The notes beneath the pieces are model-generated. The model saw nothing but the letters and a program-made list of their open reading frames with translations, was not told the DNA's origin and made no database searches. This document shows, piece after piece, positions 1-32,414 of a stretch of 32,414 nucleotides of DNA. Made by a program: the position numbers and the translations under genes. The stretch comes from Bacteriovorax stolpii (lineage in GTDB: Bacteria; Bdellovibrionota; Bacteriovoracia; Bacteriovoracales; Bacteriovoracaceae): positions 1 through 32,414 of the forward strand of contig CAMDQH010000030.1 in assembly GCA_945905815.1 (NCBI GenBank), written 5' to 3'. The stretch's first letter is position 1. Each line of letters begins with the position of its first letter.

Positions 1-11
1 ATTTTTTTCAT
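1..11 (-). CDS. Possible 5' end of a gene running off the left edge
   Basis: An ATG on the minus strand at 11-9 is followed by a run of Lys codons up to the window edge, as at the start of many signal peptides. An AGGT lies about 9 nt upstream. Only three codons are visible, so this is a weak call and the product cannot be named. Confidence 0.2.
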
Positions 12-134
12 GAATTTTTTACCTGTTTAAGATTGGTAACATCATCTTTCTAAAATCTTTAGGCTTTGTTAAGTAGAAATGATGTTAGAACTTAGATAAT
101 CTCTGGATGGTAGGCAACACAAGAAGGCAAGAAC

Positions 135-500
135 TTGAAAACTCTCATATTAGCGACCATTCTTATTTCTTTATCTGTACAAGCAGCGTCACCCCTGAAG
201 ATTGAAGGATCATGCTTTGGCAATTTACCAAGCGGTGGGACCTTTAATTTCACCTATTACTCTAACTTTGATGGTTGCCAAAAAGTAAGTCGCGCGACTC
301 TTAAATTCACTTCCGGCATGAAAGGTGTTTTCAAGGGCAAGAGAAGTTTCACTGAAACGCAAGATATTTACGACCTCAGCGGTGGGCATAAGCTTATCTT
401 TAAAAACTCCACTGGAAACACTTCAGGCACAATCAATTATGCAGATAAAACACTTCCGGTCCGATGTGAAGTCAGAGATTATGAATACGCTGACTGCTAA
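135..500 (+). CDS. Small secreted cysteine-containing protein of unknown function
   Basis: I do not recognise this 121-residue protein. It begins with a clear Sec signal peptide: a Lys near the N-terminus, a hydrophobic stretch over about residues 4-16, and a VQAAS cleavage region near residue 18. The mature part is about 100 residues, rich in Gly, Ser, Thr and Phe, with four cysteines (SCFG, DGCQ, RCEV and the C-terminal ADC). These could form two disulfides, which would suit an exported beta-rich domain. The start is TTG at 135, supported by AAGAAGG seven bases upstream; no ATG is nearby. It overlaps the convergent CHAD gene by four bases. Envelope or secreted location is inferred. Confidence 0.7.
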   Translation: MKTLILATILISLSVQAASPLKIEGSCFGNLPSGGTFNFTYYSNFDGCQKVSRATLKFTSGMKGVFKGKRSFTETQDIYDLSGGHKLIFKNSTGNTSGTINYADKTLPVRCEVRDYEYADC

Positions 501-1174
501 ATTCTCATTAAATTTCTTCGCGCTAATTTAACAATTGATAGATACTCGGCCTGAGCATCATTTTTAGCAAAACGTTTATCTTTTTTAATTCTAGTTTTTT
601 TTCCAAACAATCTCTGAAGCACTTCTAAATCATGAATATGCCCCAACAGGTCTTGCATCTTCTCCAACTGTGGACGAAACTGACCAATCGCTTCTAGGCC
701 GTAGCGGACTTTTTTAAGATTAATCCGGAGTCGATGAAATTGTTTATTAGTCATTTCAATTGATTCAAAATCTTCTAGCTCTAAATTCAGTTCTTTCATC
801 ATGGTTTTATATTTCATCAGAAGATTTATTTGAGATGTTTTCCTAAGACCCTTTTCACAAAACAATTGCATTTTTTTTTGGGATTTTTTTCTTGCTGATT
901 TTTTTGCCTTTTTTAACTTTGTAATCCCAAGGCCATATTTCTTGGCATTCGCTATAGCAACTTCTAGATCTCGCTCACGACCCAAAACTTTTGTAAGCTG
1001 GTTAAGTTTAACGCTATTAATGACAACGCCTAGCCGACGAATTGTTACTCTTATTTGATGAATGCATTTAGTGGTTGGATTTTCTGAAGCCTTCCTGAGA
1101 AGTTCATCAAAGATCATGATTTGATCATTTCGATACTGAAGTAGTAATTTACTTGTGACGTGAAACTTCTTCAT
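497..1174 (-). CDS. CHAD-domain protein
   Basis: This 225-residue, very basic protein has the signatures of the CHAD (conserved histidine alpha-helical) domain, a helical bundle that binds polyphosphate. His39 with Arg42, Arg46 and Arg47 lie in HQIRVTIRRL. LGRERDLEV (about 64-72), FHRLRINLKKVRY (about 146-158) and LLGHIHDLEVL (about 177-187) match the later conserved helices. The Lys/Arg-rich surface (84-101, 192-204) fits a polyanion ligand. CHAD domains are often fused to CYTH triphosphatase domains, but here CHAD stands alone. The start ATG has no convincing Shine-Dalgarno. It lies 50 bases downstream of the helicase gene on the same strand and could share its transcript. The polyphosphate role is inferred from the family. 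Confidence 0.8.
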   Translation of the reverse strand: MKKFHVTSKLLLQYRNDQIMIFDELLRKASENPTTKCIHQIRVTIRRLGVVINSVKLNQLTKVLGRERDLEVAIANAKKYGLGITKLKKAKKSARKKSQKKMQLFCEKGLRKTSQINLLMKYKTMMKELNLELEDFESIEMTNKQFHRLRINLKKVRYGLEAIGQFRPQLEKMQDLLGHIHDLEVLQRLFGKKTRIKKDKRFAKNDAQAEYLSIVKLARRNLMRI

Positions 1175-1224
1175 ACATCACAAGTATTTATCTCATTGAA
1201 TCTTAGTGTCTAGTCGCTCTGAAT

Positions 1225-2553
1225 TTATGCTTTGAACAATTTTTTAACCCAGCTCATAAATCCGCCTGTTTTTTTCTCAACAACAGGTGCTACGACTTTA
1301 GGCTTGAGTGTCAGCACGAGTTTTGGTGCTGGACCATTTACTCCAAGTGCTTTCGCCGGACGAGGACCAGTTCCAGTTGGCTTAACAGGACCACGATTTG
1401 TTTGAGGTGGTCTTTGTGGAGCATCTCTTCGAGGTCCACGATCTTCGTTATAATTTCTTTCAGCTGGGGAAGTAACCCCACGAAGTTTTTCAATTGCGCG
1501 AATACCTTGTTCATCTTTTATAGGAATTGCAAAAGTTGTCGCGTGTCCACTTTTTCCACGACGACCAGTTCGGCCAATACGGTGAATATAGTCTTCAGCT
1601 TCACGAGGAACATCGTAGTTTACAACATGGGCAACATCATCGACGTCAATTCCACGTCCCATTACATCTGTTGCAATGAGAATGCGGTAGCGACCAGATT
1701 TGAATTCCGCGATGGCTGATTCTCGCTGCTCTTGGTTTAGATCCGAATGAATGTAAATCACGTCATCTTTTTTGCCGTGAAGAGACCTCCAGACCTGATA
1801 AACACGCTCTTTAGATTTAGCGAAAACAATAATGGTCCCAGGCTCATCATGAGCAAGACGCAAAAGAGCGCCCATTTTCTTTTCTTCGTATAACCAAAAT
1901 AGTCGTTGTTCAATTTTAGGAGTAGAAGCTTCGCTTTTAGCAATCGTAACTTCTTTCGGATCTCTCATTACGCTTTTAGCTAACTTTTCAACTCTCGGTG
2001 CAAAAGTTGCAGAGAACATGAGGTTTTGACGTTCTTTGGGAATCTGTTCAGTGATGGTATCAATTTGCTTGGCAAATCCCATCTCAAGCATTCTGTCGGC
2101 TTCATCAAATATCAGACATTGAATAAAATCCAACCAGACATTTCCGCGCTCTAAGTGATCACATAAGCGACCAGGTGTTGCGACAATAATATGCGGCGAA
2201 GATGCCAATGCTTCTTTCTCAATGGGAATTGAAGCTCCACCAATACAAACGACTGTCCGAAGCCCTAGAGGTTTTCCGAAAGCTTCAAAGACTGCTCCCG
2301 TTTGCTGCGCAATTTCACGAGTTGGTGAAAGCGCCAATATGTAGGTGCCGTTTTTACCTTTAAATCGTTCTACGACAGGAATAACAAAACTTGCTGTCTT
2401 GCCGCTTCCCGTTTGAGAAGAAACTAAAACATCAAGTCCTTCAAGAACGAAGGGAATCGTTTGTGCCTGTACAGCAGTTGGTGATGTATATCCTGCATTC
2501 TCAATAAGAGTCAGCATTTCAGAAGAAAGAGAGAGATCGTTCCATTCGGCCAT
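1225..2553 (-). CDS. DEAD-box ATP-dependent RNA helicase (RhlE/CshA-like)
   Basis: A 442-residue ATP-dependent RNA helicase that remodels RNA duplexes or RNPs. All core motifs are visible: Q motif around GYTSPTAVQ (21-29), motif I SQTGSGKT (46-53), Ia SPTREIAQQ, Ib ATPGRL, II DEAD, III SAT, IV IIVFAKS, V ATDVMGRGID and VI HRIGRTGR. The C-terminal tail of about 80 residues is Pro-, Arg- and Lys-rich, as in cold-adapted and ribosome-assembly helicases. I chose the ATG at 2553 because AAAAGGA lies five bases upstream. The longer frame from 2661 would run backward through the XRE gene. It follows the XRE gene by 22 bases and is probably co-transcribed with it. A second DEAD-box gene lies at 10098-11405. 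Confidence 0.93.
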   Translation of the reverse strand: MAEWNDLSLSSEMLTLIENAGYTSPTAVQAQTIPFVLEGLDVLVSSQTGSGKTASFVIPVVERFKGKNGTYILALSPTREIAQQTGAVFEAFGKPLGLRTVVCIGGASIPIEKEALASSPHIIVATPGRLCDHLERGNVWLDFIQCLIFDEADRMLEMGFAKQIDTITEQIPKERQNLMFSATFAPRVEKLAKSVMRDPKEVTIAKSEASTPKIEQRLFWLYEEKKMGALLRLAHDEPGTIIVFAKSKERVYQVWRSLHGKKDDVIYIHSDLNQEQRESAIAEFKSGRYRILIATDVMGRGIDVDDVAHVVNYDVPREAEDYIHRIGRTGRRGKSGHATTFAIPIKDEQGIRAIEKLRGVTSPAERNYNEDRGPRRDAPQRPPQTNRGPVKPTGTGPRPAKALGVNGPAPKLVLTLKPKVVAPVVEKKTGGFMSWVKKLFKA

Positions 2554-2575
2554 TAAAATCCTTTTAGGGACGTTA

Positions 2576-2839
2576 TCATTTCTTAAAGCATTTAAACAGC
2601 TCTGAAATGCGCTTACAGAAATTATCCTTTTCTTTGCCTTCTTCGAATTCAAAGAGCTCATTGACTGGAATTTTTAATGCAAAAGAGAGCTTGAGCGCAG
2701 TTTCAACTGAAGGATTTTTACATCCTGATTCGATGGAAATAATTGTTTGCCGCGAGCACCCGACCATTTCTGCTAATTGCTGCTGAGAAAGATCACCATT
2801 ACGTTGTCTGAGCTGTTTCAGTTTGTTGGTAAGATTCAT
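2576..2839 (-). CDS. XRE-family HTH transcriptional regulator
   Basis: An 87-residue Cro/CI-type regulator. The helix-turn-helix covers about residues 17-36 (LSQQQLAEMVGCSRQTIISI) and continues into the typical ESGCKNPSVETALKLSFAL third and fourth helices. The short C-terminus has two cysteines (FCKR, FKCF). Small stand-alone XRE proteins of this size usually bind inverted repeats near their own promoter. A 39-bp inverted repeat between this gene and the divergent ABC transporter overlaps both promoters, so autoregulation and control of the exporter are likely. The -10 hexamer ends only six bases before the ATG and there is no Shine-Dalgarno, so the mRNA is probably leaderless. The DEAD-box helicase follows on the same strand. 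Confidence 0.85.
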   Translation of the reverse strand: MNLTNKLKQLRQRNGDLSQQQLAEMVGCSRQTIISIESGCKNPSVETALKLSFALKIPVNELFEFEEGKEKDNFCKRISELFKCFKK

Positions 2840-2845
2840 GACGGT

Positions 2846-2888
2846 AGTGTAAACTAAACTTTACATACTGTCAAGTTTGGTTTACAGT
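2846..2888. promoter_or_regulatory. Divergent XRE/ABC promoters with a shared inverted-repeat operator
   Basis: Minus-strand promoter for the XRE gene: TTGACA at 2874-2869, a 17-bp spacer, TACACT at 2851-2846, then six bases to the ATG. Plus-strand promoter for the ABC transporter: TTTACA at 2860-2865, a 17-bp spacer, TACAGT at 2883-2888, then seven bases to the ATG at 2896. Both promoters lie within or against an inverted repeat with 14-base arms, TGTAAACTAAACTT (2848-2861) and AAGTTTGGTTTACA (2873-2886). The arms match at 13 of 14 positions across an 11-base spacer. A dimeric regulator bound here would block both promoters. The XRE protein as the ligand is inferred from position. Confidence 0.7.
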
Positions 2889-2895
2889 GCCTTTT

Positions 2896-4632
2896 ATGGA
2901 AACCTTTAAAAAATTACTCCGCCTTAGTAGATCAGAATGGCCTCAACTAGGATGGGGCTTACTCTTTTTGTCGATAAGCTCTGTTGCCTTGCTGGCCTAT
3001 CCTCACTCAATTAAGAGAATAATAGATGAAGCAATCGCCCAAAAGGATCAGTCTCAGCTTAACTTAGCGGCTCTTTTGGCCCTTGGGATTTTTGCCATTC
3101 AATCTATAACCTCTGCGCTCCGTTATTATTTTTTTACTTTAGCGGGTGAAAAAACTGTTAAGCGCATGAGGGCACGTTTGTTTTCACAAATAATGGGTCA
3201 AAACATTACCTTTTTCGATAAACAAAAAACCGGCGAACTCTTAGGTCGATTATCCAGCGACACAGCTGTTTTGCAAAATGCCTTAAGTGTGAATATTTCA
3301 ATGCTCGTTCGTAGTCTCGTTCAGGCCTTGGGTGGTCTGGTGATGCTTTTTATGACGTCAGCAAAATTAACTGTTTTTATTTTGGTTATCATCCCTCCTC
3401 TCGGATTACTGGCCGCACGTTTTGGAAGAAAAGTGAAAGCTATTTCTAAACGAGCTCAGGATGCACTCGCAGCATCATCTGGCGTGGCGGAAGAAGGAAT
3501 TTCTGGTGTGAGGACTGTTAAATCTTTTGCCCAGGAAAAATTTGAAAATAATCGCTACGATGAAAGATTAGAAATATCATTTGGACTATCCAAAGAAAAA
3601 ATTGGTGTTATTGCAAGTTTCACAAATCTTGTCTCGCTGGTTGGACTATCGGCTGTCGTTTTCATTGTCTGGTATGGTGGTACTTTAGTGATTCAAGGTG
3701 AAATGACCGTAGGCACTCTCACTTCCTTTCTACTTTACGTCATTACGGTTGCTTTTTCGGTTGGGATGCTCGGAAGTCTTTGGACAGATTTCATGTCGGC
3801 ATATGGGGCGAGTGGAAGAATTTTTGAGCTTCTTGAAAAAGAAACTGAAAATATTGAAGTTGGTATACCTCAAATTAAAACTGGCCGAATTGAATTTAAT
3901 GACGTGCATTTTGCTTACCCATCGAGACCTGAATTCCCGGTGCTCAAAGGCGTAAGCTTTTCTATGGATTCGCATGAGACAGTGGCAGTTGTTGGGTCAT
4001 CAGGTGCCGGAAAATCAACTCTCGTGCAACTTCTTATGCGCTTTTATGAAACAGACATTGGGTCTATTCTCTTTGATGGCATCGATAGCAAATCTTATTC
4101 TTTAAAAGGGCTAAGAGAATCTATCGGAATTGTTGCCCAGGAACCAATTCTAGTCTCTGAATCATTATTTGAAAATATTCGCTATGGAAAGCCAGATGCG
4201 ACACTAGTTGAGGTCCAAAATGCCGCTCGTCTGGCCTTTGCTCATGACTTCATTACAAGTTTTCCTGATGGGTACGAAACACTTGTAGGCGAACGTGGTG
4301 TTCAACTTTCAGGAGGTCAAAAACAACGCGTGGCCATTGCTCGGGCGTTGCTTAAGAATCCTCGCATACTCGTTTTAGATGAGGCAACGAGTGCTCTGGA
4401 TGCAGAGAGTGAGCATCTGGTACAAAAAGCACTCGAAGATCAAATTGGTAAACGTGCAACACTTATTATTGCTCATCGTCTTTCCACTGTTAAACGTGCG
4501 GATAAGATTCTTGTTATGCAAGAAGGCCGTGTGGTGCAAGTTGGAACTCATAGTGAACTATTTAAACAAGAAACCGGCCTTTACCACAAACTGGTAGAAC
4601 GCCAATTCGAAAACTCTAAGGAGAATTTATGA
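2896..4632 (+). CDS. ABC exporter, fused membrane and ATPase domains (MsbA/BmrA type)
   Basis: A half-transporter of about 578 residues that would work as a homodimer in the inner membrane. The N-terminal 320 residues hold about six hydrophobic segments and the ABC_membrane fold. The ATPase domain follows, with Walker A VGSSGAGKST, Q-loop VAQEP, signature LSGGQ, Walker B ILVLDEATSALD and H-loop IAHRLS. The family exports lipids, drugs or peptides, and the substrate here is unknown. ATG 2896 is preferred over an in-frame GTG at 2887 because the predicted transcription start falls on or next to this ATG and neither start has a Shine-Dalgarno. The stop overlaps the next gene's start (ATGA), so the glutaredoxin-like protein is translationally coupled. 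The shared operator points to control by the divergent XRE protein. Confidence 0.92.
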   Translation: METFKKLLRLSRSEWPQLGWGLLFLSISSVALLAYPHSIKRIIDEAIAQKDQSQLNLAALLALGIFAIQSITSALRYYFFTLAGEKTVKRMRARLFSQIMGQNITFFDKQKTGELLGRLSSDTAVLQNALSVNISMLVRSLVQALGGLVMLFMTSAKLTVFILVIIPPLGLLAARFGRKVKAISKRAQDALAASSGVAEEGISGVRTVKSFAQEKFENNRYDERLEISFGLSKEKIGVIASFTNLVSLVGLSAVVFIVWYGGTLVIQGEMTVGTLTSFLLYVITVAFSVGMLGSLWTDFMSAYGASGRIFELLEKETENIEVGIPQIKTGRIEFNDVHFAYPSRPEFPVLKGVSFSMDSHETVAVVGSSGAGKSTLVQLLMRFYETDIGSILFDGIDSKSYSLKGLRESIGIVAQEPILVSESLFENIRYGKPDATLVEVQNAARLAFAHDFITSFPDGYETLVGERGVQLSGGQKQRVAIARALLKNPRILVLDEATSALDAESEHLVQKALEDQIGKRATLIIAHRLSTVKRADKILVMQEGRVVQVGTHSELFKQETGLYHKLVERQFENSKENL

Positions 4633-4985
4633 ATCGTCCCGTACTCGCACCTGAGAAGGTATCTCAAAGCGCACTTACATTTATTTCAGGCTATCATCAG
4701 GACGTAGTTACAGAAGTCGCCAATGCTGTCGCAAACAATAAAGTTGTTGTGGTTGGTATGTCGCAAAATCCATTTGTAGGTAAAGCCAGAAAGGCGCTTC
4801 AAAATGCTGCAGTTGAATTTAAATATTTGCAATACGGCAGTTACTTTTCGCATTGGAAGCCGCGCTTAGCAATTAAACTTTGGAGCGGTTGGCCGACCTA
4901 CCCACAAGTTTTTGTTGATGGTAAACTCATTGGTGGCTTTAAGGAACTTGACCAAGAAATTAAGTCTGGCAAAATTAAGAAGTAA
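4629..4985 (+). CDS. Glutaredoxin-fold protein lacking all cysteines
   Basis: The 118-residue sequence follows the monothiol-glutaredoxin pattern. A strand, KVVVVGMSQ, leads into the active-site loop. A helix, GKARKALQ, follows, then the cis-proline strand WPTYPQVFVDGKLIGGFKEL, which holds the conserved TYPQ, glutathione-site and GG elements. The active-site position that normally reads CPYC or CGFS reads NPFV here, and the whole protein contains no cysteine. It therefore cannot carry out thiol chemistry or ligate an Fe-S cluster through its own thiol. A binding, scaffold or regulatory role is inferred. The four-base ATGA overlap with the ABC exporter suggests the two act together. Confidence 0.75.
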   Translation: MNRPVLAPEKVSQSALTFISGYHQDVVTEVANAVANNKVVVVGMSQNPFVGKARKALQNAAVEFKYLQYGSYFSHWKPRLAIKLWSGWPTYPQVFVDGKLIGGFKELDQEIKSGKIKK

Positions 4986-5042
4986 AACAGATTCATTAGT
5001 TATTGCGCTCCCCAAATCGACAAAGTAAATTATCAGGATAAT

Positions 5043-5070
5043 CCTTAGTGAAATATGCTTTTCACTAAGG
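5043..5070 (+). promoter_or_regulatory. Hairpin that sequesters the ribosome binding site of the DsbA-like gene
   Basis: CCTTAGTGAAA (5043-5053) and TTTCACTAAGG (5060-5070) form a perfect 11-bp stem with a six-base loop. The 3' arm contains the first four bases of AAGGAG (5067-5072), the Shine-Dalgarno seven bases before the ATG at 5080. No T-tract follows on either strand, so an intrinsic terminator is unlikely. A competing short stem, AAGGA with TCCTT (5067-5079), also covers the Shine-Dalgarno. Translational or thermal control is inferred. Confidence 0.55.
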
Positions 5071-5079
5071 AGAATCCTT

Positions 5080-5607
5080 ATGAGCGAAGTTACTTTCACT
5101 TTAAAAAATTCCCCCGTTAAAACAGACCATCACAAAGGACCTCTAGATTCTTCAATTGTCATTGTGGAATATGGTGATTTTCAAAGTCCACTCTGTGCGG
5201 CAGCTGTGCCCGTGCTAGATAAAGTTTTTCATAGCTATATTGATGTGTGCTTAATTTTTCGCCATTTTCCATTAATTTCCCAACACCCAAATTCAGGTGT
5301 TGCTGCGGTTGCCGCCGAGGCAGCAGCTCGCCAGGGAAAATTCTGGGAAATGCATCATGCACTTTTTGAACATCAAGAGGATCTCTCAACAGAAAAAATT
5401 TTAAACTTAGCAAAAGACCTTAAACTTAATATGCCTGATTTTCTTAATGACATGGAGGATGATCAGTTATTAGAAAAGGTTCGCAATGACTTTAGCAATG
5501 GAATGCATAATGGTGTGAGACAGACTCCTGCTATCTTTGTGAACGGAGTTCTTTTTGAAGGTGTCCCTTCATTTGAAGAGTTGCGTGAAGAAATTAATCA
5601 GATCTAA
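5080..5607 (+). CDS. DsbA-family thioredoxin-fold protein with a degenerate CxxC (SPLC)
   Basis: A 175-residue protein of the DsbA/Thioredoxin_4 type, close to the domain found fused to some NhaA antiporters. VEYGDFQSPLC (30-39) is the active-site region, followed by the helical insert FRHFPLISQHPNSGVAAVAAEAA and the cis-proline motif RQTPAIFVNG near the C-terminus. The family motif is CPYC, but here the nucleophilic first cysteine is Ser36 and only Cys39 remains. There is no signal peptide, so it should be cytoplasmic. Classic dithiol oxidase activity is therefore unlikely; a monothiol, peroxidase-like or chaperone role remains possible. It ends six bases before the convergent rlmG. The start is supported by AAGGAG, which is buried in a hairpin. 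Confidence 0.82.
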   Translation: MSEVTFTLKNSPVKTDHHKGPLDSSIVIVEYGDFQSPLCAAAVPVLDKVFHSYIDVCLIFRHFPLISQHPNSGVAAVAAEAAARQGKFWEMHHALFEHQEDLSTEKILNLAKDLKLNMPDFLNDMEDDQLLEKVRNDFSNGMHNGVRQTPAIFVNGVLFEGVPSFEELREEINQI

Positions 5608-5613
5608 AGCGAG

Positions 5614-6678
5614 CTATTTTACCGCATCCACAATCATAAATTTGGTATTTGTGGCAATTACTTTGCTATTCGCAAAGATTTTTTTCAGTTTTACCTGATA
5701 GGCCAGATGAGAATTACCAATGACTCTGATTACCCCCCCGTTCTTCAGCGCCTCTTTTGCATCATGAAACATCTGCCAAGCTATAAAATCCCCAATCGTG
5801 TTGCCTTGATGAAAAGGTGGATTGCAGATAACGAGATCCAGCGAATGCTTTTCCTGATCTTCATAACAATTCGTCCAATGAAATTCGGCGTTGTCCGTAA
5901 AAAACTTAGAATAATTTGCCTTGGCACTTAGAATCGCCATTTGAGATTCATCACTAAAAACAATCTTGGCATAGGGATTAAGCTTCTTAATCATAATTCC
6001 CACGATTCCATTTGCGCAGCCAAGGTCAAGAATCGTTTTATAATCGCCTTTGGGCAAATTCTCAAGCAGAAATCTTGTTCCAATGTCCAGTTTCTCTCGG
6101 CTAAAAAGATTGGAATGATTAAGTAGCTCTTCTTCCAAAAGATCAAACTTCACTTTTCGTGGGTAAGGAGAATCAATTTTTTCTTTTTCAAAATGCGAGA
6201 AAATCAGTCGTGCTTTTTTTTGTGCCAAACTAGTGGTGGTTTTTCCAATGTATTTGTTGAGTAGATCAAAGCTTGCAGGGGCCAAATGCTTTATCATGGC
6301 CCCGCAAATGATTTGAGAAGTGGAATTAAGATGTTGAGTCAGGTGACAGAGAATATCTTCAAAGAAAGACATATTCTTAGGTAACTGAATTAAGACATAG
6401 TCATAAATGCCACTAAGATTTTTAAAATTATTAATCGGAATAATTTTATCAACGCTATTTATGATAATCGCTTTATAGCTAACGTAGGAGTCTGTGTAAC
6501 TGGTGATATCAAAGTTTTTCAAACCACAGCTTAGGGCACCGAACTGGTCATTGATAATTAAGATTCTTTTTTCAGACAGCGTAAGTGCACTCATGTGCTG
6601 CAAAAGTAATTCGTCAGCACTGTCCCACGCCTGCAATAAATCATTTTTACGGTAAGGATAACGTTTTAAGTCTTCCAT
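5614..6678 (-). CDS. rlmG: 23S rRNA (guanine-N2)-methyltransferase RlmG
   Basis: A 354-residue SAM-dependent methyltransferase of the RsmC/RlmG type, expected to methylate a guanine in the 23S rRNA peptidyl-transferase region. The N-terminal half is the degenerate duplicated domain typical of this group. The C-terminal half is catalytic: FSREKLDIGTRFLLENLP leads into the SAM motif LDLGCANGIVG, and CNPPFHQG is the NPP[FY] catalytic tetrad for exocyclic amines. The C-terminus (GNSHLAYQVKLKKIFANSKV, then KFMIVDAVK) resembles RlmG more than RsmC. Its start overlaps the end of the exonuclease gene by 13 bases, so the two are probably co-transcribed. Confidence 0.85.
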   Translation of the reverse strand: MEDLKRYPYRKNDLLQAWDSADELLLQHMSALTLSEKRILIINDQFGALSCGLKNFDITSYTDSYVSYKAIIINSVDKIIPINNFKNLSGIYDYVLIQLPKNMSFFEDILCHLTQHLNSTSQIICGAMIKHLAPASFDLLNKYIGKTTTSLAQKKARLIFSHFEKEKIDSPYPRKVKFDLLEEELLNHSNLFSREKLDIGTRFLLENLPKGDYKTILDLGCANGIVGIMIKKLNPYAKIVFSDESQMAILSAKANYSKFFTDNAEFHWTNCYEDQEKHSLDLVICNPPFHQGNTIGDFIAWQMFHDAKEALKNGGVIRVIGNSHLAYQVKLKKIFANSKVIATNTKFMIVDAVK

Positions 6679-7268
6679 TGTTTATTCACATCTTTTTTCG
6701 GCGTACTCGCGAGGAGCCTCATGACATCGTAAGTAACTTCTTTCATTCCAAGCAACTGACTGATATCTGCTTTCATGCATAGCCAAAGTCTGGCAGTCAT
6801 TTCTGCATCGGCCAACGCTCGGTGAAAAACCCCATTAGTTTCGATATTTTTGTATTTAACCAGCGTCCCTAGCTTATGGTTGGGTGCCTTCTGATAAACT
6901 CTCCTGGCGACTAAAAGCGAGCAGGCCATGGGTTGTGGGGCCTTGAGCCCAACCAAGTCCAATTCCGCATCGAGAAATTTTTTATCAAATGAGGCATTGT
7001 GGGCCACCAAAGGTGTATTCCCAATAAAATGATGGAGCTCTTTCATCACTTTTGCATTATTTGGGGCCTTCGAAATCATTTGATTGGTGATGCCAGTTAA
7101 ATCTTGAATAAATGATGGAATGGAAACGCCAGGGTTCATTAAACTTTGATAGCGATCAGTCATGCGACCATTCTCAACTAACACTGCCGCCACTTCAGTT
7201 GTTCTTGCTCCCACATTTGGTGACAGACCTGTTGTCTCAAAATCCAGAACAATAAAAGAATTAAGCAT
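6666..7268 (-). CDS. DnaQ-like 3'-5' exonuclease (DEDDh family)
   Basis: A 200-residue exonuclease of the polymerase III epsilon/RNase T type. ExoI is FIVLDFETTGLSP (Asp9, Glu11 as metal ligands), ExoII is VAHNASFDKKFL, and ExoIII is HRALADAEMTARL, where His and Asp complete DEDDh. It lacks the polymerase-binding C-terminus expected of a full epsilon subunit, so a repair or RNA-trimming nuclease is as likely. ATG 7268 is preferred. The frame stays open to a TTG at 7283, but that codon sits in the T-tract of the upstream terminator. No Shine-Dalgarno precedes either start. A TACAAA box five bases before the ATG could give a leaderless message. Confidence 0.82.
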   Translation of the reverse strand: MLNSFIVLDFETTGLSPNVGARTTEVAAVLVENGRMTDRYQSLMNPGVSIPSFIQDLTGITNQMISKAPNNAKVMKELHHFIGNTPLVAHNASFDKKFLDAELDLVGLKAPQPMACSLLVARRVYQKAPNHKLGTLVKYKNIETNGVFHRALADAEMTARLWLCMKADISQLLGMKEVTYDVMRLLASTPKKDVNKQWKT

Positions 7269-7281
7269 GAGACTTTGTACC

Positions 7282-7309
7282 AAAAAAAAAGGGCCCGGTT
7301 AAGGGCCCT
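7282..7309 (-). terminator. Rho-independent terminator of the first SWIB gene
   Basis: On the minus strand, AGGGCCC, a short TTAACC loop and GGGCCCT are followed by nine T residues, 26 bases past the SWIB stop. The T-tract ends 14 bases before the exonuclease ATG. Confidence 0.9.
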
Positions 7310-7335
7310 CTTTATCTTAATAATTTCGTGAGAAA

Positions 7336-7764
7336 TTAGCTAAGGTGTTTTCCAAGGATTCCAGCAAGTTCGAACATAGTAACTTCTTTCTTACCGAAAA
7401 CTTTTGAAAGTTTATCGTCAGCAAGAATGTTTCTCTTGTTCTTAGGGTTTTGAAGATTGTTCTTCTTGATGTAAACCCAAATTTTTCTAACAGCTTCAGT
7501 TCTAGGAACTGAAACGTTACCGATTACTTCAGCAAGAGCTGCAGACGGCTTAAGAGCTTTCATAAAAGCAGCATTCGGCTTGCGAGCTGTTTTTACTTTT
7601 TTAGGTGCAGCAACTTTAGCTGTAGCTTTTTTTGCTGGAGCAGCTTTTTTAGCTGGAGCAGCTTTCTTAGCTGTAGCTTTTTTAGCTGGTGCAGCTTTTT
7701 TAGCTGTAGCTTTTTTAGCTGGAGCGGTTTTTTTAGTAGCTTTCTTTGCAGTTTTTTTGGCCAT
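7336..7764 (-). CDS. SWIB-domain protein with a histone-H1-like Lys/Ala tail
   Basis: A 142-residue protein in two parts. Residues 1-62 are almost entirely Lys, Ala, Thr and Pro in tandem AAPAKKATAKK-type repeats, like the tail of histone H1 or chlamydial Hc1/Hc2. Residues 63-142 form a SWIB/MDM2 domain (KPNAAFMKALKPSAALAEVIG, then NNLQNPKNKRNILADDKL, ending in TMFELAGILGKHLS). SWIB domains belong to eukaryotic SWI/SNF remodellers and also occur in chlamydiae, some planctomycetes and bdellovibrios. The tail should bind DNA or RNA electrostatically, and SWIB probably mediates a protein contact. AGGAGG precedes the ATG. A strong terminator follows, so it is likely a separate, well-expressed unit. 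A tail-less paralogue lies at 14187-14474. Confidence 0.9.
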   Translation of the reverse strand: MAKKTAKKATKKTAPAKKATAKKAAPAKKATAKKAAPAKKAAPAKKATAKVAAPKKVKTARKPNAAFMKALKPSAALAEVIGNVSVPRTEAVRKIWVYIKKNNLQNPKNKRNILADDKLSKVFGKKEVTMFELAGILGKHLS

Positions 7765-7786
7765 TGAGCCCTCCTAATTATCTTGA

Positions 7787-7809
7787 TCTTGTAATTATCT
7801 TGTAATTAT
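7787..7809 (-). repeat. Tandem 12-bp repeat upstream of the SWIB gene
   Basis: TCTTGTAATTAT occurs twice (7787-7798 and 7798-7809), 11 bp apart, which is about one helical turn, just upstream of the SWIB Shine-Dalgarno. The spacing could suit a regulator bound on one face of the DNA. The function is unknown. Confidence 0.45.
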
Positions 7810-7848
7810 TTTTCTACAATAGCAACTATCTTTTTTTAGGGGGTACTC

Positions 7849-8304
7849 TCAAGACTCAAAATCTCTATCCATTATTGTCTTTCTCCCCTCACTTTTTGCC
7901 TTCTCTGCCGCCCTATCTGTCATTCTTCTGACATTCCTAGAGAGAGAATCCATCACTGAAGCTGCTGTATTCATGTCATACTTATCCTTTATGTATTGCT
8001 TAAGTTTAGAAGCAACTATCAGCACCTCATTTGATTCATGAGACTCAGAAATAGTTTGTTTTGGGGTCACAATTATCCTTCTAGGTGCCTCAGATGCCTC
8101 TAAAACAGCTTCTTCCCCTCGAGGCGAGCGCCTTTCCTCGGCCCAAGAACTTTTATGATTCATAATCGGATTATGCAAATCCCAGCAGTTTACGGAGCAA
8201 AAAGCATGCTTCTGGCATGAACTAACACTACAAACCTGATAAATAACATTAAATCCTATGTCTTTCTTACAGCTGCCGCACTTTCTCCAATACGCCGTTT
8301 CCAT
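7849..8304 (-). CDS. Zinc-finger protein with a bacterial histone fold
   Basis: A 151-residue protein. The N-terminus is a Cys/His cluster: C9-x2-C12, C25-x4-C30, H33, C36-x3-C40, H44 and H50, enough ligands for two zinc ions in a ZZ/B-box-like arrangement. After a polar linker (about 55-90), residues 92-151 read as a histone fold. A first helix SNEVLIVASKLKQYIKDKY leads to loop DMNTAAS. A long second helix VMDSLSRNVRRMTDRAAEKA is followed by SEGRKTIMDRDFE, which matches the archaeal histone end AGRKTIKAEDIE, including the R-T pair of loop 2. Bdellovibrio is known to make a bacterial histone, and zinc-finger ('ZZ') histone variants have been described in bacteria. The ATG at 8304 is chosen because AAAGGAAG precedes it; the longer frame to 8484 runs into the divergent gene. 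DNA binding is inferred. Confidence 0.75.
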   Translation of the reverse strand: METAYWRKCGSCKKDIGFNVIYQVCSVSSCQKHAFCSVNCWDLHNPIMNHKSSWAEERRSPRGEEAVLEASEAPRRIIVTPKQTISESHESNEVLIVASKLKQYIKDKYDMNTAASVMDSLSRNVRRMTDRAAEKAKSEGRKTIMDRDFES

Positions 8305-8335
8305 GCATCTTCCTTTGGTCAGTTTTATTTTTTTA

Positions 8336-8363
8336 TTGTACACCAATGGGATTAAGTTATTAT
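8336..8363 (+). promoter_or_regulatory. Sigma-70-type promoter of the zinc-protein pair
   Basis: TTGTAC (8336-8341) and TATTAT (8358-8363) are separated by 16 bp, giving a predicted start near 8370. A strong GAGGAGG Shine-Dalgarno lies at 8382-8388 before the ATG at 8393. The divergent histone-fold gene begins 31 bp to the left, so the two units share this 88-bp control region. Confidence 0.55.
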
Positions 8364-8392
8364 GTGAGAAATTATCGCCTTGAGGAGGAAAT

Positions 8393-8779
8393 ATGGGAAT
8401 CATGAAGGATGCGCTGCTAAAGGCTGGGATCAAGGGTACTGTTACGCCAAAAGCTGAAAATGAGAGGGAAAAAATCCATCGCAAGAAGATTACAGAGACA
8501 ATAATTCACCAGGATCAGCGTAATTTCTGTGAAGAATGTAAGCAAGTTCACCCGGATGTTGAGCTTTATTACCATAATAACCCAACTACAGAAGCCGAGT
8601 GGATATGTGTAAAATGCGCCGATCGCATGAAAATTGCTGATAATTGCCGTCAGACTGCACAAAGTGATACTTCAATTAAAAAGATGTTCAGAAGAGAGCA
8701 TGGGGCAACTCGCCCAGCTTCTGAGATCAAAGTTGTTAAAACTAATAAGCCCAAGGGCGATGCGAATGGAAATAGATAA
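8393..8779 (+). CDS. Small zinc-ribbon protein of unknown function
   Basis: I do not recognise the family with certainty. The 128-residue protein starts with MGIMKDALLKAGI, which resembles the N-terminus of DUF2058-type nucleic-acid-associated proteins. A zinc ribbon follows: C46-x2-C49 (FCEECKQVHPD) and C72-x2-C75 (WICVKCADRMK), about 22 residues apart. The remaining C-terminus is basic and probably disordered (KKMFRREHGATRP, VVKTNKPKG). Nucleic-acid binding is inferred from this combination. It has a near-perfect Shine-Dalgarno and promoter. Its stop codon overlaps the next start (TAATG), so the two zinc proteins are made together. The divergent neighbour is the zinc-finger histone-fold protein. 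Confidence 0.7.
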   Translation: MGIMKDALLKAGIKGTVTPKAENEREKIHRKKITETIIHQDQRNFCEECKQVHPDVELYYHNNPTTEAEWICVKCADRMKIADNCRQTAQSDTSIKKMFRREHGATRPASEIKVVKTNKPKGDANGNR

Positions 8780-9267
8780 TGTCAGTATGTAAAACCTGCC
8801 GTAAGCCGAAAGCTCCTTATACATGTGGAATCTGCAGCGAAACCACCTGTAAGGCCTGCACCCATTTTGTGGGGGAAGAGAGCTTTGCCTTTTTAAAGAC
8901 TGTTCCTGAGGTACTTAAGCATAATTGTTATTGTTCTAATTGTTTTGATGATCAAGTGGCAGGACCCTTGAACGAATATAACGACACGATGGAGAAGGCC
9001 CGGGACATCATTATATATGGCAAAGACCAGACTAGGCTCACTAGGTATTTGAAACGTAAAGAAGACCCATATCAAGTTGATAATTGCGTCGACAAAGAAG
9101 AGGCCGTCTTAAGAATGTCTTTTTTTGCAGTACAGTCAAACTTTAACTGTTTGGTCGATGTTGTGTTAGTTGCCAAAAAAGTTGTGACTGGGACCTACAA
9201 GAATACTGTATGGTCTGGTACTGCCATACCAATTACAATTGATCCAAACGCTATTCGCGGCCACTAA
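8779..9267 (+). CDS. Cysteine-rich zinc-binding protein of unknown function
   Basis: A 162-residue protein with an N-terminal cluster of nine cysteines (C4, C7, C16, C19, C24, C27, C50, C52, C55). They form three CxxC-type knuckles and a CYCSNC pair, probably holding two zinc ions in a treble-clef or RING-like arrangement. The C-terminal half (about 105-155) has alternating hydrophobic residues and GTYKNTVWSGTAIPI, which looks like a small beta sandwich and loosely recalls YbjQ-type domains; that comparison is tentative. Translation is coupled to the preceding zinc-ribbon gene through TAATG. With the divergent histone-fold protein, it makes three adjacent zinc-binding proteins. No clear terminator follows. 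Confidence 0.68.
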   Translation: MSVCKTCRKPKAPYTCGICSETTCKACTHFVGEESFAFLKTVPEVLKHNCYCSNCFDDQVAGPLNEYNDTMEKARDIIIYGKDQTRLTRYLKRKEDPYQVDNCVDKEEAVLRMSFFAVQSNFNCLVDVVLVAKKVVTGTYKNTVWSGTAIPITIDPNAIRGH

Positions 9268-9356
9268 AATATCCAACTTTGTTTGTATTTACTCTCTGCG
9301 CTTGTCACTCTCTATGAGTGGGAGGACAAATATGTAAGGACTGCAAGGAGGATAAT

Positions 9357-9821
9357 ATGACCAGTATTTCACATCCAAACAACCACATGACATTTCATTT
9401 AGCAGAAACCAAGGCAAAGCTTTGGGCCGTTCCAGTTGGAAGATTTTTCTTCTCCCTCATCTTCATTATGTCGGGGGTAAATCACTTTAGCGCCGGAACT
9501 ATCGCATACGCTGCCGAGCAGGGTGTCCCCATGGCAAATATATTGGTGCCTCTCTCAGGATTGCTAGCTCTTTTTGGTGGTATTAGTATTCTCTTGGGTT
9601 ATTTTGCTCGATTCGGAGCCATGCTGCTTATTTTATTTTTAGTCCCTGTCACTTTGACCATGCATAATTTCTGGGACATCTCTGACCCGGCCATCCACCA
9701 AATGCAGATGATTCAGTTTATGAAAAATTTGACGATTTTGGGTGGTGTGATCCTAATTGCTTTTTATGGTGCCGGACCTAAAAGTATCGATCTCAAACGA
9801 CCAAGGAGAAATACTCCATGA
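9357..9821 (+). CDS. DoxX-family membrane protein
   Basis: A 154-residue integral membrane protein with four hydrophobic helices (about 28-46, 60-80, 86-104, 122-138). The DoxX signature GRFFFSLIFIMSGVNHF opens the first helix, and MHNFWDISD follows the third. DoxX-like proteins are linked to quinone-dependent oxidase subunits or redox and membrane stress; the actual reaction here is unknown. The ATG at 9357 has a strong AAGGAGG Shine-Dalgarno. The frame is open to 9318, but that start has no comparable site. The stop overlaps the start of a small secreted-protein gene. An unusual ATG-TAA minimal ORF with its own GGAGG lies 20 bases upstream. Confidence 0.85.
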   Translation: MTSISHPNNHMTFHLAETKAKLWAVPVGRFFFSLIFIMSGVNHFSAGTIAYAAEQGVPMANILVPLSGLLALFGGISILLGYFARFGAMLLILFLVPVTLTMHNFWDISDPAIHQMQMIQFMKNLTILGGVILIAFYGAGPKSIDLKRPRRNTP

Positions 9822-10093
9822 ATACTTTCTTTTTAGTCTTTTTCGGTCTTTTACCTGCGATTGCCATAGCAGTTCCAGAGCCATCAGTTTATCCGAATTC
9901 TGGACCAACAGATGCTATTAGAAATGAAAATACGGGGATCGGTTCATTTTCGAATCCCGGTCCAGAGGATGTAGACTCAAAAAAATACCGCGAAACGATG
10001 GATTTGACCCCAAAGACAAAAGATGATCAATTCGTGCAAGGTCCTTACGATAAAAATGGGAACTACCGGTACATCCCAGAAATTCGTAAGTAA
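9818..10093 (+). CDS. Small secreted protein of unknown function
   Basis: The 91-residue product has a Sec signal peptide (hydrophobic over about residues 3-18, with cleavage near AIAVP). The mature segment of about 72 residues is rich in Pro, Gly, Asn and Asp (NSGPTDAIRNENTGIG, SNPGPEDVDSKKY, DKNGNYRYIPEIRK). It contains no cysteine and looks largely unstructured. It starts inside the DoxX stop (ATGA), so the two are translationally coupled and may be made together at the envelope. It ends four bases before the convergent rhlE-like gene. I do not recognise a family. Confidence 0.7.
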   Translation: MNTFFLVFFGLLPAIAIAVPEPSVYPNSGPTDAIRNENTGIGSFSNPGPEDVDSKKYRETMDLTPKTKDDQFVQGPYDKNGNYRYIPEIRK

Positions 10094-10097
10094 TGAG

Positions 10098-11405
10098 TTA
10101 CTTTTTCTTTTTTCCCTTAAAACCGGGATGAGATTTGGCTTTTGATTCGCCTTCTTTGGTCACTCGTTGTCGCTTTGAGTGATCAAGATAAGAGGATTTT
10201 TCCTGACTTTTTCCAGGAGTCGGTGGAGTAACTTTTCGAATTGGCCCGTCCATTAACCACTTTCCAGGCATTTCAGGCGTGCCAGTAAAAGTTTCAGTCG
10301 GTAGTTTTAGCTTAATCAAGCGTAAAATACGCTCAAGAATGCCTTTTTCATGATCATCACAAAAAGAAATAGCGATCCCCTCTTTACCGGCACGACCAGT
10401 TCTTCCAATTCGATGAACATAGCTTTCTGCTTCAAGGGGTAATTCAAAATTAATCACGTGACTCACCCCCTGAACATCAATTCCTCGGGCGGCAATATCC
10501 GTTGCAATTAAGACCTTAAAACTCCCCACTTTAAAATTATGAAGGGCCTTTTCACGGTCCTGCTGGTCTTTATCTCCGTGAAAAACCGTCGCAGGGATTC
10601 GACTATGAATAAGATATTCTCTGACCTTGTCGGCCATATTTTTAGTTTTCGTGAAAACAATAACCAATTCAGTATTCTCTTCTTTGAGAAGTTTCTTTAA
10701 AAGTTGAAATTTATCGTCTTTACGGCAGTAAATCACTTTCTGGCTGATGGTCTCAACGGTTCTGGACTGTGGAGTGGCATCAATTCTTTTAGGGTTAGTG
10801 AGAATTTCATAGGACAGGCCAGCGACATTATCGGGCATTGTGGCAGAGAAAAAAATCGTCTGTCTTTGCTCCGGAAGTTTCTCAATAATCAAATTGATAT
10901 CATCAAAAAAGCCCATATCAAGCATGCGATCGGCTTCATCCAGCACAAATGTTTCAATTTTACCGAGGCGAATGTGACCTTGCTCCATGAGATCAAGTAA
11001 CCGGCCAGGTGTTGCTACCAATATATCTAAACCATTCTTTAAGGCCTTAACTTGCTCAGTCTGCTTAATTCCACCGAAAAAAGCACAGCACTTAATATTA
11101 AGACCATCACCATATGTTTCAATACTCTTTAAAATCTGAGACGCCAGTTCCCTGGTTGGAGCAAGAATTAAAACTCGAGGCACAAGCAAACCATCTTGTG
11201 CTTTTTTCTGTGCCAGATGGTGAAGAATTGGCAGTGAGAAAGCCGCCGTTTTTCCGGATCCTGTTTGGGCCACGCCTAAAAGATCACGACCACTTAAAAG
11301 AACAGGTATCGCCTGCTCCTGAATAGCTGTTGGTATCTCATAACCTTCTTTTTTAAGATTATTGAGGATAATTTCGTTAAGACCCATTTCACTAAATTTT
11401 ATCAT
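10098..11405 (-). CDS. rhlE: DEAD-box ATP-dependent RNA helicase (RhlE type)
   Basis: A 435-residue RNA helicase. It opens with the RhlE-like FSEMGLNEIILNNLKKEGYE and the Q motif PTAIQEQAIP. Motifs follow in order: I AQTGSGKT, Ia APTRELASQ, Ib ATPGRL, II DEAD, III SAT, IV VIVFTKT, V ATDIAARGID and VI HRIGRTGR. The C-terminal 70 residues are basic and end in GFKGKKKK, typical of RNA-tethering tails. Roles of the family include ribosome assembly and mRNA decay. The ATG overlaps the stop of tldE (ATGA), so it is translated as the third gene of a tldD-tldE-rhlE operon. The helicase call is firm; the exact subfamily is less so. Confidence 0.92.
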   Translation of the reverse strand: MIKFSEMGLNEIILNNLKKEGYEIPTAIQEQAIPVLLSGRDLLGVAQTGSGKTAAFSLPILHHLAQKKAQDGLLVPRVLILAPTRELASQILKSIETYGDGLNIKCCAFFGGIKQTEQVKALKNGLDILVATPGRLLDLMEQGHIRLGKIETFVLDEADRMLDMGFFDDINLIIEKLPEQRQTIFFSATMPDNVAGLSYEILTNPKRIDATPQSRTVETISQKVIYCRKDDKFQLLKKLLKEENTELVIVFTKTKNMADKVREYLIHSRIPATVFHGDKDQQDREKALHNFKVGSFKVLIATDIAARGIDVQGVSHVINFELPLEAESYVHRIGRTGRAGKEGIAISFCDDHEKGILERILRLIKLKLPTETFTGTPEMPGKWLMDGPIRKVTPPTPGKSQEKSSYLDHSKRQRVTKEGESKAKSHPGFKGKKKK

Positions 11406-12715
11406 GACCCTGCAATTGAAAGATCGTTAAACATAAGGGGTACCGAGAAAAAGGATAAATCCGTAGAAGCTTCCATTTTTTCGCCTACCACTTCAACATT
11501 TTTTAAAAGCTCAATAAGATTTCCGGATAAGGTTATATTTCCGAAAGTCATGATCTTTTGACCGTTCTCCCATAAATACCCTTTTACGGCGACAGAAAAA
11601 TTCCCTGTAACCCGATTGGCCCCAGAATGAAGGCCATCCATCTGAATAACTTCCATATATTTGGGAGGCAGAGGCCTTTTATTGCTACCACTCACCACAA
11701 AATGGGTCCCTGATACGTTTAACGAACTCGAAGCTCCACGGGAAGCGTGACCTGTTGTTTCTGTTTTAAAATGGTTGGCAGTAACTGAATTATGGAGAAA
11801 CGATTTTAAAGTTCCGTCCTTAATCATGGTGAGGGCCCTTCGTTTTACCCCTTCACTATCAAAAAGACTTGTACGATAAGCATCGCTGTAAAGTGGTTGA
11901 TCCTCAAGAGTGATATCTGGAGAAATAACCTGCTCACCAATTTTACTTGCCCAAGGATTTACTTTGTCCATCGCGGATTTGGCAGAATAGAAATTTGAAA
12001 AACACTCAATCAGATCTTTAAGAGAATCAGTTGAAAAACGGACATGATATTTACCGGTAGGCAGAGTTTTTGCTCCGAGAATATTGCGGGCATGAAAGAG
12101 AGAGGTCTCTACCACTTTACTCCATTGTAATTCATTAAAAGTGTGGGCCAGACAATAGTCGTAATAGATTGCTTTTTTTCCTTGATCGGCGAGAAGTGCT
12201 GAAGAAGTGATTGAATAAGTTTTATCGTTATAATTAGTAAAGCGACCTTTCGAAGTAAGATAAAGAGATTCAAATTCATTTTCTGAATAAGAATTATAAG
12301 GGACTGCAGTCACTCTGGAATCCCTTGCCTTAACCTCAGATTCAAGCTCCAAAGCCTTTTTTGTTTTGACGTTTATATCGACTTCGACTTCAGGATAAGA
12401 TGCAACGTCTGAGAGACTTCCATTTAGATCAAGAATTTTTTCATTAGGATTCGCTTCGTTACTTTGTGCATTTTGTAATGCCTGATGAACCATAAACTTA
12501 AGAGAGTCCTTATCCATTGCCTCTGTGTATGAAATCCCAACTGCACCATCTTTAATGACTCTGATACCCAACATTTGAGAACTAGAAACTTTATATTCTG
12601 AAATTGATCCATTCTGGGCACTCATTTTGAGTGATTTAGAAGAGGATAAGATAAGATCAGCATCGGCTTTAAGATCGGTGATGTCATTCATAACTTGTTC
12701 CATTATTTTTTTCAC
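11402..12715 (-). CDS. tldE: TldE/PmbA-family peptidase subunit
   Basis: A 437-residue member of the PmbA/TldD superfamily. Recognisable stretches are MLGIRVIKDGAVGISYTEAMD near residue 50 and the C-terminal half with GASSSLNVSGTHFVVSGS and RVTGNFSVAVKGYLWENG. Like other TldE proteins, it lacks the HExxxH zinc motif carried by its partner. TldD and TldE form a heterodimeric metalloprotease that cleaves unfolded peptides; in Escherichia coli it matures microcin B17 and degrades CcdA. The start overlaps the tldD stop (ATGA at 12712-12715), as expected for an obligate pair. The next gene, a DEAD-box helicase, is coupled in the same way. Confidence 0.9.
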   Translation of the reverse strand: MKKIMEQVMNDITDLKADADLILSSSKSLKMSAQNGSISEYKVSSSQMLGIRVIKDGAVGISYTEAMDKDSLKFMVHQALQNAQSNEANPNEKILDLNGSLSDVASYPEVEVDINVKTKKALELESEVKARDSRVTAVPYNSYSENEFESLYLTSKGRFTNYNDKTYSITSSALLADQGKKAIYYDYCLAHTFNELQWSKVVETSLFHARNILGAKTLPTGKYHVRFSTDSLKDLIECFSNFYSAKSAMDKVNPWASKIGEQVISPDITLEDQPLYSDAYRTSLFDSEGVKRRALTMIKDGTLKSFLHNSVTANHFKTETTGHASRGASSSLNVSGTHFVVSGSNKRPLPPKYMEVIQMDGLHSGANRVTGNFSVAVKGYLWENGQKIMTFGNITLSGNLIELLKNVEVVGEKMEASTDLSFFSVPLMFNDLSIAGS

Positions 12716-14094
12716 GCTTCACCCCCAACCAAAATTTCATCCACTTTGATACATGGCTGACCCACAGTGGTTGGAATACTTCCACTTACAGATCCGCACA
12801 TTCCGGCCATCAGTTCTAGATTCTTTCCGACCATTGAAATTTTAGTCATAACATCCGGCCCGGTACCTATGAGAGTGGCACCTTTTACAGGGGTCGTGAT
12901 TTTTCCATCTTTAATTAGATAGGCTTCTTGAACAGAGAAATTAAACTCTCCCGTTGCAGGATTTACAGATCCGCCACCCATTTTTTTGGCATAGAGTCCG
13001 TTTGCAACACTGGCAATTAGTTCTGCCAATTCATGCGGCCCCTTTTCGATATAGGTATTTCTCATTCTGGAAGCCGGTGCGAATTTATAAGACTGACGAC
13101 GAGCAGATCCAGTGCGCTTGTGTCCGGTTTTAATTTCACCCATTCGATCTGAAATAAATCGTTTGAGCACACCGTTCTCAATCAGATTTGTTTTTTGGGT
13201 CGGCATCCCTTCATCATCAATAGATAAAGAACCCCATGAACCAGAAATAGTCCCATCATCAACTGCACTGAGAGCACTATGAGCAATTTTTTCACCCAAC
13301 TTGTCCCAGAAGACGCTGGCCTTTTTTTCAACTGATGTAGTCTCAAGTAAATGTCCGCAGGCCTCATGAAAAATAACTCCGCCAAAACCATTGTCAATAA
13401 TGACTGGCATTTTACCTGCGGGGCACGGGGGTGCATACAAAGTGGTATTGGCCTGTTTCAGTAACATTTCACAATTTTCATTTATTTTCAGATTTTCCAT
13501 GAACTCCCATCCACCAATTGCACCTGGGCCAAAGCTGGCCTCGGTCTGCAAATTTCCATCCTTCATAACGATCTGATGGAATAGACGAATGTAGGGCCTC
13601 TCTTCGGTTGCGGACAATCCTTCGGAATTATAAACTTCGATTAATTGCTTTTTCTTCGAATAATTGAGCATAACCTGTGAAACTTTTTGGTCAGCACGAA
13701 GACGCTCATCAATTTTCTTTAAAAATGAAAGCTTATATTTAGCATCGACTTCACGATCGGTGATTGTAGGTACCTTGGGATAAATAAGTTTTTCAAAATT
13801 TACCGATGCGAGAGTTTTGGTCTCTTTGCCAATTCTTGAACCAAGTAATGTGGTAATACGCAGAAGCTCATCACGATCAGTAGAGTTAGTGTATCCGTAG
13901 AGTGCCTGTTCACCATAGATAAGGCGAATCCCAATACCAAAAATAATTCCGGATTGAGTATCTTCAGCTCGGGAGTTTTTAAAAACAAAGCCCTCGTTTT
14001 GAGTCTTTTCAATATAGATTTCTACAAAATCGGCACCCATGGATAATCCATGGCCAATAATATCTTGAGCGATATGAGACTGAAGTAATTGCAT
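12712..14094 (-). CDS. tldD: TldD-family zinc metallopeptidase subunit
   Basis: A 460-residue catalytic partner of TldE. The zinc motif HEACGH lies at residues 243-248 within VIIDNGFGGVIFHEACGHLL. The family-typical GSWGSLSIDDEGMPTQ and RMRNTYIEKG segments follow, and the C-terminus carries MCGSVSGSIPTTVGQP. The start ATG has AAGGGG six bases upstream. The 14-residue MQLLQSHIAQDIIG opening is normal for the family, and there is no signal peptide, so the complex is cytoplasmic. It begins about 60 bases downstream of the SWIB terminator, so it has its own promoter, which I could not place with confidence. Confidence 0.93.
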   Translation of the reverse strand: MQLLQSHIAQDIIGHGLSMGADFVEIYIEKTQNEGFVFKNSRAEDTQSGIIFGIGIRLIYGEQALYGYTNSTDRDELLRITTLLGSRIGKETKTLASVNFEKLIYPKVPTITDREVDAKYKLSFLKKIDERLRADQKVSQVMLNYSKKKQLIEVYNSEGLSATEERPYIRLFHQIVMKDGNLQTEASFGPGAIGGWEFMENLKINENCEMLLKQANTTLYAPPCPAGKMPVIIDNGFGGVIFHEACGHLLETTSVEKKASVFWDKLGEKIAHSALSAVDDGTISGSWGSLSIDDEGMPTQKTNLIENGVLKRFISDRMGEIKTGHKRTGSARRQSYKFAPASRMRNTYIEKGPHELAELIASVANGLYAKKMGGGSVNPATGEFNFSVQEAYLIKDGKITTPVKGATLIGTGPDVMTKISMVGKNLELMAGMCGSVSGSIPTTVGQPCIKVDEILVGGEA

Positions 14095-14152
14095 AATTTC
14101 CCCTTGAGGCAGAAATTATAACATATTTGATTTGAGTGGATGAAAAATAGAG

Positions 14153-14178
14153 AAAAAAAAGGGCCCTTACGGACCCTT
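14153..14178 (-). terminator. Rho-independent terminator of the second SWIB gene
   Basis: On the minus strand, AAGGGTCC, a GTAA tetraloop and GGGCCCTT (one G-T wobble) are followed by eight T residues, eight bases past the SWIB stop. It is built like the terminator of the first SWIB gene. Confidence 0.88.
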
Positions 14179-14186
14179 TAAAGTGA

Positions 14187-14474
14187 TTAACTTAAGTGTT
14201 TACCAAGAAGACCAGTAAGCTCGAACATAGTAACTTCGTTCTTACCGAAAACTTTTAACAGTTTTGCATCAGCAAGGATGTTTCTCTTGTTTAGTGGGTT
14301 CTGAAGATTGTTAGATTTGATATAATCCCACATAAGCTTAACAGCTTCTGTTCTAGCAACAGGATTTGCCCCAATAACTGCCGCAAGGTCAGTTGATGGC
14401 GTCATTGTTTTCATAAAGCCTGCATTTGGCTTACGAACTGTTTTTTCTTTCTTAGTCGTTTGTGTGTTTTCCAT
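14187..14474 (-). CDS. SWIB-domain protein without the basic repeat tail
   Basis: This 95-residue protein is nearly all SWIB domain (about residues 14-95). It shares KPNA-FMK, RTEAV, NNLQNP-NKRNILAD, KVFGK and EVTMFEL-G-LGKHLS with the protein at 7336-7764, so the two are recent paralogues. In place of the Lys/Ala repeats it has only a short charged leader (MENTQTTKKEKTVR). It could therefore compete with or partner the tailed paralogue on the same target without adding the DNA-binding tail. GGAGG precedes the ATG and a terminator follows. The upstream region shares the word GTTGCTAT with the paralogue's upstream region. The function is inferred from the family only. Confidence 0.9.
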   Translation of the reverse strand: MENTQTTKKEKTVRKPNAGFMKTMTPSTDLAAVIGANPVARTEAVKLMWDYIKSNNLQNPLNKRNILADAKLLKVFGKNEVTMFELTGLLGKHLS

Positions 14475-14584
14475 AAAACCTCCGTATTTCTGATTAGGTG
14501 TTAATAGTGTTCACAAATAATCATCCTATAGCAACAATTTCCTCATTTGAAACGGCAGTCGAAGAAGAATATAAGACACGACCG

Positions 14585-14596
14585 TCAAAATTTTGA
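14585..14596. repeat. Perfect 12-bp palindrome in the SWIB2/membrane-protein intergenic region
   Basis: TCAAAATTTTGA is a perfect palindrome between the divergent starts of SWIB2 and the ArsR-linked membrane-protein gene. It could be an operator for the ArsR-type repressor encoded next door, but AT-rich palindromes of this length also arise by chance. Confidence 0.3.
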
Positions 14597-14638
14597 TGTT
14601 TTCTATCATTTATTCGATAAAACCAACTAGAAAGGTTG

Positions 14639-14668
14639 TGGTCAACGAGACGCATAAAAACATATAAT
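14639..14668 (+). promoter_or_regulatory. Probable promoter of the membrane-protein/arsR unit
   Basis: A perfect TATAAT (14663-14668) lies 12 bases before the ATG at 14681. TGGTCA (14639-14644) is a moderate -35 with an 18-bp spacer. The predicted 5' leader is only about six bases. Confidence 0.5.
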
Positions 14669-14680
14669 CGTGAGCACAAA

Positions 14681-15022
14681 ATGAATAAATCAGTAAACCA
14701 AATCTATGCACGCTCTCCGTTACTAGTACTCTTGTTATTATGCATTTTTTCGTTTTCTATCTACCCACTGATTCAACAGGCGGGGCAACTAAACAATACT
14801 GTGAAATCGATAAGCAGTCCTCCCGCAATCGCAATTGAAACTTTCGAATCCACATCTGAGGGCAGTGCCGTTGAAACTGGTTATGACCACCCATCTGGCC
14901 AACTTCTCCCAAATGCTTTGTCTATTCTTTGTCTTTATTTTATTAATCATCTTCAGTCATACGCGTTTATCAGAGCTCCTTTACTCTATCTTCTTTTCTC
15001 TACCCCTCCTCCATTTTTTTAA
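14681..15022 (+). CDS. Small membrane protein of unknown function next to an ArsR regulator
   Basis: I do not recognise this 113-residue protein. It has an N-terminal hydrophobic helix (about 13-31), a polar middle with ETFESTSEGSAVETGYDHPSGQ, a second hydrophobic helix (about 76-90) and a third (about 97-108), and ends in STPPPFF. The central part with Asp, Glu and His could face the periplasm. The ATG at 14681 is preferred over one at 14636 because a TATAAT box lies between them. The Shine-Dalgarno is weak. It precedes an ArsR-type gene by 51 bases on the same strand, which suggests a small regulated unit with an unknown signal. Confidence 0.5.
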   Translation: MNKSVNQIYARSPLLVLLLLCIFSFSIYPLIQQAGQLNNTVKSISSPPAIAIETFESTSEGSAVETGYDHPSGQLLPNALSILCLYFINHLQSYAFIRAPLLYLLFSTPPPFF

Positions 15023-15073
15023 ATATTTTGTAGAATCAAATTCAAATTATCAAAAGACGATAAGAGGTACAGA

Positions 15074-15394
15074 ATGTACAAAAAAATATCTGCTGAGCAA
15101 TTGGCAAAATTCATGCAACCTTTGGGACATTTTATGCGAGTTCAGATAATTGAAGAACTCAGATTGGGTGAACTCGATGTGACAACTTTGCAAAAGAGAA
15201 TAGGTTTGCCCCAGTCTACCGTTTCACAACACTTGGCAATTCTTAAAGCTAATAACTTAATAAAAGAGCGAAAAGAAGGGCGCAGGGTTTTGTATCATTT
15301 AGTTACAATCGAATTAGCTGAATGGTTATTAGTTGGAACTGACCTAATTAATAAAAGTCAGCAAATCTATGGAGAAACTAATTCAATAATTTAA
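15074..15394 (+). CDS. ArsR-family winged-helix transcriptional regulator
   Basis: A 106-residue winged-helix protein. PLGHFMRVQIIEELRLGELDV is the typical ArsR opening, followed by the recognition helix region LPQSTVSQHLAILKANNLI and the wing KERKEGRRVLYHLV. The protein contains no cysteine, so a classic thiolate metal sensor is unlikely; non-metal ArsR members that sense redox state or small molecules exist. AAGAGG lies seven bases before the ATG. Its last 17 bases overlap the convergent flagellin gene. Its most likely target is its own two-gene unit. Confidence 0.82.
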   Translation: MYKKISAEQLAKFMQPLGHFMRVQIIEELRLGELDVTTLQKRIGLPQSTVSQHLAILKANNLIKERKEGRRVLYHLVTIELAEWLLVGTDLINKSQQIYGETNSII

Positions 15395-16211
15395 GAGCAG
15401 ATTTTCCAGTCATATTTGCTTGGGCCAATACTGAGGTATTGGCTTCTCCCAGGATTGAATTGCGCGCCTTAGTCGCTGACTCTTCTGCATAATCGACATC
15501 TCGAATTCGATTGTTAGCAGCGCTCATGTTCTCATGATAGGTTCCTAAATTATTTGAACTTGAGATCAAACGGTTCTGAAGAGAGCCAACTGTTGCCCTT
15601 TGGGCCGAAAGCATATTTATAGCATGATCAATTTTACCAAGACCTTCTTGAGCATTTATTTTAGAACTTATGCTTCCAGACGAGATACCTAACGCCTGAG
15701 TTCCAGCATTAAGATCTTTTGAACTATAGCTAACTCTATCATCGGAACTGTTATCACCAACACCAACATGAAAGTCGAGCTCAGGGCCTGATCCGTTCAA
15801 TAATTTTTTTCCATTGAATTCAGTTGTCTGTGAGATCCGGTCAAGTTCCAGCTTGAGTTGTTCATATTCTATATTTGATTTATCTCGATCAGAATCCGTT
15901 AAAGTATCAGAGGCGGCCTGGATGGAAAGTTCACGCATACGAGTAAGTAGATTTGATGATTCTGATAATCCGCCTTCAGCAACCTGTACAAGAGAAATAC
16001 CATCGTTCGCATTTCTATTTGCTTGTTTTGAAGAACGAATTTCAGCTTTAAGTTTTTCAGATATCGCGAGTCCAGCAGCATCGTCAGCTGCTTTATTAAT
16101 TCTTTGTCCTGAACTAAGTTTTGAATAATTATCAGCAGTCTCTTGCGTCACTTTAGTAAGTGATTTCTGCGATTGGATAGAGGGGATATTTGTATTAATA
16201 CGAAGGCCCAT
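15378..16211 (-). CDS. fliC: Flagellin
   Basis: A 277-residue flagellin that polymerises into the filament. The N-terminal D0/D1 region is classic: MGLRINTNIPSIQSQKSL, then SSGQRINKAADDAAGLAIS and ANDGISLVQVAEGGL. The C-terminal D1/D0 region has AQRATVGSLQNRLISSSNNL and ends in ANTSVLAQANMTGKSALKLLN. The middle variable domain is very short, giving a length close to Bdellovibrio flagellins. The start at 16211 is fixed by the family N-terminus, although the frame is open to 16319. No Shine-Dalgarno precedes it, and I found no convincing sigma-28 promoter, which is odd for an abundant protein. Only one flagellin gene is in the window. Confidence 0.95.
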   Translation of the reverse strand: MGLRINTNIPSIQSQKSLTKVTQETADNYSKLSSGQRINKAADDAAGLAISEKLKAEIRSSKQANRNANDGISLVQVAEGGLSESSNLLTRMRELSIQAASDTLTDSDRDKSNIEYEQLKLELDRISQTTEFNGKKLLNGSGPELDFHVGVGDNSSDDRVSYSSKDLNAGTQALGISSGSISSKINAQEGLGKIDHAINMLSAQRATVGSLQNRLISSSNNLGTYHENMSAANNRIRDVDYAEESATKARNSILGEANTSVLAQANMTGKSALKLLN

Positions 16212-16323
16212 AGTGGTCGTTTCGGAAGAAAAAGGGCAAAAGATAACTGGGATTCCTTGGCAATTCCGACTACTCCGCTCAAGAATGTTATACATTGGTT
16301 TTAAAACGATAATGGGCACAACT

Positions 16324-16452
16324 TTATTTACGATGGCCAGAATGCCTCTTTGGCAAATGATTAAGTCCTTCCAAGATAACTCCGGAGGTTGCTATGAAAA
16401 GCCAGAATAAACCAAAAAAGACAACTACGTAAAAGCCTAACTCAGTTACCAT
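16324..16452 (-). CDS. Tiny single-pass membrane protein
   Basis: A 42-codon frame begins with ATG at 16452 after GGGGGT. It encodes one strong hydrophobic helix (LGFYVVVFFGLFWLFIATSG, about residues 5-24), then a short basic tail ending in RHSGHRK. It lies about 110 bases upstream of the flagellin ATG on the same strand. Similar short membrane proteins are often missed by gene callers. The composition and Shine-Dalgarno favour a real gene, but I have no homologue to cite. Confidence 0.45.
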   Translation of the reverse strand: MVTELGFYVVVFFGLFWLFIATSGVILEGLNHLPKRHSGHRK

Positions 16453-16552
16453 GGAAGACCCCCATTGATTGAATCAATTTTAGTCATTAGCCTTTAAAGG
16501 TTAAATATAAATAATCAAACTTAAATACATCTTTGGCCGAGTAAAAAACCAA

Positions 16553-17281
16553 TCATGAAAGTTTCTCATAAAGAAAATCCGACATGGATGCCTCGCCTCC
16601 ATCTAATGCGTAGAAAGCGGAAATACATACGTCAGCATAAACTGATTTTAAAGAAAGCGAAAGATTCGGGTCTCGACGAAAAACACTACAGTGCTTATTT
16701 GATCCTGTTACAAAATAGTTGCGGCAATTGGCAGGGCGATGCTCCCATACATTACAAGCGCCATTATCTCGATTCAAGAAGACACATTTTCCTTCTTCTT
16801 CACTAAGCTCTTGAGTCCAGTTATCGGTAGTAAGATGATGCTGTTTTTTTAACTGCTCAAGGTTGATTTTCGCTGACGTTTTAAGAAGAAGACTAACTTC
16901 CGACTTGGAGACGGTTACAAGCTGAGAACAGCAATCGGAACAACCTTTAGAGCAAAGAATATTGTTAGAAGCATCGCTCCCATTGAAAAGATTTTTAGTG
17001 ATAATCTCATTAACATCATCATGAAATATTTTGACGCGACTTTCAGAGTTCTCAACTTTTAAATATTTTTTGTAAAAGAAAACGACTCCATCAAGAAGAC
17101 TCTTTAAATGGTTGAAAAAATCGTCTTCAGGAAGTCTCTCAAACGCATCAGCGATGTAATCACGAAGAACAAAATTAATGGTAATTTTGTGCTCAAGTAA
17201 AAATTGAATACTCGCATTTTCAGGAAATTTTTGTTTAAGGCCTTTGAGTAGATGAACGACGCTCTCTTTGTGATTGATGAT
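16553..17281 (-). CDS. YkgJ-family cysteine-cluster protein without a canonical start codon
   Basis: A frame of about 242 codons encodes a YkgJ/CxxCxxCC protein, a family thought to bind zinc or an iron-sulfur cluster. The cluster CSKGCSDCC lies around the middle, followed by KCVFLNRDNGACNVWEHRP, ANCRNYFV and a C-terminal cysteine-containing segment. The N-terminal half is helical (EHKITINFVLRDYIADAFER and following). No ATG, GTG or TTG occurs in frame before the cluster. The only upstream ATG (17305) is in frame but is cut off by a TAA at 17290-17288 after five codons. AAGGA at 17289-17285 would suit an ATC at 17281 or 17278. It is either a rare AUC start, a stop read through, or a fresh pseudogene. 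Confidence 0.6.
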   Translation of the reverse strand: MINHKESVVHLLKGLKQKFPENASIQFLLEHKITINFVLRDYIADAFERLPEDDFFNHLKSLLDGVVFFYKKYLKVENSESRVKIFHDDVNEIITKNLFNGSDASNNILCSKGCSDCCSQLVTVSKSEVSLLLKTSAKINLEQLKKQHHLTTDNWTQELSEEEGKCVFLNRDNGACNVWEHRPANCRNYFVTGSNKHCSVFRRDPNLSLSLKSVYADVCISAFYALDGGEASMSDFLYEKLS

Positions 17282-17306
17282 TAATCCTTAAATCCTTGTG
17301 ACCATC

Positions 17307-17326
17307 CTTAAATTCTAGGATTTTTC
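17307..17326. repeat. CTAG-centred quasi-palindrome, copy 1
   Basis: CTTAAATTCTAGGATTTTTC at 17307-17326 contains AAATTCTAGGATTT, a near-palindrome centred on CTAG. It lies just upstream of the YkgJ reading frame. Copy 2 (25326-25345) matches at 18 of 20 positions. CTAG is generally rare in bacterial genomes, so the repeated palindrome may be a protein-binding site. Confidence 0.45.
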
Positions 17327-17437
17327 TTTGAAAGGTTCAAAGAGGAGGATATTCTAAAGAAAGCGTAATTATTAATTTATTCTTGATAATTACACTAGCA
17401 AGATGAACACCACCTTAGTAGGCAAATTTAACGATTT

Positions 17438-17466
17438 TTGACAAAAACTAACCATGCCTCTAACCT
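17438..17466 (+). promoter_or_regulatory. Leaderless-type promoter of the FecR-domain gene
   Basis: A perfect TTGACA (17438-17443), a 17-bp spacer and TAACCT (17461-17466) are followed by six bases and then the ATG at 17473. No Shine-Dalgarno is present, so the transcript probably starts at or next to the start codon. Confidence 0.6.
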
Positions 17467-17472
17467 CTTAGT

Positions 17473-18324
17473 ATGAAAATACTTACTTTTTTACTCTTGT
17501 TCTCATTACCAGTCCTGGCCCAGGATTTTACTTTTAACAAAGAAAAGGGCGAAGCTGTACCAAACTATGTATGCCAGCTCAAAGTCATGAGAGGTAAGGT
17601 TTTCCAGGTGACTGGTGGGGTGAAAAAAGAAGTGAAGGTGGGAACCCGCTTTTACCAAAATGACACACTCATTACTCAAGACAAATCATTTGCTCAACTC
17701 TTGATTGCTGATGACTCTGTGATGAGTATTGGTGCTAATTCTGAAATCAATTTTGCTGAATTTAAGTTTATTGATAAAACAGACAGACAAATTGTTTATT
17801 CCTTCATTAAAGGTCAGATCCGAGCTCTGATAAAAAACAAGGCAAAAGAAGGTGATATTATTTTCAAAACAAAACTGGCCATCATGGGCGTCAGAGGTAC
17901 TGAACTATTTATTAATCATCAGACAATAAAGAAGATTGAAGTTTCAGAATTTGCTTTAACTGAAGGTAATGTTCAGGTGGCTGATGATAAGAATCAAAAA
18001 CATGAGGTAAACAAGTCTGATCGCCTCATTATCGTTCAAGACTCAGAGACGAAGAAAAGTGCCATCGAAATGAATACGCTTTCAAACGAAGAATTAAAAA
18101 TATTAAGTAAAGAAGATGAGTTGTTGCATCTTTTTAACCCGGCCTCACTTATAATGACGTCGTCACTATTGCCCTATTTTCATGCAAATGAAGCTCCAGC
18201 TGTCGTTGGGTCAAACAATGAATCTGCTGCGTCTGAACCGACTGAGAAAGAAGTTCAGAATAAAGACTGGCGCGGCAATCTTAAGAAACTAAATAAAAAG
18301 CTCAAAGACTATCAAGAAAAATAA
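17473..18324 (+). CDS. Secreted FecR-domain protein
   Basis: A 283-residue exported protein with a short Sec signal peptide (MKILTFLLLFSLPVLAQ, cleavage near residue 16). The FecR domain follows, with VGTRFYQNDTLITQDKSFAQLLIADDSVMSIGANSEI in several short pieces and the typical IMGVRGTELFI about two-thirds along. Free-standing FecR domains fold as a beta structure, often at the outer membrane or as envelope scaffolds, not as the iron-citrate regulator. The C-terminal 60 residues are polar and charged (KDWRGNLKKLNKKLKDYQEK), possibly a short coiled coil. It directly abuts a convergent 25-residue membrane-peptide gene. Confidence 0.82.
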   Translation: MKILTFLLLFSLPVLAQDFTFNKEKGEAVPNYVCQLKVMRGKVFQVTGGVKKEVKVGTRFYQNDTLITQDKSFAQLLIADDSVMSIGANSEINFAEFKFIDKTDRQIVYSFIKGQIRALIKNKAKEGDIIFKTKLAIMGVRGTELFINHQTIKKIEVSEFALTEGNVQVADDKNQKHEVNKSDRLIIVQDSETKKSAIEMNTLSNEELKILSKEDELLHLFNPASLIMTSSLLPYFHANEAPAVVGSNNESAASEPTEKEVQNKDWRGNLKKLNKKLKDYQEK

Positions 18325-18402
18325 TCACGAGATTCTGTTATAAGCTGCTAAAAGCGTAATAGACAGAGAAACTGTGATCAAGATAATGATTGGGTAAAAC
18401 AT
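18325..18402 (-). CDS. 25-residue single-pass membrane peptide
   Basis: ATG at 18402 is preceded by a perfect AAGGAGG with a seven-base spacer, one of the best Shine-Dalgarno sites in the window. The product is one hydrophobic helix (YPIIILITVSLSITLLAAY) ending in NRIS. The size and layout recall small transporter-associated peptides such as KdpF, but no such neighbour is present. The stop lies exactly next to the convergent FecR-domain gene. Confidence 0.5.
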   Translation of the reverse strand: MFYPIIILITVSLSITLLAAYNRIS

Positions 18403-18569
18403 CGGTCTTCCTCCTTGCTGATTGATCTCATCATGCACTTAAAAAGCATAGATCTAAAGAATTGGGAAAAATCTAAATAAATTCCAAATTATTTCATAAC
18501 GAAGTAGGCCATAAGCACTTACTTCTCCCTTAATGGAATCTATTAATATATAAATAACTCAGGAAATAT

Positions 18570-20729
18570 ATGCAGAAAAAAATCAGTGTAAATATCAAAG
18601 GCATGACATGTGCATCGTGCGTAAATAGAATTGAAAAAGCTTTAAATAAAAATGAAGGGATGACTTCTGCCTCCGTTAATCTTGCAACGGAGAAGGCCAA
18701 CATTCTATTCGATGATTCAATATTAAAGACTTCGAAGATTGTGGATATTATTTCAAATGCGGGATATGAAGCATCTCTTGAGGCTTCGAGCACCAAAGAA
18801 AATGACTTAAAAAAAGAGAAGTGTTTCATCATTTTTGCCGTAGTGCTCACTTTGCCGCTAGCGCTACCCATGTTCATTGAGCTATTCGGCTTCCATGTTA
18901 TGCCCTCCCCTTGGCTACAACTAATCATTGCGACTCCTATTCAATTTATCATCGGTGCAAGATTTTATAAATCGGCTTGGGGAGCCATTAAGGCGAAAAC
19001 TGGAAACATGGAACTGCTCGTTGCCATTGGAACAACTGCCGCTTGGGGATTAAGCCTATACCTGTTACTTCAAGGTCATATTCATTTATATTTTGAAGGA
19101 TCAGCGGTCGTTATTACTCTAGTATTATTAGGTAAATATTTTGAAGCTAGGGCAAAAATGCAGACGACTGCCTCCATTAAGGCTTTGCAAGCTCTCAGGC
19201 CTTTAACTGCAAAAGTCTTACGGAATAATTCAGAGCTGGAAATTTCCGTTGAAGAATTGAAACTTTCTGATTTGGTACTTATAAGGCCTGGTGAGAGAGT
19301 TCCCGTTGATGGAATTATTAAAAAAGGTAAAACTCAAGTTGATGAATCCCTCATCACTGGCGAAGGCCTGCCAGTGGATAAAGATGAATCGGATAAGGTT
19401 GTTGGTGGATCAATTAATGGAGATGGACTTATTCAAGTTGAAGTTACTGCACTTGGTTCGGAAACCGTACTTGCACGAATTATTAGAATGGTTGAAGACA
19501 CACAAGCCGCCAAGGCCCCAATCCAAAGGCTGGTAGATAAAGTCAGCGGCTATTTTGTACCCACTGTCCTGATGATTGCACTTATTACTATTCTGACAAC
19601 TGCCTACATATTGGGTAACTGGGAGACCGCAATTATCCAAGGTGTTGCAGTTTTAGTTATTGCTTGTCCGTGTGCTCTTGGACTAGCAACTCCTACCTCT
19701 ATCATGGTTGGAACGGGTGTTGCCGCCAAAGCTGGAATTCTTATTAAAGATGCAGAGGCACTTGAGATCACGCATTCTGTAACCATCATCGCTTTCGATA
19801 AAACTGGAACACTGACAGAGGGCAAACCCGCTCTCAGCCAACTCTATACTTTTGGCAAACCAGAAATCGAAATTTTAACTTTGCTTGCCACTATTCAAAA
19901 CGGTAGTGAACATCCGCTTGCAAAGGCGATCCTAAATGATGCCAGCAAAAAAAACATTTCACTTCTGCAGGCAACTTCAACCAAAGCTTTACCAGGTCGT
20001 GGTGTCGAAGCTGAAATCAATAATACGAAATATGTACTTGCGAGTAAGAGATTTTTATCCGAATTCAATATCAAAGATGAATTAGTATTAAGCATGGCAC
20101 ACGATCGTGAGATTTTGGGGGAGACTGTCTCATTTTTAGTGGAGTTACCCATTAATAAAGTTATAGGAATCGTAACCTTTAAGGACACCATTAAGGAATC
20201 AGCAAAAAGCACGATCAAAAAGCTGAAGGAACTAGGTATCAAAACGATTATGCTGACGGGAGATAATCAAGAAAGTGCAAACTTAGTTGCTAAGGAACTA
20301 GGTATCGATTTTGTGCGTGCAGAAATTCTACCTCAAGACAAATCAGAAATTATTCAGGAATTAAAACGCCAAGGAGAGATTGTCGCAATGGTAGGAGATG
20401 GCATTAACGATGCACCGGCACTAGCAGCTGCACACGTTGGAATTGCCATGTCTACGGGCACGGATGTAGCAATGCAATCAGCAGGGATTACCCTTATGCG
20501 AGGTAACCCACTACTTATACCTGATGCTATTTCAATCTCACGCAAAACGTATTCAAAAATCAAGCAAAATCTATTTTGGGCATTTATCTATAACGTGATT
20601 GGGATTCCACTCGCAGCATTTGGCTATTTAGATCCCGTTGTAGCAGGTGCTGCAATGGCAATGAGTTCAGTAAGTGTTGTAACAAATTCTTTACTTTTAA
20701 GAAGATGGAAGTCTTCTACTACCCTCTGA
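18570..20729 (+). CDS. copA: Copper-exporting P1B-type ATPase (CopA)
   Basis: A 719-residue Cu(I) efflux ATPase of the inner membrane. One N-terminal heavy-metal domain carries GMTCASC (Cys14, Cys17). The actuator TGE motif is in SLITGEGLP, the intramembrane CPC is Cys366-Pro-Cys368 (ACPCALG), and the phosphorylation site is Asp410 in DKTGTLT. Then come the nucleotide-binding HP in SEHPLAKAI, and GDGINDAPALA. The last helices read N-x6-YN-x4-P (NLFWAFIYNVIGIP) and MSSVSVVTNSLLL, the Cu(I)-specific P1B-1 signatures. AGGAAA precedes the ATG. No copper chaperone or CueR/CsoR gene is adjacent. The last 33 bases overlap the convergent ceramidase-like gene. Confidence 0.95.
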   Translation: MQKKISVNIKGMTCASCVNRIEKALNKNEGMTSASVNLATEKANILFDDSILKTSKIVDIISNAGYEASLEASSTKENDLKKEKCFIIFAVVLTLPLALPMFIELFGFHVMPSPWLQLIIATPIQFIIGARFYKSAWGAIKAKTGNMELLVAIGTTAAWGLSLYLLLQGHIHLYFEGSAVVITLVLLGKYFEARAKMQTTASIKALQALRPLTAKVLRNNSELEISVEELKLSDLVLIRPGERVPVDGIIKKGKTQVDESLITGEGLPVDKDESDKVVGGSINGDGLIQVEVTALGSETVLARIIRMVEDTQAAKAPIQRLVDKVSGYFVPTVLMIALITILTTAYILGNWETAIIQGVAVLVIACPCALGLATPTSIMVGTGVAAKAGILIKDAEALEITHSVTIIAFDKTGTLTEGKPALSQLYTFGKPEIEILTLLATIQNGSEHPLAKAILNDASKKNISLLQATSTKALPGRGVEAEINNTKYVLASKRFLSEFNIKDELVLSMAHDREILGETVSFLVELPINKVIGIVTFKDTIKESAKSTIKKLKELGIKTIMLTGDNQESANLVAKELGIDFVRAEILPQDKSEIIQELKRQGEIVAMVGDGINDAPALAAAHVGIAMSTGTDVAMQSAGITLMRGNPLLIPDAISISRKTYSKIKQNLFWAFIYNVIGIPLAAFGYLDPVVAGAAMAMSSVSVVTNSLLLRRWKSSTTL

Positions 20730-21407
20730 ATTAAAATAGAAATAAATTGAAACTGCAGCAACTCCTGAGAAGATGTGCCAAACGCCATGCCCGTTAATCA
20801 GGGCATAAGGATCGCACCAAATTCTATTTTTATCGAGGATCCACACTGTTTGAGCAAATAAGAAAGCGGCAACAGCACCTATAAGATAGCTTTGATTAAT
20901 TATTGCTTTAAAACGTTTTTGAATCCAAAGCGATTGAACTAATGTAAAAGCAACACTGAAACCAAAAAGCCAACGACGAGTATCAGGAAGGTAATAAATC
21001 ACGAATCCCAACAGCAGGCAGGAAGCAAAATAAAAAATCAAAAATGACTTTTCCTGAAGTTTACCTATTCGATAAAAATTATAGAAAATATAAAACATGG
21101 AAACTAAGTACATACCAAAAACGTCGAACCATTGCCCTGCAAATGTCTGCGAGGCATGGTAAAAGAAAGACCCAAGTCCCACAAACATCATGGCAAAACC
21201 ATATAGGCGAGGAAAGAGCACGAGTGAATTTAGTCGATTCGTTTTGGTGGTTAACTTTTCTGCCTTCAAAATGAATACCATGCCGGCTAAAATAAAAAAC
21301 AGATTAGTCCAGGTGTTCACCGGTTCAAGAATCCATGAGCCTGTCCGAGCGGCTTCGCACCAGCATTCAGGAAGACATGTGGCCTTTCTCCAGGTTGTCC
21401 AATCCAT
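20697..21407 (-). CDS. Ceramidase-like membrane hydrolase (CREST superfamily)
   Basis: A 236-residue protein with seven hydrophobic segments and the alkaline-ceramidase (PF05875) motif set. It has CEAARTGSWILEPVNTWTN near the N-terminus, GSFFYHASQTFAGQWFDVFGMY (Ser, His and Asp) in the middle, and WILDKNRIWCDPY and GHGVWHIFSG (two His) at the end. CREST enzymes use these His and Asp to hold a catalytic zinc in the membrane. Bacteriovorax-type bacteria are known to contain sphingolipids, so a ceramide or related amide lipid is a plausible substrate; that is inference. AAAGGGA precedes the ATG. It follows the DUF938 methyltransferase by 11 bases in one operon. Confidence 0.82.
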   Translation of the reverse strand: MDWTTWRKATCLPECWCEAARTGSWILEPVNTWTNLFFILAGMVFILKAEKLTTKTNRLNSLVLFPRLYGFAMMFVGLGSFFYHASQTFAGQWFDVFGMYLVSMFYIFYNFYRIGKLQEKSFLIFYFASCLLLGFVIYYLPDTRRWLFGFSVAFTLVQSLWIQKRFKAIINQSYLIGAVAAFLFAQTVWILDKNRIWCDPYALINGHGVWHIFSGVAAVSIYFYFNSEGSRRLPSS

Positions 21408-21418
21408 GTGAATCCCTT

Positions 21419-22036
21419 TTAAGATCTCTCGCTAACGAATTTTAGCCTTGAAAAAATAAGCATCTGGTTATTGGCCGGCATATCAATATCTTGAACAAGT
21501 TCAAATCCGTTTTTAATCATGGCATTGTTTATATCTTCAAAAGATCGAATTCCACTTTGTGGATCACCCTCTTTCAATTGCCGATCAAAAGCTTCATTAC
21601 TAGGAGATGTAAAGGCTCCTTCATATTTAAAAGGTCCATAAAAAATGGCCCGAGAACCTTCACGCAGGCGATGTCCAAGCAACTTGATGAAAGACTTTCC
21701 TTCTTTCCAATGCATGATGTGAAAAGTATTGGCAGTGAAAACCACATCGAACTTAAGCTTAGGAAAGTCGTCTTTACCAATTTCTAATCGAACAGGAGGT
21801 AGAATATTGGGAATTTGGGCCTCATGCATCCACAACTTAATCCCTTTTAGCTTTCCGGCAACATCAGTCGGATGCCATTCTAATTGAGGAAAATGTGGAG
21901 CAAAGTATACTGCATGTTGGCCAGTTCCTGAGCCTACTTCTAGAAGCCTTCTGTCTTCATGTGTGATAAAATCCTTAAGAATCTGAAGAATAGGTTCTTG
22001 GTTTCTTTCACAAGCTGGGGAAATTGGTTTATTCAT
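21419..22036 (-). CDS. DUF938 SAM-dependent methyltransferase-like protein
   Basis: A 205-residue class I methyltransferase fold of the DUF938/METTL26 family. SPACERNQEPILQIL is the family opening, LLEVGSGTGQHAVYFAPHFP is motif I, and EWHPTDVAG follows. FTANTFHIMHW is the family's equivalent of the catalytic loop, and GPFKYEGAFTSPSNEAFD the conserved late segment. The substrate of this family is not known. ATG 22036 is preferred over the TTG at 22042, because a TATAAA box ends six bases before the ATG and no Shine-Dalgarno is present. The ceramidase-like gene follows closely, so a lipid-related role is possible but unproven. Confidence 0.85.
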   Translation of the reverse strand: MNKPISPACERNQEPILQILKDFITHEDRRLLEVGSGTGQHAVYFAPHFPQLEWHPTDVAGKLKGIKLWMHEAQIPNILPPVRLEIGKDDFPKLKFDVVFTANTFHIMHWKEGKSFIKLLGHRLREGSRAIFYGPFKYEGAFTSPSNEAFDRQLKEGDPQSGIRSFEDINNAMIKNGFELVQDIDMPANNQMLIFSRLKFVSERS

Positions 22037-22042
22037 AGGCAA

Positions 22043-22072
22043 TTTATAACAGGAATCACGCTATGCGGCCAA
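22043..22072 (-). promoter_or_regulatory. Leaderless-type promoter of the DUF938 gene
   Basis: On the minus strand, TTGGCC (22072-22067), an 18-bp spacer and TATAAA (22048-22043, with a TG two bases before it as in extended -10 boxes) are followed by six bases and the ATG at 22036. Confidence 0.5.
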
Positions 22073-23175
22073 TTAAACCTCAAACGTCAATTTTTAATAT
22101 ACCAAGAGCTGTTTGGGACAAAGCCGCTGCCAATAAGTCACCTTTTTTACAGTACGACTTTTTTTATGCTCTGGAAAAAAGCCAATCCATTGGGCCAGGA
22201 GCTGGATGGCTTCCTTTATATTTTATTGATGAATCCGAGGATTCTATCTTTTATAGCTTTGTCAAAAGTCACAGCTATGGAGAATATATCTTTGACTGGC
22301 AATGGGCGAATGCCTATAAAGAAAATCGTCTGGACTACTATCCAAAACTCACATCAATGATTCCCTTTACTCCCATCACAACTACACATTTCCTGATGCC
22401 AGAGTTTAAGCAAGAATCTGCTTTAAAACTACTAACATCCTATCATGATTTATATGAAGTCAATCAATTCTCGTCTTCACATTTTCTTTTTTTAAATGAG
22501 TTTGAAATACCTTTCCTAAAAGATCAGGGCTATCTCATTCGAGAAAGCATGCAATATCATTTTATCAATGATGGATTTAATAATTTTGAAGATTACTTGC
22601 AAAAGATGAAAGGCAGAAAGGCCAAGCAAATAAGAAAAGAGCGTATTTTTCCTGAGTATAAGATCGAACAATTCACCGGGGAAAAATTAACGCAAAAGCA
22701 TGCAGAAACAATGTACCAGTTTTATCTTTCTACCATTGATCAAAAAAATGCTATTGATTATCTTAAGAAAGATTTTTTTCTTTTAGTTTTCAAAACCATG
22801 AAAGAAAATATTTTATATGTACAGGCATCTAATGAGACAGAAGCAATTGCTGGCTCATTATTCTTTTACGATTCAAATAAGCTTTATGGCAGATATTGGG
22901 GAGCACATGCGGAGGTTCAGAATTTACATTTTGAACTTTGTTATTATCAAGGGATTGATTTTTGTATAAATCAAAATTTGAGCACTTTTGAAGCTGGTGC
23001 TCAAGGCGAACATAAAATATCCAGAGGCTTTAGGCCAACCAGAACCTACAGCGCCCATAAGCTAAAAAACAAGCAGTTTCATAAAGGGATAAGTCACTAT
23101 ATTGCAGAGGAAAAAGTTATTCTGGAAGAGAGTATTAAAGAACTCTCGTTACAGCTTCCATTTAAAGAAGTATAA
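22063..23175 (+). CDS. GNAT/FemAB-like acyltransferase (DUF482 family)
   Basis: A 370-residue protein of the PF04339 (DUF482, FemAB-like) family, related to aminoacyl or N-acetyl transferases. Family traits are the N-terminal SPFLQYDFFYALEKSQSIGPG with GWLPLYFI, the YGEYIFDWQWANAY segment, the basic KMKGRKAKQIRKER helix, and the C-terminal GRYWGAHAEVQNLHFELCYYQ, followed by EAGAQGEHKISRGF. The substrate is uncertain; peptidoglycan or another amine-bearing compound is suggested by the FemAB relation. AGGAA lies seven bases before the ATG at 22063. It lies head-to-head with the DUF938 gene. The next gene begins seven bases after its stop. Confidence 0.85.
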   Translation: MRPIKPQTSIFNIPRAVWDKAAANKSPFLQYDFFYALEKSQSIGPGAGWLPLYFIDESEDSIFYSFVKSHSYGEYIFDWQWANAYKENRLDYYPKLTSMIPFTPITTTHFLMPEFKQESALKLLTSYHDLYEVNQFSSSHFLFLNEFEIPFLKDQGYLIRESMQYHFINDGFNNFEDYLQKMKGRKAKQIRKERIFPEYKIEQFTGEKLTQKHAETMYQFYLSTIDQKNAIDYLKKDFFLLVFKTMKENILYVQASNETEAIAGSLFFYDSNKLYGRYWGAHAEVQNLHFELCYYQGIDFCINQNLSTFEAGAQGEHKISRGFRPTRTYSAHKLKNKQFHKGISHYIAEEKVILEESIKELSLQLPFKEV

Positions 23176-23176
23176 T
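23148..23176 (+). promoter_or_regulatory. Leaderless-type promoter overlapping the end of the GNAT gene
   Basis: A perfect TATAAT (23171-23176) overlaps the upstream gene's stop codon and lies six bases before the ATG at 23183. GTTACA (23148-23153), 17 bp upstream, is a fair -35. Confidence 0.5.
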
Positions 23177-23182
23177 TACGAA

Positions 23183-23680
23183 ATGACACAATTATTATTT
23201 GGAATATTAGTTCTCTTTTTTGGTTTCATATTTTCAGTTCACTCATTGGAGGTTCTTCCCATGAAAAGTAACGTCGAAGCCCATGTTCTTCGTCTTGGGC
23301 CGGACGAAGACCCTAAAGTAGCGTTGATGAATTATGTGATTGAAAAAAAAATAGCTGCGGCTTCAGTTGCTTCGGTAGTGGGAAGTCTCAAAGTTTCAGT
23401 TATGCGTTATGCTAACCAAAAAGAAATGGTCACGCTCGATGGGTTTCGAGAGGTCGTTTCGTTAAGCGGTACTCTTGGTGCTACAAGCGGTTCACACCTT
23501 CACCTCAGTGTTTCTGACAACAAAGGAGCCACTCTCGGAGGGCATTTGGGAGAAGGCTCCAAAGTATATACAACGCTTGAGATCGTTCTACTCGCCTATC
23601 CAGATTTAAAATTTTCACGGGAAGTTGATCCTAGGACGACTTACGAAGAACTCTCAATAAAAAAACAGGTAATCAAATGA
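23183..23680 (+). CDS. PPC/DUF296-domain protein with a predicted signal peptide
   Basis: A 165-residue product. From about residue 33 it is a PPC (DUF296) domain: AHVLRLGPDEDPKVALMNYV, VASVVGSLKVSVMRYA, VVSLSGTLG, then SGSHLHLSVSDNKGATLGGHL and TTLEIVLLAYPDLKFSREVD. The H-L-H within SHLHLS and the later GGHL are typical of the bacterial forms. Residues 1-26 are strongly hydrophobic and look like a signal peptide (TQLLFGILVLFFGFIFSVHS). An internal ATG at 23261 has GGAGG eight bases upstream and would give the usual cytoplasmic form. Both forms may be made. Its end overlaps the phosphatase start (ATGA). In plants PPC domains accompany AT-hooks; the bacterial role is unknown. Confidence 0.78.
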   Translation: MTQLLFGILVLFFGFIFSVHSLEVLPMKSNVEAHVLRLGPDEDPKVALMNYVIEKKIAAASVASVVGSLKVSVMRYANQKEMVTLDGFREVVSLSGTLGATSGSHLHLSVSDNKGATLGGHLGEGSKVYTTLEIVLLAYPDLKFSREVDPRTTYEELSIKKQVIK

Positions 23681-25320
23681 AATTAATTTTCTTCTTCATA
23701 TTAATTCTGGCATTTCATCAAACTGCGATTTCAAAAGTCGAAAGACCAAAGCTAATTTTAGTCATCTCGATAGATCAATTTAGAGCAGATTATTTGCAAA
23801 AGCTTTCACATCTTTTCCGTCCTGCTAAAATGGGGAACAAAGTTGGTGGATTCAATTATCTCATGCAAAAAGGTGCTTATTTTTCGCACGCTGAATATGG
23901 AATACTCCAAAACATGACTGGCCCTGGCCATGCCACTATTCTAACTGGCTCTTACCCATATCAAAACGGCATTCCAAATAATGATTGGTATAATACTGAG
24001 ACTCAAGATGTTGTTTACTGTGTTGAAGACCAAAGTCACAAAACGGTTGGCGCCAATCCATCCAACCCACATATTGGAACATCTCCTAAAAACTTAATTG
24101 GAACAACTTTTGGTGACGAGCTTAAAAATGCCTACCCACAATCTAAAGTCGTATCCATCGCTCTCAAGGACCGTTCAGCAATCCTAATGGGAGGACATCG
24201 TCCTGATTTGGCAATTTGGTTTGACCTTGAATCATTCAACTGGGTTTCTAGTGACTACTACACGAGTTCACTTCCTAAATGGCTTCTTCAAATAAATCAA
24301 GGCCTCCAAAAAAAATTAGGAACTGAGCAGGTTTGGAAGAAAGAGCTTGATACCTTTGCAAATACTAACTCTCTAGTTCTTGCATCAAAGTATACTAAAG
24401 AAATGGGACAGACTTTTCCTCATAAGGCAAAACTCGGCGGTACAACAAGTCTACTCTTCCCGGCCGCTATTAATATGCCGATTGAAGTCGCTACAAAAGC
24501 TATTGAGGAGTTTAAATTAGGTCAGGGTAAATCGACTGACGTATTAGCGATGAGCTTCTCGAGTCACGACTATGTTGGACATCAATTTGGACCGGAAAGT
24601 GATGAGATTCGAGAAACGACTGTTTTAGAAGACAAAGCAATCTCGGATTTTTTGAATTATATTAATACAAAGATTCCTGGCGGCCTTGAGTCAACATGGA
24701 TCGTTTTAACTGCTGACCATGGTGTAACGGGCAATCCGATTATTTTGCAAGCAGATAAAATCCCTTCAGGAAACATCAATCAAGAAGCGATTGCCCTTGA
24801 AATGGATAGTTTTCTGATTAAGAAATATGGAAAAGCTTCAGCTCGCTGGACACTTGATCCATCCGAATTAAATTTTTATATCAATAAAAAAGTACTAAAA
24901 GAAAAAGAGTTAGATTTATTTAAAGTTCGTGATGAAGTTGCCAAATATTTCACTGCTAAAAAAGATTCACTCGTAGGCGTAGCAGAAGTTTTTTCCGGCT
25001 CCGATGTGAGACAAAGAACTCTTCCGCAAGAGCAGCATGAAAGACAAATCCTCAAGACTTATTTTGAAGGAAGAAGTGGTGATATCACGATGATTCCTAA
25101 ACCCAATTATGTGATTGCCTATGCGGCATCAACTCACATGAGTGGCTATTCCTATGATAGATACGTACCAATAATCTTTGCCGGAAAGCCCTTTAAGGCG
25201 GGATTATATGCTGGTGGGCACGTTGTCGATATTGCCCCAACATTGGCCTTTCTCCTAGGAATAATTCCTCCTTCAAGTTCTGAAGGAAGTATTTTGGAAA
25301 AGTCGCTATTGCTAAAATAA
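23677..25320 (+). CDS. PafA-type alkaline phosphatase
   Basis: A 547-residue exported phosphatase of the alkaline-phosphatase superfamily. A signal peptide covers about residues 1-19. The PafA catalytic set is complete and in register: Asp33 (SIDQF) as metal ligand, Thr81 (MTGPGH) as nucleophile, Asn near 101, Lys164 and Arg166 (LKDR), Asp298 and His302 (SSHDYVGHQ), Asp347-His348 (TADHG), and His487 (STHMSGYS). PafA proteins are calcium-independent, inorganic-phosphate-insensitive phosphomonoesterases active in the periplasm. A role in recovering phosphate from prey nucleotides is inferred. It is coupled to the PPC-domain gene by an ATGA overlap. Confidence 0.88.
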   Translation: MKLIFFFILILAFHQTAISKVERPKLILVISIDQFRADYLQKLSHLFRPAKMGNKVGGFNYLMQKGAYFSHAEYGILQNMTGPGHATILTGSYPYQNGIPNNDWYNTETQDVVYCVEDQSHKTVGANPSNPHIGTSPKNLIGTTFGDELKNAYPQSKVVSIALKDRSAILMGGHRPDLAIWFDLESFNWVSSDYYTSSLPKWLLQINQGLQKKLGTEQVWKKELDTFANTNSLVLASKYTKEMGQTFPHKAKLGGTTSLLFPAAINMPIEVATKAIEEFKLGQGKSTDVLAMSFSSHDYVGHQFGPESDEIRETTVLEDKAISDFLNYINTKIPGGLESTWIVLTADHGVTGNPIILQADKIPSGNINQEAIALEMDSFLIKKYGKASARWTLDPSELNFYINKKVLKEKELDLFKVRDEVAKYFTAKKDSLVGVAEVFSGSDVRQRTLPQEQHERQILKTYFEGRSGDITMIPKPNYVIAYAASTHMSGYSYDRYVPIIFAGKPFKAGLYAGGHVVDIAPTLAFLLGIIPPSSSEGSILEKSLLLK

Positions 25321-25325
25321 TGCGA

Positions 25326-25345
25326 CTTAAATCCTAGAATTTTTC
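25326..25345. repeat. CTAG-centred quasi-palindrome, copy 2
   Basis: CTTAAATCCTAGAATTTTTC at 25326-25345 contains AAATCCTAGAATTT, the exact reverse complement of the core of copy 1 (17310-17323). It lies between the convergent pafA-like gene and a small minus-strand frame. Confidence 0.45.
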
Positions 25346-25462
25346 GGGCGATGATTCATCAAAATCTTTTCTCCATCGGTCCGGAACATCTGCCAAAAGA
25401 TATGATCTTAAACGGGGAAACTCTTCGTTATAAAAAATGTGGCTGACTAATACCGTCGCCAA
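25334..25462 (-). CDS. Possible small ORF, in frame after the stop of the neighbouring gene
   Basis: From TTG at 25462 this frame encodes 42 residues with a protein-like composition (SHIFYNEEFPRLRSYL, then LADVPDRWRKDFDESS). It is in frame with the gene at 25481-25708. Only the TGA at 25483-25481 and six more codons lie between them. It could be a separate small protein, a readthrough extension, or the remnant of a longer gene. No Shine-Dalgarno is visible before the TTG. The TAG stop lies inside the CTAG palindrome. Confidence 0.3.
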   Translation of the reverse strand: MATVLVSHIFYNEEFPRLRSYLLADVPDRWRKDFDESSPEKF

Positions 25463-25480
25463 GTTCGAAAAGAAACTAGT

Positions 25481-25708
25481 TCAGGCCTTTCCAGCATTCA
25501 TAACATTTTTAAATCGCAAATTTTTGATATCAATGTAAATTTGATTTGTTCTCTGTGAATTAAGCCTCCACTTCTCCTTATCGTCAGGAGTAATAGAGCC
25601 TTTATTCTTAGCAAATTTCTTGTGCTCAGACTTGAGCTTCGCTAATTCATTTTTTAATGATTCCATTTTGTTTTTGTCTTCTTGGCTTAGCCATTCACTA
25701 TCTTCCAT
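25481..25708 (-). CDS. Small charged coiled-coil protein of unknown function
   Basis: A 75-residue protein, highly charged, with heptad-like repeats over about residues 10-38 (KNKMESLKNELAKLKSEHKK) and a second helix (EKWRLNSQRTNQIYIDIKNL). There is no signal peptide and no cysteine. AAGGA lies five bases before the ATG. The gene follows the small membrane-protein gene by 18 bases, so they are probably one unit. An open, protein-like frame continues past its TGA stop. I do not recognise a family. Confidence 0.6.
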   Translation of the reverse strand: MEDSEWLSQEDKNKMESLKNELAKLKSEHKKFAKNKGSITPDDKEKWRLNSQRTNQIYIDIKNLRFKNVMNAGKA

Positions 25709-25726
25709 GTTGTCCTTTTTTGCGAT

Positions 25727-26200
25727 TTACTTGAAAGCGTTCCTGACTTTTTCTTCCGATGGGAAATTAAAGAAATAGGCCACAATACTTACCGTGGCAA
25801 ATGGAATAAAATATTTAATATCTTTATTTAAGAAAGAAAGAGAAAAACCAAACAAAGCCACTGCTTCCAAGAGCGCTAACCTAATGACAAAGGGAGAGAT
25901 AAAACTTGCAATTAAATCTTCAATACTAAGCTTAGATAAATCAACTGGCCCAAATTTTGTCAATAGCTGTTTTTTTGCAATCCCCAAAAAATACTTCTGA
26001 GAAAATATCGCAAGAAAAAAAACAACAATCGCGATTGAACTTAGAAGTGGGAGAAAATATGGATTAGCTTCTTTTGCAGCTGCTCCATCTTGACTCACAA
26101 GAAAGTTTAACGCCAACCCGTACATTAAATGGGACCCAAGTAAAGCGCCCCAAATTATTTTTAACATGGATAGATTCAGCTGAGTCGTTTGGCCTTGCAT
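25727..26200 (-). CDS. Four-helix membrane protein of unknown function
   Basis: The 157-residue product has four hydrophobic segments (about 13-35, 48-68, 100-122, 128-146). A cytoplasmic loop between the second and third contains KKQLLTKFGPVDLSKLSIED. There are no cysteines or obvious catalytic motifs. AAGGA lies five bases before the ATG. It is followed on the same strand by a small coiled-coil gene, and the divergent neighbour is the DUF485-ActP acetate operon, 134 bases away. Whether it shares in acetate transport is not known. Confidence 0.65.
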   Translation of the reverse strand: MQGQTTQLNLSMLKIIWGALLGSHLMYGLALNFLVSQDGAAAKEANPYFLPLLSSIAIVVFFLAIFSQKYFLGIAKKQLLTKFGPVDLSKLSIEDLIASFISPFVIRLALLEAVALFGFSLSFLNKDIKYFIPFATVSIVAYFFNFPSEEKVRNAFK

Positions 26201-26334
26201 AATAATCCTTAAAATTGATATGTTTTATATTACACGTATAAACTAACAGGGTGAAGCTAATTATCAATTGGCAGCTTTGAAAGAAATGTTAGATAATTGT
26301 GCATATACCCCTGATTGAACGAGGTTGAATAATT

Positions 26335-26640
26335 ATGATTCACAAGAAAGCGCTTGAGATTTCCAAGAATCCAAAATTTCAACAGTTAGTTAAAACCAGG
26401 TCTCGTTACAGCTGGTTTCTGACATTCGTGATGATGTTTATGTATTTTGGCTTCATTTGTCTGGTAGCATTTAACAAAGACTTTCTGGCAAGGCCTATTG
26501 GATCAGGGGTTACTACGCTTAGTATCCCCATTGGCATTGGTATGATCTTATTTACGATTATTCTTACAGGCCTGTACGTACGTCGTGCTAATACAGAGTT
26601 TGACGATCTTACCCAAGAGATTCTGAAGGAAACAAAATGA
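26335..26640 (+). CDS. yjcH: DUF485 membrane protein (YjcH type)
   Basis: A 101-residue inner-membrane protein with two helices (about 26-46 and 62-82). The DUF485 pattern [39 protein letters not shown] and [14 protein letters not shown] is clear. In many bacteria this gene precedes the acetate permease actP, as here, where the genes overlap by ATGA. Its exact role in acetate uptake is unsettled; it may stabilise or modulate ActP. A GAGG lies ten bases before the ATG, farther than usual. Confidence 0.88.
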
Positions 26641-28265
26641 ACTTACTTATCTCTCGGGCAGTGGCAGCAGGTGCTGACTTAGGGCAACTTGAAAAGCAGG
26701 CCGTTAACTGGACTGCCATTTCCATGTTTGCTGTATTTGTAATTGCCACTCTTTGGATTACAAAGTGGGCCGCCGCACGAACGAAGTCAGCAGCGGATTT
26801 TTATACCGGTGGCGGTGGAATAACTGGATTTCAAAATGGCTTGGCGATTGCCGGAGACTTTATGTCTGCCGCATCTTTTTTAGGAATCTCGGCAGCAGTT
26901 ATGGCGAGTGGCTTTGATGGATTAATTTATTCCATTGGATTTCTCGTTGGCTGGCCAATTTTAACTTTTCTCATGGCCGAAAGACTAAGAAATCTCGGAA
27001 AATATACTTTTGCTGACGTGGCGGCTTACCGATTTCAGCAGGCACCCATTCGGGTTTTTGCTGCTTCAGGAACTCTTGCAGTTGTTTTATTTTATCTTAT
27101 TGCTCAAATGGTTGGGGCCGGACAACTTATCCGGCTACTCTTTGGTTTAGAATATTGGATAGCTGTCGTAATTGTTGGAATGCTTATGATGGTCTATGTT
27201 TTATTTGGCGGAATGACAGCAACCACTTGGGTCCAAATTATAAAGGCTTGTTTACTTCTCTCAGGGGCCACCTTCATGGCCTTTATGGTTCTCTATAAAT
27301 ATGGTTTTTCGGCCGAAGCTTTATTTGCTGATGCCGTTAGCATTAAAGATAAATCCATTATGTCCCCCGGAAATTTTGTAAAGGATCCCGTCTCTACCAT
27401 CTCTTTTGGCATGGCGCTTATGTTTGGAACAGCGGGACTGCCACATATCCTGATGAGATTTTTTACTGTTCCGGATGCTAAGCAAGCACGTAAATCTGTC
27501 TTTTGGGCAACCACGTGGATTGGCTATTTTTACATCCTCACTTTTGTTATTGGCTTTGGAGCAATCGTTCTTGTTTCAACCAACCCCCATTTTTTAGATG
27601 CAGCTGGTGGACTACTTGGTGGTGGTAATATGGCCGCCATCCATTTAGCAAGCGCAGTGGGCGGAGACGTCTTTCTCGGGTTTATATCCTCTGTTGCCTT
27701 CGCCACAATATTAGCAGTGGTTTCAGGTTTGACCCTCTCTGGTGCATCGGCCGTTTCACATGATCTCTACGCAATTGTATTTAGAAAAGGCAAATCAGAT
27801 TCAGCTTCTGAATTAAAAATTTTTCGTATGACAACGATAGGACTTGGAATAATTGCTGTTTTGCTCGGAATAGTTTTTGAAAAACAAAATATTGCTTTCA
27901 TGGTGTCTCTCGCCTTTGCAATTGCGGCGTCAGCAAACTTTCCGGTGCTCTTCATGTCAGTGCTATGGAAAAACTGCACAACTCGTGGTGCGTTTTATGG
28001 TGGTTTTGCGGGGCTTATTACGGCCGTTGTATTGACCATCGTTTCCCCAACTGTATGGGAAGCAGCTTTAGGAAACCCTGTAGGGAGTGCTCTCTTTCCG
28101 TACAGCTCACCGGCGATTTTTTCGATGCCGATTGCTTTTATCACAATTTGGATTGTATCCATTTTAGACAAAAGTGAACTGGCAACTACAGATCGAGCAG
28201 GTTACCTTGCTCAATCTGTGCGCTCAGAGACTGGTATTGGTGCCGATGGGGCATCAGGACATTGA
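26637..28265 (+). CDS. actP: Acetate permease ActP (sodium:solute symporter family)
   Basis: A 542-residue secondary transporter with about 13 membrane helices, expected to take up acetate and similar short carboxylates. SSS-family and ActP features include [34 protein letters not shown] in the first third, [19 protein letters not shown], and the hallmark [36 protein letters not shown] and [21 protein letters not shown] follow. The N-terminus is close to the first helix, without the long leader seen in Escherichia coli ActP. It is translationally coupled to the DUF485 gene and abuts a convergent secreted-protein gene. It would suit recovery of organic acids from prey. Confidence 0.93.
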
Positions 28266-28799
28266 TTACTGTCTTACAATTTCAAATTCTGTAAAATTAC
28301 GAATTTCTCTAACATTAAAAAGATGGTTGTCAGCGCATAGTCCACCATCTGTATTAGCTTTAGAGATAACCTTGCCAACGTCCGCTTGAGTCGCACCTGG
28401 CACCTGTTTAGCTATTTTTTTACTGAATCTCGCCAGTTTCTTTCCTGTTCCGACCTGAGCTTCTTGAATGAGTCTGGCTGCACTTCTAAATTCATTTGGA
28501 ATAAGCCTTAAAGAACTTAAAAGCCTGTAAGCTGCTCCAATGTTAATTGAGAAGGTGAAGCCTTCAATCGTAATGGGAATATTAATACGGGAAGCAGTTT
28601 GGCAGAATGCTGTCTGACCATCTTCAGAAACTCCACAGTTCGCTCTTTTACTATCAAGTACCTTGGCAGCTTCGTAGTATTTTACAGCACAACCTGTGAC
28701 TGGTCCGTCAGCAAAGGCCGTGCCCGGACTACCAAAAAAAATACATAATAAAAAAATTAAAGAAGTTGAGACCTTTACACGGGAAATTCCATTTTCCAT
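28266..28799 (-). CDS. Secreted protein of unknown function
   Basis: A 177-residue exported protein. The signal peptide covers residues 1-30 (basic SRVK, hydrophobic STSLIFLLCIFFGSP, cleavage near TAFADG). The mature part has four cysteines (TGCAV, ANCGV, AFCQT, GLCAD) that could form two disulfides. Its central helix region (RLLSSLRLIPNEFRSAARLIQ) and KKLARFSKKIAKQVPGATQ are amphipathic. The start ATG at 28799 has AGGAGG six bases upstream; the frame is open to 28826. I know no family. It abuts the convergent actP. Confidence 0.65.
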   Translation of the reverse strand: MENGISRVKVSTSLIFLLCIFFGSPGTAFADGPVTGCAVKYYEAAKVLDSKRANCGVSEDGQTAFCQTASRINIPITIEGFTFSINIGAAYRLLSSLRLIPNEFRSAARLIQEAQVGTGKKLARFSKKIAKQVPGATQADVGKVISKANTDGGLCADNHLFNVREIRNFTEFEIVRQ

Positions 28800-28943
28800 A
28801 TTTGCCCTCCTGGCGAGTATGGACAATGATTCAATAAACGGGCCAAATTCACTTTCAAGCTATTAGGCAGTTAAGCCTCAATCGGTAGCGCAAAGTCCCT
28901 AGCAAAATTTGCCCGTGGTATCGTTTTGGAATGTTACAAGAAT

Positions 28944-29795
28944 TTAAAAACCTATTGGATGCCAGCTAGTTTTAAATTCCAAGTAATCAGAAATCATCTC
29001 AAGGCATAAGGTATCTTTACGAGGCAAAATAATCCGCTTCATATTATCTATGCCCCACTCTTTAACTTTATAAATAGCAGCTTCATCTTGGTCTTGGAAA
29101 CTGACGGCCTTAACTTCCATGTGCCCAGCAAACCATTCGAGTAATTCATTATTAGTTGTTGCAAGGATATTGATCGTCCCTTTTGGCAAATCTGAAGTTG
29201 CAAAAACTTCGCCAAGACTAGCGACTACTGACCAATAATTCTCAGACAAAAGAGTGATACAAGAATTTCCACCACAGATAATTGCAGACATCTGAGCTGC
29301 CAATCTTCCTAGATTTAATTTTTTCTCACAAACTAGAACCGTCACTCCCATTGCTTCAGATGAAGTAAAGTTATGAAAAGGTCCATTGATAGGATTAATA
29401 TTATCAACAAGCGAAGTATATTTGTCCGAGAAACCTGCATAATAAACAAATGAATCAATTGCTCCATCCACTTCAGCGTTTGCCTCTTTTTCACTAAGGC
29501 CATTGGCATCTTTTAGAACAGAAATAATTTCTGCCCTTTTGCCTTCCATCATTTCTGCCATCCGGTAAAGGATTTGCCCTCTATTGTAGGCAGTTTTTCC
29601 ACTCCATCCTGGCTGAGCAGCATGAGAAGACTCAACAGCACCTCTAAAGTCCTTGCGAGACCCAAGAGTTATATGAGCATAGTGCTTATCAGAGTTATAA
29701 TACTTCATGGTTGAATACTTACCCGACTCTCCGCGGACAAACTCACCATTCATATATAATTTAATCGTCTTTAATACATTTAAACCGGATGTCAT
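28944..29795 (-). CDS. Truncated, non-catalytic aldehyde dehydrogenase-like protein
   Basis: A 283-residue ALDH-fold protein that ends before the catalytic domain. ALDH-like parts are IKLYMNGEFVRGESGKYSTM, AAQPGWSGKTAYNRGQILYRMAEMME, FVYYAGFSDKY and SSEAMGVTVLVCEKKLNLGRL. The usual PWNFP and LKPAE are degenerate (CEKKLNLG, LLSEN), and no catalytic Cys or Glu motif follows. It pairs with the complete ALDH upstream (eight-base gap, the upstream stop TAG overlapping its Shine-Dalgarno). The combined length of 781 residues matches ALDH16-type enzymes, which fuse a full ALDH to a non-catalytic one. A structural or regulatory partner role is inferred. Confidence 0.8.
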   Translation of the reverse strand: MTSGLNVLKTIKLYMNGEFVRGESGKYSTMKYYNSDKHYAHITLGSRKDFRGAVESSHAAQPGWSGKTAYNRGQILYRMAEMMEGKRAEIISVLKDANGLSEKEANAEVDGAIDSFVYYAGFSDKYTSLVDNINPINGPFHNFTSSEAMGVTVLVCEKKLNLGRLAAQMSAIICGGNSCITLLSENYWSVVASLGEVFATSDLPKGTINILATTNNELLEWFAGHMEVKAVSFQDQDEAAIYKVKEWGIDNMKRIILPRKDTLCLEMISDYLEFKTSWHPIGF

Positions 29796-29803
29796 ATAAA
29801 CTC

Positions 29804-31300
29804 CTAATCAATCTTTAAGTATGAAAACAAACCGTGACGACCACCTTCACGTCCCCATCCACTTTCGGCAAAACCACCAAATGGAGAAGCAGCATCAAAT
29901 TTATTATAAGTATTAACCCAAACCACTCCGGCCTTAAGTGCACCAGCAATTTTTAAATTCTTAGAACCTTTCTCAGACCAAATACCTGCTGCCAATCCAT
30001 AACGAGAATCATTGGCCTTGGTTATTGCTTCATCCGGAGTTCTAAAAGTCTGAATCGTTAAAACTGGCCCAAAAATCTCAATTCTATTTAAAGTATGCGC
30101 AGAAGTTACATTTGAGAACATACAAGGGGCAAAGTAATATCCTTTCTTAGGAAGTGGAGAGCTACTTTGATAAAAATCTCCGCCTTCTTTTTTACCCAAA
30201 TCAACAAGTTCTTTAATCTTATTTAACTGCTCAAGAGAATTAATAGCACCAAGATCTGTGTTCTTATCAAGGGGATTCCCTACGCGAATCATATCGAGTC
30301 TACGCTGTAATTTCTTAACGACTTCATCAACGATGCTTTCCTCTACAAGAAGTCTAGAGCCAGCACAACAGACATGCCCTTGGTTAAAATATATCCCATT
30401 AACGACACCCTCAATGGCCTGATCAATTGCCGCATCAGCAAAAATGATGTTCGCAGATTTTCCACCAAGCTCTAAAGATAACTTTTTGTTTGAATGAGCA
30501 ATTGATTTAGCAATCAGCTTCCCAACATCAGTTGAACCTGTGAAAGCAATCTTGTTAACATCTGGATGATTGACTAGTGCTGCTCCGGTCTCCCCTGCAC
30601 CCGTTATAATATTCACAACTCCGGCCGGAAAACCTGCTTCATTAAAAACATCAGCTAGAAGCAGTGCTGTCAAAGAAGTTGTTTCAGCTGGTTTAAGTAC
30701 CACCGTATTACCACATGCAAGTGCAGGCGCTAGTTTCCAAGCGGCCATAAGGAGTGGAAAATTCCATGGAATAATTTGTCCACACACTCCAACAGGGCTT
30801 ACTTTTTTATTAGGAGCTAGATAATCGAGTTTATCGGCCCATCCTGCATGATAAAAGAAATGTTGAGCAGCAAGCGGAACATCTACATCACGAGATTCTT
30901 TGATTGGCTTTCCGCCATCAAGTGTTTCCAAAACGGCAAACTCACGAGCTCTCTCTTGAAGGATTCGGGCAACTCTAAAGAGAAGACGTCCACGATCCTT
31001 TCCGCTCATTTTGCCCCACTCACCATTATAGGCGTGACGAGCAGCTTTAACTGCTGAATCAACGTCATCTTTGTTAGCAAGGGCCAGCTCAGAAATTTTC
31101 TCTCCTGTCGCTGGATTAACTGTGTCAAAATATTTATTCGATTTTGGTGCAACAAATTTCCCACCAATGAATAATTCATTGCGAGGTTTAATGGTTACAA
31201 TCGAAGTACCTTCAAGCGAGGGAGAATAATCAATTTTGAATCCCTTTGATTTTTTCTCAGCTTTTATCGGCTTTTTAGATTTTGAAATTTTCTTTATCAT
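29804..31300 (-). CDS. NAD(P)-dependent aldehyde dehydrogenase of the deoxyribose operon
   Basis: A 498-residue catalytic ALDH. Key elements are PWNFPL (Asn180), LKPAETT (Lys203), FTGSTDVGK, the general base Glu277 in LELGGKSAN, and the nucleophile Cys311 in FNQGHVCCAGSR. EIFGPV and the late FGGFAESGWGREGG are also present. The N-terminal 40 residues are Lys-rich and poorly conserved. Downstream of deoC, it would oxidise the acetaldehyde or a related product of deoxyribose-5-phosphate cleavage to the acid. AAGGAAG precedes the ATG. The short partner gene follows directly. The substrate is inferred from the operon. Confidence 0.93.
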   Translation of the reverse strand: MIKKISKSKKPIKAEKKSKGFKIDYSPSLEGTSIVTIKPRNELFIGGKFVAPKSNKYFDTVNPATGEKISELALANKDDVDSAVKAARHAYNGEWGKMSGKDRGRLLFRVARILQERAREFAVLETLDGGKPIKESRDVDVPLAAQHFFYHAGWADKLDYLAPNKKVSPVGVCGQIIPWNFPLLMAAWKLAPALACGNTVVLKPAETTSLTALLLADVFNEAGFPAGVVNIITGAGETGAALVNHPDVNKIAFTGSTDVGKLIAKSIAHSNKKLSLELGGKSANIIFADAAIDQAIEGVVNGIYFNQGHVCCAGSRLLVEESIVDEVVKKLQRRLDMIRVGNPLDKNTDLGAINSLEQLNKIKELVDLGKKEGGDFYQSSSPLPKKGYYFAPCMFSNVTSAHTLNRIEIFGPVLTIQTFRTPDEAITKANDSRYGLAAGIWSEKGSKNLKIAGALKAGVVWVNTYNKFDAASPFGGFAESGWGREGGRHGLFSYLKID

Positions 31301-31321
31301 ATATCTTCCTTATTTATTTTC

Positions 31322-32290
31322 TTAATCAATCGCAAAGTCATAAGAGTAATAATACTTCCCTGAGTACTGTTTAAATATTTGTTTCAAAATATCATTCACA
31401 ATAGCAGAAGCACCAAACCTGAACATATCGGGGTTCATCCAATCTGCTCCCATGACTTCATTAACCATACATAGGTAATGAATGGCTTGCTTAGCTGTTC
31501 TAATTCCGCCTGCAGGTTTCATCCCTATTTGAATATTTGTTTCATCATAATAATCTTGAATGGCCTGTAACATAACAAGCGTAACTGGAATCGTTGCACC
31601 TGGAGTCACTTTACCTGTAGAAGTCTTGATGAAATCGGCTCCCGCGTACATACTCATCATCGAAGCCAGACGAACATTATCGTAAGTAACCAATTCACCC
31701 GTTTCTAAAATCACTTTCAAATGTGCCTTTCCAGCACAAATATCTTTAACTGCGACAATCTCATCAAATACTTTTTGATATTTCCCAGATAAAAAAGCAC
31801 CTCGATCAATAACCATATCGATCTCAGTTGCTCCAAGCTCAATACATTTTTTTACATCACGTAGTTTAATATCAGTTGATACGGCCGAGGCTGGGAATGC
31901 AGTTGAAACGGCAGCGATATTAATTTCAGAATCCCCAAGATACTTTTTCGCATAGGGAACCATATTTTGATAAACACACACGGCCGCGACACTTGGAATT
32001 GGACGCATTTTTTTATTAGTTATTTTTTCGATTTCACTTACAGCAAAAGGTGAAACTGGATGAATCGCCTTAGCACAAAGTTGTCTGATCTTACCTTCAG
32101 TATCAGCACCTTCAAGTGTAGTTAAGTCACACATGGAAAGAGCAAGATAAAGCAGATCAAGTTTGCTTTCGCCTTTAATACTACGTTTGGTAAAGCTTGC
32201 CGCTCTCTCCTCGATTCCAATAGCATCTACTGGATAGTGAGAGATAACAAAACGTCCACCGCCCGGCATTTTTAAAGAAATGTTGGCCAT
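31322..32290 (-). CDS. deoC: Deoxyribose-phosphate aldolase
   Basis: A 322-residue class I aldolase that cleaves 2-deoxyribose-5-phosphate to glyceraldehyde-3-phosphate and acetaldehyde. CDLTTLE holds an early conserved Asp, ATEIDMVIDRG is the central strand, LKVILETGEL follows, and FIKTSTGKVTPGAT contains the Schiff-base Lys222. MKPAGGIRTAKQA supplies the second catalytic Lys. It is the longer DeoC form of about 320 residues. GAGG lies five bases before the ATG. With the two ALDH genes it forms a deoxyribose catabolic operon, sensible for a bacterium that digests prey DNA. A TATAGT box within a small dyad upstream may be the promoter. Confidence 0.95.
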   Translation of the reverse strand: MANISLKMPGGGRFVISHYPVDAIGIEERAASFTKRSIKGESKLDLLYLALSMCDLTTLEGADTEGKIRQLCAKAIHPVSPFAVSEIEKITNKKMRPIPSVAAVCVYQNMVPYAKKYLGDSEINIAAVSTAFPASAVSTDIKLRDVKKCIELGATEIDMVIDRGAFLSGKYQKVFDEIVAVKDICAGKAHLKVILETGELVTYDNVRLASMMSMYAGADFIKTSTGKVTPGATIPVTLVMLQAIQDYYDETNIQIGMKPAGGIRTAKQAIHYLCMVNEVMGADWMNPDMFRFGASAIVNDILKQIFKQYSGKYYYSYDFAID

Positions 32291-32323
32291 AAAAACCTCA
32301 TGATAACGGAATTGAAAATTGAC

Positions 32324-32337
32324 GGCTAACTATAGCC
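32324..32337 (-). promoter_or_regulatory. Probable deoC promoter -10 region inside a short dyad
   Basis: On the minus strand, GGCTATAGTTAGCC (arms GGCTA/TAGCC) contains TATAGT (32334-32329), a good -10, about 38 bases before the deoC ATG. No strong -35 is present, which suggests activator dependence. A CTAG quasi-palindrome lies at about the right distance upstream. Confidence 0.4.
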
Positions 32338-32349
32338 AAACTTGATCCT

Positions 32350-32363
32350 AATTCCTAGAAATT
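32350..32363. repeat. CTAG-centred quasi-palindrome, copy 3
   Basis: AATTCCTAGAAATT at 32350-32363 resembles the cores of copies 1 and 2. It lies at about the -35 position of the proposed deoC promoter. The match to the other copies is weaker, so membership of the family is tentative. Confidence 0.3.
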
Positions 32364-32414
32364 TACATTTTTTTGCGCGTAGGGCAATAGCTATCGGCTT
32401 ATTATTTGGTGAAT

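Follow-up and report, generated by a model that had tools for sequence, protein, structure and literature searches.

Recurrent non-NUG start codons in PF03692 genes of one bacterial family, and a probable AUC start in a relative from Bacteriovorax stolpii

The AUU or AUA start codon of infC, the gene for initiation factor IF3, underlies the autoregulation of that gene by IF3. As a class, non-NUG starts are very rare, and an ancestral reconstruction covering 61,358 AUG starts reports a single switch from AUG to AUU and two from AUG to CUG (PMC5622118). In Staphylococcus aureus, cvfC1 (AUU) and ccpN (AUA) are described as having conserved non-canonical starts with extended Shine-Dalgarno (SD) motifs, mapped by retapamulin profiling and reporters; in poor medium they are said to reach about 10% of the expression from AUG, and in rich medium ccpN as much as 30% (PMC13009471). 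E. coli pcnB, with its AUU start, is a chromosomal gene limited by a weak start (work cited in PMC13009471). The genes considered here, which encode proteins of the PF03692 (YkgJ-type) family, appear to share features with each of these systems. As in infC, a non-NUG codon lies behind a strong SD, and the same design is found in the same genomes; unlike infC, they encode a different protein and alternate, from one genus to another, between NUG and non-NUG starts, and their link to IF3 is one that we only infer. The placement of an AUH codon behind a strong SD recalls cvfC1 and ccpN, although the PF03692 case is known from sequence alone, belongs to another phylum and another gene, and allows four codons to interchange. 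The likeness to pcnB would lie in the limiting effect of a weak start, the proteins being unrelated. Among the titles and abstract openings listed, none spoke of unusual start codons for the PF03692 gene family or for these bacteria.

It is useful to consider first how infC itself begins in these genera. Inspected by eye, the gene seems to start with ATT (ATT or ATC in two cases) behind an SD in 20 of 20 genomes, 14 of which have no upstream in-frame NUG. Among further infC loci, of which 22 of the 30 fetched were examined, 17 lack a NUG before the conserved part and two have an ATG nearby. Across two sets of infC loci (L171–L190 and L141–L170), an apparent ATT or ATA start behind a GGAGGTG-type SD was seen by eye in 42 of 50. 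It is thus very probable that at least one gene of these organisms begins with AUU or AUA.

The DNA analysed here, which we call the window, is a stretch of 32,414 nucleotides from Bacteriovorax stolpii. Its features of interest, in window coordinates, are as follows.

15378 to 16319, minus strand: flagellin gene (Pfam PF00669/PF00700), the downstream neighbour, given for context.
16553 to 17287, minus strand: PF03692 (YkgJ-type) open frame of 244 codons.
16553 to 17278, minus strand: proposed coding sequence for a PF03692 YkgJ-type protein, from AUC to TAA, 241 codons plus the stop.
16712 to 16954, minus strand: PF03692 CxxCxxCC domain, by Pfam match.
16928 to 16954, minus strand: cysteine cluster CSKGCSDCC, in a protein with 8 of 8 family cysteines kept.
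17276 to 17278, minus strand: proposed AUC start, the fourth codon of the open frame, lying 6 bases past AAGGA.
17279 to 17281, minus strand: alternative AUC start, codon 3, 3 bases past AAGGA.
17284 to 17289, 17292 to 17297 and 17304 to 17309, minus strand: three AAGGAT copies, spanning 17284 to 17309 (26 bases).
17285 to 17289, minus strand: SD-like AAGGA overlapping an in-frame TAA, with a duplex of -5.9 kcal/mol to the assumed anti-SD.
17288 to 17305, minus strand: upstream in-frame mini-ORF ATG GTC ACA AGG ATT TAA, with the ATG at 17305 to 17303 and the TAA at 17290 to 17288.
17473 to 18324, plus strand: gene for a FecR-domain protein (Pfam PF04773), the upstream divergent neighbour, given for context.

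An earlier note on this DNA had described a YkgJ-type gene with no canonical start, and the frame bears this out. The first ATG, GTG or TTG inside it is a TTG at codon 171 counting from 1 (zero-based 170), and the next in-frame ATG lies about 64 codons beyond, at zero-based codon 234. The sole upstream in-frame ATG, at 17305, is closed off by a TAA five codons on, with AAGGA lying over that stop, as the earlier note had also stated. The three AAGGAT copies that it pointed out are present as well and form a local cluster on one strand within 26 bases; in the window as a whole the motif occurs 30 times against 27.6 expected and is thus no commoner than expected.

Given this arrangement, one could imagine that the mini-ORF is translated and that ribosomes restart at the AUC just past its TAA, coupled through the AAGGA that overlaps the stop 6 bases ahead of that codon. 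The geometry suits such a restart, yet the mini-ORF ATG has no usable SD (dG +0.2) and is probably not a functional start, and no such mini-ORF is shared by the odd-start relatives described below in the stretches examined, so that we regard the restart as improbable. On the same evidence, the bypass of the stop that the earlier note had entertained is not needed. Direct initiation at AUC, placed by AAGGA at 6 bases, a spacing suited to initiation, is the reading that we prefer. The layout at 17276 to 17278 is that of TAAGGATTAGTT-ATT in one relative (G139), and a spacing as short as the 3 bases that the alternative AUC at 17279 to 17281 would have occurs in just 1 of 22 non-NUG family members. 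Taken alone, the AUC site is modest evidence for the window gene, because an equally good or better SD match precedes 5.1% of the 2101 ATA, ATC and ATT triplets on the minus strand; its SD match is also the second weakest among 23 (the 22 non-NUG relatives plus the window gene).

The gene does not look broken, as judged from its frame, its cysteines and its N-terminal codons. The earlier note's account of a frame intact over about 240 codons with a CxxxCxxCC cluster is upheld by the 244 open codons and by a match of the protein to PF03692 with an E value of 1.7e-9 and 38.7 bits, above the Pfam gathering score of 23. Identity to 33 aligned relatives is 24–34%. The window protein retains 15 of the 21 residues that never vary among these 33, all 8 cysteines being among those retained; a proline counted in the 15 belongs to the uncertain N-terminal part and may match by chance of alignment. 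With 24 window ORFs as the training set, a codon score is positive for this frame in all 12-codon blocks between codons 7 and 114 and gives mixed values after that, and the N-terminal codons score 5.4, which is middling within the range of the training-ORF starts (-5.0 to 20.9, n=24). An AlphaFold model begun at the AUC has a mean pLDDT of 87.7, with 67 over the first ten residues and 81–88 over residues 11–40, a mostly helical part that is largely an extension absent from the relatives. Together, the coding score and the modelled N-terminus suggest that translation begins near codons 3–6, where the two AUC codons lie 3 and 6 bases past AAGGA. They also bear on the proposal that translation starts at a non-NUG codon further in, for example the ATT at codon 37, which is near the aligned family N-terminus and whose ATT AAT TTT resembles family start codons; the SD there is weak (-1.9), the coding score upstream is positive and the modelled helices upstream are confident, and such a start seems the least credible of the readings weighed here. 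No solved structure resembling the protein was found by sequence (best E value 0.96), and none convincingly by fold; this lack of a structural match is no evidence of a new fold.

These observations also bear on whether the gene has recently been inactivated, as the earlier note had allowed, that is, whether it is a young pseudogene whose start has just been lost and whose frame has not yet decayed. It lacks a canonical start, 6 of the 21 invariant family residues are changed, no close ortholog is present in 368 genomes of the phylum, and no copy stands beside FecR at any of 12 other same-genus loci, over about 1.5 kb on each side, so that it is perhaps dispensable. Weighing more heavily, to our minds, are the 244 open codons, the retention of every family cysteine at 24–34% identity, a coding score resembling that of other genes, an AAGGA suitably spaced from the AUC and starts of the same type in intact relatives, and we consider recent inactivation unlikely. 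In our assessment, an intact gene translated from a non-canonical start, most likely the AUC at 17278–17276 placed by AAGGA, is the probable explanation; the ATC start, one of the options raised in the earlier note, is thus favoured.

The related genes give the main result. At an E value of 1e-15 or better, a profile built from 24 relatives matched 67 of the 129 same-family genomes. From the high-scoring group 64 loci were fetched, of which 61 were usable; G109 and G107 run into a contig end, the frame of G008 is broken (L123 near 9600–9900), and these three were left out. The homologous start position normally lies three residues ahead of P-A-I-A or its equivalent; in eight rows, where the profile match set in a little late, by some bases or codons, it was placed by hand. 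At this position the 61 genes carry ATG in 31 cases, GTG in 4, TTG in 4 and a non-NUG codon in 22, made up of ATT (8), ATA (7), ATC (6) and CTG (1) and spread over 10 of 21 genera. Whole genera have a non-NUG start (5 of 5 in g3, 5 of 5 in g13 and 3 of 3 in g8), and the carriers include Bacteriovorax sp. BSW11_IV, Bacteriovorax sp. DB6_IX and Halobacteriovorax marinus 36_234_T64, three records whose titles make no mention of a metagenome assembly. In Bacteriovorax sp. DB6_IX, the frame of the PF03692 gene breaks within about 30 codons of the ATA (L116 near 6640–6740). On a tree of 60 family proteins, the start must have switched between NUG and non-NUG at least seven times, and the codon type must have changed at least 19 times. 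NUG codons that could serve as starts occur near the N-termini of seven divergent PF03692 paralogs, one of which belongs to the window's own genome, and of one distant homolog, a point against the AUC reading.

An SD core of four or five bases is present in all 22 non-NUG relatives, ending 3–7 bases, mostly 5–6, before the odd codon. In 12 of the 22, the stretch from the preceding stop to the odd codon contains no in-frame NUG at all; the other 10 have one or two there, some of which overlap or precede the SD core. Plausible alternative upstream starts include an ATG 9 codons up in G132 and one 14 codons up in G053. The next downstream NUG is 5 to 101 codons away in 21 of the 22, and in the broken one a stop comes first. 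Within-genus differences in 16 of these relatives number 99, 83 and 177 at codon positions one, two and three over codons 2–19, as against 202, 217 and 209, with no phase, over the 54 bases upstream of the odd codon (compared without gaps). As the third-position excess appears only past the odd codon, coding would begin at about that codon and not at the next NUG. The model of the H. marinus protein begun at AUA has a pLDDT of 91 over residues 1–10 and 98 over the next ten. By computation on these sequences, then, the related gene shows a recurrent non-NUG start at one homologous position behind a strong SD. The recurrence also speaks to an assembly or sequencing error that conceals a normal start in the window. 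The genome is a 141-contig assembly, seen once, and the region contains near-repeats; against this, the trait is found in independent genomes, including those of Bacteriovorax sp. BSW11_IV and H. marinus 36_234_T64, which are not titled metagenome assemblies, and we judge such an error very unlikely.

SD strength differs with the type of start. Calculated against the usual bacterial anti-SD, which may not match the 16S genes of these organisms, the median duplex energy is -10.2 kcal/mol in the non-NUG set (the 22 plus the window gene), as compared with -6.5 in the 31 ATG relatives (Mann-Whitney p 6e-5). The median is -1.7 in the 8 GTG or TTG relatives, which argues that a strong SD is tied to non-NUG starts and not to any weak start. 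As a control, other conserved ORFs of these loci, grouped in 25 clusters, were scored, a row being flagged when its consensus start had no NUG within eight codons. This rule flagged 10 of 420 control rows and 20 of 63 family rows, the latter including cut and broken ones (Fisher p 1.2e-12). Two clusters (26 rows, 13 flagged) had been dropped from the control as likely shadow or antisense ORFs, judged by eye from their translations; if both are retained, the flagged control rows rise to 23 of 446, to be set beside the same 20 of 63 family rows (Fisher p 4e-9). The rows are related, and these p values overstate independence and serve as a guide only. A first control rule, which flagged 39 of 533 rows including 13 family rows, proved too crude, as alignments overran true starts; a second picked out 12 of 62 family rows as against 10 of 471 control rows. 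Among the ten flagged controls, four have an NTG after all (L084, L107 c5, L109 and L119), two are split frames, one lies at a contig start and one (L069) is ambiguous, which leaves two or three that may truly begin with a non-NUG codon, among them the L108 and L110 genes described next.

Some of the genes at these loci merit mention in their own right. An ABC-F gene at about 10353 on the plus strand of L108 (genome G051) seems to start with CTG (CAGGAG CTATTT CTG), its relatives having ATG, and it faces an ATA-started PF03692 gene. A regulator-like ORF on the minus strand of L110 (17223–17871, in reverse-complement coordinates) has ATT ATC behind AGGAG, with ATG in its L113 relative, and is perhaps another non-NUG start. 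In an outer membrane efflux protein cluster (PF02321 in L069), the minus-strand frames of L107 and L116, from two genomes of one genus, are split by a stop that precedes a well-conserved stretch.

It is also important to consider how closely the window gene belongs with these relatives. A protein scan of the contigs of genomes confirmed no close relatives, and the best matches across 368 phylum genomes are 31–34% identical (E value 1e-18 or better); in searches of 98 and of the 368 genomes, identity was 27–34% over most matches, with short stretches up to 37%. The window protein matches a profile of the PAIA-type group with an E value of 2.2e-29, on a long branch, and an AU test did not reject its grouping with same-genus members (p 0.499), so that the gene may be the fast-evolving ortholog of its genus. 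It lacks the x-x-x-PAIA N-terminal motif and has about 33 extra N-terminal residues, and its neighbours are flagellin and FecR in place of the methyltransferase, ArsC-family and DTW order, which is likewise missing at 12 same-genus group loci and varies between genera. At 12 of 12 other same-genus loci, with about 1.5 kb examined on each side, no copy of the window gene stands beside FecR. The FecR-domain gene at 17473 to 18324 has no recognisable SD (dG +2.1). Given the long branch, the missing PAIA and the different neighbourhood, the start of the family cannot be mapped onto the window gene codon for codon, and the family result supports its AUC start by analogy, without proving it. The flagellin next door invites comparison with the flagellin lysine methylase FliB, which has a cysteine-rich metal-binding motif that its authors compared with PF03692 (PMC8598068). 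However, the motif is CX4CX3CC in FliB (PMC8598068) and CX3CX2CC in the window protein; the NCBIfam FliB model NF038110 does not match the window protein and gives the H. marinus relative 17 bits against a cut-off of 85.

If ribosomes do initiate at this AUC, the initiator tRNA would pair only with its A and U, which would make initiation inefficient and sensitive to the strictness of the ribosome and IF3 against non-NUG starts, and a good SD would compensate in part. Such a start would keep the window protein scarce, and the level of IF3 may tune it as it does for infC. The same may hold for the AUH starts of the family, which, as in infC, pcnB, cvfC1 and ccpN, would lower initiation and make it sensitive to IF3 and growth state, the strong SD preserving some expression. 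The observations are best fitted by a start that is weak by design and that a strong SD rescues in part, which would add a new gene family to a known kind of start.

The genes around the family members offer a hint as to role. Within 4 kb of the 64 family genes, some of whose loci are shortened by contig ends, the commonest neighbours are ArsC-family genes (39), a divergent ABC-F gene (29), DTW-domain genes (28) and, in four genera, a methyltransferase gene (24). A recurrent order (L064:9727–12201 and matching loci) runs from the PF03692 gene through the methyltransferase and ArsC-family genes to the DTW-domain gene, with the divergent ABC-F gene upstream, and parts of it are found in 11 or so genera. 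DTW proteins modify tRNA, and this set of neighbours hints that the family protein is linked to translation or tRNA modification. One can imagine, as a rather doubtful extension, that the PF03692 gene and these neighbours form a regulon of start-codon discrimination modelled on infC, whose expression would read initiation stringency or the level of IF3 and in which the AUH start and strong SD would be kept as the sensor and not simply be tolerated.

Gene finders limited to ATG, GTG and TTG would truncate or drop genes of this type, and would assign wrong N-termini to such proteins. With about a third of its members in one bacterial family started by AUU, AUA, AUC or CUG, at least seven switches and a stronger SD accompanying the odd codons, the PF03692 gene provides a natural experiment on the purpose of such starts.
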